Source: Rhodohalobacter barkolensis (lineage in GTDB: Bacteria > Bacteroidota > Rhodothermia > Balneolales > Balneolaceae). From it: 64,000 bases of DNA. Positions 1-64,000 of the stretch are shown here, piece after piece. The stretch's first letter is position 1, and every line of letters starts with the position of its first letter. The position numbers and the translations under genes were made by a program. The stretch is taken from positions 496,001-560,000 of the forward strand of contig NZ_PISP01000003.1 in assembly GCF_002834295.1 (NCBI RefSeq), read 5' to 3'. Under the pieces are notes generated by a model that worked only from the letters and a program-made list of their open reading frames with translations, did not search any database and was not told the origin of the DNA.

Positions 1-101
1 TTATTATAGCCCACGGCGGAACGATGGACGTTAAAAATTTACCCGGTAAAGGCTCCACATTCACGATTTACGTAGAAAAACATGGACAAGATGGATTCTA
101 A
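1..101 (+). CDS. Histidine kinase, C-terminal end only (partial)
   Basis: The frame beginning at base 3 is open from the window edge to a TAA at 99-101 and reads IIAHGGTMDVKNLPGKGSTF followed by TIYVEKHGQDGF. The AHGG...GKGSTF pattern is the last part of a HATPase_c domain (the helix after the G2 box and the final strand), so this is the 3' end of a sensor histidine kinase whose body lies outside the window. It overlaps the next gene by 20 bp in another frame, so the two kinases are probably co-transcribed. Only about 32 residues are visible, so sensor type is unknown. Confidence 0.7.
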   Translation, partial: IIAHGGTMDVKNLPGKGSTFTIYVEKHGQDGF

Positions 102-3100
102 AAAGAAAAAAAGCCTGGAGGAATCCTACGAACGAATCATAAATGTGGGCTTCTGTATCGTACCATACGAGGATTTGTCGGATATCATCGACATCAATCC
201 GGTGGTTTTTGGTACCACAAAAGATGAAAAAATCTTTTCGATTGAAGAGGTCGACGCACTGTTCAAATCTCAGTTTGAGCAGATGGGAAATATGAAGCCC
301 GCGCTTGACCGCGAGAGGATTGCCACACGAATATCACCTGATGGCAACCATGGGTTTATCGTAGAAGAGATTACTCTTACTCTCTCTTCCCCCGAAGAGA
401 CAAATACGATCTTCATGCGGGCCAGCTGCGTGATGGAATACGTTGAAAATCGTTGGAAACTCACCCACTGGCACACCTCCACCCCTGTGGATACGGAGAA
501 TGACCACTGGCACATGGAGGAGTGGAAACGGGAAAAGGAGAAGCTTCAGAAGCTTGTTGATCAGCAAACAGCCGATCTGCACGGCAAAAACAGGGAATTG
601 GAAATTGAAGCCTCCATCGAAAGGGTGCGGTCGGTGGCCATGGGGATGACCAAACCGGACGATATGCTGAAGGTTTGCCGCGTCATTTCAGACCAGCTTC
701 AGCAATTCGGCGTGGAGCACATCCGGAATGTGCAGACGGTGATTGTCAACGAGGGAAAAGGCACCTACCACAACTATCAGTATTTCACGCCTTACGATAA
801 AGAGTCCTTTGAAATAACAGATTGTCACAAAAATCCGACTGTGCAGGCGATGATTGACCACATGCTGGAATCACCGGATGCTTTTTTCACCACAAATTTA
901 ATCGGAGAGGAGCTGGCAACTTTTCGGTCTTATCGCAAAAAGGAAAACCAGTTTCCCGATCCCCTGCTTGATGACACCAAATCTCTCAATGGATATTTTT
1001 TCTCGATTGGTCCCGGCGGACTGGGGATCACCTTATACCGACCGCTGAATGAAGACGGACTGGAAATTTTCAAGCGTTTTCACAACGTCTTTTCACTGGC
1101 CTACCGCAGATTCCGGGATATTGAAAAAGCCGAGGCCCAGGCGCGTGAAGCGCGGATCGAACTTTCCCTGGAGCGAATCCGCGCACAGGTTACCGCCATG
1201 CAAGAATCATCCGACCTGCTCGATATTGTAGTCACTATGCGATCGGAATTTGTAAACCTCGGATATGAGGCCCATTATTTCTGGCACATGCGATGGCTGC
1301 CTGAAAAATATGATAAGGCGATGACATCCGGCGACGGTAAGCGCATCGGCATGGTGATGACCCTCCCCCGCCATATTCACGGGGATATTCAACCCTTAGC
1401 CGAGTGGGAAAAGAGTAAGGAACCTACATATGTCTTAGCTATGGACGTGGACACGGCCGTGGATTACGTGGACAAAATGATCTCCCTCGGTGATTTTGAG
1501 CAGGTGGATCCACAGGCGCCTACCCTCGACGATATTCGGCACATCGGCGGACTCACATTCATCATGGCGCGAACCACCCACGGAGAGATCGGATACAGCC
1601 TGCCGGGTGTCGTGCCCGATCCTCCAAAAGATGCAGTCGATACCCTGGTACGATTCGCGGGCGTATTTGACCTGGCATACAAAAGGTTTGAAGATTTGAA
1701 AGCCGCCGAGCGTCAGCATCGCGAAGCTCAGATAGAGCTGGCACTGGAAAGAGTCAGAGCCCGCACCATGGCCATGCAAACATCTGATGAATTTGCCGAT
1801 GTTGCTGCTGTACTGTTTGATCAGGTTAGAACATTGGGTGGCAATCTCTGGGGGACCGGATTCGGGTTGTGTGAAGAGGATGCGGAAAATGACGAGTTCT
1901 GGTTCGCAAACGAAAATGGCGTCTTCCCGGCTGTTTCAATTCCCAATACCGAAGATCCTGCCCATAAACAGATGGTTGAGGGCTGGAAAAGCAATAAGGA
2001 ATTTCTGGCATTGGAAGGGAGCGGAGAAGACCTCAAAAACCACTACAATTATATGATGACCCTTCCTGAGGTCAGGCCGTTTTTCCAGAAAATCCTGGAT
2101 GAGGGTCTCACCTTTCCGGAATGGCAGCAGTGGAATGCGGCCTATTTTTCACACGGCTACCTGTTGATTATTACGCTCGAACCGTATTCGAATCAGGAGA
2201 TCCTCAAACGATTTGCCCGGGTCTTTGATCAGACCTACACCCGCTTCCTCGACCTCAAGAAAGCGGAAGCCCAGGCGCGGGAATCAGAGATTCAGCTGGC
2301 GCTGGAGCGGGTGAGAGCCAGAAGCATGGCCATGCATCAAAGTGATGAGCTGGCCGACCTTTCCCTGGAACTGGTTAAGCAGGTTCATGCACTGGGCATC
2401 GATACCTGGTTCTGTGCATTTAACATCTATGATGATCATCCGGAAGGATCGATTGAATGGGGCAGTAACGGCCATGGAACATTTCCCAGGTACAGAACGC
2501 CAAGAGAAGGAGTCTTTCTGGACTATTATGAAGCCGGTCAACGGGGAGAAACACTCCTGATCAATGAGATTGGAGAGGATGAGTGCCCCGCTCACTACGA
2601 CTTTTTATGCAGCCTGCCGGGCGTGGGTGAGCAGCTTCTTCAAATGAAAGATGCGGGTATTCCCTTTCCGGCGTACCAGATCGATCATGCCGCTTTCTTC
2701 AGGTATGGATATATCCTCTTCATCACCTTTGAACCGGTCCCTGAAGCCCATGATATCTTTAAACGCTTTGCCAAAGTGTTCCAGCAGACATATACCCGTT
2801 TTCTTGACCTTCAAAAATCGGAGGAACAGGCGCGTGAAGCCAAAATCGAAGCGGCATTGGAACGGGTTAGATCTCGATCGATGGGAATGCACAAAAGTGA
2901 TGAACTGATCGAGGTTGTTAGGGAAATCGGAAAGGGAATTCATGAACTGGGTATACAGCTCCACTACTCTCAAATTTATACTGACTATACACATGACCCG
3001 AAAACAGATGTAAATATCTGGTTGGATGTTGAGGGGCAAGATTACCTCGAAAAATTTCATCTTCCCTATATCGACCATACCATCACCTTAAATTTTTACA

Positions 3101-6072
3101 ACGCACTGAACGAAGGTCTGGATTATTTCAGTGATCGCTATTCAAAGGCGGAAAAAAACTCCTATTTCAAGCTGCTGTTCAAATATTCTGACCTCAAAAG
3201 AATACCCAAAAAAAGAAAAGAACTGGTTCTCAATGCTTCCGGATGGACACGATTTACAGTAATCCTAAATGAAGCCTCCTTAAATTTTGGCCGATACAGC
3301 CTGGATGAATTCACAGATGAAGAACACGAGATTTTCATACGATTTGCAAAGGTTTTTGGACAGGCCTACACTCGTTTTCTGGATCTCAAGAAAGCAGAAG
3401 AACAGGCTCGCGAAGCGGAGATCGAAGCGGCATTGGAACGGGTGCGATCCCGTTCACTCGCGATGCACAAACCCGATGAACTGCAGGACGTAGTGCGGGT
3501 GGTTGCTGAAGAATTAAAGAACACCGGCGTGATTCTTGATACTGGCGGGGCCGTGATCTGCACCTATTTCCAAGACTCCAGGGATGTGATACACTGGACT
3601 GCAACCGATGACCCGGCTCATCCTTCCGTACCCTACCTGTTACCGTATTTTGAAGATGAACTTTTCGATGAAGCATGGGAATCCAAAAGCCGGGGAGACG
3701 ACTATTTTGCGAAAGTATTTTCCTATGATGTAAAAAACGCATTCTTCAGTCATGCCTTTGAGCATTCCGATTACCGGCAGCTACCCGATGAGTACAAAAA
3801 GATCATTTTAGAGAGTAAAAGCCATGGCCTTGCATGGGCCTGGGCCGAAAACTCGGCCATAATGATCCCCTCTATTCAGGGAGATTTGCCTTCGGAAGAA
3901 GAAAAGAAAAACCTGATTCGTTTTGCAAAGGTGTTTGAGCAATCGTTTATTCGCTTTCTTGACCTCCAAAAAGCGGAAGCGCAGGCAAGGGAGGCCAAAA
4001 TCGAAGCCGCCCTGGAGAAGGTCAGATCACGCACTATGGGCATGCAGTCCAGCGATGAGCTGCCGGAAGTAGCCAACATGCTGTTTCTGGAGGTGCAAGC
4101 CCTCGGTATTCCTGCATGGAGCAGCGGCTTTAACATCCTTGCCGAAGATAAGAGATCAGCTGCCGCCTGGATGAGCAGTGAAGGTACTCTTCAGGATCCA
4201 TTTACCCTGCGCTTATACGGAGAAGCTTCCTTTGATGAAATGGGGGATTTTCTTCGTAGAAATGAGGCCTTTATGGTACAGGAACTCGGTGGTGAGGCAT
4301 TGAAGGAGCACTATAAATACATGAAGACCTTTCCGGATCTAAAACCAACATTCAAAAAACTTGAGGAGCAGGGCCTTTCCCTTCCCTCCTACCAGATTAA
4401 CCACCTGTGCAAATTCAACCATGGGTTTCTCCTGTTCATTACCTACGAGCCGGTTCCTGATGCTCATAATATTTTCAAAAGATTTACCAGGGTATTTGAC
4501 CAAACCTACACCCGTTTTCTGGATCTGAAAAAGGCGGAGGCGCAAGCCATTGAGGCCACCAAGCAGGCCTCCTTAGACCGGGTGCGTGGTGAAATAGCAA
4601 GTATGCGATCCGCTGAGGATCTTGAGATCATCACCCCATTAATCTGGAATGAGCTTAAAACTCTTGATATACCCTTCATCCGCTGCGGGGTCTTTATCAT
4701 CCATGAAGAGGAAGAAGAGATAGAAGTCTATCTATCCAAACCCGACGGCACCTCCCTGGCAGTCATGCACCTTTCGTTCGGCTCCAGTGATCTCGTCAAT
4801 CAAACGGTGGACGCCTGGCGAAATGGCAGCGTCTACACACAACACTGGACCCAGGAAGAATTCTTGGACTGGGGCGGGTCTATGATGGAGCAAGGACAAA
4901 TTCCGGACCTCGAAACATACCAGGGCGCCGAAGAAGCACCAGAATCCCTGCACCTGCACTTTATCCCCTTTAACCAGGGAATGCTCTATGTTGGATCCAC
5001 CGGTCCACTCAGTGAGGAGGAAATTGACCTCGCAGCTTCCCTCGCCAAAGCTTTCTCCATCGCCTACGCCCGGTACGAAGATTTTGTGAAATTGGAAAAA
5101 GCCAAGGCAGGCATTGAAGATGCTTTAGCCGAACTCAAAGCCACACAGTCGCAATTGGTACAGCAAGAGAAGCTCGCCTCCCTCGGACAACTCACAGCCG
5201 GCATTGCCCATGAGATTAAGAATCCACTGAATTTCGTGAATAACTTTTCGGAGCTGAGTGTGGAATTGGTGGAGGAGGCACGGGAGGAGGTGAGGAATAC
5301 TCCCCTCTTGAGAGGGGTCGGGGGTGTGTCTGAAAAGGCAGGGAACAGTGATCAACCTCAGGATTCCGATGTAGATCCAAGTTCAGCTAACACACCCCTC
5401 AATCCCCTCTCAAGAGGGGAAGCTGGATCGAGCGCCAATCCCTCCCTCCTGCTCGAAATCCTCGACGATATCGAGGCCAACCTCAAAACCATCCATAAAC
5501 ACGGCTCACGGGCAGACTCCATCGTGAAATCCATGCTACAGCACTCGCGCGGCGGCGATGGTAAAATGGAGCCGACACCGCTGAATCCGCTCATCAAAGA
5601 GTATGTAAACTTAGCCTTCCACGGCATGCGTGCAGCGAAAGAACCCATCAATGTAGATATCGACCTGCAGCTTGATGAGAGTGTTGGCGAGATACCGCTG
5701 GTGGCCGAAGACTTTTCGCGGGTGATTTTGAACCTGGTGAATAACGCGTTTGATGCGATGAAGGAGAAGGTGTCCAAAGACCTGATAGGTTTTGAAAACC
5801 TGTCAGGTCTCGAGCCCTATTCCCCAAAACTAACCGTTCGAACTAAGTCTGATGGCGGTAGGGTAACCATCGGAATCGAAGACAACGGTCCGGGCATCCC
5901 CGACGAAATGAAGGATAAAATCCTGCAACCGTTTTTTACGACAAAGAAAGGGACACAGGGTACCGGGCTGGGATTGAGCATTACCAATGATATTGTGAAG
6001 GCGCATGGGGGTCAGATTAATATCGAATCTGAATACGGCTCCACTTGTTTCAAAATTATACTATCGAAATAA
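82..6072 (+). CDS. Giant multi-sensor histidine kinase (NTF2/SnoaL-like N-terminus, eight tandem sensory modules)
   Basis: A 1,996-residue soluble sensor kinase with no membrane segment. Residues ~10-150 resemble a SnoaL/NTF2-like domain. Then come eight modules of ~185 residues, each opened by a charged linker of the form AREAxIExALERVRSRxMAM (about residues 173, 357, 550, 733, 921, 1111, 1305 and 1491) and closed by a helix like FKRFAKVFxQTYTRFLDL; they look like GAF-type sensors. A coiled coil leads into HisKA (GQLTAGIAHEIKNPLNFVNN, phospho-acceptor His1710) and HATPase_c (NLVNNAFDAM; DNGPGIP; GTGLGLSITNDIVKAHGG). No receiver is attached, so a separate response regulator is needed. Two palindromic repeats sit inside the kinase region in frame (residues ~1741-1780 and ~1900-1910). 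The start at 82 gives MDKMDSKKKK; ATG at 91 is an alternative. Ligands are unknown. Confidence 0.9.
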   Translation: MDKMDSKKKKSLEESYERIINVGFCIVPYEDLSDIIDINPVVFGTTKDEKIFSIEEVDALFKSQFEQMGNMKPALDRERIATRISPDGNHGFIVEEITLTLSSPEETNTIFMRASCVMEYVENRWKLTHWHTSTPVDTENDHWHMEEWKREKEKLQKLVDQQTADLHGKNRELEIEASIERVRSVAMGMTKPDDMLKVCRVISDQLQQFGVEHIRNVQTVIVNEGKGTYHNYQYFTPYDKESFEITDCHKNPTVQAMIDHMLESPDAFFTTNLIGEELATFRSYRKKENQFPDPLLDDTKSLNGYFFSIGPGGLGITLYRPLNEDGLEIFKRFHNVFSLAYRRFRDIEKAEAQAREARIELSLERIRAQVTAMQESSDLLDIVVTMRSEFVNLGYEAHYFWHMRWLPEKYDKAMTSGDGKRIGMVMTLPRHIHGDIQPLAEWEKSKEPTYVLAMDVDTAVDYVDKMISLGDFEQVDPQAPTLDDIRHIGGLTFIMARTTHGEIGYSLPGVVPDPPKDAVDTLVRFAGVFDLAYKRFEDLKAAERQHREAQIELALERVRARTMAMQTSDEFADVAAVLFDQVRTLGGNLWGTGFGLCEEDAENDEFWFANENGVFPAVSIPNTEDPAHKQMVEGWKSNKEFLALEGSGEDLKNHYNYMMTLPEVRPFFQKILDEGLTFPEWQQWNAAYFSHGYLLIITLEPYSNQEILKRFARVFDQTYTRFLDLKKAEAQARESEIQLALERVRARSMAMHQSDELADLSLELVKQVHALGIDTWFCAFNIYDDHPEGSIEWGSNGHGTFPRYRTPREGVFLDYYEAGQRGETLLINEIGEDECPAHYDFLCSLPGVGEQLLQMKDAGIPFPAYQIDHAAFFRYGYILFITFEPVPEAHDIFKRFAKVFQQTYTRFLDLQKSEEQAREAKIEAALERVRSRSMGMHKSDELIEVVREIGKGIHELGIQLHYSQIYTDYTHDPKTDVNIWLDVEGQDYLEKFHLPYIDHTITLNFYNALNEGLDYFSDRYSKAEKNSYFKLLFKYSDLKRIPKKRKELVLNASGWTRFTVILNEASLNFGRYSLDEFTDEEHEIFIRFAKVFGQAYTRFLDLKKAEEQAREAEIEAALERVRSRSLAMHKPDELQDVVRVVAEELKNTGVILDTGGAVICTYFQDSRDVIHWTATDDPAHPSVPYLLPYFEDELFDEAWESKSRGDDYFAKVFSYDVKNAFFSHAFEHSDYRQLPDEYKKIILESKSHGLAWAWAENSAIMIPSIQGDLPSEEEKKNLIRFAKVFEQSFIRFLDLQKAEAQAREAKIEAALEKVRSRTMGMQSSDELPEVANMLFLEVQALGIPAWSSGFNILAEDKRSAAAWMSSEGTLQDPFTLRLYGEASFDEMGDFLRRNEAFMVQELGGEALKEHYKYMKTFPDLKPTFKKLEEQGLSLPSYQINHLCKFNHGFLLFITYEPVPDAHNIFKRFTRVFDQTYTRFLDLKKAEAQAIEATKQASLDRVRGEIASMRSAEDLEIITPLIWNELKTLDIPFIRCGVFIIHEEEEEIEVYLSKPDGTSLAVMHLSFGSSDLVNQTVDAWRNGSVYTQHWTQEEFLDWGGSMMEQGQIPDLETYQGAEEAPESLHLHFIPFNQGMLYVGSTGPLSEEEIDLAASLAKAFSIAYARYEDFVKLEKAKAGIEDALAELKATQSQLVQQEKLASLGQLTAGIAHEIKNPLNFVNNFSELSVELVEEAREEVRNTPLLRGVGGVSEKAGNSDQPQDSDVDPSSANTPLNPLSRGEAGSSANPSLLLEILDDIEANLKTIHKHGSRADSIVKSMLQHSRGGDGKMEPTPLNPLIKEYVNLAFHGMRAAKEPINVDIDLQLDESVGEIPLVAEDFSRVILNLVNNAFDAMKEKVSKDLIGFENLSGLEPYSPKLTVRTKSDGGRVTIGIEDNGPGIPDEMKDKILQPFFTTKKGTQGTGLGLSITNDIVKAHGGQINIESEYGSTCFKIILSK
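5301..5420 (+). repeat. In-frame 120-bp element made of two inverted hairpin units
   Basis: The left unit (5301-5329) is a hairpin CCCCTCTTGAGAGGGG followed by TCGGGGGTGTGT. The right unit (5390-5420) is nearly its reverse complement: ACACACCCCTCAAT followed by CCCCTCTCAAGAGGGG. Together they form terminal inverted repeats around 60 bp of unique sequence. The length of 120 bp is a whole number of codons, so the kinase frame stays open and gains about 40 residues (PLLRGVGGV...NPLSRGEAG) between the HisKA helices. The same architecture is free-standing at 60188-60312. Confidence 0.85.
5778..5810. repeat. 33-bp palindrome inside the kinase ATPase domain
   Basis: AGACCTGATAGGTTTT and its near-perfect reverse complement AAAACCTGTCAGGTCT (one mismatch in 16) flank a central G. 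The element is 11 codons long and encodes part of DLIGFENLSGLE between the N box and the G1 box. The second multi-sensor kinase has a different-sequence palindrome of the same length and layout in the same place (27258-27290). Confidence 0.8.
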
Positions 6073-6183
6073 ATTTCAGCTTTTATCGTAATTAATCTCA
6101 TTTTTATATGTATAAAAAACGATCACTTGGTTTAAGAAACGCTTTACTTAGCACAGCTGTTACATTGCAAAAAATGGAGATCT

Positions 6184-6639
6184 ATGGATTGGCAAAAAGT
6201 TAAAGATTACGCACGTGAAGGTAATCCTGAACCACCCCGCAGAGTGGAAAAAACGAATAAAGAATGGAGAGAAGAACTCACTGAACAAGAGTACAGGGTT
6301 ACCCGGCAACACGGCACGGAACAACCGTTTTCAGGAGAATACTGCGAAGCACATGAACCGGGACTCTACGCCTGCGTTTGTTGTGGAACAGAACTTTTTG
6401 ATTCCACCGAGAAATTTGAATCCAGCTCCGGATGGCCCAGTTTTACGGAACCTGTGAAAGAAAATGCGGTGAGCTACAAAGAAGATCGATCACACGGAAT
6501 GCATCGGATCGAAATTCTTTGCAATGTATGTGATGCCCACCTCGGCCACGTTTTCCCGGACGGTCCTAAACCTACCGGCCTGCGTTATTGCGTGAATTCG
6601 GCATCTTTAAAACTGGTTAAATCTGCCAATGATGCTTAA
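6184..6639 (+). CDS. msrB: Peptide-methionine (R)-S-oxide reductase MsrB
   Basis: A 151-residue cytosolic enzyme that reduces methionine-R-sulfoxide in proteins with electrons from thioredoxin. The SelR domain covers ~residues 28-145: two zinc CxxC pairs (Cys64/Cys67 in CVCC and Cys113/Cys116 in CNVC), the SSGWPSF motif, and catalytic Cys136 in [11 protein letters not shown]. There is no signal peptide, so it acts in the cytoplasm. The start ATG at 6184 is preceded by a GGAGA ribosome site about 6 bases away. It stands alone between the giant kinase and the HTCS; a thioredoxin that could recycle it is encoded at about 40 kb. The family assignment is secure. Confidence 0.96.
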
Positions 6640-6960
6640 ATGCGTTGTTCATTTTGGATCAAAAAATGTTAATTAGCAAGAGTACCGGTTATCGAGCGAC
6701 ATTTCATTTCGATGTTTGCAATGACTCGGATCGGTAACAACACTCACACTATATCTAACCTCATTATTTTATAGATATAATTGCAAATGATTCAGTAATA
6801 TGTAATTCATTGGTTCGGATGGGATACATCCAGTGCAGTTCTTTTTACCGGAAGCATTCGATTGGCGTACCGGGATTTTTTATATAACAAAATGCAAGGA
6901 GGGTCGAATCCATTTAAGAACCAACTAGGATGAAGGCCCCGGCTCTTGCCATTTAATTGC
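6640..6960. other. Intergenic region upstream of the HTCS gene
   Basis: About 320 bp with no supported gene. It is AT-rich in the middle and holds an AAGGAGG sequence at about 6896-6902, which is ~60 bases from the likely ATG of the next gene and so probably does not serve it. No clear promoter or terminator was recognised. Confidence 0.4.
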
Positions 6961-9900
6961 ATGTTTAAACAAACAACTCTATCGTCACCTGCCAGGTGTT
7001 TTGGGATCCTGATGGTACTCCTGCCACTGTTTTTATTGGCTGCCTGTACCGAAACGTCCGGAGATCGGAACGCTTCACTCCCACCACCCCTTTATTCTCA
7101 ACCTAAAACGTTTGAATTAAATGCAGGTGTATCCATTCCTGCCACACCAAAAATCATCCACCCCGACAGCGTGGCCAAACCCCAATCTTTTACCGTTGAC
7201 CCCGCAGCATTAACTACAATAAATACCCCATCAAACCGACATCAAATACCCAAAGAACGTACCATCATACCCATTGATAAAAGCCAGCTCAAAACCATAA
7301 GAGTGGGCGAAGGCAATCCCGATTTTGTATTGGTGAATAGCATGGGTGACACGATACCCACAGGCACACCTATTCCAGCGAGGGGTATAGTGGTAAAAGC
7401 TATTCATTCTAAACCTACCCGAGCCCTGCCCCCATCTACTAAAGATGCCGCCATTGCCAATCTGCAATATTTAAATATGGAGCATGGTATGGCTTCATCC
7501 TTCGTAAGGGCTGTTTTAGAAGACAAAAGCGGAAATATTTGGATTGGGTCTCGGGGCGGTGTAAGTATATTTAATGGTGAAAGCTTAACCCACTACACTG
7601 AAAATGAAGGCTTATCCAATAATTTCATCAGGGCCATCCTGGAGGACAAAAATGGAAATATCTGGCTGGGCACGGAAGGCGGTGGGGTGAGCGTATTTGA
7701 CGGGGAAAGTTTTATCCATTACACCGAAAACGAAGGATTACCCAGTAATTTAGTCAGAGCCATCCTGGAGGACAATAGCGGAAATATCTGGCTGGGGACT
7801 CGAAGAGGTGTTAGCGTATTTGATGGAGAAAACTTTACCCATTACTCTGAAAAAGAAGGATTATCCTATGGTGATATCATGTCCATCGCTGAAGATCAGA
7901 GCGGGAATATCTGGTTTGGGACTTTTTACGGTGGGATAAACCTATTTGATGGAAAAAGCTTTACCCATTACAGCGAAAACGAAGGCTTATCCAATAGTAA
8001 TGTCGTGTCCATCTTGGAGGATCAAAGTGGAAATATCTGGCTGGGCACGGATGGTGGTGGGGTTAGTCTGTTTGATGGCGAAAGCTTTACACATTTTAGC
8101 GAAAAAGATGGGCTGTCCAGTAGGTTCATCTGGTCCATCCTGGAGGATCAAAACGGAAATATCTGGCTGGGAACCCGGGGTGCCGGGGTGAACGTATTTG
8201 ATGGAGAAAGCTTTACCCATTATGGCGAAAACGAAGGATTATCCAATAATACCGTTTGGTCCATCACAGAGGATCAGAGCGGAAATATCTGGTTGGGGAC
8301 GGAAGGCGGTGGGGTGAATGTATTTAATGGCAAAAACTTTTCCCATTACACCGAGAATGAGGGTGTATCCAGCAAGGTCGTCAGGGCTATTTTAGAGGAT
8401 CGAAACGGAAATATATGGGTGGGCACCGAAGGCGATGGGGTGAGTGTATTCAATGAAGAAAGTTCCACTCATTACACCGAAACCGATGGGTTATCCTATC
8501 ATACTGTCGTTTCCATTCTGGAGGATCGAAACGGAAATATCTGGCTGGGCACCGAAGGCGGAGGAGTGAGCGTATTTGATGGAGAAAGCTTTACCCATTA
8601 CAGCGAAAACGAAGGTGTATCCAATGGTTTCGTCAGGGCTATGTTGGAGGACAAAAACGGAAACATCTGGATGGGGTCTCGGGGAAGAATAAGCGTTTTT
8701 AATGGAGAAAACTTTACCCATTACATCTATAAAGAAGGTGTATCCAATAGCGTCGTCTGGTCCATTCTGGAGGATCGAAACGGAAATATCTGGCTGGGGA
8801 CAGAAGGCGGCGGGGTAAGCCTATTTAATGGTAAAAGCTTTACCTATTACACTAAAGCCCGGGGCTTATCCAATAATATTGTCAGGGCCATCACAGAGGA
8901 TAGAAAAGGAAACATTTGGCTGGGGACCTGGGGTGGAGGAGTGAGCATTTTTAATGGAGAAAGCTTTATCCATTTCACCGAAAACGAAGGCTTATCCAAT
9001 AATACCGTCTTCTCTATCATAGAGGATAAAAGCGCTCCTTTAAATGAAGTTATCGTCTATGTAGGAACAGAAAATGGGCTTTCAAAAATTTCTTTAAAAG
9101 AAGATGAAACTTCCGCTGATGAGGAATTTGCGTTTAGTATTCAAAACTTTGATAAACAAAATGGATTGAAAGGCTTGAGATTCACATCAGGCGCCACCAT
9201 TGACAGTAAAAACCGTGCCTGGTGGGGCACAGACAAAGGGTTGGTCATGCTGGATTTGAATACGCTTAAGCTTTCTAATGAAATACCCAGGCCCCGTTTA
9301 TCTCAATTAGAAATTAACGAGCAGTATATAGACTATCGCAATATCTTAGATAGCCCCGAAAGCCAAAGGGATCAAATCAAATTTGATGGTGTGCAAAAAT
9401 TTGAGAACTATCCTCTCGGTTTAGAGTTACCCTATGATAAAAATCACATCACCTTTTATTTTGCAGCCATAGACTGGGCAGCACCGCATAAAATCCGATA
9501 TAGTTATAGAATGGAGGGCTTACATACAAATTGGAGCCAACCCACCGCCGAGCCGATGGCCGATTACCGTAACCTGCCGTTTGGTGCCCACACCCTCCAA
9601 ATCCGGGCCATCGGTGAGAGTGGAATCTGGAGTGAGCCGTTTGAGTATACATTTACCGTTCTTCCACCATGGTGGCATACTTGGTGGGCGTATGGATTGT
9701 ATGGTTTCCTGTTTCTTTCAGCAATCTATTCACTGCGGCGATACGAGCTGAACCGGTTCAATCTGAAAAATCAGCTGCAGCTTGAAAGGGTTGAAACAGA
9801 CTCTCTCCGGAAGCTCGATCAGCTAAAATCTCATTTCTTTGCCAATATCTCTCATGAATTCAGAACGCCGCTGACCCTGATTATCGGTCAAATTGAAACA

Positions 9901-11361
9901 CTGCTTGATTCTGAACATGACCGAAACAGAAAAAAGAAATTGATTTCGGCAAACAACAGTGCCGGGCAGCTTCTTTCCCTGATTAACCAGCTTCTGGATT
10001 TATCAAAGCTGGAAGCAGGAAAAATGGAATTGGTATTGATAAAACAAGACCTGGTGTCATTTTTAAAGAACCATTTCTTCTCATTTGAATCTCTTGCAGA
10101 AACAAAAAATATTCACCTCAATTTCTCATCGTCAAGATCCGCTATTTCGGTGATGATTGATACGGATAAGATGGAGAAGGTATTTTTCAATCTCTTCTCG
10201 AACGCCATCAAATTCACTGAACCCGGCGGTCATATCGATGTGTCCGTCGATATTCGTGAGTCTGATTTTGTTGAAATACGGGTGAAGGACACCGGGATCG
10301 GTATATCCCAAGATCGACTCCCTTATATTTTTGACCGCTTTTACCAGGCTGACTCCTCAAACACCCGTAAATATGAAGGAACCGGGATTGGTCTCTCCAT
10401 TGCACACGAAATGGTGATGCTGCATAACGGTACGATTGATGTGGAGAGCGATGAGGGTGTTGGAACCGAATTTATCGTCCGCCTTCCGTTTGAAGAAGAC
10501 ACCGGACGAATGGTTCATGAGTCTGATGTTGATGAGCAGGTATTGGCTGAGGATGAGACCGCCTCAAAACCACTTCCGGATTTTAAAGTACTGCTTTCGG
10601 ACCATGATGAAATCGTCCTTATTGTGGAAGATAATGGCGATGTTCGCTCTTTTATCGCTGAACAGCTGCAAGGCGAATACAAGATTTTGGAAGCCGCTAA
10701 TGGCCTGGAGGGAATTGCCGTGTCGCAGGGCACCATCCCGGATTTGATTATTACCGATCTAATGATGCCGGAAATGGACGGCTATGCGTTTAGTCAGAAA
10801 ATCCGGAGCGACGAAAAAACAAGCCATATCCCAATTATTATGCTCACAGCCAAAGCCGGCCTGAACCCCAAAATTGAGGGCCTGGAACTGGGGATTGACG
10901 CCTACCTGACGAAGCCGTTTCATGTAAAGGAGCTTCAGACAAGAGTGAGATCTCTCATTCAGCAGAGAAAAAACTTAAAACAGCAGTTCAGTAGTGCCAC
11001 TTACTTCAAGCCGTCGGTAATTGCAAAAACGTCACCTGACCAGAATTTCCTTGCCAAAGCAATTGATGTGATCAATAAAAATCTATGTAATGAAGAGTTT
11101 AAGGTTGAAGATTTTGCCGGATCACTGAACATGAGCAGCTCTCAGCTCAACCGTAAACTGAATGCTCTTGTAGATCAGCCTGCCGGACACTTTATCCGGT
11201 CTGTGCGTCTGCAGCGCTCGGCCGAACTTTTGAATCAAACCGATAAAACGATTGCTGAGATCTGTTACGAAGTTGGGTTCAGCGACCAGGCTTACTTCTC
11301 CCGCGCCTTCAAAAAACAGTTTGGAAAGAGTCCGTCGGCATTTCGAAAGTTGTCTATTTGA
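6961..11361 (+). CDS. Hybrid two-component system regulator (HTCS): propeller sensor, kinase, receiver, AraC HTH
   Basis: A 1,466-residue one-protein phosphorelay. An N-terminal signal segment ends in a lipobox-like LFLLAAC. About 14 Reg_prop blades (pattern ILEDxxGNIWLGTxGGGVSVF) form two 7-bladed propellers (about residues 180-800), followed by a Y_Y_Y domain, one membrane helix (~903-925), HisKA (SHEFRTPL, His965), HATPase_c (NLFSNAIKF; DTGIGI; GTGIGLSIA), a receiver (acceptor Asp1266 in IITDLMMPEMDG) and a C-terminal AraC-type helix-turn-helix (~1367-1464). In this family the periplasmic propellers bind a ligand, often a glycan, and the HTH activates target genes; no polysaccharide locus is nearby, so the ligand is unknown. 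The ATG at 6961 is preferred; a TTG at 6946 would add five residues. The lipobox is unusual for an HTCS and may be only a look-alike. Confidence 0.93.
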   Translation: MFKQTTLSSPARCFGILMVLLPLFLLAACTETSGDRNASLPPPLYSQPKTFELNAGVSIPATPKIIHPDSVAKPQSFTVDPAALTTINTPSNRHQIPKERTIIPIDKSQLKTIRVGEGNPDFVLVNSMGDTIPTGTPIPARGIVVKAIHSKPTRALPPSTKDAAIANLQYLNMEHGMASSFVRAVLEDKSGNIWIGSRGGVSIFNGESLTHYTENEGLSNNFIRAILEDKNGNIWLGTEGGGVSVFDGESFIHYTENEGLPSNLVRAILEDNSGNIWLGTRRGVSVFDGENFTHYSEKEGLSYGDIMSIAEDQSGNIWFGTFYGGINLFDGKSFTHYSENEGLSNSNVVSILEDQSGNIWLGTDGGGVSLFDGESFTHFSEKDGLSSRFIWSILEDQNGNIWLGTRGAGVNVFDGESFTHYGENEGLSNNTVWSITEDQSGNIWLGTEGGGVNVFNGKNFSHYTENEGVSSKVVRAILEDRNGNIWVGTEGDGVSVFNEESSTHYTETDGLSYHTVVSILEDRNGNIWLGTEGGGVSVFDGESFTHYSENEGVSNGFVRAMLEDKNGNIWMGSRGRISVFNGENFTHYIYKEGVSNSVVWSILEDRNGNIWLGTEGGGVSLFNGKSFTYYTKARGLSNNIVRAITEDRKGNIWLGTWGGGVSIFNGESFIHFTENEGLSNNTVFSIIEDKSAPLNEVIVYVGTENGLSKISLKEDETSADEEFAFSIQNFDKQNGLKGLRFTSGATIDSKNRAWWGTDKGLVMLDLNTLKLSNEIPRPRLSQLEINEQYIDYRNILDSPESQRDQIKFDGVQKFENYPLGLELPYDKNHITFYFAAIDWAAPHKIRYSYRMEGLHTNWSQPTAEPMADYRNLPFGAHTLQIRAIGESGIWSEPFEYTFTVLPPWWHTWWAYGLYGFLFLSAIYSLRRYELNRFNLKNQLQLERVETDSLRKLDQLKSHFFANISHEFRTPLTLIIGQIETLLDSEHDRNRKKKLISANNSAGQLLSLINQLLDLSKLEAGKMELVLIKQDLVSFLKNHFFSFESLAETKNIHLNFSSSRSAISVMIDTDKMEKVFFNLFSNAIKFTEPGGHIDVSVDIRESDFVEIRVKDTGIGISQDRLPYIFDRFYQADSSNTRKYEGTGIGLSIAHEMVMLHNGTIDVESDEGVGTEFIVRLPFEEDTGRMVHESDVDEQVLAEDETASKPLPDFKVLLSDHDEIVLIVEDNGDVRSFIAEQLQGEYKILEAANGLEGIAVSQGTIPDLIITDLMMPEMDGYAFSQKIRSDEKTSHIPIIMLTAKAGLNPKIEGLELGIDAYLTKPFHVKELQTRVRSLIQQRKNLKQQFSSATYFKPSVIAKTSPDQNFLAKAIDVINKNLCNEEFKVEDFAGSLNMSSSQLNRKLNALVDQPAGHFIRSVRLQRSAELLNQTDKTIAEICYEVGFSDQAYFSRAFKKQFGKSPSAFRKLSI
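7495..9030 (+). repeat. Twelve near-identical ~126-bp repeats coding for propeller blades
   Basis: Twelve consecutive blades repeat almost the same DNA (for example GAAAATATCTGGCTGGG and GAAAGCTTTACCCATTAC) with a period near 126 bp. Two more blades at the 3' end are diverged. The similarity at DNA level, not just protein level, suggests recent amplification or gene conversion between blades. Confidence 0.9.
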
Positions 11362-11366
11362 GTGAA

Positions 11367-11432
11367 TCCCCTCTCGAGAGGGGAAAAGGATTTGAAAACT
11401 GCGGAACGCAGGTTTTCAAACCGAGGGGTGTG
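11367..11432. repeat. Composite palindromic element just after the HTCS stop codon
   Basis: The outer hairpin CCCCTCTCGAGAGGGG is followed by an inner inverted repeat, GGATTTGAAAACTGCG / CGCAGGTTTTCAAACC, and then CCGAGGGGTGTGT. The outer sequence belongs to the same family as the units at 5301-5420 and 26737-26899, and the inner GAAAAC core resembles the 33-bp palindromes inside the kinases. It begins six bases after the HTCS stop and could act as an RNA hairpin at the transcript end. Confidence 0.75.
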
Positions 11433-12268
11433 TTGGATGGGGCAGGAGCCTTGAAAATGCGTTGTTTAAGTTAGTTCTATGAACCGGGAGATGTCTCGAC
11501 TACGGCCAAAAGAGGCCTCCGCTCGACATGACAGGGTGTGTTATATTTCAACGGGCGGCGCATCAGGTCAGGAAGTTGGCAATGGGTTTTGATCTGCGCT
11601 GCCCGCTTTTCTACTCCACGTGTCTTGTCATCCCGACTAAATGAGCGGAGCGAATGCATGGAGGGATCTCCTTTTGACGGGCAGGAGTCAGAACAGGGAG
11701 ATCTTCTTGTGATTGGAGGGAGTTTTGAAAATGCGTTGGTTAAATGAGTCCCAAGCGCAAGGAGATTTCTCGACTCCACAACGGCGCCGAAGGCATCCCG
11801 TTGGGAAAAATCACTGGTGTTTCGCTCGAAATGACAGGGCTTGTCGGAATAAATGGCGGCGTTTAACTTTTCCAACCTTACTAAACTCCCATTTACGCCG
11901 CCAATGCCAATTTATTCGCGGCGCGGCAATTAACCAGGTTCGGGATCTGAGTTTTATTCGCCGCGCTACCTAACCGAAAACATATTGTCATCCTGACCGA
12001 AGGCGTGTCTTTCGCCTGAGCGGAAGGATCTCCGCGTTACCGGCAGGAGCTCTGAAAAGAGTCGTTTTTCCCATTTATGACTCAATAATCCAAACAAATG
12101 CGTGGTTTGTACAAGAGTTGAGTTGTTCCCTGATGTAGTTTTTAATTCGAAAACAGCCTTTCAATTATTAGCCGGTGCATGTATAAAAAGCCACTAGCTA
12201 ATCAAAGGCGAATTTAATTGTCAGATGATTGTCATGTTCAAAAACTCAAACCCGGGTAAACAAATATT
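11433..12268. repeat. Gene-free patch of interspersed repeats
   Basis: About 840 bp without a supported gene. Related blocks recur: GTCATCCCGACTAAATGAGC...GGGATCTCC at ~11627 and GTCATCCTGACCGAAGGC...GGATCTCC at ~11986; GGAGATTTCTCGACTCC...CGCTCGAAATGACAGG at ~11760-11837 and a related GAGATGTCTCGACTACGG...CTCGACATGACAGG at ~11490-11534; and GGGCAGGAG...TTGAAAATGCGTTG twice (~11441 and ~11680-11740). Open frames here are products of the repeats and look non-coding. The last ~200 bp before 12269 are unique and probably carry the promoter of the next gene. Confidence 0.65.
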
Positions 12269-12754
12269 ATGAAAACAAAACCAACCAAAATCATTTTAGC
12301 CTCTCTACTAACCGTTTCCTTTTTAATGACGGCCTGCGTTCAAACGCAAAACAGTAATCCAAATGTAGAGATCATAGAAGGTTTATATGAAGCCTTTGCA
12401 GCCGGAGACGGCGGGGCTGTCCTGGCAACATTCTCGCCCGATATTGTGTGGAATGAAGCTGAAAGCAATTCCGTCGCGGATGGAAACCCGTATATAGGGC
12501 CACAGGCAGTTGCCGAAGGAGTATTTGGACGGATCGGACAGGAATGGGAGACATTTGTTCTCACAGATCAAAACGTATACGGAGTTGGTGAAGATATGGT
12601 ATTGGCTACCGGAAGATACCAGGGAACGCATGCTGCAACCGGTAAGACGATCAATGCACAGCATGTTCATCTTTGGTGGTTTGAAAATGGCATGATCACA
12701 CGATTTCAGCAGTACGTGGATACCAAACAGTTGGCTGATGCAGAAGCAGAATAG
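12269..12754 (+). CDS. SnoaL-like (NTF2 superfamily) lipoprotein
   Basis: A 161-residue protein with a lipoprotein signal (LLTVSFLMTAC, Cys23) followed by one SnoaL-like alpha+beta cone domain: IEGLYEAFAAGDGGAVLATF, then a VWNEAES segment and a C-terminal sheet with HVHLWWFENGMITRFQQYVD. Members of this fold include isomerases, hydrolases and ligand-binding proteins, so no reaction can be assigned. It is probably anchored on the periplasmic side of a membrane. A hairpin that may terminate transcription follows the stop, and an SDR-type reductase starts 85 bp downstream on the same strand. Confidence 0.75.
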   Translation: MKTKPTKIILASLLTVSFLMTACVQTQNSNPNVEIIEGLYEAFAAGDGGAVLATFSPDIVWNEAESNSVADGNPYIGPQAVAEGVFGRIGQEWETFVLTDQNVYGVGEDMVLATGRYQGTHAATGKTINAQHVHLWWFENGMITRFQQYVDTKQLADAEAE

Positions 12755-12770
12755 ATCAAGAAAGAGAAGA

Positions 12771-12813
12771 CCCCGGAATGAAGTTTTTGAGAACGACTTT
12801 GTTTCGGGGCTTT
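12771..12813 (+). terminator. Possible terminator after the SnoaL-like gene
   Basis: CCCCGGAA at 12771 can pair with TTTCGGGG ending at 12809, with a long loop and a short CTTT tail. The stem is short, so it may be leaky and allow read-through into the next gene. Confidence 0.4.
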
Positions 12814-12839
12814 AATAACAACGCTAAAATTGGAAAATT

Positions 12840-13781
12840 ATGAAAACAGCAGGTATTATTGGCGGTTCAGGATATATCGGCAGCTACGTCACCAAACGTT
12901 TTCTCGAAGAGAACTATAATGTGAAGGTGACTGCCAGGGATATCTCTAAAAAGAAAAAGTACCAGCATCTGAAGCAGCTTCAGAATGCAGAAAACCTGGC
13001 CATTGTTCAGGCCGACGTGACGGACATCGATTCCCTAAGGGCCTTTATGGATGGATGTGATATTGTAGTTCACACCGGCACGCCGTTTCAGCTGGATGTA
13101 AAAGATCCAACCAAAGAGCTTTTTGAGCCCACCATCAAAGGCACCGAGAATTTCCTGGCGCTTGTTCAGGAATCGGGCACAGTAAAGCAAGTGGTGGTTG
13201 TGGCCTCCGTTGCCGCATATAACACAGGGTATCCTTTGCCGGTTGAAGGGCGTCCGGCGGATCATCTCTACACCGAAAACGATGAGCCGCACCTGAATGA
13301 AGAGGGGCATCCATATTGTCAGGCGAAATATTACGCTGACCAGGTTGTCCGGAAATTTATCAAAGAGAATACGGATACCGATATTGAAATCGTAAGCGTG
13401 TACCCAACAGGCGTGATGGGGCCGGCTCTATCCCAGCGGGATGATTCCACATCCATGGGACTGCAGTATCTGTTCAAACATAAGATTGCACCCAACCCTT
13501 TTGTGCAAATGCTTTATGACAACGACATGGAGTTTGCCATCGTTGACGTCCGCGATGTGGCCGAGGGAATTTTCAGGGCGGCCACGAAGGGCGGACTGCA
13601 CGGCAAGCAATATTACCTGAGTAACGAGAGCTGGAAAGTGTCGGATATTTCACGAATGCTGAACAGCGAGCCGGTAATTGAAAAACGCCGGTTTGTGTAT
13701 AGTGGCAAACTTGCGGAACAAGAGTTGGGAATAATGTATAAGCCGGCATCAGAATCATTCAGGGCATATTCAGAGCAATAA
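12840..13781 (+). CDS. NAD(P)-dependent epimerase/dehydratase, dihydroflavonol-4-reductase-like (extended SDR)
   Basis: A 313-residue cytosolic Rossmann-fold oxidoreductase. The N-terminus has the nucleotide-binding glycine motif GGSGYIGSYVTKRF; Asp and Val residues of the second and fourth strands are in place (VQADVTD; VVVVASVAAY), and the active-site Tyr-Lys pair appears as YCQAKYYADQVV (YxxxK). This pattern fits extended SDRs that reduce ketones or aldehydes on small molecules, such as dihydroflavonol reductases and related carbonyl reductases. The substrate cannot be told from sequence. ATG at 12840 is the only start that keeps the whole Rossmann motif. A good terminator follows. Confidence 0.85.
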   Translation: MKTAGIIGGSGYIGSYVTKRFLEENYNVKVTARDISKKKKYQHLKQLQNAENLAIVQADVTDIDSLRAFMDGCDIVVHTGTPFQLDVKDPTKELFEPTIKGTENFLALVQESGTVKQVVVVASVAAYNTGYPLPVEGRPADHLYTENDEPHLNEEGHPYCQAKYYADQVVRKFIKENTDTDIEIVSVYPTGVMGPALSQRDDSTSMGLQYLFKHKIAPNPFVQMLYDNDMEFAIVDVRDVAEGIFRAATKGGLHGKQYYLSNESWKVSDISRMLNSEPVIEKRRFVYSGKLAEQELGIMYKPASESFRAYSEQ

Positions 13782-14126
13782 TACTTTTAGATTAAATCAG
13801 GAGAAAAAATCAGCAGTCATCGGTTCGTTTTGGAACTGTGGCTGCTTTTTTTATTTATAAATTGAACGGCGACTACCTCCCAATCACCATCTTTTCGGCC
13901 AGAATCTCCCTCCTTTTAGGCCTCAAACTTCAAAAACGTTCGAAAAGTCCAAAAATTCGCGTTGATAGTCCAAGACTGTGACAAGAGTAAATAGTAAAAT
14001 AAGTTTGGAAACGGGAGTAACTACGTTGGCGAATGCCTTATCTCTTCAATGTTTAGTATGCCGATTCATTTCAAGTCTGGCTTGACGGGCAGATATCTAA
14101 ACACCTAAACCAATAGAATAATCAAC
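13782..14126. other. Intergenic region with terminator, otherwise no recognised feature
   Basis: About 345 bp. The first 70 bp hold the terminator of the upstream reductase. The rest has no supported open frame; the last ~100 bp are probably the promoter and leader of the secreted protein at 14127. Confidence 0.4.
13812..13852 (+). terminator. Rho-independent terminator after the SDR gene
   Basis: AGCAGTCA...GGTTC pairs imperfectly with GGAAC...TGGCTGCT and is followed by a run of seven T residues. Confidence 0.7.
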
Positions 14127-14885
14127 ATGAAAAAACGATTAACCTCTACTCTGTTACTTACAGTCATCGCCTTTATGGCAGTGAATGCAGTAGCTCAGGA
14201 AACCGAAGAACATGTACGTATGGAATATCTGCTCTGTCAGCTGAATGAAGGATTCACATTTGAGGATGTGATAAACAATGCCAAGGAATATGGTGAAAAA
14301 GTTGCTGCGGAAGGCAATCAATACAATCAATATCTGCTTCGCCCATTGATTACGGGACAGCGCCTTGAAGGTGTTACTCATATTATTGCCGGCATGTGGC
14401 CCAATGGCGAAGAAATGTACAAAGAGTATGGCGACTACGTAAATAAGTATATCGATGAAGACATGGAAAATGAGGCCCATACGTGCCGCGTGGTCTACGC
14501 AACAATGGACCATGTTGTTGTAAATGATTTTCGGGAAAATGAAACTGCCGATCAGAGATGGCCGCTACAACTTTCAGATTGTACGTTAAAAAAGGATGTA
14601 TCAATGGACTATGCTGTTCAGGTTCAAAAAGATGTACATCAGGCTGCTCTTGAAAATGACATGGGCGGATATGGCGTTCATTTCCAAGTACCCTACCTGG
14701 GCTTTGAAGATGCCGAGTTTGATTTTATTTCTGCAGTCTGGTGGCAGAGTTTTGAACACCGGGGAAATATGGCTCAAAATTACTATAAAATTGCAGAAAA
14801 CTACGACCAAGAGATGAGTTCAGTAGTAAGCTGCAAAAATGATCGAACTTATTTTGCAGAGCCGCTTTTTTCAACCTGGGAGTGA
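14127..14885 (+). CDS. Secreted protein of unknown function
   Basis: A 252-residue protein with a typical Sec signal peptide (LLLTVIAFMAVNAVAQ, likely cleaved after VAQ or nearby). The mature part has no motif I recognise. It appears to consist of two halves of similar size, one beginning EYLLCQLNEGFTFEDVINNA and one beginning around YAVQVQKDVHQAA; the arrangement, with helices and aromatic-rich strands, is reminiscent of tandem dimeric alpha-beta barrel (ABM-like) domains, but this is only a suggestion. It has several acidic stretches and four cysteines in the mature chain. It is expected in the periplasm or outside the cell. It is a single gene flanked by ~240 bp and ~120 bp of non-coding DNA. 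Confidence 0.65.
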   Translation: MKKRLTSTLLLTVIAFMAVNAVAQETEEHVRMEYLLCQLNEGFTFEDVINNAKEYGEKVAAEGNQYNQYLLRPLITGQRLEGVTHIIAGMWPNGEEMYKEYGDYVNKYIDEDMENEAHTCRVVYATMDHVVVNDFRENETADQRWPLQLSDCTLKKDVSMDYAVQVQKDVHQAALENDMGGYGVHFQVPYLGFEDAEFDFISAVWWQSFEHRGNMAQNYYKIAENYDQEMSSVVSCKNDRTYFAEPLFSTWE

Positions 14886-15007
14886 TAAGCTGATTACGCT
14901 AAGACAGTGGCCACCGTTTTTTTGTTTTGGTTACGGTTGCTGCTGTTTTTTATAAAAAGGCATCTATGACAATCATCAAATGATAAAGGCTACAAAAAGA
15001 ATCTGTT

Positions 15008-15385
15008 ATGAAATTTTTAGTTGTTGACGACGAACGCGATGTGGAAATGCTTTTTAAGCAGAAATTCAGAAAAGAGATCCGGAGCGGGTTGATTGAGCTG
15101 GAGTTTGCCTTTTCGGGTCAGGACGCATTGGACCGCCTTCATAACACTGAGCCACCCGATGTTCTCTATATTTTTTCGGACATCAATATGCCCGGAATGT
15201 CGGGATTGGAACTGCTCAACAAGGTTAAATCACAGTTTCCTCAAATCCAGGTGAGCATGATTTCGGCTTACGGAGATGACGAAAACTACCGGAGAGCCAT
15301 AGATTTTGGAGCCAAAGAGTTTTTCACCAAGCCTATTGATTTCGCGTCGCTGAAACAGGAAATGCAGGAGATGTTGGATGGCTAA
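15008..15385 (+). CDS. Single-domain response regulator (CheY-like receiver)
   Basis: A 125-residue receiver domain with no output domain. The acidic pair Asp7/Asp8 (VVDDER), phospho-acceptor Asp58 (FSDINMPGMSG), the conserved Ser in SMISAYGD and Lys108 in FTKPID are all present, so it should be phosphorylatable. Its sequence closely resembles the receiver domain of the PP2C phosphatase at 27710 (SDINMPKMDG; TKPIDF). It is a candidate partner for the multi-sensor kinases in this window, which lack receivers; that link is inference from proximity. It could act as a shuttle in a phosphorelay or by direct binding. Confidence 0.92.
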   Translation: MKFLVVDDERDVEMLFKQKFRKEIRSGLIELEFAFSGQDALDRLHNTEPPDVLYIFSDINMPGMSGLELLNKVKSQFPQIQVSMISAYGDDENYRRAIDFGAKEFFTKPIDFASLKQEMQEMLDG

Positions 15386-15516
15386 TGAAAGGGCAGAAAT
15401 TGATCAGATAAGTTTTTCGAAAAATCGATTCACGGGGGATTAATAAATATTGAGGTGAAAAGTCCCCCCTTAACAATGGGAGACTTAGAGTCTAAACTTC
15501 CAACAAAAATATAATT

Positions 15517-16419
15517 ATGATGATAAAATATAACCGTTACCTGACTATGCTGATGCTTTTCACAGCAGCACTAATTATTACTGCCTGTGGAAATTCCGGA
15601 GACGAAAACAGGATGGAATCGCCTAACAACGGTAACATGTCGATGGCACAGGAGGCAGGTCATTCGCAGGAAAGCCAGCATGTCGTTGAGTACGCTGCAC
15701 TGGACTTTGTGTTTGCCGGCCCCTCCGAAATTCCTTCCGGCTGGACGACTTTTCGTATGCCGAACCAAGGCGAGGAGCATCACGTCATGATACTCATTCA
15801 GCTGCCTGAGGGAGTCTCTTACGCGGAGTACAACGAAGCCACCGTTCAGCGCGAGGCAACTGGCTCAACGCCTGACTGGTGGGGTGATAACGTGATTATG
15901 GGCGGACCTGCTGCGCTGGCTCCAGGAATGACGGGTGAGACCACGGTGAAACTGGATCCGGGTGAATACGCGATGGTCTGCCCGGTTCAGACCGCTGATG
16001 GAACGTCACACAGCACCCTCGGCATGATGCGTCCGCTAACGGTCACAGAAAAAGATTCCGGTGCCCCTGAGCCGAAAACTGACATCACCATGACGCTCCG
16101 CGGCCTCGAATTCGAAATGGACGGAGTCATTACACCGGGACGTCACACCGTCCGTGTCCGTTTCGTAGATCAACCCGAGGGTAAACCGCATGACGTTCAC
16201 GTCGCGCGACTCGGACCAAATCAGACAGTCGAGGATTTCGCTACGGCAATGGAGACCCTTGACTTAACCGGCTCCGATTTCTACTTCATCGGCGGTGCCG
16301 AGGACATGCCGGAGGGGTACACAGCTTACTTCACCGCAGACTTTGAGCCGGGCCGGTATGCTTTCTGGTGTCATTACCATTCAGGAGATGGTATGTTGCA
16401 GGAGTTCAGGGTAGAATAG
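15517..16419 (+). CDS. Lipoprotein with two cupredoxin-like domains
   Basis: A 300-residue protein with a lipobox (AALIITAC, Cys24) and two similar halves (about residues 55-178 and 188-300). The second half has a plastocyanin-type copper set: His225 in KPHDVHV and Cys285, His288, Met293 in CHYHSGDGM (C-x2-H-x4-M). The first half shows a similar but altered set: His88 or His89, Cys155, His165, Met170 (C-x9-H-x4-M). It may therefore bind one or two copper ions and carry electrons or sequester copper on the periplasmic side. The cupredoxin call comes from fold-typical spacing; the biological partner is unknown. Sco1 and PCuAC copper proteins lie at 59-60 kb but are not linked to it. Confidence 0.72.
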   Translation: MMIKYNRYLTMLMLFTAALIITACGNSGDENRMESPNNGNMSMAQEAGHSQESQHVVEYAALDFVFAGPSEIPSGWTTFRMPNQGEEHHVMILIQLPEGVSYAEYNEATVQREATGSTPDWWGDNVIMGGPAALAPGMTGETTVKLDPGEYAMVCPVQTADGTSHSTLGMMRPLTVTEKDSGAPEPKTDITMTLRGLEFEMDGVITPGRHTVRVRFVDQPEGKPHDVHVARLGPNQTVEDFATAMETLDLTGSDFYFIGGAEDMPEGYTAYFTADFEPGRYAFWCHYHSGDGMLQEFRVE

Positions 16420-16435
16420 TCCGGGCAGACTCAAT

Positions 16436-16528
16436 GATCCAAAGATTACAGTCAATGTAGATATTGATTTATAGGAAAATGAATCGCTTGGTGAAGTGTC
16501 ATATACTGCTGAAGATTTCAGGAAGGTC
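16436..16528 (+). pseudogene. Relic of a histidine kinase (HATPase region)
   Basis: One frame reads DPKITVNVDIDL, a TAG stop, then ENESLGEVSYTAEDFRKV. This aligns with INVDIDLQLDESVGEIPLVAEDFSRV in the giant kinase (near residues 1858-1883) and with the same segment of the 5-GAF kinase. The frame is then lost. It is a short decayed piece of a third kinase of the same subfamily. Confidence 0.65.
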
Positions 16529-16857
16529 TCTTTACAACAATTTGGTCGTATTTTCTTCGTGTTCCCTCGGGTTTTAGCGCCTTCGCGGTTTAAAAGCGGG
16601 CTTATAAATTGCCCAAAGCTTTGGTTTTAGGTTATGAAAACATACCTGCATGCAGTAACACTTCGGTACGCAGGCACGAGGGCTCGAAGTTTTTCGAATG
16701 ATGACAGGAGTTTTGATTTACACTCCTATTCCTGTTTTAATCCATTAAATGCGGGGTGAGTCCAAACATTTGCACGATAAGTACAAGCATTCCACATCGT
16801 GAGAGAGTAGTTTTTTGATGGAAATCGGAACGATACCCAAACAAATCTGTCCACATT
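16529..16857. other. Intergenic region with repeat-like segments
   Basis: About 330 bp with no supported gene. A stretch near 16550-16600 (TTCTTCGTGTTCCCTCGGG...CGCCTTCGCGGTTTAAAA) looks like an interspersed repeat, and ~16660-16715 resembles fragments of the repeats at 11.4-12.1 kb. The end of the region should hold the leader of the permease gene. Confidence 0.35.
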
Positions 16858-17796
16858 ATGGAATCATCCAATTCAGTATCACCCCTCCAAAAAGAAGAAG
16901 GGCTTAAGCGCACCATCGGCGTGTGGGGTCTCAGCGCCAATATTGTAAACATCATGGTGGGAGCCGGAATATTTGTGCTGCCGGCCATTGTGGCTGCCGG
17001 ACTAGGTTCTGCAAGCCTCTTAGGCTACCTCTTCTGCGGACTCCTCATTGCGCTGATTATGCTCTGTTTTGCCGAAGCCGGAAGTGAGGTTACCGACTCG
17101 GGCGGGCCATACACCTATATTGAATCAGCGTTTGGTAAGTACGCCGGTTTTATGACGGCCAACCTCTTCCTGATTGCAGCCCTGGCAGCTGAAGCAGCCA
17201 TTGTCAATGCAGCCGCTGATATTCTGGCCTCTTTTACTCCGCTTCTTGAAGTGAGTATTTTCAGGATACTCTTTTTTCTGCTGATCTTCGGCGGTTTTGC
17301 CTGGATCAATGTGAGGGGAGTAAAGCATGGGATTGGCTTGGTTGTACTCATGACCATTGCCAAGCTAACACCCCTGGTACTACTGGCAATGATTGGTTGG
17401 AAAGATGTCACTGGCGTCAACCTATACTGGGAGACGATTCCCTCAATGGGAAGTATTGGACAGATGTCGCTCATCCTATTTTTCGCTTTTATGGGAGCCG
17501 AGGTGGGTTTGTCGGTTGGCGGTGAGGTTAAAAACCCTCAGAAAACCGTGCCTCGGGCAATCTTCCTCGGAATAGCCGGTGTTCTGGTTCTGTATATGCT
17601 CATACAAACTATATCTCTTGGTGTGTTAGGGAGTGATCTTGTGAATTTTCAGGAAAATCCACTGGCAGAAGTTGGAAGCAGGGTTTTCGGCCCTGCCGGG
17701 CTAACCCTGATCACTATTGGTGCCGTTATATCCATGTTAGGGAGTACAAATGGAGGCATTTTGAACATGCCCCGTGTACTCTTCGCAGAGTTGTAA
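16858..17796 (+). pseudogene. APC-family amino acid permease, C-terminally truncated
   Basis: The 312-residue product begins like a complete APC-superfamily permease: TIGVWGLSANIVNIMVGAGI in the first helix, FAEAGSEV and GGPYTYIESAFGKYAG after helix 2. About eight membrane helices are present. The chain ends at a TAA just after GGILNMPRVLFAEL, where family members (usually 12 helices, 430-500 residues) continue through a loop into four more helices. No continuation was found in the following 360 bp in any frame. I infer a truncated, probably non-functional transporter, although a shortened protein cannot be excluded. Confidence 0.75.
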
Positions 17797-18161
17797 ATTT
17801 GTAAATGGCGTATTCCGTAAATGTATAGCAGACGGGTCTTTACCCTATAAAAGTCAGTAAATCCTGGCCCTTTGATTAAAAAATGAAAACACTTAAATCG
17901 AAATTTCTATGATAATACAGACCTATTATTTAAACTTCCATAGGAGAAAGAGTGATTTTTATAATGAATAAATTATTGATAATAGAATGCACGCACCTTG
18001 GATTTTGTCCGTTAACTCAATTGTGTCTGATTGACTTTTCCCGGACAGTTTGAGGATCTGCATCTGCAAAATTAGAACTGTTGAACCGCTTTGCTCAACC
18101 TGAAAGCTGAAGAGAACCGTGAAACCGTAGTAAAACAGGATGTTAACCCTATACCATATTT
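17797..18161. other. Intergenic region before the phosphatase/kinase operon
   Basis: About 365 bp, AT-rich in the first 200 bp, where the 3' end of the permease gene would be expected. No gene is supported. It is likely to contain the promoter for the four-gene operon starting at 18162, but no consensus could be assigned with confidence. Confidence 0.4.
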
Positions 18162-19532
18162 ATGAAAGAAGATCATTCCCATAATATTCTGCCGGACGAA
18201 TTGAAGCGCCTCGAGGAAGAAAACAGGCGTCTACGGGGAGCGGTGGATGAACTTGCAATCCTGAACGACCTGGCCCTGGCCATAGGAGGCAGTCTGGATA
18301 GTGAAGTAATTATGCGGTCTATCATCGGTAAGTCGATAAGGGCACTTGGAGCTGAACAGGGAGATATCACGCTTATTGACGAAGACCAGGCCAATCCCAC
18401 ACACACGCTTGTCAGAAGCATGGTTGCCACGAGCGAGCACTCCCCCCTGCACCTGAATCAAAATCTCTTGGGCTGGATGCAGATCAACAAAAAACCACTT
18501 CTGATCAACGAACCTGAAAATGATTCCAGGTTTCGAAATGTAGATTGGGACAACTCTATCCGGTGCCTGTTGAGTGCCCCCCTGATGGCAAGGTCAAAAC
18601 TGATCGGGATTCTTACGATCTACAATAAACGCGGTGACAACGCTTCGGGTTTTTCAGAGTCTGACCAGCGGCTTCTATCCATCATATCGGCTCAGTCTGC
18701 CCAAGTAGTTGAAAATGCACGGTTTTATGAGGAGCAACAGGCGTACCAGTTTATGCGGAAGGAGCTTGAACTGGCTTCATCCATTCAGAAAAAGATGCTG
18801 CCAATGGCCGCACCTCAAATCGACGGTTACTCTGTAGCGGGGAAAAATGTAACCGCCAGGGAGGTTGGCGGCGATTATTTTGACTATATCCGAATGGATG
18901 AAAACCGCTGGGCGCTGTGCCTGGGGGATATCAGCGGAAAGGGCCTGCCGGCGTCATTGCTGATGACAAACCTGCAGGCTGTTCTTCACGGACAGACCTA
19001 TCACCTGGTGAAGCCGGGGGAAATTCTTAAAAATGCCAACAGGCAGCTTTACCAAAGCACAAATGCCGATAAATTTGCCACCCTTTTTCTCGCCATTCTG
19101 GATACATCCGCCCACACAATTCACTATTCAAGCGCCGGTCACGACTATCCGTTTTTGATGAAAAATAACGGCACCCACCTTAGGCTGAAAACAGGAGGGT
19201 TACCGCTGGGGATGATGGAGGGAATGGAGTATGAAGAGGAAACGATACGCCTCGATGAAGGAGATCTTCTGTTTATTTTTTCAGATGGCGTTACCGACGT
19301 ATCCAACGAGGAAGATGAACTACTGGGTGAGGAACCTGTTTTTGAACTGCTTCAAAATGCACAAAGGCACAGCGAGTCACCGGACAGCCTTATCAGGCAT
19401 GTGGTTGATATGTGCCTGGACTACTGCGGAAAGGTACAGCTTTTCGATGATGTTACCGCCCTGGCCCTAAAAAGAACTGAAACCGGACAGGAGGAGCACT
19501 ATGCAGTTACGAATGGTAGAAGCGGCCGTTAA
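18162..19532 (+). CDS. GAF-domain PP2C-type (SpoIIE/RsbU-like) protein phosphatase
   Basis: A 456-residue cytosolic phosphatase. A coiled coil (residues ~10-30) leads into a GAF sensor (~35-190), then a helical linker (ELELASSIQKKMLP) typical of RsbU-type enzymes and a SpoIIE domain (~215-440). Metal-binding aspartates are visible in EVGGDYFDY and GDISGKGLPASLLM and near the end in FSDGVTDVSN and FDDVTALAL. Such enzymes dephosphorylate a STAS anti-anti-sigma factor to release a sigma factor. A STAS protein is encoded at 28887 and a second phosphatase of this class at 27710. It heads a tight operon; the next gene overlaps its 3' end by 32 bp, implying translational coupling. Confidence 0.92.
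   Translation: MKEDHSHNILPDELKRLEEENRRLRGAVDELAILNDLALAIGGSLDSEVIMRSIIGKSIRALGAEQGDITLIDEDQANPTHTLVRSMVATSEHSPLHLNQNLLGWMQINKKPLLINEPENDSRFRNVDWDNSIRCLLSAPLMARSKLIGILTIYNKRGDNASGFSESDQRLLSIISAQSAQVVENARFYEEQQAYQFMRKELELASSIQKKMLPMAAPQIDGYSVAGKNVTAREVGGDYFDYIRMDENRWALCLGDISGKGLPASLLMTNLQAVLHGQTYHLVKPGEILKNANRQLYQSTNADKFATLFLAILDTSAHTIHYSSAGHDYPFLMKNNGTHLRLKTGGLPLGMMEGMEYEEETIRLDEGDLLFIFSDGVTDVSNEEDELLGEEPVFELLQNAQRHSESPDSLIRHVVDMCLDYCGKVQLFDDVTALALKRTETGQEEHYAVTNGRSGR
19489..19494 (+). promoter_or_regulatory. Strong ribosome binding site inside the phosphatase gene
   Basis: AGGAGG lies six bases before the ATG at 19501 and within the coding end of the upstream gene. It fixes the start of the ABM-like protein and shows that Shine-Dalgarno pairing is used in this organism. 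Confidence 0.75.
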
Positions 19533-20259
19533 GAAAGGTGATGACCTGAGCCTGGAACACCTTTACGCCGAAAAGATTATTCCGGCTCTTGAAAATACGC
19601 GCGGATGCATTTTTGCCGGGCTGATGCAGCGTCAGGACCAACCTTCCAAATATATCTCTTTAACACTTTGGCGCAGTGATAACGATGCGGAAAATTATGT
19701 ACTCTCAGGTGAATACCGGAAAAATCTGAGGGAAGTTGAGCATACATTTGAAGAAGGTGATGAGTGGAAAATTCAGCTCTCCAGAGACGATACCGTAGAA
19801 TACATTCCGGTGGAGTCTGAACCCGAAGTGAAATCGTTTGCAATTTCCGGAAAACAGGATCACTTGCCGCCACACCTTGCGGCAAAGACCGGCTATCTGA
19901 GAATTCTTTCACTGAAAGTTAAACCGGGCCGGGCAGAGGAGTTCAAAAAAATATACTACAACGAAATCCTGCCGGAACTGGAATCGGTAAACGGATGCCG
20001 GTTTGCATTTTTATTGGATAATTCCGGTCATGCCGGTGAGATGATCTCCCTTACGATGTGGGATGATGCCGCTTCGGTTGATTACTACGAAAAAGAGGGA
20101 TTGTTCAACTCTTTTCTGGGAAGGCTTAATCATACGCTGGGCAATCTTTACAGGTGGAAAATGGCCCTCGAAAACCGATCGAAATCCGCTACGGCAATAA
20201 CAAGCCAGGATATAGGTGTGAGCAAATTTACAATGATAACCGGTAAAAAATTTGAGTAA
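19501..20259 (+). CDS. Protein with two ABM-like (dimeric alpha-beta barrel) domains
   Basis: A 252-residue soluble protein made of two similar ~100-residue halves: [13 protein letters not shown]...[19 protein letters not shown] and [20 protein letters not shown]...[20 protein letters not shown]. The pattern (strand, helix with IIPALE/ILPELE, GCxFA, then SLTxW and a helix) matches antibiotic-biosynthesis-monooxygenase (ABM) ferredoxin-like folds. Tandem copies can form an internal pseudo-dimer. No catalytic residue is certain, so enzyme or sensor roles are both open. Its position between a PP2C phosphatase and a Ser/Thr kinase, with overlaps on both sides (32 bp and 1 bp), suggests a role in the same signalling pathway. 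Confidence 0.7.
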
Positions 20260-22922
20260 TGGATTTGACTGACAGAACCATATCTCACTATATCATAACC
20301 GGGAAAATCGGTGCGGGCGGTATGGGTGTGGTATATAAAGCTCGCGATACAAAGCTCAGCCGGGATGTGGCTCTGAAGTTTTTACCGGGAGCATCCACAG
20401 TTGATGCTGAATCACAAAAACGGTTTTTGCAGGAAGCCCAGTCCATCGCGCAAATTAATCACTCCAATATTTGCCAGATCTACGGAATAGAAGAAGATGA
20501 CCGGGGCGTACGATTTATTGTGATGGAATATGTGGACGGCGTAAACCTTGGTGAGGCCCTTATCAGCAAGGCCGGTCATCAAACCGGGCTGCCTACAAAC
20601 GGTTCGGTGAACACCGGGAAACAAGGAGAGCATAAAACAGGATCTGAACAAATCCTGGACTATGCGATTCAGATTGCCAGGGGCCTGGATGCGGCCCATC
20701 AGAAAGAAGTGATTCACCGCGATATCAAGCCGGCAAATATCATGGTAACCGAAAAAGGACAGGTTAAAATCCTGGATTTCGGACTGGCAAAAACGGCCGG
20801 TGTGGAAGAGATAACCCGCGCCGGATCCACGCTCGGTACAATCTCCTATATGTCGCCTGAACAGATTCGGGGTGAAGGGGTGGATAAACAATCAGATATT
20901 TGGTCTTTTGGGGTGGTGCTTTACCAGATGGTGACGGGACGCCTGCCATTTGGCGGGGACTATGAACACTCCATTATGTATTCGATTATGAACACAGATC
21001 CGCCTCCCCTGGAAGCGGAGGAGTATCAGCTGCCTGCACAGTTCATCAGCGTGATCGAACGTTGCCTCTCAAAAGAGACAGAAAACAGGTACCCATCAGC
21101 AACTGAACTGATTGAAGAGCTGCTTGAGATTGCAGGTTATTCGACAGCGAACGTTAAGTTATCATCTAACGAACTGAAGAAGCCCAGTTCCGGCATACCT
21201 GCTCTTCGAACAAGGAAAGTACTATTCGGATCGGGCGTTCTTGCCATTCTGTTTCTAACCGTTTTTCTGCTGTTCAATGGGTCTGACCTGCTTCAACCCG
21301 GTTCCGCTGCGCCCGGCCCGGAATTTATTCATGTGGCGGTTCTCCCCTTTTCAAACATTGGGGCTGACCCAAGTCGCCAGGTATTTGCCGACGGTCTTGT
21401 TGAGACGATAACGAGCCAGCTCTCCCGGCTGGAGCAGTTCCAGACCGATCTCTGGGTGGTGCCGCCCGGAGAGTTGAGAAGTCATAGCATCACGAGCGCC
21501 GGTGAAGCCAACCGGATGTTTGGTGTGAACTATGCTATTGCCGGAAGTCTACAGCCTATTAGTGATCGTCTTCGGCTGACAATTACGCTAATCGATTCAA
21601 AAAATCTTCGTCAGATAAATTCGGCGGTTGTGGATGTTGATGCTTCCGAGGTGCTGGAGCTGCATGACAAATCGGTAGAAAACCTTTTGGCAATGCTGAA
21701 CCTTGAACTGAATCAGGAGGCAATCGGGGTAATAAATGAAGGCAACACCCGGGTGCCGGCTGCATTTGAACTCTATGTTCAGGGTCTCGGCTATCTTCAA
21801 AAATATGAGCAAAAATCAGAAAATATCGACAACGCCATCGAAGCTTTCAGTGAAGCTGTGGCGATAGATAACGATTTTGCACTTGCACACGCTGGGCTGG
21901 GACAGGCATACTGGAGCAAGTATGAAAACACTAGAGAGCGGTCTTGGATTGACCGGGCAGTTGAGGAGAGTAAAATTGCCTATGACCTGAATAAAAATCT
22001 CCTGCAGGTGAATATTACAAGGGGAATGATCAGTTCAGGAACAGGAAACTACGAGGATGCAGTACAATATTTTAATGACGCCCTGTCAAGCGATCCAACC
22101 AGTGCTGATGCTTACCTGGGGCTGGCTGAAGCATACGAGTATACCGGGGATTACGAAGAGGCTGAATCAACCTATAAACGCGCCATTTCTCTAAAACCGG
22201 ACTACTGGGCAGGGTACAACAATCTCGGGGCTTTTTATTTCAGGAACAGCAACTATGATAAAGCGAAAGAGCAATTCAGGCGCGTGATAGAGGTCACCCC
22301 CGATAATTACCGTGGCTATATGAACCTTGGCAGCATGCACTATTTTACTGAACAGCTTGAAGAAGCTCGGGTCATGTATGAGAAATCCCTTGACCTCGAA
22401 AAAACTTATAGTGCAGCTTCAAACCTCGGTACACTCTATTATACAGAAGGAAGGTATCCGGAATCGGCCAACATGTATGAAACGGCTCTCGAGATAAACG
22501 ATGGTAACTACGTTCTGTGGGGAAACCTGGCAAGTGCCTACTACTGGTCTCCCGGCAAACGGAGTCAGTCGTTTTCTGTCTACGAACGTGCTCTTGAGTT
22601 GGCAATAGAGCAGAACGAAATCAATCCGAACAATCCGGACGTCATTATAGACATGGCCGGATATGAGGCCCGGCTCGGAAACAACAGCCGAGCAAGAAGA
22701 TATGCTGAGCAGGCACTTGAATATGACCCCGAAAGTGCCACAATTATGTATCTGGCTGGAAGCGTATTTGAACAGGTGGGTGACAGGCCGGAAGCACTGT
22801 TCTGGATTAAAAGTGCGGTGGATGCCGGCTATTCGAGATCTGACATTGTAAATCAACCTGAACTTCAGGAGCTGATAAGAGATCCGCGTTTTCAGGAGAT
22901 TTTAGAAACGGAGCCTCGCTGA
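20259..22922 (+). CDS. Membrane Ser/Thr protein kinase with TolB/FlgO-like and TPR domains
   Basis: An 887-residue bitopic protein. The kinase domain (residues ~9-295) has all key motifs: [14 protein letters not shown]-binding Lys40 (VALK), [10 protein letters not shown] with catalytic Asp155, DFG at Asp173 and [11 protein letters not shown] ~30-residue Gly/Lys/Thr-rich insertion (about 103-131) interrupts the middle of the domain. A membrane helix follows at ~320-343, then a domain with [11 protein letters not shown]...FADGLVETI typical of adenylate-cyclase-linked TolB/FlgO-like modules, then at least six TPRs (~500-850). The kinase should face the cytoplasm and the TPRs the periplasm. Its ATG overlaps the TAA of the ABM gene (TAATG), so the two are coupled. 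Substrates are unknown; the neighbouring phosphatase may oppose it. Confidence 0.92.
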
Positions 22923-22979
22923 ATAGAAAGAATGTATGTACACACATTAACCAAAACCAAGCCTAATAAGGAGAATTTT

Positions 22980-23396
22980 ATGAAGATAAAATCAATTATT
23001 GCATTTGTATCGGTACTCGTACTGTTTCCTGTTTCCAATGTGCTCTTTGCGCAGTCACAGTCTGAGGATAATCAATCCATCCTCCATGAACTGGTTGTGA
23101 AAATGGTAGACGACGAGTGGCGTGTTGTTTACAAAAACGATGAAACGAAGAGCACTGTTCTCGCGAAAAAAAATGACCGGGTCAGCTGGACAGCGGAGGG
23201 ATCTGATATCTCGTTCCAGTTTGACGAGAGCCTCTTTGGCGGTAGCTCTTTTGAGCTGGAAGACGGAGAATCACTCATGCGACCGTTAGCGCCTGGGGCC
23301 AAAGTTGGCGAGTATATTTATGCCGTTTTTGTTCGTGGTGCAGGAGTGTTTGCCAAAGGGGAATCGCCCCCGAGAATCATCATTGACAGGATGTAG
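22980..23396 (+). CDS. Small secreted protein, cupredoxin-like fold without copper ligands
   Basis: A 138-residue protein with a Sec signal (FVSVLVLFPVSNVLFAQ). The start at ATG 22980 is chosen over an upstream in-frame ATG at 22932 because AAGGAG lies six bases before it and because the signal peptide then begins correctly (MKIKSII). The mature part is beta-rich (VLAKKNDRVSWTAEGSDISF; AKVGEYIYAVFVRGAG) and resembles plastocyanin/azurin-like barrels, but there is no Cys and no C-x-H-x-M set, so it should not bind type 1 copper. It is the last gene of the four-gene operon, 57 bp after the kinase, and is followed by a terminator. It may be a periplasmic partner of the kinase TPR domain; this is inference from context. 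Confidence 0.65.
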   Translation: MKIKSIIAFVSVLVLFPVSNVLFAQSQSEDNQSILHELVVKMVDDEWRVVYKNDETKSTVLAKKNDRVSWTAEGSDISFQFDESLFGGSSFELEDGESLMRPLAPGAKVGEYIYAVFVRGAGVFAKGESPPRIIIDRM

Positions 23397-23452
23397 TTGC
23401 CGGCATGAATTCATCCTGCAGGGGATTGTCTCGTTGATAAATCTAATTAAAG

Positions 23453-23478
23453 GCCCGGGAATTGTCCGGGCTCTCTTT
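23453..23478 (+). terminator. Terminator of the phosphatase/kinase operon
   Basis: GCCCGG and CCGGGC form a 6-bp GC stem with a 7-base loop, followed by TCTCTTT. Confidence 0.6.
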
Positions 23479-23616
23479 ACGGCCGTTGGTTGTGATCCTG
23501 GATCTTGACAGCTGCGAGGAGCGCCCCGGGGTATTTGAAAACTGCCGGGGCAGGGTACGGTGTGCAGGGTGCCCAGAAGTATCGGGACTGCGAAAATCAC
23601 GCAGCAGGGTTCAGGA

Positions 23617-23870
23617 GATTATCAGCCAAAACTGACGGTCCGAACCTATCAAACTGAAAAATCTCTAACCATAGAAATCGAAAACAACGGGCCGGTATAC
23701 CTGACGAGATGAAAGACAAAATCGTGCAGCCGTTCTTTTCGACCAAGAAAGGGACTCAGGGGACCGGGCTTGGGCTGAGTATTACCAACGATATTATAAA
23801 AACCTATGGTTGAATAATTGAGATAAATAGCAATGAAAATTGTACTATAATGGCTGTAGTACTAAGATAA
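23617..23870 (+). pseudogene. Relic of a histidine kinase C-terminus
   Basis: The frame reads DYQPKLTVRTYQTEKSLTIE then IENNGP, after which a one-base deletion (GGGCCGGTATACC for expected GGGCCGGGTATACC) shifts it. The next frame continues IPDEMKDKIVQPFFSTKKGT and GTGLGLSITNDIIKTYG, meets an in-frame TGA where GG is expected, and goes on to IIEINSNENCTIMAVVLR and TAA. This is the G1-F-G2 part of a kinase very close to the two intact multi-sensor kinases. It lies directly upstream of one of them and probably is the leftover of a duplicated copy. Confidence 0.85.
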
Positions 23871-23892
23871 CCAGCCACTAATGGGTAATTAA

Positions 23893-26800
23893 ATGAAAAT
23901 AAAAAGTGAATCCGATATGCTCGCCAGGCTGGAACAGCGCGAAGCTGAACTTGAGGTTATTAACAGTGTTCAGGAAGCACTCGCCTCAAATATCAATTTG
24001 GAAGGTATTTATGATTTAGTGGGTGAACGCCTTCGAAATCTGTTTGATGCCCAGGTGACCGGTATCTATTCATTTGATCACGAAACCGGCCTTGAACACT
24101 TTCAGTATTTGTTTGAAGATGGCGAACGGCTATATCCCGAATCACGTCCGCTAAATAATATTCGGAAATGGATTATTGACAACAAATCCATTTTGCACAT
24201 CATGGAAGATGCCGATGATGCAATTTTTGAAATCACGGGCGAAAAACACGTAGCCGTTCCGGGAACCCGACTCCCCAAAACCCTGCTTTTTGTTCCATTA
24301 ATCGTTGGGGATACCGTAATGGGATGTGTCAGTCTCCAAAATCTGGATCGGGACCACGCTTTCAGCGAGTCAGATGTTCAGCTTCTTAGTACGCTTTCAA
24401 ACAGTATGAGCGTAGCCCTCGAAAATGCGCGGCTCTTCGACGAAACCGAGCAGCGAAATGCCGAACTGGCTGTCATCAATAGCGTACAGCAGGGATTGGT
24501 AGCCGAAATGGACATGCAGGGTATTTATGATCTGGTTGGGGAAAAAGTACGTGTGTTGTTTGATGCACAGGTTGTCATCATTGCAACCTTTAATTATGAA
24601 AGTAAACAGGAACATTTCCAATATCTATTTGAAAATGGAGAACGTGTGCAGCCCGATCCCCGTCCTTACGACAAGATTCGCCAGCGCCTGATCAATACTC
24701 AAAAACTGATCTCCATTGAAGAAAATGCCAAAGAGGCCTTTACCACTATCACCGGTGAGGCTCCTACGGCGGTTCCCGGCACCCAGTTTCCGCAGTCGAT
24801 GGTATTTGTTCCCCTTGTGGTTGGAGACACTGTTCGCGGTTATGTTAGCCTTCAAAACCTGGATCGTGAACATGCATTCAGTGAATCCGACATTAGACTA
24901 TTGAGTACACTGGCCAACAGCATGAGTGTGGCCCTCGAAAATGCACGTCTTTTTAATGAAACCGAGCAGCGAAATGCCGAACTGGCTGTCATTAATAGTG
25001 TACAGCAGGGTTTGGTAGCTGAAATGGATATGCAGGGTATTTATGATCTGGTGGGCGACCGCATTCGCGATCTCTTTGATGCGCAAGTTACCGGCGTAGT
25101 CACCTTCAACCACGATGATAAAACGGAAGATTGGAAGTACCTGTTTGAAGACGGAGCTCGAATGTATCCGAATATCCGTCCTTATGACAAAATCAGAGAG
25201 AAAATCATTAATGAAAAATCTACCCTGAATATCGCCGAAAATGTGGCTCAAATCCTTTCCGAAATAAAAGGTGAAAAAATAAAGCCTGTTCCCGGTACAC
25301 GGCTTGCAAAATCATTACTCTACGTTCCCATGATTGTAGGTGATGAAGTCAGAGGCTATCTCACACTTCAAAACAATGACCGGGAACACGCTTTCAATGA
25401 GTCGGATGTTCGGTTGTTAAGTACCCTTACTAACAGTATGAGTGTGGCCCTCGAAAATGCCAGGCTTTTCAGTGAAACCAACCGGCTATTAGCCGAAACC
25501 GAGCAGCGGAACGCCGAACTGGCCGTCATCAATAGCGTACAGGAAGGGCTGGTACGCGAAATGGATATGCATGCCATATACAAACTCGTGGGGAACCGGA
25601 TTTGTGAAGTCCTCAACACACAAACCATGCTTATCCGCACCTTTGATCACGATAAAGAGCTGGAGACCTGGGAGTATGCCATTGAGAACGGGGAACAACT
25701 TCAGATAGAACCGCGACCGTTTATCTGGGCTAATAAGCACCTCATCAAAACAAAAGAAGCTCTGCTCATTAATGAAGATTATATAGAAACAGCGAAAAAC
25801 TATGGGGATACTGAAAAAGGAGTAAGCAAGGGTTTGCCTCCAAAATCGGCCATATTTGTACCGATGATTGTGGGTGATAAAGTGGTGGGTTCCATCAGCC
25901 TTCAAAACGTAGAAAAAGAACATGCCTTTACAGAATCGGATGTTCGGCTGCTTACCACACTCACCAACAGTATGAGTGTAGCCCTCGAAAATGCCCGGCT
26001 CTTCAACGAGACGACTCGTCTGCTGAATGAAACTGAACAGAGGGCTGCTGAACTTCAGACCGTGAATAATATCAGTAAAGCGATGGTTTCTCAGCTTGAA
26101 TTTGACGCCCTTATCAAACTGGTGGGCGAGCAAATGCGGGAGACCTTCAAGGCCGACATTGTCTACCTGGCCATTCATGATCTTAAAACCGATATGCTCC
26201 ATTTTCCCTATTACTACGGGGATGTAGCCGAATCCCGACCATTTGGAAATGGGATCACCGAAAAAATCATCCTTAAGAAAGAGCCGCTGTTGGTTAATCA
26301 CGACCTGGAGGAAGCTTACGAGAAAATTGAGGCGGAGAAAAAGGGGGAAATGGTAGAATCCTATCTCGGAGTTCCCATCATAGCCGGTAAAAAATCCATT
26401 GGGGTGATCAGTGTTCAGAGTAAGGAACAGGAAAACCGATTTACCGAAAGTGACCAGCGGCTGCTTACCACCATTGCCGCCAATGTGGGTATTGCCATGC
26501 AAAACGCCGAAGCATATCAAAAACTTCAGGCGGCATTGACCGATTTGCGATCAGCCCAGGAGCAGCTCGTTCAGCAGGAGAAGTTAGCCTCCCTCGGACA
26601 ACTCACCGCCGGCATCGCCCATGAGATCAAAAACCCGCTAAACTTTGTGAATAATTTCTCAGAACTGAGTTTGGAGTTGGTAGAAGAAATGGAACATGAG
26701 ATTAGAGAGATGAGACGCGAGATGGAAGGCAAAAAGTCCCCCTTAGAAGGGGGGAGTGAGCGGAGCGAGCAGGGGGATGATAGAACAAAAATTCCTAACC

Positions 26801-27555
26801 ATCCTCAAAATATTGTGACAGATTCGGATTCATCTAACACACCCCTGCCTTCCGAATCTCCAGAGCAGGCAGGCCTCAATCCCCTCTCCAGAGGGGAGGC
26901 TGGGTCGAGCCCTCAAATGGATCTCATTCTCGAAATTCTCGACGACATCGAAATGAATCTCAAGAAAATCCATGAACACGGAACGCGGGCTGATGGAATT
27001 GTGAAGTCTATGTTGCAGCATAGCCGGGGCGGTTCAGGTAAAATGGAACCAACCGACATCAATGATTTGATCAAAGAATTTGTGAATCTCTCTTTCCATG
27101 GTATGAGGGCATCTAAGAACCCCATCAATGTGGATTTGGTATTTGAGCTGGATGAGTCCATTGGCAAAGTGCCATTGATTGCGGAAGATTTCTCGCGGGT
27201 GATTATCAATCTGAGCAACAATGCGTTTGATGCGATGAGAGAAAAGGTTACGAGCAAAGACCCCCAAGGTTTTGAAAACCTTGGAGGTCTGGATGACTAC
27301 CTCCCGAAACTCACGCTCCAAACCCATCAAAAAGACTCAACCATCACTATAGAAATTAAAGACAATGGGCCGGGGATTCCCGAGGAGATGAAAGACAAAA
27401 TACTGCAGCCTTTTTTCACGACCAAGAAAGGGACTTTGGGTACAGGGCTTGGACTGAGTATTACCAACGATATTGTAAAGGCACACGGTGGATCTTTGGA
27501 TATTCATTCGAAATCCGGAGAGTTCACTCAATTCAGAATTATGATTCCTGTATAA
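23893..27555 (+). CDS. Multi-sensor histidine kinase with five tandem GAF domains
   Basis: A 1,220-residue soluble kinase. Five GAF domains of ~170 residues follow each other (about 12-180, 190-360, 365-535, 545-715, 720-880); the first four share a linker of the type EQRNAELAVINSVQEGLVxEMDM and an end SDVRLLSTLTNSMSVALENA. Then come a coiled coil, HisKA (GQLTAGIAHEIKNPLNFVNN, His910) and HATPase_c (NLSNNAFDAM; DNGPGIP; GTGLGLSITNDIVKAHGG). The kinase half is nearly the same as that of the giant kinase at 82-6072, but the sensors differ, so sensor arrays have been swapped onto a common kinase. Two repeat elements are inserted in frame at the same places as in the other kinase. The receiver-phosphatase 154 bp downstream is the obvious partner. 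Ligands are unknown. Confidence 0.92.
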   Translation: MKIKSESDMLARLEQREAELEVINSVQEALASNINLEGIYDLVGERLRNLFDAQVTGIYSFDHETGLEHFQYLFEDGERLYPESRPLNNIRKWIIDNKSILHIMEDADDAIFEITGEKHVAVPGTRLPKTLLFVPLIVGDTVMGCVSLQNLDRDHAFSESDVQLLSTLSNSMSVALENARLFDETEQRNAELAVINSVQQGLVAEMDMQGIYDLVGEKVRVLFDAQVVIIATFNYESKQEHFQYLFENGERVQPDPRPYDKIRQRLINTQKLISIEENAKEAFTTITGEAPTAVPGTQFPQSMVFVPLVVGDTVRGYVSLQNLDREHAFSESDIRLLSTLANSMSVALENARLFNETEQRNAELAVINSVQQGLVAEMDMQGIYDLVGDRIRDLFDAQVTGVVTFNHDDKTEDWKYLFEDGARMYPNIRPYDKIREKIINEKSTLNIAENVAQILSEIKGEKIKPVPGTRLAKSLLYVPMIVGDEVRGYLTLQNNDREHAFNESDVRLLSTLTNSMSVALENARLFSETNRLLAETEQRNAELAVINSVQEGLVREMDMHAIYKLVGNRICEVLNTQTMLIRTFDHDKELETWEYAIENGEQLQIEPRPFIWANKHLIKTKEALLINEDYIETAKNYGDTEKGVSKGLPPKSAIFVPMIVGDKVVGSISLQNVEKEHAFTESDVRLLTTLTNSMSVALENARLFNETTRLLNETEQRAAELQTVNNISKAMVSQLEFDALIKLVGEQMRETFKADIVYLAIHDLKTDMLHFPYYYGDVAESRPFGNGITEKIILKKEPLLVNHDLEEAYEKIEAEKKGEMVESYLGVPIIAGKKSIGVISVQSKEQENRFTESDQRLLTTIAANVGIAMQNAEAYQKLQAALTDLRSAQEQLVQQEKLASLGQLTAGIAHEIKNPLNFVNNFSELSLELVEEMEHEIREMRREMEGKKSPLEGGSERSEQGDDRTKIPNHPQNIVTDSDSSNTPLPSESPEQAGLNPLSRGEAGSSPQMDLILEILDDIEMNLKKIHEHGTRADGIVKSMLQHSRGGSGKMEPTDINDLIKEFVNLSFHGMRASKNPINVDLVFELDESIGKVPLIAEDFSRVIINLSNNAFDAMREKVTSKDPQGFENLGGLDDYLPKLTLQTHQKDSTITIEIKDNGPGIPEEMKDKILQPFFTTKKGTLGTGLGLSITNDIVKAHGGSLDIHSKSGEFTQFRIMIPV
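26737..26899 (+). repeat. In-frame hairpin-pair element in the 5-GAF kinase
   Basis: The left unit is CCCCCTTAGAAGGGGG followed by GAGTGAGCGGAGCGAGCAGG and GGGAT (26737-26779). The right unit is ACACACCCCT ... CCTCAATCCCCTCTCCAGAGGGG (26837-26899). The right unit is split by ~30 bp that itself begins CCTGCCT and ends AGGCAGG, which looks like a nested insertion (residues PSESPEQAGL). The frame is intact. The location matches the element at 5301-5420 in the other kinase, and the flanking protein ends (SSNTPL, NPLSRGEAGSS) are shared, but the left unit belongs to a different sequence subtype. Confidence 0.8.
27258..27290. repeat. 33-bp palindrome inside the second kinase
   Basis: AGACCCCCAAGGTTTT and AAAACCTTGGAGGTCT are reverse complements with one mismatch around a central G. 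It codes for part of DPQGFENLGGLD and occupies the same position as the palindrome at 5778-5810, with the same outer AGACC, inner GGTTTTGAAAACC and outer GGTCT but a different variable segment. Confidence 0.8.
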
Positions 27556-27559
27556 CACC

Positions 27560-27646
27560 ATGGATGAATTTCTAACATACTGGATCGTTGATGATTCGGA
27601 AGTTCTTCAACTATACAATCTTAGACATTTTTACCAAGTCTTTTGA
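27560..27646 (+). pseudogene. Possible relic of a response regulator receiver
   Basis: An ATG frame of 28 codons reads MDEFLTYWIVDDSEVLQLYN then LRHFYQVF and a stop. WIVDDSEV matches the first strand and acidic pair of a receiver domain, and no further receiver motif follows. It starts four bases after the stop of the 5-GAF kinase, where a partner regulator would be expected. The piece is short, so the call is tentative. Confidence 0.45.
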
Positions 27647-27709
27647 TGGCAGAGTGTTGCAGCATGAGATCCTAAACAAAATTGAATACTAACAAATAAT
27701 CCCTGAGCG

Positions 27710-28885
27710 ATGAGTACATCCTATAAAATATTAGTCGTTGATGATGAGCCGGATTTACAGATGCTGATGCTGCAAAAATTCAGATCTAAAGTAAAAAACA
27801 GAGAGTATCAATTTCTCTTTGCCGAAAACGGACAGGAAGCGTTGGATACTCTCTCAGGCCATCCGGATCTATCTCTTGTGCTCAGTGATATTAACATGCC
27901 GAAAATGGATGGACTGACCCTGCTATCACAGATTCAGGAACTGAACCGGTCCGATATCAGAACCATTATGGTCTCTGCATATGGCGATATGGAAAATATT
28001 CGTACTGCCATGAATCGTGGAGCCTACGATTTTGTAACCAAACCGATCGATTTCAAAGACCTTGAAACAACGATTGAGAAAACGCTGAGAGAGATCCAGC
28101 AATTGATGAATGTTCGTATGATGGAGGAACAACTGGAATCTCTCCACTACGATCTGGATATGGCCGCAAGGATTCAGCAGAAAATCCTTCACCAGGAGTT
28201 TCCGGTGTTTCCCGACGACTCCCGCTTCGACATTTTTGCTAATATGATGGCCGCTAAGCATGTTGGTGGCGATTTTTACGACTTCTTCAAATACGATGAA
28301 GATCATCTCGCGTTTTTTATTGGAGACGTAGCCGGAAAAGGGATGCCCGCCGCTATCTATATGGCGGTGTGCCGAACCATGCTGAAAGCGATTGGATCGG
28401 AAGTATTTGACCCGGCAGAGTGTATTGGCAAAGTCAACAATATGTTGATTCCGGAAAGTGATATTTCAACGTTTGTGACCGTTTTTTATGGGGTTCTAAA
28501 TGTAGAGACCGGCGAACTGCACTACTGCAACGGCGGACATAATCTGCCATACATTCAGAAGCCGGATGGAACCGTTACAGAGCTTGACGACGTTGGTGGG
28601 CTTCTGCTTGGCAAGTTTGAAAATGCACCTTATGAGAAAAACAGCATCCAGCTTGAACCCGGCGATACACTTGTCACATTTACCGATGGTGTGACTGAAG
28701 CTGAAAATGATGAGGGTGGCTTCTTTGATGAAGAGAGAGTGGAAACATACCTCCGGAAAGATCCGTCTAAAAACCTGATTAATCAGGTTAAGGGACTTTT
28801 TCTTGAAGTCATGAAGTTTGCCGGAGCGGCAACCCAATCAGATGATATTACCGTACTTTCGGTCAGGTACACCAATTCTCAGTAA
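27710..28885 (+). CDS. Response regulator with PP2C-type (RsbU/SpoIIE-like) phosphatase output
   Basis: A 391-residue cytosolic protein. The receiver (residues 5-125) has Asp11/Asp12, phospho-acceptor Asp60 (LSDINMPKMDG) and Lys111 (TKPID). A helical linker (DLDMAARIQQKILHQEF) joins it to a SpoIIE phosphatase domain (~160-390) with metal-binding motifs GGDFYDFF, GDVAGKGMPAAIYM, FTDGVTEAEN and SDDITVLSV. In known systems such proteins dephosphorylate a STAS anti-sigma antagonist once the receiver is phosphorylated. A STAS gene lies one base away on the opposite strand, converging with it, and the 5-GAF kinase just upstream is the likely phosphate donor. Both links are inferred from position. 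Confidence 0.94.
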   Translation: MSTSYKILVVDDEPDLQMLMLQKFRSKVKNREYQFLFAENGQEALDTLSGHPDLSLVLSDINMPKMDGLTLLSQIQELNRSDIRTIMVSAYGDMENIRTAMNRGAYDFVTKPIDFKDLETTIEKTLREIQQLMNVRMMEEQLESLHYDLDMAARIQQKILHQEFPVFPDDSRFDIFANMMAAKHVGGDFYDFFKYDEDHLAFFIGDVAGKGMPAAIYMAVCRTMLKAIGSEVFDPAECIGKVNNMLIPESDISTFVTVFYGVLNVETGELHYCNGGHNLPYIQKPDGTVTELDDVGGLLLGKFENAPYEKNSIQLEPGDTLVTFTDGVTEAENDEGGFFDEERVETYLRKDPSKNLINQVKGLFLEVMKFAGAATQSDDITVLSVRYTNSQ

Positions 28886-28886
28886 A

Positions 28887-29228
28887 TCACACCTGATACG
28901 CAGCTACCGCCTCGTCCAAGGTTTTGTAGTGCTGAAATACGGTGATCAATTTTGTAACCATTAGAAGACTTTCAATTCTGTCTGAAGCCCCACAAATTTT
29001 CAGGTCTCCACCCGCATTTCTGAGACTGGTCAAGGATGTGATTAAAATTCCCAGCCCCGATGAGTTCATAAAATTCACTTTACTCAAATCTGCAACCACA
29101 TTGGTTTTCCCCTGATCAATCAGTGATTTAATATCCTCCAGATATTTTGTAGCAGACGGGCCGCCCATTGCTTTTCCTTTCAATGAAATAACCACAGTGT
29201 TATACTGCTCTGATAATGAATAATTCAT
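28887..29228 (-). CDS. STAS-domain anti-sigma factor antagonist
   Basis: A 113-residue single STAS domain (SpoIIAA/RsbV type). The motif KVNFMNSSGLGILI carries the serine (Ser56/Ser57) that an anti-sigma kinase would phosphorylate. Dephosphorylated protein would bind that kinase and free a sigma factor; the two PP2C phosphatases in this window are candidate activators. A GAGGAGG ribosome site lies a few bases before its ATG. The gene converges with the receiver-phosphatase gene with a single base between the stop codons. No RsbW-like kinase or sigma factor gene is in the window, so the downstream partners are elsewhere. Confidence 0.92.
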   Translation of the reverse strand: MNYSLSEQYNTVVISLKGKAMGGPSATKYLEDIKSLIDQGKTNVVADLSKVNFMNSSGLGILITSLTSLRNAGGDLKICGASDRIESLLMVTKLITVFQHYKTLDEAVAAYQV

Positions 29229-29413
29229 AGCCTCCTCGAAATTAAGTTTGATAAATCCAATCTCATAAGACCGGACCCTTCTTTTACTCTGACTAAATAA
29301 TCATTATTCGCTAAAATGATTTATAGCAATGTCGCGTAGTTTTTTCGATGTGTCGCAAACCACAACTTCTTACGACCTGACGATACTTTCTTCTTGCAAA
29401 TACTCGCTCTTCA

Positions 29414-29893
29414 TCAGGGCTGATTTCGATAATCAACAGATTTCAACGAACCATCAATGTTTGCATTCGTTTCCTTGCCCGGGACGATGTCTGTATTCTG
29501 AGCAGAAACACAGCTCCACCCACTCCTGTTTTTGTGAGCTACAAACGTAAATAGAGTTTGCCGATTTTGAAGGTTTTGATCCTCAACTTTACTCTGGCCG
29601 CTCAGCAGCATACGTGCATGAATGATCGCTACCGTTTCAGCCGGTCGTTTAATCTTCACTCTGCCAACTTTAAGTTTTGAATCGTTAAAGATTACCCGGA
29701 GTCCATAGTCATGAGCTTTACGGATATCATCCCGGTTCTCCCACCAGATGCCAACCACATTGATGAAGTCGGCATCCTGATCGAAGATCGCAGCAATTTT
29801 ATCAGCATCCCGCTCATTCCAACCTTCAGCGAATCGGGCGGGTATTTCCTCCGGTGAAGTAATGGCAGAATACTTTGACAGATCTGATTTCAT
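29414..29893 (-). CDS. SnoaL-like / DUF4440-type (SgcJ/EcaC family) protein
   Basis: A 159-residue soluble protein of the NTF2 superfamily: SPEEIPARFAEGWNERDADK, then IFDQDADFINVVGIWWENRD and IIHARMLLSGQSKVEDQNLQ fit the SgcJ/EcaC family pattern (ARFAEAWNxxDxxxLAALFxxDADFVNVxGxWWxGR). Members act as small-molecule oxidoreductase-like or stress proteins; no reaction is established for this one. The ATG at 29893 overlaps the TGA of the upstream gamma-glutamyltransferase gene (TGATG), so the two are translationally coupled and form an operon on the minus strand. There is no signal peptide, so it is cytosolic. Confidence 0.78.
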   Translation of the reverse strand: MKSDLSKYSAITSPEEIPARFAEGWNERDADKIAAIFDQDADFINVVGIWWENRDDIRKAHDYGLRVIFNDSKLKVGRVKIKRPAETVAIIHARMLLSGQSKVEDQNLQNRQTLFTFVAHKNRSGWSCVSAQNTDIVPGKETNANIDGSLKSVDYRNQP

Positions 29894-31638
29894 CAATAAC
29901 CGACTGCCTGACCATCCACACGAGATTCAGACGCTCCAAACCAAACTCCTTTCTCATGGTCCTGCATAATTCCCTGGTATCGGCCAAAGAAACTGTTCCC
30001 TACCTGCACGCGATGACCCCGTGATCTTAAAGCGCGTACCACATCAAACCCAAGTGCCGACTCCAGGCTTAATTGACCGGGATCCGATAGTTTCTCATCT
30101 GCGCTATCCGTTGGCTGGGATGAGCCGGTATGAGACCATCTCGGTGCATCGCCTGCTTCCTGAATATTCATTCCAAAATCGATGATATTGGTCAAAATGG
30201 AAACGTGTCCGATCGGTTGATAGCCACCTCCCATATTTCCGAAACTGAACCACGGTTTTCCGTCTTTCATAACAAATCCTGGAATGATGGTATGAAACGG
30301 CCGCTTGCCGGGCTCATACACGTTGGGGTGTTCCGGATCGAGAGAGAAGAGCTCTCCACGGTTCTGAAAACTGAATCCGGTTCCGGGAACCACAAAGCCT
30401 GTACCCATGCCGCGGAAGTTACTTTGAATCAGGGAAACCATATTACCATCCTTGTCAGCGGTAGTGAGATAAATGGTATCCCCGTCTTCCATTACATCCA
30501 CGCCGGAACTCAGGTCTCGCGATGCTCTATCGCCTATTAGTTCTCGACGCTCGGCAGCATACTCTTTTGATAGCAGAATATCGTAAGGAACATCATGGTA
30601 GTCGGGATCGGCATACTGTTTTGCACGATCTTCAAACGCCAGTTTCTTCGCTTCAACCAGCAAGTGCAGCGTCTCTTCAGAGCCAAATCCTTTTGATTCG
30701 AGGTCATATCCCTCCAGTATGTTTAGCATCTGCAGCACAGCCGTGCCCTGGTTATTCCCTCCAATCTGGTAGACATCATATCCCCTGTAATTTGTAGATA
30801 CCGGATCAACCCACTGAGACGAGTGGTTTTCAAAATCTTCGTAACGGAGATATCCGTCATTCTCTTTCATCCATGCGTCAATTTTTTCTGCAATTTCTCC
30901 TTTATAAAATGCATCGCGGCCCTGTTCAGCCAACAGGCGGAACGTGTTACCCAAATCGGGATTTTTGAATACTTCTCCTTTTTCCGGTCCACGGCCATCT
31001 ATCGTAAATGTCTCTTCAAATGCTCCGGGCTGATTTTTCAAAAAATTGGCACTTCCTCGCCATGCAGATGAAATGGCTTCACTTACCGGAAATCCCTCTT
31101 CAGCATAATTGATCGGTCCGGAAAGAATATCGCTCATTGGAACGGAACCAAATCGTTCATGCAGTTCAAACCAGCCGTCTACAGCGCCCGGTACGGAAAC
31201 GGAGAGCAGATCGTAAGAGGGAATATCATCCTCTCCTTTTTCATCCAGTATTTCCATCAGTCGATCGTAAGAGAGACTCTGTGGCGACCGCCCGCTGGCA
31301 TTCAGCGCATATAGCTGTCCACTCTCCTCGTGCCAGATGATGGCAAACAGATCTCCGCCAATTCCATTTCCTGTCGGTTCCATCAAGCCCATAGCCGCAT
31401 TAGTTGCGATAGCGGCGTCGATAGCATTTCCACCATTTTTAAGAACATCCAGTCCCACTTGCGCCGCCAATGGCTGGCTGGCGGCAACCATTCCATTTTT
31501 AGCTATAACTTCTGACCGGGTAGCAAAGTGATTGCCGGCCTCCCGGTCGCCCTGTGCTAAAGCCATGTCGTTCACCCCAATTCCAATCGTTAACATTAAA
31601 ATGAGTATCGCTGAGAAACTTTTACTGAGTTTTTTCAT
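29893..31638 (-). CDS. ggt: Gamma-glutamyltransferase family protein
   Basis: A 581-residue secreted Ntn-hydrolase. A Sec signal (SFSAILILMLTIGIGVNDMALA) precedes NGGNAIDAAIATNAAMGLME, the hallmark of the large subunit. The autocleavage region is DTIYLTTADKDGNMVSLIQS, where the Thr of DT should become the N-terminal nucleophile of the small subunit; later come the expected NVYEPGKRPFHTI and GNMGGGYQP segments. The enzyme hydrolyses or transfers gamma-glutamyl groups from glutathione and related peptides in the periplasm. The sequence YLTTAD resembles the YLTVVD form of bacterial GGT-like proteins rather than E. coli GGT, so substrate preference may differ. It is first in an operon with the SnoaL-like gene and divergent from the GroES-like gene, with a shared 208-bp promoter region. 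Confidence 0.92.
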   Translation of the reverse strand: MKKLSKSFSAILILMLTIGIGVNDMALAQGDREAGNHFATRSEVIAKNGMVAASQPLAAQVGLDVLKNGGNAIDAAIATNAAMGLMEPTGNGIGGDLFAIIWHEESGQLYALNASGRSPQSLSYDRLMEILDEKGEDDIPSYDLLSVSVPGAVDGWFELHERFGSVPMSDILSGPINYAEEGFPVSEAISSAWRGSANFLKNQPGAFEETFTIDGRGPEKGEVFKNPDLGNTFRLLAEQGRDAFYKGEIAEKIDAWMKENDGYLRYEDFENHSSQWVDPVSTNYRGYDVYQIGGNNQGTAVLQMLNILEGYDLESKGFGSEETLHLLVEAKKLAFEDRAKQYADPDYHDVPYDILLSKEYAAERRELIGDRASRDLSSGVDVMEDGDTIYLTTADKDGNMVSLIQSNFRGMGTGFVVPGTGFSFQNRGELFSLDPEHPNVYEPGKRPFHTIIPGFVMKDGKPWFSFGNMGGGYQPIGHVSILTNIIDFGMNIQEAGDAPRWSHTGSSQPTDSADEKLSDPGQLSLESALGFDVVRALRSRGHRVQVGNSFFGRYQGIMQDHEKGVWFGASESRVDGQAVGY

Positions 31639-31846
31639 ATCAATTTCAGGTTATATCTTCGTTTTCATTTTATTATACCATCGCATTGTGGTATTCACAA
31701 GTTTTAAGGCGTGTATCAAAGCTTTCAAAAGCAAGATTTGAACGTTAGTTCATATAATTTGATTTGATTCTTTCTGTGAATGAACACAATTTGTGCTGAT
31801 TTAAATGCTTTAGATCTTTTAGTGAATATCCAATCCATACATTTAC

Positions 31847-32224
31847 ATGATCCAGGACTATCTGAATTCAGTTGATAAATTTATCATCATTGGAGACCGC
31901 GTATTGGTAAAACCCCGTGAAATGGAAACCCATACCAAAAGTGGACTCGTATTACCGGCAACCGTGAAGGAGAAAGAGGAGATCCAGAGCGGTTATATCA
32001 TCAAAACCGGGCCGGGTTATCCAATTCCATCGGTAGAAGCAGATGAACCCTGGAAAGCAGAAACCAACCCAACAAAATATATGGGAATGCAGGCTCGTGA
32101 AGGTGATCTTGCGATTTTCCTGAAAAGTCAGGCTCATGAAATTGAATTTGAGAATGAAAAATTTCTCATCATACCGCACGCGGCCATTTTGCTGCTAATC
32201 CGTGACGATCACGAATTGGAATAA
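31847..32224 (+). CDS. GroES-like (Cpn10 fold) protein
   Basis: A 125-residue protein with a Cpn10 beta-barrel pattern: FIIIGDRVLVKPREMETHTK, SGLVLPATVKEKEEIQSGYI, then GDLAIFLKSQAHEIEFENEK and FLIIPHAAILLLI. It differs from classical GroES in its N-terminal extension, in an insert of ~20 residues (YPIPSVEADEPWKAETNPTK) and in lacking an obvious mobile-loop consensus, so it is a paralogue and not the main GroEL partner; no groEL follows. Divergent GroES-like proteins of this type occur in Bacteroidota and their role is not established. The next gene begins 10 bp downstream. Confidence 0.8.
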   Translation: MIQDYLNSVDKFIIIGDRVLVKPREMETHTKSGLVLPATVKEKEEIQSGYIIKTGPGYPIPSVEADEPWKAETNPTKYMGMQAREGDLAIFLKSQAHEIEFENEKFLIIPHAAILLLIRDDHELE

Positions 32225-32234
32225 ATCATATATC

Positions 32235-33134
32235 ATGAATAGAAAAACGTTTATACATCAATTAGGATTATTAACCGCCGGAACAGCTCTAACACCGGCT
32301 CTATTTAAATGGATGCAGAATAACGGTCCATTTTACCCTATTCGGAATAATGTCGGTTATTTTACCGGTCGCGGCGGAACGATGGGCTGGCATATTACCG
32401 ATGAGTCAGTTGTTGTAGTCGATTCTCAGTTCGAAAACTCGGCCGAAGATTTTCTATCCGGTATATTTAATATTGCCTCCGGTGGTCCCTCCAGGTATCT
32501 CTTCAATACTCATCATCATGGAGATCACGTATCCGGAAACGGTGTCTTCCAATCTGATAATTTTGAAATAATCGCGCATCAAAATGTGCCTGATCTGCAG
32601 CGTGTATCTGCCGGCCCTGAAAGCAGAGATTCCGTAATTGCAGCCAACCGAGTTTTTGACGATGAAATCACCATCGAATCAGGTAACGAAACCGTTACAG
32701 CCAAACACTACGGCCCCGGCCATACCGGCGGAGACTCCGTCATCTGGTTCGAAAATGCGAATATCGTTCATATGGGAGATCTGGTCTTTAACCGCTGGTA
32801 TCCGTTCATCGACAAAGATGGGGGTGCACTCATCGAAAACTGGATCACACTATTAGAAACCGTTGCTAAAGAGGCCGATCGTGACACAACATTCATTTTC
32901 GGCCACGGTAATCGAGATTTTGGTGTTACCGGAGATTCCGATGACGTTCTTTACATGAGAGATTATCTAACCAAGCTTTTAGAATATACCCGTGCCGGTA
33001 TTGACGACGGACAAAGCCTTGAAGAGATTTCATCCGTAAATCAATTTGAAGAGTTTGCGAATCATCAAAGCGCAGGTGCAAGACTTTCGTTACAGGCTAA
33101 CATAGAGGCGGCATATGAAGAACTCACAAAATAG
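32235..33134 (+). CDS. MBL-fold metallo-hydrolase
   Basis: A 299-residue metallo-beta-lactamase-fold enzyme. The start at ATG 32235 gives MNRKTFIHQLGLLTAGTALT, a signal-like sequence reminiscent of a weak Tat leader (no twin arginine). The zinc motif HHHGDH (His93, His95, Asp97, His98) is complete, with further ligands in GPGHTGGD and in IVHMGDLVF, and a C-terminal FIFGHGN. The layout resembles the quinoprotein relay SoxH-like / class B hydrolase group rather than a true beta-lactamase. Substrate is unknown. It lies 10 bp after the GroES-like gene and overlaps the following zinc-ribbon gene by 20 bp, so these three genes probably form an operon. Confidence 0.85.
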   Translation: MNRKTFIHQLGLLTAGTALTPALFKWMQNNGPFYPIRNNVGYFTGRGGTMGWHITDESVVVVDSQFENSAEDFLSGIFNIASGGPSRYLFNTHHHGDHVSGNGVFQSDNFEIIAHQNVPDLQRVSAGPESRDSVIAANRVFDDEITIESGNETVTAKHYGPGHTGGDSVIWFENANIVHMGDLVFNRWYPFIDKDGGALIENWITLLETVAKEADRDTTFIFGHGNRDFGVTGDSDDVLYMRDYLTKLLEYTRAGIDDGQSLEEISSVNQFEEFANHQSAGARLSLQANIEAAYEELTK

Positions 33135-33306
33135 CGCCGTTCAAAAAGAATCCAATCTGCACACAAAACGCTGCCTCTATTGCGGCCAGCCGGAGCAGTT
33201 GGTTTGGGTACACGGTCATGGCCAGTGTGCTCATTGTGGCACTAATGTTGAAGAGTGCTGCCGCGGTGAGAGCTGCTTCCCTCAAATCGATAACTCAAAG
33301 GCATAG
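33115..33306 (+). CDS. Small zinc-ribbon protein
   Basis: A 63-residue protein with two CxxC pairs, CLYCG and CAHCG, spaced by 17 residues around VWVHGHGQ, followed by a second cluster EECCRGESC. The first two pairs form a zinc ribbon; the extra cysteines may bind metal too. It is not too short to be real: its ATG lies inside the 3' end of the MBL gene (20-bp overlap, MKNSQNS), the usual sign of translational coupling. Function is unknown; small ribbons of this kind often act as adaptors for a neighbouring enzyme. Confidence 0.7.
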   Translation: MKNSQNSAVQKESNLHTKRCLYCGQPEQLVWVHGHGQCAHCGTNVEECCRGESCFPQIDNSKA

Positions 33307-33379
33307 AGTTAAGTAGAATCATTGAGCCCGATTCGATAAATTGAGGTGAATACACAACGCCTTAATCTCGACTCTGACA

Positions 33380-34615
33380 ATGAAAAAATTTCTGCTCTGC
33401 TCTCTCATTCTCATCACTTCTTTAATTCTTGCTGATTCCGTTCAATCTCAGGAGCGGCAACGTGTTCGGGATCTGGGAATCCATCCCGGAATTTTACCGA
33501 CCGGCCCCTTGAATGCCATCACCGATGTAGAAGGTGTGATGGTGGGGCATCAAACATTGATTGAAGAAGACAATATCCGAACCGGAGTAACGGCCATCCT
33601 TCCTCATTCGGGAAACCTCTACAGAGAACGGGTTCCAGCCGCCGTTTATGTGGGAAATGGTTTTGGGAAAGCACTTGGATTTACTCAGGTTCAGGAGCTG
33701 GGTGAAATGGAAACGCCCATCGCACTCACCAATACCCTCAGCATTTTTAACGCCGCGCACGGGGTGGCTGACTATGTCCTGAATCTGCCCGGAAATGAAA
33801 ATGTAGGGTCGGTCAATCCGGTAGTGGGTGAAACCAACGACGGCTGGCTGAATGACATTCGGGCCCGGGTTGTAGATACCGAAGATGTTTATAAGGCGAT
33901 TGAGTCTGCCGAATCCGGCCCGGTTGCTGAAGGCAACGTGGGTGCAGGAACCGGAACCCGCGCACTTGGTTTTAAAGGCGGCATAGGAACCTCATCCCGC
34001 CAGCTTCCCGAAAATCGCGGAGGATATACGGTTGGGGTTCTGGTACAGTCCAACTTTGGTGGAATTTTAACCGTGAATGGTGCTCCGGTTGGTGAGGAGT
34101 TGGGAAATCACTACCTATCAAGTCGTCAGACCACTCCAAGTGGTCAGCCGACTGATTTGGGTGCTCAAAATACCCGTCTGACCGCCTTGAGCGGTCTGAC
34201 GGGTGATACTGACGGCTACGATTTTGATGTGGACGGCTCCGTAATGATTGTTGTCGCTACAGATGCCCCGATCACCTCCCGCAACCTGGAGCGACTCGCC
34301 AAGCGCGCGTTTATGGGAATTGCCCGGGTTGGCGGATTTGCCTCCAACGGAAGCGGTGACTATGTGATCGCGTTTTCCACCCATCCCGATGTTCGGAACA
34401 ACCTGGATGATTCAGGCCAAACGCGACAAATTACCGAACTGGATAATAACGCAGTGAGTCCGCTATTTCTGGCCGCCGTGGAAGCTACCGAAGAAGCGAT
34501 CTTAAACTCCCTCTTTATGGCTGAAACGATGGATGGACAAAACGGACGTACACAGGAAGCTCTCCCGATTGATGAGGTGATGGAAATTCTGGAGAAATAC
34601 GGAGCTGATCAGTAA
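33380..34615 (+). CDS. P1 family (DmpA-like, S58) aminopeptidase, secreted
   Basis: A 411-residue self-processing N-terminal nucleophile peptidase. A Sec signal (FLLCSLILITSLILADSVQS) is followed by RVRDLGIHPGILPTGPLNAI, NVGAGTGTRALGFKGGIGTS and YTVGVLVQSNFGG, all typical of the family. Autocleavage is expected before Ser287 in DGSVMIVVATDAP, which becomes the nucleophile. Relatives release N-terminal amino acids, D- or L-, or beta-peptides; specificity cannot be read here. It is expected in the periplasm. It stands alone, 73 bp after the zinc-ribbon gene and 52 bp before the patatin gene, all on the plus strand. Confidence 0.92.
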   Translation: MKKFLLCSLILITSLILADSVQSQERQRVRDLGIHPGILPTGPLNAITDVEGVMVGHQTLIEEDNIRTGVTAILPHSGNLYRERVPAAVYVGNGFGKALGFTQVQELGEMETPIALTNTLSIFNAAHGVADYVLNLPGNENVGSVNPVVGETNDGWLNDIRARVVDTEDVYKAIESAESGPVAEGNVGAGTGTRALGFKGGIGTSSRQLPENRGGYTVGVLVQSNFGGILTVNGAPVGEELGNHYLSSRQTTPSGQPTDLGAQNTRLTALSGLTGDTDGYDFDVDGSVMIVVATDAPITSRNLERLAKRAFMGIARVGGFASNGSGDYVIAFSTHPDVRNNLDDSGQTRQITELDNNAVSPLFLAAVEATEEAILNSLFMAETMDGQNGRTQEALPIDEVMEILEKYGADQ

Positions 34616-34667
34616 CTGTTTTAATACGATATTGCGATAAGTAAAAATTTAAAAATCTTGCTCTGAA

Positions 34668-35558
34668 ATGCCTGAAAAAAAAGTTCATCTGGTTTTGGGA
34701 AGCGGCGGTGCCCGGGGAATTGCACACATTGCAGTTATTGAAGAATTGGAAAAAGCCGGGTACGAGATTGTTGAAGTGATCGGTTGTTCAATGGGTGCTG
34801 TGGTGGGCGGCATTTACGCAGCGGGGCATCTCCCGGAATATAAGAAATGGATTCTTGGGCTTTCTAAACGAGATGTATTTGATCTGCTTGATTTTACCTT
34901 CGCTAAACAGGGATTTGTAAAAGGAGAAAAACTTTTTGCCAAACATGTGGAAGTGACGGGCGAAGAAAAAATTGAAGACTTCCCTATTCCATTTACTGCT
35001 GTAGCTACCGATATGCGCGACCATAGTGAAGTTCACTTTAAAAAGGGAGATCTCTATAAAGCGTTACGGGCATCGGTTTCCATGCCCGGGTTTTTTGTCC
35101 CAGTGGTTGAAAACGGGCAGGTCTTAGTAGATGGCGGCGTGTTGAATCCGCTCCCCATTAATTTAGTTGAGAAAAAAGAAGGTGCTGAGATCATTGCTGT
35201 AAATTTAAACGGTAAAATGGACCCCAAATACGATAAGCCCTCTGAGCCGGATAGGCTGGAAGAAATGCAAAATTGGTTCGATAAAATTCTTCCAGACTCA
35301 ATGAAAACGAATCACAAAACCAAAGCAAAATCAGAATTACCCGCTGATGAAGATTCCTTTTCATTGATCGAACTCATGGATAGCTCTTTCAGCTTTACTC
35401 AAGACCGTCTTACAGAACTCATTATTGAGTTATATAAACCCAATCACCTTATTGAAATCCCCCGAAATGTCTGTGGTGTTTTTGATTTTGATCAGGGAAA
35501 ACGGGTATATGAAATTGGCATGGAAGCCTGCAAGAGCGTTATTAAACAAAAGGATTAA
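34668..35558 (+). CDS. Patatin-like phospholipase family protein
   Basis: A 296-residue cytosolic lipid acyl hydrolase. All key parts are present: the oxyanion loop GSGGARG near residue 11, the nucleophile elbow GCSMG (Ser41), and the catalytic Asp155 in VDGGVLNPLP. Together Ser41 and Asp155 form the patatin dyad. It is close to the short RssA-like proteins of bacteria. There is no signal peptide. In-frame start ATG at 34668 leads directly into the first strand (VHLVLGSGGARG), so an upstream start is unlikely. A GNAT gene follows after 18 bp and may be in the same transcript. The lipid substrate is unknown. Confidence 0.93.
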   Translation: MPEKKVHLVLGSGGARGIAHIAVIEELEKAGYEIVEVIGCSMGAVVGGIYAAGHLPEYKKWILGLSKRDVFDLLDFTFAKQGFVKGEKLFAKHVEVTGEEKIEDFPIPFTAVATDMRDHSEVHFKKGDLYKALRASVSMPGFFVPVVENGQVLVDGGVLNPLPINLVEKKEGAEIIAVNLNGKMDPKYDKPSEPDRLEEMQNWFDKILPDSMKTNHKTKAKSELPADEDSFSLIELMDSSFSFTQDRLTELIIELYKPNHLIEIPRNVCGVFDFDQGKRVYEIGMEACKSVIKQKD

Positions 35559-35576
35559 ATACTATTTAGCCTCACC

Positions 35577-36035
35577 ATGAACACAAAAATTAAAGTACGC
35601 AAAGCCACACCCAAAGATACTGAATCCATCATTCAGTTCAATATTGCCATGGCGATGGAGACAGAGAACAAAACATTGAAAAGAGAGGAAATTGAGCCGG
35701 GTGTACACGGGCTGTTTGAAAAACCGGAGTATGGTTTTTACATGGTGGCCGAGTCGGAGGGAAAAGTGGTAGGCTCGCTGATGATTACCTTTGAATGGAG
35801 CGACTGGCGCAACGGCCTGTTCTGGTGGATTCAGAGCGTGTACGTCATTCCGGAGTTTCGCAGAAAAGGTGTATACCGGACGATGTACTTGACCATCAAA
35901 ACATTGGCTGAGGAAAAACCGGACGTCTGCGGGTTCCGCCTTTATGTGGAGAGAGAGAACATCAACGCCCAGAAAACCTATGCTTCACTGGGTATGGATG
36001 AGACGCACTACAAGATGTTTGAGGAGATCAAGTAA
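35577..36035 (+). CDS. GNAT family N-acetyltransferase
   Basis: A 152-residue single-domain acetyltransferase. The GNAT fold is clear: VRKATPKDTESIIQFN at the N-terminus, VVGSLMITFEWSDWRNG in the central strands, and the acetyl-CoA pyrophosphate loop VIPEFRRKGVYRTMY (RRKGVY). The C-terminus NINAQKTYASLGMDETHYKM is the usual last helix and strand. The acceptor is unknown. It follows the patatin gene by 18 bp and is the last gene before the accessory region. Confidence 0.9.
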   Translation: MNTKIKVRKATPKDTESIIQFNIAMAMETENKTLKREEIEPGVHGLFEKPEYGFYMVAESEGKVVGSLMITFEWSDWRNGLFWWIQSVYVIPEFRRKGVYRTMYLTIKTLAEEKPDVCGFRLYVERENINAQKTYASLGMDETHYKMFEEIK

Positions 36036-36341
36036 GTTGAAGCCTAACGTGTCGTTTTTCATCCCTTATACGACATTAATCAAGGTTCAGAAGTCGCATA
36101 AACTCTCGTATAACAGCCACTAATTGCTATTATCAGCAAAATCAGATTTTCTGCAACAGGAAGGGCGGGTTGAGTCTTGTCGTGTAATTATTTGTTAGGT
36201 AACCTTTTATCCCACCTTAATTTAGTTGATTAAAACTGTTCATTTATAGTACGTCAATCGATCCGAAGTAAATAAATTTGAAAATTTTTTCAATTTTATT
36301 TAAAATATTATCAAAAAAGTTAAATATTATTGATTTCGGAA
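36036..36341. other. Intergenic region at the border of the accessory cluster
   Basis: About 305 bp. GCCTAAC at 36043 and GTTAGGT at 36196 match the outer consensus boxes of an attC site (RYYYAAC and GTTRRRY), but the arms between them do not pair well, so I do not call a site. The last 100 bp are very AT-rich and probably promoter for the DUF2089 gene. No gene is supported. Confidence 0.4.
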
Positions 36342-36632
36342 ATGGAAAAACGTGACTCTGTCCTGCCTGTAAAATGTCCCAGTTGTAATAGTGGATTAGT
36401 GATTAAATCTCTCTTCTGCAAGAATTGTGAAACAACAGTAACTGGGTTGTATGAACTGCCTAAAATTCTTCTGCTCGAGAAGGACGAATTAGATTTTATT
36501 CACTCTTTTGTAAAGAATAGTGGCAGCTTAAAAGAAATGGCTAAAGAGATGAAGTTAAGTTATCCAACGGTTCGAAATTACCTGAATGATTTAATAGAAA
36601 AACTAAATCAAATGGAAAATGAACATAAATAA
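36342..36632 (+). CDS. DUF2089-type protein: zinc ribbon plus helix-turn-helix
   Basis: A 96-residue protein. The N-terminal ribbon is CPSCNSGLVIKSLFCKNCE; the C-terminal part, LPKILLLEKDELDFIHSFVK followed by GSLKEMAKEMKLSYPTVRNY, is a helix-turn-helix that fits the DUF2089 family. It is likely a DNA-binding regulator. The start is ATG 36342; a TTG at 36330 would add four residues. Its last bases overlap the possible real start (ATG 36619) of the following membrane protein, a pair often met together; it may regulate that gene. Base composition is more AT-rich than the surrounding core genes. Confidence 0.78.
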   Translation: MEKRDSVLPVKCPSCNSGLVIKSLFCKNCETTVTGLYELPKILLLEKDELDFIHSFVKNSGSLKEMAKEMKLSYPTVRNYLNDLIEKLNQMENEHK

Positions 36633-36679
36633 AAAAGAAGCACAGCAAAACTACGTGGCTCCATAATCCCTTTCTTTTT

Positions 36680-37204
36680 TTGGGTGGTGCCAAAGTTTTT
36701 TGGATAGGGTTCTTAATAATTATCATTCATATACCAATCGGATATATCTTTAATGTAAGATTTGATGGGGCCATAGATATGCATCTTGTTCCATCAGTTG
36801 AATCCTACCTTATTCCGATGTTAGATGTGGCTATTGCATGGGTTAGTATGTTTTTATGTCTGTATGTATCTACTTTAATTTTTCAATCGCCGATTCGACT
36901 GATAGATATTGCCGGAGCAACAGGTGTTGCAAGAATCCCACTTCTTATTTCAATTATTCCAGGTAAAATTTTTGAACCAAATATTCAAGAAGTCGAAGAT
37001 GTATTAAATTTACAAGGAAGTGAATTATATCTATTAATCGTGGGGGGATTTGTTGTACTTCTTTTTTTCATTTGGTTTATGATACTGTTATTTAATGCTT
37101 ACAAAGTAAATTCAAATTTAAAGGGTTGGAGACTTTGGATTGGTTTTATACTGTCAGTAATTATTGCTGAGATAATATCACTGGTGGCATTAGCTTATAT
37201 ATAA
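36680..37204 (+). CDS. Yip1-like integral membrane protein, 5' end disturbed
   Basis: A ~174-residue protein with about four membrane helices (GFLIIIIHIPIGYIF; LDVAIAWVSMFLCLYVSTLI; LLIVGGFVVLLFFIWFMILL; WIGFILSVIIAEIISLVALA), resembling YIP1-family proteins. The frame has no ATG before FDGAIDMHLV, and 36680 is a TTG. An ATG at 36619 overlaps the DUF2089 stop and reads MNINKKEAQQNYVAP before a TAA at 36664; a single frame change near 36660-36680 would join it to NPFLFLGGAKVFWIGFL. So the gene probably has a frameshift, a sequence error, or an unusual start. Function is unknown. Confidence 0.6.
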   Translation: MGGAKVFWIGFLIIIIHIPIGYIFNVRFDGAIDMHLVPSVESYLIPMLDVAIAWVSMFLCLYVSTLIFQSPIRLIDIAGATGVARIPLLISIIPGKIFEPNIQEVEDVLNLQGSELYLLIVGGFVVLLFFIWFMILLFNAYKVNSNLKGWRLWIGFILSVIIAEIISLVALAYI

Positions 37205-37239
37205 AGGATATCTTAACCTTACACCACCTAACCAGGTTT

Positions 37240-37329
37240 GCCTAACAAAGTGGCTCAAGCGGACGAGTTTGTGATTTGAGGCTTTGGAAAATTGATTGCC
37301 TCGCCGCTTAGCCACCGCACCGTGATGCC
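37240..37329. other. attC-like recombination site 1 (integron cassette type)
   Basis: The left arm is GCCTAAC (matching RYYYAAC) + AAA + GTGGCTCAAGCGGACGAG; the right arm is CTCGCCGCTTAGCCAC + CGCACC + GTGATGC. The inner arms pair perfectly except that the left arm has an extra C (GGCT-C-AAGC) and, seven bases on, an extra A (GCGG-A-CGAG). On the bottom strand these are the extrahelical G and T that characterise attC. The right outer box is degraded (GTGATGC against GTTRRRY). The loop is ~32 bases. Confidence 0.65.
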
Positions 37330-37654
37330 ATTTAACCAATATTTAAGTTTGAATAAATTCCCTAGTTATTTTCTCAAAAGCTTTCTCTCATTTTTGGGAC
37401 TATTTTTAATTCTGCTTTATGCTATTTCTTGGAGAGATGATCAAGTGCAAATTATCTATCAGGAAATTGGATTCAAAAGCTTTTCATCAAGTCTGCTACT
37501 AATTTGGGAATCTTTAAAATATCTTTTAGATCTTGCCTTATATGGTTGGTGGTTTTGGATGGTTTTGGTGTCACTTTTACTTTCTCTTATTTCTACAATG
37601 ATCAAATTTGGGTTTCAAAAATTATCTCCTAATTCAAATCAAAACATAACATAA
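37325..37654 (+). CDS. Small membrane protein of unknown function
   Basis: A 109-residue protein starting at ATG 37325 (MPFNQYLSLNKFPSYFLKSF). Two membrane segments are visible: SFLGLFLILLYAISW and WWFWMVLVSLLLSLISTMI, separated by a ~50-residue loop that may be periplasmic or cytoplasmic. I do not recognise a family. The start codon lies inside the right end of attC-like site 1, as is common for integron cassette genes. The gene is AT-rich, unlike the core genes around it, which fits acquisition by transfer. Confidence 0.5.
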   Translation: MPFNQYLSLNKFPSYFLKSFLSFLGLFLILLYAISWRDDQVQIIYQEIGFKSFSSSLLLIWESLKYLLDLALYGWWFWMVLVSLLLSLISTMIKFGFQKLSPNSNQNIT

Positions 37655-37692
37655 AAGTCATAATACCTTCTCATCTCACAATAAAATAGCAC

Positions 37693-37720
37693 TTGACTAA
37701 GTTAACATAATTGTTAACAT
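37693..37720 (+). promoter_or_regulatory. Promoter and candidate operator of the toxin-antitoxin pair
   Basis: TTGACT (37693) and TAACAT (37715) are spaced by 16 bases like a sigma-70-type promoter. Two copies of the palindrome GTTAAC (37701-37706 and 37713-37718), 12 bases apart, overlap the spacer and -10 region and are good candidates for the autoregulatory operator bound by the antitoxin. Confidence 0.5.
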
Positions 37721-37727
37721 TTGTTCT

Positions 37728-38072
37728 GTGAAAGAAATCAAGTTCTATAAAACCCAATCAGGCAACGTTCCGGTAAAAGAGTTTTTGGACTCGCTGAGCT
37801 CTAAACATGCTCAGAAAGTTACCTGGGTTCTTGAATTAATTGAAAGACTGGACCAGATTCCTGTTCAATACTTTAAGAAACTAAAGAGTACAGATGATAT
37901 TTGGGAGGTTCGAGCAAGAATTGGATCGAACAGTTTCAGAATTCTTGGGTTCGTTGATGGTGATGAATTTATAATACTGACGAACGGATTTTCCAAAAAA
38001 TCACAAAAAACACCAAAGAAAGAAATTAAACTGGCAGAGCAGCGCAAAGCTGATTATCTGTTCCGAAAATGA
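37728..38072 (+). CDS. RelE/HigB-type toxin (type II toxin-antitoxin)
   Basis: A 114-residue protein of the RelE/HigB (phage Gp49-like) group: EIKFYKTQSGNVPVKEFLDS, a central KKLKSTDDIWEVRARIGSNS and FRILGFVDGDEFIILTNGFS, and Lys/Arg-rich end KSQKTPKKEIKLAEQRKADY. Members are ribosome-dependent mRNA interferases that block translation. The start is GTG at 37728, close behind a promoter with palindromic operators. The order toxin first, antitoxin second (8-bp gap to the XRE gene) is the HigBA arrangement. Such modules commonly stabilise cassette arrays, which fits the attC-like sites on both sides. Confidence 0.88.
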   Translation: MKEIKFYKTQSGNVPVKEFLDSLSSKHAQKVTWVLELIERLDQIPVQYFKKLKSTDDIWEVRARIGSNSFRILGFVDGDEFIILTNGFSKKSQKTPKKEIKLAEQRKADYLFRK

Positions 38073-38080
38073 GGTAAAAC

Positions 38081-38359
38081 ATGAGTGATTTACAAGCTTA
38101 TATCAGCGACCGTAAAAAACGAGATCCCGAGTTTGCTGAAGGCTACGATGAAGGATTTCGCAGTTTCAAAATTGGTGTACTTCTGAAACAGGCCCGCGAG
38201 GAAGCAGGCCTGACCCAGGATGAGCTCGCCAAACAATTAAACACGAAAAAAACAGCCATCTCACGAATCGAGAATCATGCAGAAGATATACGGCTATCAA
38301 CTTTGGAGAAGTATGCCCAGGCATTTGGAAAAAAGCTCAGAGTTGAACTCGTAGAGTGA
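38081..38359 (+). CDS. HigA-type antitoxin, XRE-family HTH
   Basis: A 92-residue DNA-binding protein. The helix-turn-helix is [20 protein letters not shown] followed by [20 protein letters not shown], a canonical XRE domain. The N-terminal ~35 residues ([20 protein letters not shown]) are the usual extension of HigA antitoxins that follow Gp49-like toxins. It should neutralise the toxin encoded just upstream and repress the shared promoter at 37693-37720. The stop codon is immediately followed by attC-like site 2. Confidence 0.9.
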
Positions 38360-38459
38360 GGCATGCATAACCAGCGGTTCGTGCGATCGGTAAGCAACTA
38401 ATTGCCAATGGTTTTTACCAGCCTCGCCGCACAACCGCCAAACCGTTATAGAGCATGCC
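38360..38459. other. attC-like recombination site 2
   Basis: Outer arms GGCATGC and GCATGCC pair, then ATAAC with GTTAT, then the inner arms GCGGTTCGTGCGATCGG and CGCCGCACAACCGC. The left inner arm has an extra C (GGTT-C-GTGC) in the same place as site 1, and an extra AT six bases on. The unpaired spacers (CA on the left; CAAACC on the right) lie between the outer and inner boxes as in attC sites. The total length is 100 bp with a loop of ~30 bases. It begins one base after the antitoxin stop codon. Confidence 0.65.
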
Positions 38460-38497
38460 AAAAACCCTTAAAATTCAAATTAATAAATGGACTGATT

Positions 38498-38605
38498 ATG
38501 AAGACAATGACCTGCAGACAATTAGGTGGAGCGTGTGACAAAGAATTTCACGCAAATACGTTTGAAGAAATGGCCGAAAAAGTAAAAAGCATGGGATTGG
38601 AATGA
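38498..38605 (+). CDS. DUF1059-type small protein, shortened
   Basis: A 35-residue product, MKTMTCRQLGGACDKEFHAN then TFEEMAEKVKSMGLE, matching the N-terminal part of DUF1059 proteins (usually 55-60 residues). The conserved Cys6 and Cys13 are present. The frame continues past the TGA as VFNKIG before diverging, similar to the expected MFxK continuation, so the stop looks like a nonsense mutation. It may still be made as a mini-protein. Function of the family is unknown. Confidence 0.55.
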   Translation: MKTMTCRQLGGACDKEFHANTFEEMAEKVKSMGLE

Positions 38606-38654
38606 GTGTTTAACAAAATAGGCTTTTCATGTACGTCTTAACCTAAACAACGCT

Positions 38655-39107
38655 ATGCAAACCTACAGCAAAACTTTTGAGGTGAAATGGGCAGATATGG
38701 ATCCCAACCGCCACATGCGTCACTCTGTGTACAATGATTATGCCGCTCAAACACGTGTTGGAATGTTCTCTGATTTCGACCTCTCCATAACCGAGATCGG
38801 CCGTTTGGGTTTCGGGCCTGTCCTTTTCCGTGAAGAGACACAATTTTTGAGAGAAATTAATCTGCTTGAAACCATCAGAGTTACCTGCGCATTGACTACG
38901 ATGCGCCGGGACGGCTCACGCTGGAGCTTTCAACATGAAATTTTCAAAGGCGGTGAAAACTCTATCAAAGCAGCACAAATCAATGTAGACGGTGCCTGGC
39001 TGGATTTGAACTGCCGGAAGTTAGGTGTGCCAACCCCGGAGTTGCAGAAAGTTATGAACCGATTCCCAAAAACCTCGAATTATGAATGGTTACCTGATAA
39101 AACGTAA
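38655..39107 (+). CDS. Acyl-CoA thioesterase-like protein (4HBT hotdog fold)
   Basis: A 150-residue protein. The motif VKWADMDPNRHMRHSVYNDY is the hotdog-fold signature with Asp and His of 4-hydroxybenzoyl-CoA-type thioesterases, followed by GFGPVLFREETQFLREINLL and VDGAWLDLNCRKLGVPTPEL, which match the usual strands and the C-terminal end. It probably hydrolyses acyl-CoA or acyl-ACP esters in the cytoplasm. It starts 49 bp after the DUF1059 gene. Substrate unknown. Confidence 0.85.
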   Translation: MQTYSKTFEVKWADMDPNRHMRHSVYNDYAAQTRVGMFSDFDLSITEIGRLGFGPVLFREETQFLREINLLETIRVTCALTTMRRDGSRWSFQHEIFKGGENSIKAAQINVDGAWLDLNCRKLGVPTPELQKVMNRFPKTSNYEWLPDKT

Positions 39108-39318
39108 CCTATATCCAAATAGCAATGTAACGTGAGTTTGAAAGGTAAAAGCCGTTTCGCACGATCAACTAGTTACAGGACAGTTCGTCCTTCAACAGCA
39201 GAAAAATCACATGCTATTCATTAATTCAGTTTTTCGATAGAAAACTCTGTTTGTTGATGCCATTCAAGCCATTATCTTCGTAAGATGATAAGCAAGACAA
39301 ATCACTTTATAGGAAAAA

Positions 39319-39855
39319 ATGAATCACAAGGTTCTGAATAAAAACAGCCGGAAAGAAGTGACAAATCTCTTTAGGTCGGCTTTCTCCGATTCAGAGGGTG
39401 AAAGTGAAGGCCGGCTGATTGGCAATCTTGTCTCAGAACTTTGCTTAAACATTGATAATCAGGAGATCATCTGTTTCGGCACCTTTGAAAATGGATCCAT
39501 CATTGGGTCGATTTTCTTTACTCGTCTTCAGTTTAAGGATAATATTCGGGTTTACATGCTTGCACCTGTTGCAGTCAGCACAAACCGTCAGGGAAAAGGC
39601 GTTGGGCAGAAGCTCATCAAGTACGGTCTTAACAATCTTAAAAGCCGGTCCGTGGATGTCGTTACCACATATGGCGATCCATCTTACTATTCCAGGGTAG
39701 GATTCCGGCCTCTGTCAGAAAGTACGATTGCTGCTCCGCTGAAGCTTTCGATGCCTGAAGGATGGCTCGGTCTCTCGTTAACAGGAGAGCCGATCCCTGC
39801 TATCGATGAACGCCCTACATGCGTAAGAGAGTTCAACAATCCTGTTTATTGGTAG
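39319..39855 (+). CDS. GNAT family N-acetyltransferase (YhbS-like)
   Basis: A 178-residue acetyltransferase. The acetyl-CoA loop is VSTNRQGKGVGQKLIKYGL, preceded by the catalytic-core strand VYMLAPVAV and followed by VVTTYGDPSYYSRVGFRPLS, the pattern of the YhbS group. YhbS-like proteins acetylate small molecules or proteins of mostly unknown identity. The gene has its own upstream region of ~210 bp; it marks the right end of the accessory cluster. Confidence 0.88.
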   Translation: MNHKVLNKNSRKEVTNLFRSAFSDSEGESEGRLIGNLVSELCLNIDNQEIICFGTFENGSIIGSIFFTRLQFKDNIRVYMLAPVAVSTNRQGKGVGQKLIKYGLNNLKSRSVDVVTTYGDPSYYSRVGFRPLSESTIAAPLKLSMPEGWLGLSLTGEPIPAIDERPTCVREFNNPVYW

Positions 39856-39930
39856 TCAACGGCACCAACAAACAGAGATGTTTTATTATCTGTCAGAATT
39901 TGAAATTTCCTCAATTGGAGTTGAAGACTG

Positions 39931-39993
39931 TAAGCATCAGATTACCTTCCAAGCCGAGTCCTCCAACAATTTCACCAATGATATCGGGGGTTG
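39931..39993 (-). pseudogene. Fragment of an alcohol dehydrogenase gene
   Basis: The minus strand reads PDIIGEIVGGLGLEGNLMLT. Sixteen residues (DIIGEIVGGLGLEGNL) match the intact alcohol dehydrogenase at 40859-41866 exactly; the DNA is similar but not identical. The piece starts directly after the stop codon of the thioredoxin gene. It is either a relic of a duplicated copy or a product of recombination. Confidence 0.7.
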
Positions 39994-39994
39994 G

Positions 39995-40363
39995 TCAAGC
40001 GGGTGCTTTAACTTCGAATTTCTCTTCGATCAGTTTAATGAACTGAGCTTTTGGTAAGGCACCTGCAGCCATTTGCGGCTGACCGTCAACTGGGATAAAA
40101 AGTATAGATGGGATACTTCGGATCCCGAAAACTGCAGCCAGTTCTTGTTCTGCTTCGGTATCAATTTTATAGATATCAACTAAACCCTCATAATTTTCGG
40201 ATAACTCTTCAATAACAGGAGCTACCATTTTGCAGGGGCCGCACCAATCGGCGTAAAAGTCGATGATCGCAGGTTTTTCACCTTTAAAATTCCATTCTTG
40301 ATTGTTTTCGTAATCAAAAACCTTTTTCAGGAAACTCTCTTTAGTTAAATGTTCAGCAGCCAT
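39995..40363 (-). CDS. Thioredoxin
   Basis: A 122-residue thioredoxin-fold protein with the active site WCGPC (Cys41, Cys44) in AIIDFYADWCGPCKMVAPVI, the cis-proline loop RSIPSILFI, and a slightly longer N-terminus than E. coli TrxA. It has no signal peptide. It is a disulfide reductant in the cytoplasm, fed by thioredoxin reductase, and could recycle MsrB. The gene is alone, with an ADH gene fragment directly behind its stop codon, and a 495-bp gap upstream. Confidence 0.95.
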   Translation of the reverse strand: MAAEHLTKESFLKKVFDYENNQEWNFKGEKPAIIDFYADWCGPCKMVAPVIEELSENYEGLVDIYKIDTEAEQELAAVFGIRSIPSILFIPVDGQPQMAAGALPKAQFIKLIEEKFEVKAPA

Positions 40364-40858
40364 GTCTTTCTCTTTTAATTAATGATTTCCATGTGACTTT
40401 AAATGAATCAATTTGATATAAATTGTAAGATATCTAACAATCAAAATACGGATATTGATCGACAGTCAATGTGTATAATCAATAGATATTGATTATTAAT
40501 GACATAGATGAGTATGTTGATCTTCCTTATCCAAACCCAAGATCTAATTCTGAAGAGAGATCTTTCTTTAGACTTATCCGTTTTTCTTAAAGGTCTGGGT
40601 GATGTCTCTGAATACCATGTCCATTTTGACTTGACCCAAAACCTCTTAATAGAGAAACACCAAAGATCTGATATTGTATTTGATTTCTAATCGGTCAATT
40701 AATCGAGTGCTTCATGAACAAGTAAAAAGTGCCTAAAAAGCCAACCTAATTCGCTCCATTCCTGTCCAGGACGGCTTTTCCGCTGTACTCCGAAGCCGCC
40801 ACTTAGCTCAATCGCTAAGTCTACATAATTGCGAATCACAAAGATTTTAGATTTACTA
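40364..40858. other. Intergenic region between thioredoxin and alcohol dehydrogenase
   Basis: About 495 bp, AT-rich. A 60-codon frame at 40508-40690 has no family match and no ribosome site, so I do not call it. A clean hairpin, ACTTAGC / GCTAAGT with a 6-base loop, lies at 40801-40820 just beyond the 3' end of the ADH gene; it lacks a T-run on either strand. The rest, near 40364-40500, is likely the thioredoxin promoter. Confidence 0.45.
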
Positions 40859-41866
40859 TCATCCCATCGTCAATACCGTTCTAAAACGGGCTTTGTTATT
40901 GATCATATGAGCATACGCTTCATTCGCCTTATCTAGGGAAAACGTTTCAATCATCGGCTTGGAACCCGTCATTGCACTAAAGTTGAGCGTATCTTCCGAA
41001 TCCTTTGCCGTACCGCTTGGCCAGCCTGATACTTTTTTGCGCCCCATAATTAAGCTGAAAGGCGAAACTTCAAAGGTCTCCCCTGTAGCCGCAAGTACAA
41101 TCAGGTTTCCCTCCAGGCCAAGTCCGCCTACAATTTCGCCGATAATATCCGTGTTAGGTGCGGTAGCTATTACCACTTTTGCACCACCCATCTCCTGCAA
41201 AACTTCAACCGCGTTCTCTTTTTTAGCGTTGATAAATCTGTGCGCTCCTAGATCTTCAGCAAGCTTTTTCTTGTCATCGCTTGTGGAAATGGCCACGGTT
41301 TTGAAACCCATTTTAGCTGCATACTGAACGGCCAGATGTCCCAGGCCACCAATTCCCTGAACAGCTACCAGATCACCGGGGCGTGCTCCGGAATTTCTTA
41401 GAGCATTAAACGTGGTAATTCCAGCGCATAATAGGGGCGCGGCCTCTTCGGAGGAGAGATCCTCGGGAACTCTTGCGAGAGCTTCTTCACGAGCCGTCAT
41501 GTATTCAGCATATCCGCCATCGTAACTGATACCCGCTACCTTTCCGTTTTCACAATTTATAAAATCACCTCGCCTGCAGGGATCGCAATGAAAGCAGTGT
41601 CCGCCGTGCCAACCAACGCCCACCCGGTCGCCTTTATTCCAGTTACTGATTTCCGAACCGGTCTCCTCAACAATCCCAACAACTTCGTGTCCCGGCACAC
41701 GGGGATATTCAATGCCCGGGAAGAGACCATCTTTCACCATGGCATCGCTGTGGCAAATCCCACACGCTTCAACTTTAATCAAAACTTCCCTGGCTGACGG
41801 TTTTGGAACCGGCAGATCTACAATTTCAAAATCACTTCCGGCTTCTTTAATCTGGGCTGCTTTCAT
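40859..41866 (-). CDS. Zinc-dependent alcohol dehydrogenase (MDR family)
   Basis: A 335-residue cytosolic medium-chain dehydrogenase. The catalytic zinc site is Cys38 (CGICHSD), His60 and Glu61 (PGHEVVG) and a later Cys in APLLCAGITTF; the structural zinc site is CFHCDPCRRGDFINC (Cys91, 94, 97, 105). The NAD(P) fold has GIGGLGHLAVQYA. The family oxidises alcohols or reduces aldehydes. It resembles bacterial AdhA/AdhP-type enzymes; substrate is not set. It is a single-gene unit. A 16-residue fragment of the same sequence is found near 39.95 kb. Confidence 0.93.
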   Translation of the reverse strand: MKAAQIKEAGSDFEIVDLPVPKPSAREVLIKVEACGICHSDAMVKDGLFPGIEYPRVPGHEVVGIVEETGSEISNWNKGDRVGVGWHGGHCFHCDPCRRGDFINCENGKVAGISYDGGYAEYMTAREEALARVPEDLSSEEAAPLLCAGITTFNALRNSGARPGDLVAVQGIGGLGHLAVQYAAKMGFKTVAISTSDDKKKLAEDLGAHRFINAKKENAVEVLQEMGGAKVVIATAPNTDIIGEIVGGLGLEGNLIVLAATGETFEVSPFSLIMGRKKVSGWPSGTAKDSEDTLNFSAMTGSKPMIETFSLDKANEAYAHMINNKARFRTVLTMG

Positions 41867-42033
41867 TGTCTGAACCTGTTTGTTTTCTGTTGAATTTTTG
41901 TTCTATTTCTTCAACTTGATTTGAGTTAATAGCATTCCTTGATTGCCTTATTGTGACTAATTGGACGTACAAAAAACAATCTATTGACGTAATTTCCGAC
42001 GAATGTCATATCAAAAAATAAATTTAGTCTAAA

Positions 42034-42591
42034 ATGAAATTGTTCATATTCATCAGTTTAGCTCTCATTACCAATCTCCATTCAGCAAGCTTTGCCCAAA
42101 ATAATAACCCCAGATCCATCACACAGGATGATTCCCTAAAAATCGAGAACACCATTTCAAAGGAATTGGAACAGCTTGGAGACTCTTTAAGGGTTCTTGA
42201 TAAATTTTATTTAGATGAACAGTTCATTGAATTTAAATCCGATACTTTTGCCATTGAAAGGAGAAGAGAAATGAGGATGGAGATCAATTGGAGTACAGCG
42301 GGTATGAATAATGCTTCGTATGCCGCCGAAAGGGAGTATGACCAACTACTGAACAAGTACTATCAAAAATTACTGGGGAAACTCGATGATGAAGACAAAG
42401 AAATTTTAAGACAATCACAGAGAAACTGGATCCGTTTTCGGGACTCGGAACGTGACGTGAACTATATGCTCACAGATTGGCAATATTCCGGGGGCGGAAC
42501 TATTCAAACAACAATCAATGCCAACCATCACTTAGAAATCACAAAACATCGAGTTATTGAACTTTATCGATATTTAAGCCGCTTCATGTAG
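42034..42591 (+). CDS. Secreted LprI-like protein (DUF1311)
   Basis: A 185-residue protein with a Sec signal (LFIFISLALITNLHSASFAQ). The C-terminal half matches LprI-type lysozyme-inhibitor domains: EREYDQLLNKYYQKLLGKLD, then EDKEILRQSQRNWIRFRDSE and TTINANHHLEITKHRVIELY. The usual cysteines of the family are absent, so disulfides do not stabilise it. LprI proteins inhibit lysozyme in mycobacteria; whether this one does is unknown. It is periplasmic or lipid-free secreted. It converges with katG, sharing a terminator region. Confidence 0.75.
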   Translation: MKLFIFISLALITNLHSASFAQNNNPRSITQDDSLKIENTISKELEQLGDSLRVLDKFYLDEQFIEFKSDTFAIERRREMRMEINWSTAGMNNASYAAEREYDQLLNKYYQKLLGKLDDEDKEILRQSQRNWIRFRDSERDVNYMLTDWQYSGGGTIQTTINANHHLEITKHRVIELYRYLSRFM

Positions 42592-42870
42592 AAAACGGAT
42601 ATTTTGTAGTGGCAAATGAGTTGCAATTTAATCGAAACCATTATCATTTTGCAGCAGATCCATTTCACGTCTGATGCTTCGGCTTGAAATAATCATGTCT
42701 ACCGTTTATCGATTAGTGACACCTTTTGATCACAGAAAGCAAAAATAGGATTCTACTCTGATATTTCTCGCTGAGTTACGCAGATGAAACCGCTGAGTCT
42801 CGCAGATTTTCTGCAGAAAAGAAAGCAGATTTTATATTGGTTACAATCTCCTTTTATATAAGCTCAATCA
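42592..42870. other. Non-coding region with a short tandem motif
   Basis: About 280 bp. Near 42770-42810, CGCTGAGTTACGCAGAT and CGCTGAGTCTCGCAGAT follow each other at a spacing of ~22 bp; this looks like an interspersed repeat. No gene seen. Confidence 0.4.
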
Positions 42871-42907
42871 AAAAAGGCAACCCCGAAATGAATCGAAGCT
42901 GCCTTTT
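42871..42907 (-). terminator. Terminator downstream of katG
   Basis: AAAAAGGCA at 42871 pairs with TGCCTTTT at 42900. Read on the minus strand, the stem is followed by six T residues, as expected for the end of katG transcripts; it may also stop transcripts from the plus strand. Confidence 0.72.
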
Positions 42908-42953
42908 CAATTTTCATCTACTTCGCGATGAATAGAGCTAAATTCTGATGAAC

Positions 42954-45239
<2,286 letters not shown>

Positions 45240-45242
45240 TCA

Positions 45243-45276
45243 TATCTATTTCATATAGATAATGACAATCACTTCT
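45243..45276 (-). promoter_or_regulatory. Candidate Fur/PerR-type operator upstream of katG
   Basis: A perfect inverted repeat TATCTAT-ttcat-ATAGATA (45243-45261) overlaps GATAATGACAATCA (45258-45271), which is one base off the first 14 bases of the classical Fur box GATAATGATAATCA. It lies in the katG promoter region. Regulation by a Fur-family peroxide sensor is plausible but inferred. Confidence 0.45.
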
Positions 45277-45319
45277 ATTTTGGCGGGTAATCAAATTAAG
45301 ACCGAAAAGATGTGCTTGT

Positions 45320-45412
45320 AAATCGTCCATCGCAGTTCGTCCATCGGTGATTCGCAGTTCAGTAACCTCAGATTAACGAACTGCGAATCACGAACGACCG
45401 ATTGACGAATTT
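45320..45412. repeat. 93-bp hairpin-forming direct repeat, copy 1
   Basis: Begins AAATCGTCCATCGCAGTTCG and ends GACCGATTGACGAATTT. It is internally palindromic (GTGATTCGCAGTTC pairs with GAACTGCGAATCAC). Copy 2 is at 46146-46238 in the same orientation; the first 40 bases are identical and the rest differ by scattered changes. Confidence 0.88.
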
Positions 45413-45439
45413 AATTTTGTCTTCTTAAAGGGATTAGCT

Positions 45440-45796
45440 TTAAAGCTTTCCTTTTGAAGTTTGAATGCTCTTAACAAATATGGGAATCAGTTCATCACAC
45501 TCTTTGATTACCTGATTTTGAACTTTTACATCACGAATAAGTCGCGCCTTTGATAAAATCTTTAAACTAATGTAAGACTCCCTTAACTCCTTCAAAATAA
45601 CCTGAAGTTTATGTATAAAATCTTTCATTGATTCTGCACTTCTGGATTCTCCATAATTCAGTGCCGGTGAAGTTCCGGATCTAATCAATTGCCCTGCCAG
45701 ATGATTTCCGGCCTTGGTTGGTGAAATATCATCTGATAAAGTTATAATCTGTACTGCAAAATTTATCAACCGATCTTCTAACTGTTGTTTGTTCAT
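45440..45796 (-). CDS. Four-helix-bundle protein of the 23S rRNA intervening-sequence (IVS) family
   Basis: A 118-residue, all-helical protein: QLEDRLINFAVQIITLSDDI, GNHLAGQLIRSGTSPALNYG and ESRSAESMKDFIHKLQVILK are typical of the S23/IVS group (TIGR02436). The start ATG at 45796 has a strong site, AGGAGGGGAG, six bases away. Members are encoded in rRNA intervening sequences, or near repeats in many Bacteroidota-type genomes; related proteins (Avd) bind nucleic acid and work with reverse transcriptases. Its function here is unknown. It sits inside a unit bordered by 93-bp direct repeats. Confidence 0.88.
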   Translation of the reverse strand: MNKQQLEDRLINFAVQIITLSDDISPTKAGNHLAGQLIRSGTSPALNYGESRSAESMKDFIHKLQVILKELRESYISLKILSKARLIRDVKVQNQVIKECDELIPIFVKSIQTSKGKL

Positions 45797-45877
45797 GATT
45801 TCTCCCCTCCTGTTCATTATGTTTATATTAGTATGAACAAAATTTCATCAATCCCTTACAGTTTTAAACCAAAAAAG

Positions 45878-45912
45878 TCGTCAATCACAGTTTACCTTTT
45901 TTTGATTGACGA
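45878..45912. repeat. Partial copy of the hairpin repeat
   Basis: TCGTCAATCA and TGATTGACGA form a perfect 10-bp stem with a 15-base loop, followed by ACTGCGATTT, which matches the end of the 93-bp repeat family in reverse. It lies just upstream of the four-helix-bundle gene. Confidence 0.7.
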
Positions 45913-45999
45913 ACTGCGATTTAAATTTTCACGGGGATAAATCCCGCGCTCGCATATAAAACCCATAAAAGTGTTTGAGTCGGTTTTGAAATGAAATAG

Positions 46000-46025
46000 A
46001 AAAAAGCCCCAAAGTTTGGGGCTTT
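46000..46025 (-). terminator. Strong terminator, minus strand
   Basis: AAAGCCCC and GGGGCTTT form an 8-bp stem around AAAGTTT; on the minus strand it is followed by six T residues. It would end transcription from the M14 peptidase gene at 46247-48862 before it reaches the four-helix-bundle gene. Confidence 0.8.
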
Positions 46026-46145
46026 ATATACGAGTCGGTCATTCATGGCCGGTGAAAAGTTATAATAGCCAAGCCTGGTATTTTTACTTCTGGGATCTCA
46101 ATTTTAACAGTAATCAGATTGGTCAAATATGTATCCGATAGATAT

Positions 46146-46238
46146 AAATCGTCCATCGCAGTTCGTCCATCGGTGATTCGCAGTTCATTCTCATCTGATT
46201 AACGAACAACGAATCACGAATGACCGATGGACGAATTT
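46146..46238. repeat. 93-bp hairpin-forming direct repeat, copy 2
   Basis: Begins AAATCGTCCATCGCAGTTCG and ends GACCGATGGACGAATTT; see copy 1. It abuts the stop codon of the M14 peptidase gene (8 bp away). Confidence 0.88.
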
Positions 46239-46246
46239 CTGTCTTA

Positions 46247-48862
46247 TTACATCGAAGGCATCAGCATCACTGCGTTGATCATCAGCCGTTCCGGACCCCT
46301 CCAAAACATCCGGTACTGCGTGTTATCTGCCAAAAGAACAACTTTGCCTCTTCCCATGGAAGCCACTCCGGCAAACACATTTCCGGCCGCTTTCTGGATA
46401 TTTTCCTGGGATGCATAACCTGAAACCAACAGGTTTTCCGGATCTTTTTCATAGTATCCAACTACCTGATAGCTGCTTGATGGCACCATCTGATCGGTAT
46501 TATAAGTGAGACTGTACAGCTTCTCTTTCACTCCAAATGCCAAAGGGTTGGTCACGTCTACGTGAGACTTGAATGAAGCGCCGGGGATTCTGCGAAGGCC
46601 GAAAGTATCCACCCTAGCTTCATATGGCGTGTAAGCTGCCACGTCCGGAGCATCCTCATCTTCTTCCTCCTCTTTTACCAACTCCACATTGATCCACTCC
46701 ATGCGATCCTGGGTCAGACTGTGCGAAGATGCCTCGGTAGCCACTAGCGTACCGCCGCGTTCAACCCACTCTTTTACTGCCTGCTGCTGTGATTCACCGT
46801 AGTGAGGTGCACTTCCCCCCTGACCAGGTAGAATAATGACATCGTACTCATCCAAGTCGATCGATGCGAGTCTGTGTGATCGGATTCGTGAAATACCATA
46901 TTCTACATTTTGATCAAACTGAAACCAGATCTGCCCTGCTGTATAGGAGTTAAAGGGCTGATCAATCACCATAGCTACTTTTGGCTGATCCAGAACCGTA
47001 CTGCTACGTGAAGCAAGATCCATTCCTGAGTCCATTCTTCCGGTTTCCAAACCGCGAATAATAACTCCAGCATAGTCGGCAATCTCCTGCATATCGCGGC
47101 TAGCATCACTTCGTTTATCGTAATTCCGTCCAAGCATTACAATCAGTGAACCTCTCGAAAACTCCACGCCATCTTTGGTAAATATCTTCTCCGCAGAACG
47201 TACCTTATATCCTCTTCTCCAGAGTTCGCCCAATGCTTTTGGTGCTGTTGGCTGATTCCAGTCAATCACAAAAGCATACTCGGCTGATGGATTGATCACA
47301 CCTTTTTCACGGGCAGGAGCTTCATCTACAACCGATGTTGAAACAGATGGATCGTCATTTACACGAGCCGCATCCAGGTTATACGCCATTGGAATGGACC
47401 AGACAGACATGTCGTACATTACCGAATCTTCAATGGCCATCTCCGGCTCAAACAGCGTAGTGATAAACATGTGTTTGGTTTGATTGGTGCGAATAATAAA
47501 ATCCCCTTCACTGAATGAGCGCCGCTGTGGCTCATTATCCCAGTAATCAAAAGCGTTTCGTAGTGAAAAATTTTCTCCGGCACGCTCCACTTTCACACCC
47601 TGCTTCAGCATAATGTCGATAACATCATAGGTGTGATCGTTTGGATTATCCGGCAGGATATACGCTTTCGTTTCAACTTTTGAATTGGCCGGATTAAGCG
47701 ATTCGCGGAAGTAGTTCAGCAACTCTTCTCTGTTTTCCACGGCTGTTCGTACCGTAGCCACACTGTTTTTATAGTGGTCGAAAATACGCTGCTCCAATGT
47801 TAAGATGTATCCCTCTTCCGTCTCAACGGCCCGACCACCACGACTGTGTCCGCCCTGCTCGGCCAGCATCCCTATTCCGCCCATCAGGCTCGGGTAAGAA
47901 GAGCCATAACCGGGATAGAAAAAATCAAAACCTTCCGTAGTGGCGTAGTTGATATTGTGCTTGTCGAACTCTTCGATGGTGCCGCGACCAAACCGATCGC
48001 TCCACTCTTCGTAATCATCCGGAAGCTGAAGGTTTCGAGGTGTGGTACCCGGCATGGTAAAGTAGTTGTTGTTAAAGCCCTGCTCGTGAATATCGAGGTG
48101 AACCTGCGGCATCCATTTCTGATACTCCGCAATTCGGCCTCTCGATTCGGGATGAACCAGCCACACCCAATCGCGGTTCAAGTCGAACCAGTAGTGATTG
48201 GTTCGTCCGCCCGGCCAGATCTCATCATGCTCCAGGTCGGCGGCATCCGTATTGAGCATATTCGCCTGTGACGATTTATACCACGTTACGTATCGATCGC
48301 GTCCATCTGCATTTAAGATCGGATCGATAATGACGACAGATTCATCTCTGAACCGGGCCGACTCATCGTCTTCGGCCGCAGCCAATCGATAGGCTGTCTG
48401 AAGAGCCGCTTCTGCGCTGGACGCTTCATTTCCATGCACTCCATAACTGAGCCATACAATAGCTGGATGATCTTCCGCCAATTCAGCTGCTTCATTGCTA
48501 CTCAACCCTTCAAAATCGGCAAGGCTCAGGTTGTTTTCCCGGATCTGCTCCAGGTTGGCATGATTCTCTTCATTGGTGATGATAACCAACCATAGATCAC
48601 GACCCTCATAGGTTTGACCGTAGGTTATTACCGAAACCCGATCGCTTTCCGAAGCCAGATTTTTAAGATAGGCACCCAGCTGATAATGGTGGCTGTACTC
48701 TTCGCCCGGCTGATATCCTAAAAAGTCTGCCGGTGATGTAACATCAGAATTGTAAGGCAGCTCCGGATCGAATTGAAATCGGTCATTCAGTAATTGAGAA
48801 GCCGCCGGTGATGTAATGAGCAGAAACAGTAGAGAAGTAAGGAGTAGCTTTATTGCATTCAT
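46247..48862 (-). CDS. Secreted M14-family zinc carboxypeptidase with a C-terminal GATase-like domain
   Basis: An 871-residue exported metallopeptidase. A Sec signal (LLLTSLLFLLITSPAASQ) is followed by the M14 fold (~45-390): zinc ligands His143 and Glu146 in GVHGNEASSAEA and His259 in HLDIHEQGF, with NADGRDRY and FDLNRDWVW substrate-pocket motifs. Its C-terminal ~300 residues include DEYDVIILPGQGGSAPHYGE and GGTLVATEASSHSL, which resemble class I glutamine amidotransferase/ThuA-like domains. Proteins of this layout are common in Bacteroidota-type genomes and probably digest peptides in the periplasm or outside. The gene is monocistronic with its own terminator. Confidence 0.9.
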   Translation of the reverse strand: MNAIKLLLTSLLFLLITSPAASQLLNDRFQFDPELPYNSDVTSPADFLGYQPGEEYSHHYQLGAYLKNLASESDRVSVITYGQTYEGRDLWLVIITNEENHANLEQIRENNLSLADFEGLSSNEAAELAEDHPAIVWLSYGVHGNEASSAEAALQTAYRLAAAEDDESARFRDESVVIIDPILNADGRDRYVTWYKSSQANMLNTDAADLEHDEIWPGGRTNHYWFDLNRDWVWLVHPESRGRIAEYQKWMPQVHLDIHEQGFNNNYFTMPGTTPRNLQLPDDYEEWSDRFGRGTIEEFDKHNINYATTEGFDFFYPGYGSSYPSLMGGIGMLAEQGGHSRGGRAVETEEGYILTLEQRIFDHYKNSVATVRTAVENREELLNYFRESLNPANSKVETKAYILPDNPNDHTYDVIDIMLKQGVKVERAGENFSLRNAFDYWDNEPQRRSFSEGDFIIRTNQTKHMFITTLFEPEMAIEDSVMYDMSVWSIPMAYNLDAARVNDDPSVSTSVVDEAPAREKGVINPSAEYAFVIDWNQPTAPKALGELWRRGYKVRSAEKIFTKDGVEFSRGSLIVMLGRNYDKRSDASRDMQEIADYAGVIIRGLETGRMDSGMDLASRSSTVLDQPKVAMVIDQPFNSYTAGQIWFQFDQNVEYGISRIRSHRLASIDLDEYDVIILPGQGGSAPHYGESQQQAVKEWVERGGTLVATEASSHSLTQDRMEWINVELVKEEEEDEDAPDVAAYTPYEARVDTFGLRRIPGASFKSHVDVTNPLAFGVKEKLYSLTYNTDQMVPSSSYQVVGYYEKDPENLLVSGYASQENIQKAAGNVFAGVASMGRGKVVLLADNTQYRMFWRGPERLMINAVMLMPSM

Positions 48863-48960
48863 ATAGAGGTGGTTTTTTAAATGTATTCGAGCATAGAATA
48901 CTAAATTAAAAAGCCACTTTCATAAACCTCTCAACAAATGCACGGTTCAGTAATAACTTT

Positions 48961-49443
48961 TTACTTCGATTTCTTCATCGTAAATACAGCAACGATAGCA
49001 GAAGTAACAACCCCCATCATAAAAGCCCCGAGAACACCCTGTATCATATAACTTTTCAGGTTGAAATAACCTGTTGCTTCACTGCGAGACATCTTGCCCA
49101 TCTGTACGGAATGATCAATCATGTTCTCAAAAAAATCCGGTGAGATCAGGGTATGAATAATATATTGAGCCACCGGACTTAAAACGGCTACCACAATCGT
49201 AATATAGAAACCGGTCATAAATCCCTGTGTCCATGTCATCACTCCGTTATAGTCATTTTTCCTTTTATCAAGAAAAGCCACCACGTAAATCACTATTGCT
49301 ACAATAGCAAACACATTGGTCATAACTGCATGGCTTTCAATATTCTCACCATGCCACCCCATCAGCTTCTCAAAAACCATCCAGAGAATCAAAATGACTG
49401 TAAATATCAGTCCCCACTTCAGTTCTGTTTTATACTTTTCCAT
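48961..49443 (-). CDS. DUF4199-type integral membrane protein
   Basis: A 160-residue protein with four membrane helices (GLIFTVILILWMVFEKLM; VFAIVAIVIYVVAFLDKRK; GFYITIVVAVLSPVAQYIIH; GVLGAFMMGVVTSAIVAVF). The loop DKRKNDYNGVMTWTQGFMTG is typical of DUF4199, a family widespread in Bacteroidota-like bacteria with unknown function. A GGGAGAATGGG sequence precedes the ATG. It is a single gene between a protease gene and the M14 gene. Confidence 0.82.
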   Translation of the reverse strand: MEKYKTELKWGLIFTVILILWMVFEKLMGWHGENIESHAVMTNVFAIVAIVIYVVAFLDKRKNDYNGVMTWTQGFMTGFYITIVVAVLSPVAQYIIHTLISPDFFENMIDHSVQMGKMSRSEATGYFNLKSYMIQGVLGAFMMGVVTSAIVAVFTMKKSK

Positions 49444-49549
49444 CCCATTCTCCCATTTAGTTTACGCCGATCCCTTTTATTCCATATCACTGTGCTTCAA
49501 ACGATTATAACAAAAAACGGGACCTTTTCTTACACTTCAGCAAATATTT

Positions 49550-50488
49550 CTATCTGCACTTATCAGCAATAGCCCGTTTATCCTCTCGGCTCAGCTGAAT
49601 AATTGGGTAGATTTCCTGATTTCCCATCTGGCTGTACATTACTGATGCAGGATCGTTTCCATGAACAAGTCCCAGTGCATGTCCCAGCTCATGCGCAAGG
49701 ACCAGGTAGAGGTCTCTCTTACTCAGATACTGATTTACGGTTATCATACCGCCACTCTCCGTATTCCGATAGGTAGCTTTAGTGAAGCGACTCTCACCCG
49801 AATACTCCTCATTATAGCGATCCACCAATTCATTACTCTCCTCAATTCGGTTATTCAGACGATCTACATAACTATTAATCTCATCCGCCAACTGGTCCAG
49901 TTCATTCCGCTCGGCCAAAACCCGTTGCTGCATACTCTCCACCTCTTCTTTTCGCTCTAAAAACAGCTGTTCTTCTGCAGCCGTCATTCCCCCGTTTTGA
50001 TTTTTCTCCCTTACCCACCGGTTTAATTCGTTTAACTCATTACGGGTTGTTGAAGCCAGTCTTTCATATTCAGAAGATTTTTGTTCAAATCGTTCACGCC
50101 GTGTCTCATACTCACGTTGTATTTGATCGGTTCGAATTTGCTCCGATTCAATCTGCTCCCGAAATCTCATTTCACCGACTATCATCTCCTGCCGTTCATC
50201 ATACACAAAACGAACATCAATATTTCCATCTTCTGTGTAGAATGCCACCGGTCGGTCAATCGCGTCTGACCATAGCGAAACTGCCATTTGCATGGCTTCC
50301 TTTACCTCTTCTTCTGAAATTCCAAACCGGGAATCTATTTCCCCAATTCTGTAAGAGAGCGGCTCATTACATGCACCAAGGTCACTCTCCACCGTTCGAT
50401 CGACCTTTTCGTAGGTCATGAAGTACCAGCCTGCGAGCAGAATAATGATCAGGACCAATAAATATTTGAGCAGGTTATTCAGAGTCAT
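49550..50488 (-). CDS. Membrane-anchored matrixin-like zinc metalloprotease
   Basis: A 312-residue protein with an N-terminal membrane anchor (YLLVLIIILLAGWYF, residues 9-23). Residues ~110-230 form a long charged coiled coil. The C-terminus has a metzincin active site HELGHALGLVH (266-276, three zinc His and Glu267) and a Met-turn ASVMYSQ (Met284). The catalytic domain is split: the N-terminal strand region (YRIGEIDSRFGISEEEVKEA) precedes the coiled coil, which is inserted within the fold. The coiled-coil insert is unusual. The substrate is unknown; it faces the periplasm. Confidence 0.82.
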   Translation of the reverse strand: MTLNNLLKYLLVLIIILLAGWYFMTYEKVDRTVESDLGACNEPLSYRIGEIDSRFGISEEEVKEAMQMAVSLWSDAIDRPVAFYTEDGNIDVRFVYDERQEMIVGEMRFREQIESEQIRTDQIQREYETRRERFEQKSSEYERLASTTRNELNELNRWVREKNQNGGMTAAEEQLFLERKEEVESMQQRVLAERNELDQLADEINSYVDRLNNRIEESNELVDRYNEEYSGESRFTKATYRNTESGGMITVNQYLSKRDLYLVLAHELGHALGLVHGNDPASVMYSQMGNQEIYPIIQLSREDKRAIADKCR

Positions 50489-50676
50489 GATTTATTGCAG
50501 TATTGGAGAGCTTTAAATCCCATTGATCGTTGTAGTCAATAAATTAATAGGTTATTTGATTGATTCAACGGATGAGTCTGGGTAACAATTTTTACTTTTT
50601 CAAATTTTATAGCACATCTATTCATATTTAAAAACTGTTTCGGCCTCAATATTATTATACCGGGTTTGACAGAAAA

Positions 50677-53600
50677 TCAATAATCGTAGTGCCAACGTAA
50701 GTCAATTCCCTCACGAGAATCATCTCCCTGAGTGATAATCAGTTCAAGGTTTTCTTTCAATAAATACTCCAGCATAAAGAGCGTATTAGGCCGACTGCTG
50801 CTGATTTCGTTCACTACGGCAAAAAACGTGCGCCGGTTCAGATACCAACCTGTTTTAATTGAGGTAGCGCTGTCCGATCCCGACCGGGTATTATCAATCT
50901 GCACCACATCAATTCCCAAACTTTGAGAGGCCAGCAGTTCAACGCGGTCGAGCAATACATCCAGTGCAATATCAGCTGCAGACGGGCTGCTTCCGCTGCC
51001 AGCCACAACCTGCTCCCACGACTCAAGTTCGTAGAACGGTTTCCCAAATAGGGTATAACTGATAATGTCCTGCAGTTCAAGTGGCGGATCACTGTCGAAT
51101 CTGAATTCCGGTTCTTGTACAGTACCCTCAATAATGTAATATATTTGCACTTCAGACCGAGACTGAGGCGGCTCAAACAGCGTGCGGATATTCAACTCCG
51201 GATCATCAACCGGCCCATAAAAGGTAACAAAGGCCTCATCGAGCTGGAACTGTTTACCCAGCGGACGAGCATAACCCCTTACTCCTTCCAGCGATCCAAA
51301 CATCTGCAGATCATTATTGCGCTCTTTAACGAGGTCCACTTCACCGCCCAACTCAATCTCCATATCAAGATACTGCCGGTTGCGGATGAAAAACTCCCGT
51401 GCAAAATTTACATTCATCTCCATTTCAAGCAATTCATAAAATTCGATCGGCTCGGGCTCCTCTTCATCTTCAAGCTGAACATCTTCAACAGATTGCTCAC
51501 CGAAATCTTGCAGGTTTACAAATCCATTCAGGAATGTGAGGTTTCCGGTTAATTTGGGTTCATCAACAGTTCCGGAGAGATCTGCATCCAGGTCAATCAG
51601 TGCTTTGTATTCTGAAGTGTTGGCAGCTCTGAATTGATTTCCGCGAATGTTTAACTGAAGCCCCCCGGGAGTAAGGTTATTCATTTCAACAGAACCGCTG
51701 GCCCGAATTCGTCCGGGACCGCTCTGCATTCTAAACTCTTGCAGCTCAACCTGGGATCCTGTAAAATTAATGACTGAAGTCATCTCGGATAGAGTAATGC
51801 CGGCCGGTACCACTCTCAGATTTCCATCCATCAGCTCCATTCGCCCTGATGTTTGCAGATCGGCTAACCTGCCATTCAATGACACTTCTCCATTTAGCCT
51901 GCCTCTCAGTTGACGGAACATTTCGCGATCGAGAAAATCGTTAAATATTGCCAGATTGAAGTCTTCTGTGCTGAAGTTTACGCTAACCTCATCATCATCG
52001 TCGGGCAGTAACACCTCTGCGTTACGGAGATCCACAATAAATGGCAGTTTTGCATCCATATCCAAAACCGGATTACCGGCCGTTTCAACAACTCCACCCA
52101 ATTCTACATTCTCTTCATCGTGTATGTAATTGAGGTCGAAATCAGCTCTGTCGATATTAATTCCCGAAAACAAACCATTTTCAATATGCAGATTACCGGT
52201 TAACTCAGGATTTCCTGCAATTCCGTCCAAATCTGCCCTCAGACTGATTTTTCCCTGCGTATCTTCCGAATCCAATTCAGGGATAAATGAGAGCCAATAG
52301 GATAAATCCGACTCGGAAACCTCAAAATAACCGTTTACTTCCCGGTCAAAAAACTGGTCATCAAATGTGGCAGGGTCACCCGGTAAAAATGGCACCTGAA
52401 GCAGCGACTCAAATAGCTTTTGATCGTCATGATTGCCACCGAAGGTAAGCTGTAACCATTCATCTTCGATATTCAGGTAAAAATTGAAGCGGTCCATTTC
52501 TCCATCTTCAAACTCAATATTTTGCACTGAACCGTTTGTAGAAACAACTAAATCGCTGCTGCTGTTGTATATTGATGTTTCGCCGGACAGATAGCCCTCC
52601 AGTACCGGTTCCTGCAATACCAGGCTCTGTATTGCTCCAAGATTCAGATCACCTGCTTCCAAACCAACCTCCTGCACATCCGCTGACAGCTGCGTGACCC
52701 AAAGGGATAAGAATGACTGATCTTCGGCGTCGCGGACGGTCATTGTGTCCATCCGGGCAGCCTCAGTTTCAAAATTGTATTCAAAATCAAAAGAGTTGTC
52801 CAGCGATAGCGTGCGGATTTCTGTCGTAAAATCGAAAAGTGTCGTTCTGAGGTTCAACCGGTTTGAATCGACACTGAACTCCCCTTCCTGATACAGTGTG
52901 CATATCTCTTCGTTGATGATTTCGAGATCAAATTGGCCGCTCGTACTGTTTTCTTGCTGAACCAGCTGAGTTGAGAAATTTATATCCTGCACTCCGATTT
53001 CATTGACCACCGGTGAGTTTATCTGAACATCCAGGTCTGCTTCAATGTCATCCAGTAAACGAACGGAAGCCAATCCATTAATAGAGTTTGCCGAAAACAG
53101 CGAATCTACCACAATGTTCTGTAATTCGGCCTCACCGTTAAACTCCAGAAATCCTGATCCGCTTCTGTTGAGGGTTCCGCTCAGAACACCGCCCGACTCA
53201 AGTCTGTCTAACTCAAAAAGCGGAGCAAGTGGCTGCAAATCCTTCAACTCTGCACTGAAATTTAGTCGATTTTCTAAGTTTGTCAGGTCTGTAATATGCT
53301 GACGCAAAGAGAACTCCCCATCGGCTATCGGGCTAACTAACTGAGCATTTTCAACCGTTAAAAATTGATCTTCTATAGTAAAGTTTGCTTTTAGAGTGTC
53401 GACCGGTTCCTTGTTCACCACACTGGAGTCCAATGCCGCCTCGGCCTGCAGCTGCAGTGTTTCCGGATCAAATCCACTGCCCTCCCCTTGTAATGTTCCG
53501 TTCAAATAGGTAGGAAACTGTTCCAATCCTGAAAGCTCCGAAAGGTTAAATTCACGCATTACGGCATCAAACCGGTAGCTTGGATTTTCCCGCCAGTCGT

Positions 53601-55155
53601 TTGCCTGAAAACGGGCCGTAACGTTGCTACGATCCAGGCGGGCCGATAGATTTCCGTTTAACGATTGCGAATTAATATTTCCCCGAAACATCAACTCAGA
53701 GAAAGGCTGATCGCCATATTGGCTATCCTCAATGTTTATTTCAGCAATTGCCTGGAAATTTTCCGGTTCTATTCCCATTCCGGAAAAATCGCTCCGTATA
53801 TTCAATTGGCTATCCAGTGCAGGATCATTCAGCCAGGTGGCGAGATTCATATTTTGAGTTTCGATATTTCCGCTCCAAACCGGATCTTCATCCCACATTT
53901 TCCGGGTAGAGAATGTCAAATCCACGCGTTCATCCTGCTTTCTGATTGTTGCAGTGAGTTCTCCCTGATCCCGGTTTATTTCATAGCCGGCTTCAAAACC
54001 GTCGACGCTATAGATATCATAACTAAAATCTGAAAACCTCACTTCACCGGCCCAGGTCGCTTCTTCAATTTCATCTGCTTTCAGCAGTCCGTTCCCGGTA
54101 AAAGTTAGCTCTCCCAGTAGGGGTGTTCCCTCTAAACCCGTCAACTGAGGTGTATCCAGGTTTTGCAGATAGAGCTCGAGCCGATTCAGGCTAAACTCCG
54201 ATCCAAGCGAAACGCCGGATTGAATCGTTAACTCCTCTAACCCGGGGGCCGATGCGGTCAGGTTCACATTCAGATCATCAAACGTACCTTCGGCACCAAC
54301 TTCGATCTGCAGGTTTTGTTCAAGTGGCAGGTTTTCGACATAGGCTGCAATATCGCGCCAATCCAGCGGTGATAGTTGAGCCGATCCTGTTATTTCATCC
54401 GGCAATTCAAATTCAGAGCTCGCGTTGAGCATGGATCGCCCTGTATTGATCACAAGCGATTCGAGCGTAATTTTTCCATCTTTTTCTGCTCCGGCCGACA
54501 TCACAAAACGAATATCTTCCGGCAGGCGGTCTTCCTCCAAAGAGAACTCCAACGAACGCACTGACCCAAAGTAACCGCTCTCCGACACACCGGCGGAGCC
54601 ACCAAAATTGAGGTCCCGTATATTTACAAATCCATCAGGCAAAACATAATCTGAGGTTACATCCACGTTCATACGCTGTACTGAAATGTCTTGAACCTCC
54701 CATTTTAATGTAGATTCACTCTCCTCAGGTTCCTGTTGCGCGGGAATCAAATTCATTACATTCCAAACAGAATCCTGCTCCTGATTGATAAATGCCTGCA
54801 CTCCATCTACCGATAGGCTCTCTACGGTATGAGGTGACCAGATTAAATCCATGATACTGTATGAAACGGAAGCAGAGTCAATCGTTGCAATCTGCTGTTC
54901 TGAATCACCCCTTAACTCGACTCCAATAAGTGTAAAACCATGCAGCAGATCACCGTTCATCGACTCTACTTTTAAAGAACCGTTGAGTTGCGCGCCGGCC
55001 TGTTGCTCAACCTGATCCCGTAAATAATTCAGAAGCAGATCACTTTTAAGGGAAAGACGCAGCCCACTCAAAATGAGTACGAAAACCACGAGAATGATTA
55101 CCCATTTAATCCAACCGTGTTTTTTTTCGGTATGTTTTTTCTCAGATTCGCTCAT
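50677..55155 (-). CDS. tamB: TamB-like translocation/assembly module subunit
   Basis: A 1,492-residue AsmA/TamB-type protein. It starts with a membrane anchor (WVIILVVFVLILSGLRLSL, residues ~18-40) and continues as a very long beta-rich periplasmic chain with alternating hydrophobic residues, the mark of a beta-taco lipid-transfer groove. The C-terminal DUF490 (TamB) domain is clear: FITNRQYLDME-like segment FIRNRQYLDMEIELGGEVDL, FVTFYGPVDDPELNIRTLFE and ISYTLFGKPFYELESWEQVV. TamB moves phospholipid between membranes and helps outer-membrane protein assembly with TamA. Its ATG overlaps the TamA stop codon by one base (TAATG), so they are co-translated. Confidence 0.93.
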   Translation of the reverse strand: MSESEKKHTEKKHGWIKWVIILVVFVLILSGLRLSLKSDLLLNYLRDQVEQQAGAQLNGSLKVESMNGDLLHGFTLIGVELRGDSEQQIATIDSASVSYSIMDLIWSPHTVESLSVDGVQAFINQEQDSVWNVMNLIPAQQEPEESESTLKWEVQDISVQRMNVDVTSDYVLPDGFVNIRDLNFGGSAGVSESGYFGSVRSLEFSLEEDRLPEDIRFVMSAGAEKDGKITLESLVINTGRSMLNASSEFELPDEITGSAQLSPLDWRDIAAYVENLPLEQNLQIEVGAEGTFDDLNVNLTASAPGLEELTIQSGVSLGSEFSLNRLELYLQNLDTPQLTGLEGTPLLGELTFTGNGLLKADEIEEATWAGEVRFSDFSYDIYSVDGFEAGYEINRDQGELTATIRKQDERVDLTFSTRKMWDEDPVWSGNIETQNMNLATWLNDPALDSQLNIRSDFSGMGIEPENFQAIAEINIEDSQYGDQPFSELMFRGNINSQSLNGNLSARLDRSNVTARFQANDWRENPSYRFDAVMREFNLSELSGLEQFPTYLNGTLQGEGSGFDPETLQLQAEAALDSSVVNKEPVDTLKANFTIEDQFLTVENAQLVSPIADGEFSLRQHITDLTNLENRLNFSAELKDLQPLAPLFELDRLESGGVLSGTLNRSGSGFLEFNGEAELQNIVVDSLFSANSINGLASVRLLDDIEADLDVQINSPVVNEIGVQDINFSTQLVQQENSTSGQFDLEIINEEICTLYQEGEFSVDSNRLNLRTTLFDFTTEIRTLSLDNSFDFEYNFETEAARMDTMTVRDAEDQSFLSLWVTQLSADVQEVGLEAGDLNLGAIQSLVLQEPVLEGYLSGETSIYNSSSDLVVSTNGSVQNIEFEDGEMDRFNFYLNIEDEWLQLTFGGNHDDQKLFESLLQVPFLPGDPATFDDQFFDREVNGYFEVSESDLSYWLSFIPELDSEDTQGKISLRADLDGIAGNPELTGNLHIENGLFSGINIDRADFDLNYIHDEENVELGGVVETAGNPVLDMDAKLPFIVDLRNAEVLLPDDDDEVSVNFSTEDFNLAIFNDFLDREMFRQLRGRLNGEVSLNGRLADLQTSGRMELMDGNLRVVPAGITLSEMTSVINFTGSQVELQEFRMQSGPGRIRASGSVEMNNLTPGGLQLNIRGNQFRAANTSEYKALIDLDADLSGTVDEPKLTGNLTFLNGFVNLQDFGEQSVEDVQLEDEEEPEPIEFYELLEMEMNVNFAREFFIRNRQYLDMEIELGGEVDLVKERNNDLQMFGSLEGVRGYARPLGKQFQLDEAFVTFYGPVDDPELNIRTLFEPPQSRSEVQIYYIIEGTVQEPEFRFDSDPPLELQDIISYTLFGKPFYELESWEQVVAGSGSSPSAADIALDVLLDRVELLASQSLGIDVVQIDNTRSGSDSATSIKTGWYLNRRTFFAVVNEISSSRPNTLFMLEYLLKENLELIITQGDDSREGIDLRWHYDY

Positions 55156-57086
55156 TAAAATGCCTGACCAATGCTAAAATGAATTCCGATTCGGCTCCAT
55201 GCGTTTCCATAATCCTGTCCTTCATATATGTTCAGGTCTTCATCCGTTGGATTCAGTTTATATCCCACATCAACCCGAACAGGACCAATTGGCGACTGGT
55301 AGCGAATACCGCCGCCCGCACCAAACTGAATGGGGCGCTCTTCTACACTATTCACATTATCCCAAACCTGACCGCCATCTAAAAAAGCTGCAAGCCCCAG
55401 GTTGTTAATAAATCCTGTCAGTTGTTGTCTCAGCTCTAGGTTGAACGTTAACATCGTACGGCCGCCAACCGGAACGTATCCGTCAAAATCACCCGACTCA
55501 TCAAAGCGTGCCCTGCTGGGGCCCAGCTCCTGCCGGTTCCAGCCTCTCACCGAGTTCGTTCCCCCCGTAAACAATCGGATATTTGAAGGTAGCGATTTAT
55601 CCTGATCATAGAATATCACGCCACTGTTTACGCGGGTTGCGATGGTGAGTGAGTTTGTAAGATTCGTATACCTTCGAACATCAAGGAGTGCTTTTTGAAA
55701 TGTAAATGACGACTCCCCAAACGTACCGGAGAACTCAATAAACGGCTGAATAACCCATCCTCTTGGCTCCCGGCTCAATCCCTGGCTATAATAGCCCGAC
55801 AGCGAGAGCGACGATACGTTATAGTTTAAAACCGTATCGGGCAGTGCTGCGTCCGCATTCCTCGATATCTCTTCGTTAATTGAAAATTCATAGGAGGCAG
55901 AAGCCGTTTTGACCCGATCCAGCTGATAAATTAAACTGTTATTAAATCCTGACTGAAACAGCTCGAATGACGGTTCTAATCTATGCTGCCCAAAAGCTGT
56001 TACCACATAGCTGCTTCTGGAATTAAACACATACGGGATTAGGTAGTCGGTACTCAATCTCTGCTCAATAAATGAACCCCTGCCGCTTACCCCAAACCGG
56101 TGTCCCGTTCCGCTGATGTTGCGGTTTTGCCAGCTTAATTGCCCGCGCAACAACTCTTCCCGTCCAAAACCTATCATGGCCTGCACAGACCGTTTGGGGT
56201 TCTCACGAACTCTCAGCACTACATTAAGGGTTGAATCCTGTGGTTGATCGGGTACGGTTATCGTGGCAAATCGAAAGAGGTGATGATTAAAAACCTGACG
56301 TTGAGCAGACTGTAGTTTGCTCCGGCTGTATCTTTCCCCCTCTTTAATCTCCGTTTCTCGTATTAATATTCTCTCCGGTACCGAAATATCACCCTCTATT
56401 TTAATATCCGAAAAATAAGCTCTTGAATTAGGGATGGCTCTAATGGTAACATCTGCCCGATTAGACAGTGAATCGACCTCCGACAAAACTTCAACCTCCG
56501 GCCATGCAAATCCAAACTCTTCAAGCAAATTTAAAAAACGTCCTTCCGCATCCGCTTTTCTCAATGTCTGGAACCGGCTCCCTTCCTGAAAATCGTGCTG
56601 TTCGGCGGTTCTTTCAAATTCACGAGAACTCCGGATTTCATCTATTATCTCCTGTTCCGCCTCAATCACAATTTCAGACGATCGGATTCGAATCGGCTCC
56701 CCCTCTCTGATTTTAAACACCACTTCTTTCTTCCACTCTTTACGGCGATCTACAATCTCGTAATCCACCTCAACATTTTGGTAGCCCCGCCTCTCATAAT
56801 ATCTTACAATTCGAATGCGATCACGTCTGACGTCCATCTCATTTAGAATAAAATCGTCTGTTCGCCCAAATGTCTTTTGTAATAAGCTGGGTTTGGATGT
56901 AGCAATAATCTCACTGAGAACCATGTTGCTGTAGTTCTCATTGCCCTCAAAAGTGACGTCCCATACTACCGGTTCTCTTTCACTGTCTTGCGCCAAAACC
57001 ATTTCTGTGTTCAGCATGAACAAAAGAGCACCCGATAAAAAAAGAAATAGCTTGCAAGCAGCGTTATCTTGAATAGAATTCAACAA
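55155..57086 (-). CDS. tamA: TamA-like outer membrane protein (BamA/Omp85 family)
   Basis: A 643-residue Omp85-family protein. A Sec signal (LFLFLSGALLFMLNTEMVLA) precedes POTRA domains (~35-290; EGERYSRSKLQSAQRQVFNH is the last) and a 16-strand barrel (~300-643) containing the conserved loop-6 type motif (LFTGGTNSVRGWNRQELGP) and a C-terminal strand SRIGIHFSIGQAF ending in Phe. It partners TamB, encoded immediately after. No ATG fits the start: the codon at 57086 is TTG (followed by a second TTG), and the first internal ATG would remove most of the signal. A TTG start is therefore likely. Confidence 0.92.
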   Translation of the reverse strand: MLNSIQDNAACKLFLFLSGALLFMLNTEMVLAQDSEREPVVWDVTFEGNENYSNMVLSEIIATSKPSLLQKTFGRTDDFILNEMDVRRDRIRIVRYYERRGYQNVEVDYEIVDRRKEWKKEVVFKIREGEPIRIRSSEIVIEAEQEIIDEIRSSREFERTAEQHDFQEGSRFQTLRKADAEGRFLNLLEEFGFAWPEVEVLSEVDSLSNRADVTIRAIPNSRAYFSDIKIEGDISVPERILIRETEIKEGERYSRSKLQSAQRQVFNHHLFRFATITVPDQPQDSTLNVVLRVRENPKRSVQAMIGFGREELLRGQLSWQNRNISGTGHRFGVSGRGSFIEQRLSTDYLIPYVFNSRSSYVVTAFGQHRLEPSFELFQSGFNNSLIYQLDRVKTASASYEFSINEEISRNADAALPDTVLNYNVSSLSLSGYYSQGLSREPRGWVIQPFIEFSGTFGESSFTFQKALLDVRRYTNLTNSLTIATRVNSGVIFYDQDKSLPSNIRLFTGGTNSVRGWNRQELGPSRARFDESGDFDGYVPVGGRTMLTFNLELRQQLTGFINNLGLAAFLDGGQVWDNVNSVEERPIQFGAGGGIRYQSPIGPVRVDVGYKLNPTDEDLNIYEGQDYGNAWSRIGIHFSIGQAF

Positions 57087-57191
57087 TGGAGTTTTTTATA
57101 ACTTTTATAAAACTGATGACTGTAGTATATGTAGTTTGCTAAACATAGAAAATTTCAGAGACAGTACTTCACAATAAAATCTACAAAATTA

Positions 57192-58466
57192 ATGCTCACG
57201 CCCCGAAGTTCATTTATTTTCATCACACTCATTGCCGTTCTATATCTGTCTGCCTGTAAATCATCCGAAGAATTTACCGGCTACTCTTACGATCCCGAGG
57301 GTGTTACAGAAACTACAGACCGGGAAATAGACCGTCAAAATAAACGCACCATCGGGTTTATGGAAGATGGTGTTTGGATTACAAATGAGTTCACAGGTTC
57401 GAGAGTAAATGATGTTGTTCGAGTTGCACCATATCATTATCAGCTTCAGATCAATCCGGAAATCAGCCCGATCAACAACAGCCCTTGGTACGGTTTCCGG
57501 GTGTGGGCTGATGATTCGACAAAAGTAACCTTAGAGCTTTCGTATACAGATGGCCGCCACAGATATCGTCCTGATATCAGTTCAGATAACGGGGAAACCT
57601 GGCAAAAGGCAGATTCTACAACCTATCAGCGAGACCCTGACACTCGTAACGGAATGATAACATTAAATATTGGACCTGATCCGGTTTGGGTTTCAGCACA
57701 TGCACCACAAACTACAAGCGAATTTCGCCAGTGGTCGGATCAGCTTGCACTGAAATCGTTTGTTCAACGTTCGGTTGTCGGTACCACGCATCAGGGCCGA
57801 CCGGTCTATCAGCTTAAACTTTCAGAACACTCTGAAGAACCGGTAAAAGGTGTGATTTTGATCTACGGCAGACAGCATCCACCGGAAATTCCGGGCTATT
57901 TAACCGGGCTTACATTTATTGAAGAACTTGCATCCGATTCTGACTTGGCAAAGCAATTTCGGCAATACTTTGATGTCTGGACCTATCCGTTGATGAATCC
58001 CGACGGTGCGGATAGCGGGCATTGGCGAACCAACGCTGCCGGTGTTGACCTGAACAGGGATTGGCAGTATTTCAACCAACCGGAAACTGATGCCGTCCGC
58101 AGATCCGCTTTACCTCTTCTAAAACGTGACGATCGCAAAGTATTTTACGGCATTGACTTTCACTCAACCGGAGAAACCGTTTTTTATCCAATTCTGGAAG
58201 AGATTGATACTTTCCCACACCTGTTCACCTATCGCTGGTTAGACCGAATTAAATCACAGTTGCCCGAAACAGAAGTCAACGTGGAGCCTTTCCCAACAGA
58301 TTCGCCAATCGCCAAAAACTGGACCTACAAAACATTTGGTGTTGATGCGGTAACCTACGAAGTTTGGGATGAATTACCCGAGGAAAAACTTGAAGAATTA
58401 GGAAAGAAGTCTGCCATCATCTTCATGGAAATGATGATCGCAGAGTTCGAAAAGGAGATGAAATAA
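57192..58466 (+). CDS. M14-family peptidase, lipoprotein
   Basis: A 424-residue lipoprotein (lipobox VLYLSAC, Cys22). Residues ~45-175 form an N-terminal beta domain like that of cytosolic carboxypeptidases (VWITNEFTGSRVNDVVRVAP; YYQLQINPE-like YHYQLQINPE). The M14 catalytic domain has zinc ligands His229 and Glu232 (GRQHPPE), His324 (IDFHSTGE), substrate motif NAAGVDLNRDWQ and the general base Glu390 (VTYEVWDE). The layout resembles M14 AGBL/CCP-like enzymes (M14B). It probably trims peptides or cell wall peptides in the periplasm. Divergent from tamA with a ~105-bp shared promoter region. Confidence 0.87.
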   Translation: MLTPRSSFIFITLIAVLYLSACKSSEEFTGYSYDPEGVTETTDREIDRQNKRTIGFMEDGVWITNEFTGSRVNDVVRVAPYHYQLQINPEISPINNSPWYGFRVWADDSTKVTLELSYTDGRHRYRPDISSDNGETWQKADSTTYQRDPDTRNGMITLNIGPDPVWVSAHAPQTTSEFRQWSDQLALKSFVQRSVVGTTHQGRPVYQLKLSEHSEEPVKGVILIYGRQHPPEIPGYLTGLTFIEELASDSDLAKQFRQYFDVWTYPLMNPDGADSGHWRTNAAGVDLNRDWQYFNQPETDAVRRSALPLLKRDDRKVFYGIDFHSTGETVFYPILEEIDTFPHLFTYRWLDRIKSQLPETEVNVEPFPTDSPIAKNWTYKTFGVDAVTYEVWDELPEEKLEELGKKSAIIFMEMMIAEFEKEMK

Positions 58467-58527
58467 ACCACTTGTTATTTCATTAGTAATTCATAAGTCT
58501 GAAGTAAATTGTTAGAGTGTGTTTAAC

Positions 58528-59052
58528 GGTTGAATTTAAATTCAATACGTGTTTGTATTAGTTTGAAGTGTTTTAAAGTGATTATTCATCCCCCTTCAAA
58601 GGGGGATTAAGGGGGATGGCCCTTAGCATAGCGAATTATGGAAAAGTATTTCAACCATCTGGGTTACAATAAAGATCTTAAAGAGGTCGCAAGAAAACTA
58701 CGTAATGATTCCACCCCCGCTGAGATTCGACTATGGACAAAATTGTTACGAGCAAGGCAAATGAAGGGGTATCAATTCCTGAGACAAAGACCTGTATTAA
58801 ACTACATTGCTGATTTTATGTGCAAAGAGTTGCGATTAATAATTGAAGTAGACGGGGAAAGTCATGAACAGGAGCATCAATGGTATAAAGATGAGGTACG
58901 ACAAAAAGAATTGGAAAATTATGGGTTTACCATAATTAGATTTTGGAATGAAGAAATATTCAACGATTTGGAAAATGTATCCAGGGTCATTGAACATTGG
59001 ATCGATAGCCATCCCCCTGCACCCCCTTCGAAGGGGGAATTTAAATTCAACC
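58528..59052 (+). mobile_element. Candidate DUF559 element bounded by composite inverted repeats
   Basis: GGTTGAATTTAAATTC (58528-58543) and its exact reverse complement GAATTTAAATTCAACC (59037-59052) mark the ends. Inside them are matching hairpin units: left CCCCCTTCAAAGGGGG + ATTAAGGGGGATGGC and right (reversed) CCCCCTTCGAAGGGGG + TGCAGGGGGATGGC. The left end has ~46 bp of extra sequence between the two parts. A DUF559 nuclease gene is the only cargo and its last codons are encoded by the right repeat. No target duplication was identified. A mobile nature is inferred. Confidence 0.6.
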
Positions 59053-59057
59053 AGTAA
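58638..59057 (+). CDS. DUF559 family endonuclease-like protein
   Basis: A 139-residue protein of the DUF559/Vsr-like PD-(D/E)XK nuclease fold. The N-terminus ARKLRNDSTPAEIRLWTKLL and RQMKGYQFLRQRPVLNYIAD are typical; the likely catalytic residues are Asp59 (YIADF) and Glu70/Asp72 (IIEVDGESH), with GFTIIRFWNEEI at the end of the fold. Residues ~125-139 (HPPAPPSKGEFKFNQ) are read from the right-hand repeat and are not part of the fold. The family is presumed to cut DNA, but function has not been established. The gene has no neighbours in an operon and lies inside inverted repeats. Confidence 0.88.
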   Translation: MEKYFNHLGYNKDLKEVARKLRNDSTPAEIRLWTKLLRARQMKGYQFLRQRPVLNYIADFMCKELRLIIEVDGESHEQEHQWYKDEVRQKELENYGFTIIRFWNEEIFNDLENVSRVIEHWIDSHPPAPPSKGEFKFNQ

Positions 59058-59100
59058 CCACGTTTTTACCTTTACAAAACACATTCAATCCCAAACCTGC

Positions 59101-59688
59101 ATGAAAATAACATTTAACCACAAACTATACGGCATTGCTCTACTGTCTCTTTTTCTATCAGCCTGTAGCAGCCCTGCACTTGATGATTACAGTGATGTAA
59201 GCTATGAGTTAACCGATCAAAATGGAGAAGAAGTTATTTTCCCTGATGATTTTGAAGGTTCACCGGTTGTGATGGGTTTTATCTATACAAACTGTCCTGA
59301 TATCTGTTCATTTATCACAGCCAATGTGGGCAAAGTTTATGAAGAGATGGAAAATCCCGGCGATACCCAGTTTGTATTGGTTACTTTTGATCCGGAACGC
59401 GACTCCCCCGAAGTTTTAAAGTCGTATGCTCAGGCATTTGATATGGATAAAGACCCTTTTCATTTCCTGACCGGCGACACCGACACTATCGATCAATTTA
59501 TGCGAAGGGTCAGTGTTCGAACTCAGGAATCTTATTCCCGGGAACTGGACGATGGCGGGCGCATGTATTTTTTGAACCATTCAGATAAAATTCTTCTCAT
59601 AGACGATAATTCGCAACTCATTTTTGATTACGGCGGCAGTATGACACCCGTAAATATTATTATTGAAGACCTACAAAAACTACTATAA
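59101..59688 (+). CDS. SCO1/SenC family copper chaperone, lipoprotein
   Basis: A 195-residue thioredoxin-fold protein with a lipobox (LFLSAC, Cys22). The copper site is Cys65 and Cys69 in TNCPDIC and His160 in YFLNHSDK, as in Sco1. It delivers copper to the CuA centre of cytochrome c oxidase on the periplasmic side of the membrane. ATG at 59101 is chosen because it gives the signal peptide; the open frame extends further upstream into the DUF559 element. A PCuAC chaperone gene follows after 10 bp and is certainly its partner in function. Confidence 0.93.
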   Translation: MKITFNHKLYGIALLSLFLSACSSPALDDYSDVSYELTDQNGEEVIFPDDFEGSPVVMGFIYTNCPDICSFITANVGKVYEEMENPGDTQFVLVTFDPERDSPEVLKSYAQAFDMDKDPFHFLTGDTDTIDQFMRRVSVRTQESYSRELDDGGRMYFLNHSDKILLIDDNSQLIFDYGGSMTPVNIIIEDLQKLL

Positions 59689-59698
59689 CAGCTTAATT

Positions 59699-60148
59699 AT
59701 GAAATATTTATACCTATTATCTTTCGCGTTACTATTCGCAATCAGCTGTATCGGAGAAACAGAAAAAAATGAACCGGAGATTACTGGCGACGGAGTTCAG
59801 ATTGAAGGCGCGTGGGCCCGGCCGGCCAGTGAAGGACGCATGAGTGCAGCCTATTTTTTAATCTCCAATTTTGAACTGGAAAGCGACACCCTGGTATCTG
59901 TGGAATCGGATGTTGCACAGCTAGTTGAAATTCACGAATCCTACGAAAGAGAAGAAGGTATGATGGGGATGCGGGAAGTACCCCAGGTAGAAATTCCGTC
60001 CCAATCCACAATACGTTTTCAACAGGGTGGTCTACACATTATGCTGATTCAGGTAACCCGCACGCTGGCTGATGGTGACACTTTTGAGCTGACCCTCAAC
60101 TTCTCCAATTCAGAATCGCAAACGATTGAGGTTCCGGTAAGGTTGTAA
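59699..60148 (+). CDS. PCu(A)C-type periplasmic copper chaperone
   Basis: A 149-residue lipoprotein-like protein (LLFAISC, Cys17). The copper-binding pattern His79-x11-Met91-x21-His113-x-Met115 (VEIHESYE, GMMGMREVP, GGLHIMLI) is that of PCu(A)C. It carries Cu(I) and passes it to Sco1 or directly to cytochrome oxidase subunit II. WARPASEGRMSAAYFLISNF near the start is also typical. It is second in an operon with sco1, 10 bp apart. ATG at 59699 is the start that gives a proper signal peptide. Confidence 0.93.
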   Translation: MKYLYLLSFALLFAISCIGETEKNEPEITGDGVQIEGAWARPASEGRMSAAYFLISNFELESDTLVSVESDVAQLVEIHESYEREEGMMGMREVPQVEIPSQSTIRFQQGGLHIMLIQVTRTLADGDTFELTLNFSNSESQTIEVPVRL

Positions 60149-60187
60149 CTTGTACAATTAATAATGCATTGATTAAGCTGCTTTAAA

Positions 60188-60312
60188 GTCCCCTCCTTTT
60201 CCAAGGAGGGGATTTAGGGGTGGTTCAAACAGACTAAAATCATTCCTCATACTTTTTTGAAAGAAAAATTACCGGCCTAACCACCCCCGACCCCTCCTTA
60301 AAAAGGAGGGGA
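60188..60312. repeat. Free-standing hairpin-pair element (MITE-like)
   Basis: The left unit is CCCCTCCTTTTCCAAGGAGG + GGATTTAGGGGTGGTT; the right unit (60279-60312) is the near reverse complement, AACCACCCCCGACC + CCTCCTTAAAAAGGAGG. Both terminal units contain internal palindromes; ~55 bp of unrelated sequence lie between. It has the same plan as the in-frame elements at 5301-5420 and 26737-26899 and no coding capacity. Confidence 0.85.
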
Positions 60313-60343
60313 GCATCTTTTATCATCAAACTCAGGTTTATAA

Positions 60344-61003
60344 AGCAAGTCAATACATTCACCCCCTGCCGTTATCAATAAGAAAGCCAAAAAAACAGCG
60401 GAGTACTACAACAAACTGTCTCCAAAGTACGACAAACTGTACTCCTCTTATCTGAATCAAACTCACGAGCATTTCCTCAGTCACTTCAAGCCGGAGCCCG
60501 GAGATCGGATTCTGGACGCCAGTGCAGGAACAGGAATTCTCGCAAAAAAGCTTCTGGATAACTTCAATACGATCGAAGAGTTGGTTCTGAATGACCCGGC
60601 GTCAAAGATGCTGGAAAAAGCAAAGGGTAAACTTGGTAGCTATTCAAATGTCCGGTTTACAAACTGCTACTGTGAAGAGCTCGACTTCGAGCATCAGACT
60701 TTCGATAAAATCATCTGCCTGAACTCATTCCACTACTATGTGGATCAGAAAGCTGTTCTCAGTCACTTCCACAATTTTCTAAAACCGGGCGGTGAGCTCT
60801 ACATGCTCGACTGGAATCACAAAGGATACTTTTTGATCTCCAGCTTTCTCATTGATCTGCTCTCTCCTGAAAATATCAACAGCCGGTCTTTGGAAGAGAT
60901 GAAGTCCTTATTGAAAGAGTTCGGCTTTAAAGTTCAAGAACAAGAGGAATGGAGCTTCAGATGGTGGAAATTCTTTTACTTGAGGTGCAAGAAATCAGAT
61001 TAA
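60344..61003 (+). CDS. Class I SAM-dependent methyltransferase, start codon missing
   Basis: An open frame from 60344 to 61003 encodes INKKAKKTAEYYNKLSPKYD, then DRILDASAGTGILAKKLLDN (SAM motif I), FDKIICLNSFHYYVD and FLKPGGELYMLDWNHKGYF (motifs II and post-II), and a usual C-terminus. The whole Rossmann fold is there, but no ATG, GTG or TTG occurs before the TTG at 60581, which lies past motif I and cannot be the true start. The start may be a rare codon (ATC at 60374 or ATA at 60353) or may have been lost with insertion of the repeat element 30 bp upstream. Substrate unknown. Treat as an intact fold with a damaged 5' end. Confidence 0.65.
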   Translation, partial: SKSIHSPPAVINKKAKKTAEYYNKLSPKYDKLYSSYLNQTHEHFLSHFKPEPGDRILDASAGTGILAKKLLDNFNTIEELVLNDPASKMLEKAKGKLGSYSNVRFTNCYCEELDFEHQTFDKIICLNSFHYYVDQKAVLSHFHNFLKPGGELYMLDWNHKGYFLISSFLIDLLSPENINSRSLEEMKSLLKEFGFKVQEQEEWSFRWWKFFYLRCKKSD

Positions 61004-61008
61004 AATCA

Positions 61009-61839
61009 TCATTCCAAAACAAACCGAAATGTAATTACTCCTTCCTGAACTTCCTGAGGAACCGATGAAGGAAGAGGAGCAAATCTCCAGCTTCGAAGGG
61101 TCTGCATAACTTCACGTTCGAGCTCAGGATTCATTCTTATGAGCGGTATGATTCTTTCAACATTACCTTGTGGGTTTACAAAAATCCTAACTCTAACTGT
61201 AGCCTCTTGATTTGTGCGATTCATTGGCATAGGCTCTGATCTGGGTTCGCGGTCGAAACCTTCCCACTGTAGTTCATAAGGGGCGGATCGATCCGGATCA
61301 CTGCCGGTTCCCTCATCTACATTAATTTCTCCGGTTGTTCCTTCCTCAACTCCGCTGGTTTCCACGCCTTCCTGAACTTCCTCAGCCTCCTCTGCTTCCG
61401 GCGGAACTTTTTCCTCCTCAACCTCTTCGGTAACCTCAACATTCTCGGGATTAATTACTTCAGTTTCAGGAGTTTCAATCACTTCTTCACTCTGAATCTC
61501 TTCCTGCTGTTCGGGCAGTTCTACAGGTTTGGCAATTTCCTCTTCGGGCTGCTGTGGCGTTTCCACCGGTTCGGTAATTTCGGGATCAGGATCTTCCGGT
61601 TCCGTCTCCGCCGGGTTTGGGCGCGTTGCCACGTCCTCTTCCTGCACTTCGGCCTGCTCTGCAACGGTACCGCTTCTGAACTCGCCAAGCGTAACTTCCA
61701 TATAGGCCGGACGATTGTCGTGGTCCATATTGATGTTGTAAAGAATAGCAATGATAAGAAGAACCAGGTGGATCGCACCGGTTACAGCAAGACCAAAACG
61801 GTCTTCTCTATCAAAGTAAGATTTGAACCAATCTAACAT
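61009..61839 (-). CDS. tonB: TonB-like energy transducer
   Basis: A 276-residue protein. A cytoplasmic tip (LDWFKSYFDREDRFG) precedes one membrane helix (LAVTGAIHLVLLIIAILYN, ~17-36). A long acidic, Pro- and Glu-rich linker (residues ~60-175) spans the periplasm, and the C-terminal domain (TVRVRIFVNPQGNVERIIPL; LRSWRFAPLPSS; GVITFRFVLE) is the TonB box-binding fold. It takes energy from ExbB/ExbD, encoded just upstream, to power outer-membrane transporters. The linker is rich in glutamate rather than the usual lysine. It is the last gene of the SPOR-exbB-exbD-tonB operon. Confidence 0.92.
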   Translation of the reverse strand: MLDWFKSYFDREDRFGLAVTGAIHLVLLIIAILYNINMDHDNRPAYMEVTLGEFRSGTVAEQAEVQEEDVATRPNPAETEPEDPDPEITEPVETPQQPEEEIAKPVELPEQQEEIQSEEVIETPETEVINPENVEVTEEVEEEKVPPEAEEAEEVQEGVETSGVEEGTTGEINVDEGTGSDPDRSAPYELQWEGFDREPRSEPMPMNRTNQEATVRVRIFVNPQGNVERIIPLIRMNPELEREVMQTLRSWRFAPLPSSVPQEVQEGVITFRFVLE

Positions 61840-61844
61840 AAATG

Positions 61845-62249
61845 TTAATCGCGCTCCGTGGCCATTACAATATTCATATTCAATGCCTGACCAATATTCA
61901 TGACATGTACGGCGTCATCAACCTTCGCATCACGGTCGGCACGTACTACTAACGAAGCACTTGGCTTATTCTGATACACCTGCCGAATAAAAGTGGATAA
62001 GTTTCCACGAGTGGTCTGTTCACCATCCACAAAAAAGTCTCCTTCAGCAGTAATTGCAACAGAAATTTGCTGTGCATTGTTGGTTACACTCGATTCAGCC
62101 TGGGGTACGTTCACCCGGATTCCGAAATTGGTAACAAACGATGAGGTTAAAAGGAAAAAGATCAGCAGCAGCAAAATGATGTCCGTCAGTCCCGACTGTG
62201 AGAACATAGACAACGGCTTCAATTTCACACTGTCTTTACGAAAATCCAT
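61845..62249 (-). CDS. exbD: Biopolymer transporter ExbD/TolR family protein
   Basis: A 134-residue protein with one membrane helix containing the proton-path Asp23 (SGLTDIILLLLIFFLLTSSF) and a periplasmic domain with VNVPQAESS and ISVAITAEGDFFVDGEQTTR. It forms the energised complex with ExbB (5' neighbour, 3 bp gap) and TonB (next gene). Family assignment is secure; it could instead serve a TolR-like role, but a TonB gene follows, so ExbD is preferred. Confidence 0.94.
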   Translation of the reverse strand: MDFRKDSVKLKPLSMFSQSGLTDIILLLLIFFLLTSSFVTNFGIRVNVPQAESSVTNNAQQISVAITAEGDFFVDGEQTTRGNLSTFIRQVYQNKPSASLVVRADRDAKVDDAVHVMNIGQALNMNIVMATERD

Positions 62250-62252
62250 GAA

Positions 62253-62972
62253 TTACCCCTCCTGACGTTTCTTCGGAGATGGTGCCTGCAGCAGATCAAC
62301 AAAATCGGCAGAAGCATTTTCGAGTTCAAAAACCATTCTATCTACTTTACCTACAAGATAGTTGTAGAAACCGAGTGCAATAATACCTACAATCAATCCG
62401 GCTGCCGTTGTAATCAACGCCTCCCAGATTCCTCCTGCAAGTACACTTGGATTTACATTCCCCTGCAGAGACTGGATATCCATAAATGCACGGATCATAC
62501 CGGTTACCGTTCCGGTAAAACCAATCAGCGGCGCAACACTGGCAATGGTTGCCAGCCAGTTCATTCGCTTTTCAAGTTGATAAATCTCTTTTTTACCCGC
62601 ATTGTGAATTGCTTGTTCAATATCCCGAATCGGGCGACCCAACCGGCGGATACCGGATTTTAAAATCCTTGCAAGCGGTTTGTCAAACTCTTCACAATAT
62701 TGAATGGCACGCTGTTGGCTGCCCGACTTCAACAGCGACTCAATATTATTGAGCATGCTATTCACATCCATCTGTGAATTTTCAAGTGTTCGCCACCGTT
62801 CTGCAATCACATAGATTGCTAATACAGAAAGGATAAAGAGCGGAATCATTAAAATGCCACCCTGAGATAAAATTTCGAAAAATGACATTGAAGCTTCGTC
62901 CTGTAGCATTTGAGCAAGTGAATCTGCCTCTGTTGTATCAGCCTGAAGCATTAAAAACGAGATGATATTCAT
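62253..62972 (-). CDS. exbB: MotA/TolQ/ExbB proton channel family protein
   Basis: A 239-residue membrane protein with three helices (GGILMIPLFILSVLAIYVIA; MNWLATIASVAPLIGFTGTV; ALITTAAGLIVGIIALGFYN), the APLIGFTGTVTGMI signature around the conserved Thr, and a large cytosolic loop between the first two. It forms the proton channel that drives ExbD and TonB. A short N-terminal Asp/Glu-rich segment precedes the first helix. It follows the SPOR gene by 8 bp. Confidence 0.95.
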   Translation of the reverse strand: MNIISFLMLQADTTEADSLAQMLQDEASMSFFEILSQGGILMIPLFILSVLAIYVIAERWRTLENSQMDVNSMLNNIESLLKSGSQQRAIQYCEEFDKPLARILKSGIRRLGRPIRDIEQAIHNAGKKEIYQLEKRMNWLATIASVAPLIGFTGTVTGMIRAFMDIQSLQGNVNPSVLAGGIWEALITTAAGLIVGIIALGFYNYLVGKVDRMVFELENASADFVDLLQAPSPKKRQEG

Positions 62973-62980
62973 GTATTTAT

Positions 62981-64000
62981 TTAGTTGGTCTGTATTCGTT
63001 GAATAAAGTTATTTGAACTGTAGGGCGATGGAAGTTCTGCCGCCTCTTCCTGAGCATCCGTCAATGTTGGGAACTGGCCTACACTTACCCGCCAAACGGT
63101 TTCACCGCGAACAAGTCTTGGACTAACCAATACACGGTAGCCGTCTGAAACTAAATTCGCTGCTTGCTGGCGAGCTCGTTCTTCACTCTGCAATGAGTGG
63201 AGCACAATGGAGTATCCGTCGTTAGCCTCTTCAACCAAATCACCGTTCAAACCATAGATTGACTGTTCAGATTCAGTTGTAGCCGACGGCTCTTCTTCTG
63301 TTACTGCTGTTTCTTCTTCAGGTTCCACAGGAGTAAGTACAGCCTGCTGCTCTTCTTCAAGTGCAGGATCCGTCTGCGAAGGCTGCTCCGTTTCTTGAGC
63401 GGGTTGATTTTGAGATGACGTTGAATCCGAGTCGTCAAACAGTGAAGGTATGATGAAAAACCCGGCTACGATCAGTATGATGATTAACCCAATACTGATC
63501 ACCATCATGATTGGGTCGCGCTGCTTGTCTGAAGTCTTAACGGGTTTCTTTTTCGCTGATTTCGGTTTTTTCTCTTTAGGCTGAACCGGTTCCGCTTCTT
63601 CCTCTACTTCAGCAGCAGGTTCTTCAAAGATTTTGCTTAAATCATCTTCAGACTCATCATCGGCTTCAACTTTTTCTGAGTCATCGTCATCATCATCGAG
63701 AACAAATGCAGTCTCACTTTCAAATTCTTCTCCTGTTTCCGGCTCAATCTCTTTCCGGTCCTCAATATCCTCATCGTCGTCATCGTCCATAAGAAAAGAA
63801 AACGGATCCTCTTCCGGAACTTCTTCCTCTTTTTTCTCTTCAGAACCTTTCATTTTAGAGGATGCATCTCCCAGCAATCCTGAAAACGGATCAATGTCCC
63901 GGTCAACTTTATCCGGGGGTGAGATCAAAGCGCCTCCGTCAGGTCCTTCGGCATCATCCTCAATCGGCAGATCGTCTTCGTCGCTATCACTTCCGGAATC
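62981..64000 (-). CDS. SPOR-domain protein, N-terminus beyond the window (partial)
   Basis: The frame is open to the window edge (visible ~340 residues), so the true start lies outside; a TTG at 63928 is not a likely start. The N-terminal ~150 visible residues are very acidic (FLMDDDDDEDIEDRKE), then comes a Lys-rich stretch (PKEKKPKSAKKKPVK), a membrane helix (MVISIGLIIILIVAGFFIIP), a Glu/Thr/Pro-rich linker and a C-terminal SPOR domain (YSIVLHSLQSEERARQQAAN; VWRVSVGQFPTLTDAQEEAA) that binds denuded peptidoglycan at septa. It precedes exbB, exbD and tonB in an operon. Its role in that unit is inferred to be cell envelope related. Confidence 0.85.
   Translation of the reverse strand, partial: DSGSDSDEDDLPIEDDAEGPDGGALISPPDKVDRDIDPFSGLLGDASSKMKGSEEKKEEEVPEEDPFSFLMDDDDDEDIEDRKEIEPETGEEFESETAFVLDDDDDDSEKVEADDESEDDLSKIFEEPAAEVEEEAEPVQPKEKKPKSAKKKPVKTSDKQRDPIMMVISIGLIIILIVAGFFIIPSLFDDSDSTSSQNQPAQETEQPSQTDPALEEEQQAVLTPVEPEEETAVTEEEPSATTESEQSIYGLNGDLVEEANDGYSIVLHSLQSEERARQQAANLVSDGYRVLVSPRLVRGETVWRVSVGQFPTLTDAQEEAAELPSPYSSNNFIQRIQTN

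Follow-up and report, generated by a model that had tools for sequence, protein, structure and literature searches.

The window, by which we mean the whole 64,000-nucleotide stretch of Rhodohalobacter barkolensis DNA that was analysed, contains a gene whose product matches PF04480 (DUF559) at 115.4 bits against a curated cut-off of 20.6 and which is placed between two inverted palindromic units (Table 1). The hairpins of these units occupy 58588-58607 on the left and 59022-59037 on the right, the right unit being the inverted counterpart of the left; the left unit is missing from our strict motif scan because of its linker and the choice of fold. An earlier note on this DNA had described the gene as bounded by hairpin units and a 16-bp inverted repeat, and that description holds. 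The gene is one of a set, as the 3.6 Mb genome (7 contigs) has 8 PF04480 matches, 7 of them full-length (L001-L007, with L001 at the window place). All 7 full-length genes have units on both sides when inspected by eye, and no flanking units were recognised at the eighth, weak match (23.5 bits, L008). The arms vary among the copies: CCCCCTT in L001 and L002, CCCCTCC in L006 and L007, and CCCCTCT or CCCCTC in L003-L005. On two contigs of another genome (G016:C105 and G016:C50) several neighbouring DUF559 copies carry in-frame stops, which suggests decay following local duplication.

Table 1. Positions in the window of the DUF559 gene, its flanking units and the related repeats
Feature	Position	Strand	Remarks
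Gene-less doublet (inverted triplex motifs with 64 nt between them, both feet inward)	5302..5420		In frame in histidine kinase ORF 82-6072; linkers TCG, TTG
Lone hairpin TCCCCTCTCGAGAGGGGA	11367..11384		Just 3' of ORF 6946-11361; distant AGGGGTG
Degenerate gene-less doublet	26738..26897		In frame in GAF histidine kinase ORF 23893-27555; missed by strict scan
Left copy of locus-specific palindrome GGTTGAATTTAAATTCAA	58528..58545		Candidate target duplication; no family-wide end
Left triplex-motif unit: hairpin CCCCCTTCAAAGGGGG, linker ATTAA, foot GGGGGATG	58588..58619	+	Foot faces gene; by eye
DUF559 nuclease gene, 139 aa	58638..59057	+	PF04480; predicted Vsr/EDxHD-like PD-(D/E)XK fold
Right triplex-motif unit: foot CATCCCCC, linker TGCA, hairpin CCCCCTTCGAAGGGGG	59010..59037	-	Foot faces gene; codes protein tail
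Right copy of 16-bp repeat, locus-specific palindrome	59037..59052		Private to this place
Gene-less doublet (inverted triplex motifs with 56 nt between them, both feet inward)	60189..60311		Linkers TTT, TCG

The 16-bp perfect inverted repeat consists of GGTTGAATTTAAATTC at 58528-58543 and, at 59037-59052, its complement; with a core that is itself palindromic, it doubles as a direct repeat of 14 nt. Among 1057 control window pairs, 2 had an inverted stretch of at least 16 nt in common between their two members. Among 256 loci, GAATTTAAATTCAA occurs only in L001 and L186, both of which represent the window place. The repeat is private to this place and therefore marks no family-wide element end; its membership of the repeat family is not supported. 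The 14-nt direct repeat is a possible target duplication. A search for such duplications, which the earlier note had proposed, revealed none that is general beside the outer motifs of 50 loci; the window locus has its 14-nt candidate. The same note correctly derived the C-terminus of the protein from the right repeat: the tail HPPAPPSKGEFKFNQ is coded by the right foot and hairpin. Read-through tails of this kind are found in other copies too (HPPVPLQRGN in L002, NPPLSPPMEGN in L031), and residues 132-139 have a pLDDT below 50 in the AlphaFold2 model. We therefore regard the PPAPPSKGE tail as repeat read-through and discard the idea that it has a role of its own.

Each unit is built in the order C-arm, loop, G-arm, linker, G-foot. 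The foot mirrors the sequence of the 3' G-arm instead of complementing it, and either A or T may face an arm A (arm/foot examples are GGAGGGG/GGGGTGG, GAGAGGGG/GGGGTGTG and GGAGAGGG/GGGAGAGG). Near DUF559 genes, 467 hairpins had a purine arm of asymmetric sequence; the foot was a perfect mirror of the arm in 166 of them and a perfect direct copy in 40. When the downstream sequences were re-dealt, the mean number of mirror feet was 38.3 and the maximum in 200 rounds was 60, compared with the 166 observed. In the perfect mirrors, the position opposite an arm A was filled by A 135 times and by T 236 times. This is a cleaner test than an early unit/foot test, which scored 0.831 versus 0.582 on all 193 units and 0.851 versus 0.581 on one unit per locus, and which was null on the 41 distinct arm-foot combinations (0.488 versus 0.464) because stray feet swell that list. 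Judged by their code of Y arm, R arm and mirror foot, the units are class II intrastrand triplex motifs of the BoxC/PIT/TM type.

The class II purine-motif code was defined by Holder et al. in 2015 for BoxC, PIT elements and TMECO (PMC4666352). According to the available text of that paper, TMECO forms a stable triplex in vitro, DMS footprinting gave no support for it in vivo, and one BoxC/TM consensus was counted 3610 times in 262 proteobacterial genomes. The units described here share with those motifs the order of Y arm, R arm and reverse-Hoogsteen foot, the A or T opposite A, the inverted doublets, the two linker types (TTA-like and CCG-like) and the intergenic dispersal, as far as the accessible part of the source describes them (PMC4666352). 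They differ from the E. coli consensus motifs of that source in having a nuclease gene within the element and in arm types that are far more varied. TMECO inverted doublets are reported in the same available text always to pair one TTA-linker with one CCG-linker motif (PMC4666352), and the window doublets likewise combine unlike linkers (TTT with TCG at 60189, TCG with TTG at 5302). Its authors report having found no mobility gene beside the motifs, and the portion of the paper available to us makes no mention of DUF559 (PMC4666352).

In the window, the pattern CCCCYYYN{0,8}RRRGGGG has 11 matches, some of them overlapping, against 0.12 expected, and none of 100 shuffles reached 11; the whole genome has 144 matches versus 3 for the backwards pattern. 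Besides the units at the gene, the window contains the gene-less doublets and the lone hairpin listed in Table 1. The doublet at 60189 has the arm type of L006 and L007, which differs from that of the window gene. The two kinase doublets (5302-5420 and 26738-26897) both lie between the HisKA and HATPase_c domains, near the end of a truncated HisKA match. The doublets at 5302 and 60189 share the layout of the units at the gene, in agreement with the proposal of the earlier note that the gene-less copies are non-autonomous relatives. Long linkers that contain a small inner hairpin (GAGCGGAGCGA-like) escape the strict scan; these occur at 26738-26790 in the window and in L023, L027 and L030.

We then compared motif density near and away from DUF559 genes in 120 loci, assembled from named-genome loci (drawn from the best 80 of 554 in a protein-only search with one subfamily query) and other loci, with the duplicates L046, L049 and L085 dropped. 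Strict motifs numbered 198 within 300 bp of the gene (2.85 per kb) versus 32 beyond 600 bp on the same contigs (0.078 per kb), a density 36-fold higher near DUF559 genes. Within 300 bp, perfect motifs were present on at least one side at 87 of the 120 loci and on both sides at 50, and these numbers rose to 90 and 56 with at most one mismatch allowed. DUF559 genes lacking the repeats, which the earlier note had named as an outcome that would speak against its idea, are thus not the rule. The 77 named loci, from the best 80 of 554, had a unit on at least one side in 67 cases and on both sides in 44. The strict scan detected no motif within 300 bp at 30 of the 120 loci; five of its negatives (L003, L004, L023, L027 and L040) have units with longer linkers or other arms when read by eye, and the same scan found a motif at 19 of the 37 loci from the organism's own genome and its relatives. 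At 34 of the 50 loci with perfect units on both sides, the nearest units both have their feet inward, compared with 25% expected. An identical stretch of at least 14 nt was common to the two flanks at 55 of 108 loci versus 11 of 1031 control windows, a count that uses 108 of the 120 loci, those with flanks shorter than 260 nt being omitted. By record titles the loci span about 17 groups at the level of phyla, and a motif-bearing locus is present in 13 of these groups, among them Planctomycetota, Nitrospirota, Fidelibacterota, Cyanobacteriota, Deinococcota and Pseudomonadota. Because some genomes have many G/C-rich hairpins, coincidence or base composition might be invoked; this explanation is excluded by the same-contig controls, the reversed-pattern controls and the shuffles, and we give it practically no credence. 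BoxC/PIT/TM repeats have been known for decades, and we know of no mobiliser for them. The recurrence of the DUF559-motif pairing in many bacterial groups suggests this enzyme as the missing spreading agent.

At the level of whole genomes, 33 of 58 relatives have a PF04480 match. With presence of DUF559 defined by E below about 1e-10, the median number of sites per Mb is 19 in the 29 relatives with the gene versus 0.44 in the 29 without (p 2.7e-8), and the backwards-pattern control shows no difference between these relatives (p 0.88). Within the genus, the 21 genomes with DUF559 have more sites than the 7 without (p 0.005). In a sample of 392 genomes from the phylum, scanned with a stricter motif pattern, counts were higher in the 165 genomes with a strong DUF559 match than in the 227 without (p 2.5e-23), and at least 10 motifs were present in 56 of the 165 versus 10 of the 227. 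At least 30 motifs were found in 24 genomes with a strong match and in one without (G130), such that abundance of the repeats where DUF559 is missing, the second outcome held to count against the idea, is not the rule either (24 of 25). The exceptions to the pairing are G130 in the phylum set and three draft genomes of the genus, G018, G004 and G014, which have 88, 26 and 23 sites, respectively, and no strong DUF559 match. Across the 58 relatives, motif number correlates with DUF559 number (Spearman 0.78, partial 0.48) and equally well with the number of RAYT genes (Spearman 0.80, partial 0.53); therefore, the genome-level DUF559 correlation alone proves little. The organism's own genome has 17 PF01797 (Y1_Tnp, RAYT-like) matches, and RAYT and triplex-motif numbers rise together across the relatives.

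The RAYT correlation fits an explanation in which another agent (for example a RAYT/Y1 transposase or replication slippage) moves the motifs and DUF559 is cargo, in the style of a composite transposon; Holder et al., in the available text, propose replication-linked instability at the motifs (PMC4666352), which would also fit. The local linkage, in contrast to the genome-level correlation, is specific to DUF559: a motif was found at none of 30 Y1_Tnp (RAYT) loci from the relatives versus 90 of 120 DUF559 loci. Moreover, the arm class follows the protein. Where the nearest protein was less than 80% identical, it had the same arm class at 62 of 84 loci, compared with a mean of 27.6 and a maximum of 46 in 2000 shuffles, an agreement to which shared host ancestry could add. 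Such covariation is not required of cargo, and a single cargo gene family across about 17 groups would be odd, which together leave transport as cargo unlikely.

Empty sites, which the earlier note had recommended looking for, were found. The window element is absent from the syntenic site in 8 of 8 genus relatives that have the flanking peptidase and SCO1 genes adjacent, and the gap between these genes is short, with no DUF559 gene or motif in the stretch read. Two genomes (G019 and G027) lack the gene-less doublet seen at 60189, and a third (G009) has it in decayed form. For MetH, 41 genomes of one genus were searched, 37 of which had the gene, and 30 loci were fetched; a DUF559 element lies in frame at one MetH loop in 4 of the 30 and the site is empty in 26. 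Both the gene-bearing and the gene-less forms are thus insertionally polymorphic. DUF559 genes with motif-coded SPLPLGEG-like linkers are also in frame in methionine synthase, leucyl-tRNA synthetase, UvrC, HsdR and adenine methylases, host identities being assigned by family models run on representatives, and the reading frames run open through the inserts. Individual cases include the LeuRS editing domain (L133, L135, L150 and L154) and UvrC (L131).

An AlphaFold2 model of the window protein (pLDDT 82, pTM 0.77) superimposes on gonococcal NGO0050 (3hrl) with Z 14.8 and an rmsd of 1.1 over 94 residues, on the homing endonuclease I-Bth0305I (3r3p) with Z 11.2 and on Vsr (1cw0) with Z 9.3; profile matches were obtained to 3hrl (E 3e-28) and 3r3p (E 6e-5). 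The model assigns the protein a Vsr/EDxHD-type PD-(D/E)XK fold, and D59, E70, D72, H76 and D85 are invariant in an alignment of 49 sequences (A3). According to the accessible text of a 2005 paper, the E. coli member, YcjD, belongs together with Vsr to the PD-(D/E)XK superfamily (PMC1189080).

With I-Bth0305I the closest solved fold after NGO0050, DUF559 might be a homing endonuclease that cuts the empty allele, as in the MetH and LeuRS loops, and is copied in by repair, the motifs being secondary passengers or safe linkers. The DUF559s carried in MetH, at the same loop in three host families, group together in a single clade (100/90), and their presence within one genus is sporadic, both as expected of homing. 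For the MetH-type copies, insertion has thus recurred at the same site of a conserved gene. Most copies, however, lie between genes, at sites unrelated to one another; gene-less doublets insert too, and the motif-protein covariation points to the motifs as substrate. We consider homing improbable on these grounds. The elements share with the EDxHD homing endonucleases and Vsr the catalytic fold and, with the former, insertion in conserved genes at one site. Unlike EDxHD homing endonucleases, the element remains part of the host protein or lies between genes, apparently without an intron or intein, and unlike either group DUF559 has no extra DNA-binding domain and is flanked by triplex motifs. 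The Vsr fold itself raises the alternative that DUF559 is a host Vsr-like enzyme of repair or hairpin processing and that motifs gather where they are bound and stabilised or edited. The available text on Caulobacter VsrA, a protein with a DUF559 domain, proposes a mismatch-repair role (PMC12907096). Against a host repair enzyme stand the patchy, multi-copy and insertional distribution and the lack, by eye, of a cytosine methyltransferase among the immediate neighbours of the gene in the window, which make this alternative very unlikely.

In E. coli M7424, as at the window locus, the gene (ycjD) continues at its 3' end directly into a motif, an intact TMECO; in E. coli K-12 the motif copy at this end is decayed. 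The available text of one study describes ycjD as polymorphic in E. coli, with eefRABCD in its place in other lineages (PMC12817139). Between sapF and fabI (L124, L125 and L128), some E. coli lineages have ycjD with triplex motifs and others have the eefRABCD efflux operon. The ycjD region (at least 80% of the query) is present in 3360 of 5426 E. coli genomes, and motif places, counted separately, range from 1 to 32 per genome (median 18); O157:H7 Sakai has 15 motif places, and another O157:H7 strain, F8492, is without ycjD. N. gonorrhoeae has one exact TMECO pair under a strict pattern, that pattern being the one of E. coli, and the units flanking NGO0050 are direct, not inverted. YcjD and NGO0050 thus resemble the window element in being DUF559 members beside triplex motifs and differ from it in being single copies with decayed or direct-repeat flanks; they are possibly domesticated. 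A phage search returned 2 of 50,697 records, PADLOC gave weak matches alone (the best at 22.6 bits), and no paper linking DUF559 to triplex repeats was found in a literature search that covered few subscription papers.

Linkage, inverted layout, mirror code, the match of arm type to protein type, insertion polymorphism and the modelled nuclease fold lead us to conclude that the locus is probably one copy of a small REPtron-like mobile element in which DUF559 mobilises the motifs. Like REPtrons, it combines a nuclease gene with inverted palindromic units, has gene-less inverted doublets and shows a unit type that follows the protein (PMC8266576, PMC3116915). Its enzyme differs, as RAYTs are HUH (Y1) enzymes and the window gene encodes a DUF559 protein, and RAYT units carry a GTAG/GGAG-type motif (PMC8266576, PMC3116915). 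The foot of the DUF559 units is a G-run mirroring the arm. The element would comprise the DUF559 gene flanked by an inverted pair of class II intrastrand triplex motifs, with feet usually gene-ward, and the motifs would serve as its recognition ends. Gene-less pairs (5302 and 60189 in the window, BoxC/TM in E. coli) would be non-autonomous copies on which cognate DUF559 proteins act in trans. In DNA made single-stranded by replication, or in supercoiled DNA, a motif would fold into a hairpin, to which the foot may or may not add a third strand; the Vsr/EDxHD-type nuclease would recognise the fold by its arms and foot and nick or cut beside it, and host repair or replication restart would then copy or re-insert the doublet.

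HUH enzymes cut and rejoin strands. A Vsr/EDxHD nuclease, to judge from its family, should hydrolyse strands without being able to rejoin them, which would leave the copying to host repair or replication. That the triplex rather than a plain hairpin is the signal seems less likely than DUF559 as mobiliser. The full scheme, in which the nuclease cuts the triplex, host repair spreads copies, including in frame (LeuRS, MetH, UvrC), and BoxC/PIT/TM are descendants of such elements, is accordingly offered as a tentative and somewhat doubtful proposal. Several observations speak against the mobiliser reading: genomes that have motifs without the gene, the feet of the MetH copies, which point outward, the direct repeats of Neisseria, the lack of a general target duplication and the repair role proposed for VsrA. 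The loci without a strict motif, the parallel with RAYT number, the motif places of O157:H7 Sakai beside an O157:H7 strain that lacks ycjD, and the single exact TMECO pair of N. gonorrhoeae count on the same side.

With a linked nuclease family, a solved structure and a member in E. coli K-12, the origin of triplex repeats becomes testable. If DUF559 does mobilise these motifs, a very common domain of unknown function would gain a biological role, studies of DNA triplexes in cells would gain natural substrates, and the proline/glycine-rich 'PSPLPLGEG' inserts in many proteins would be accounted for.
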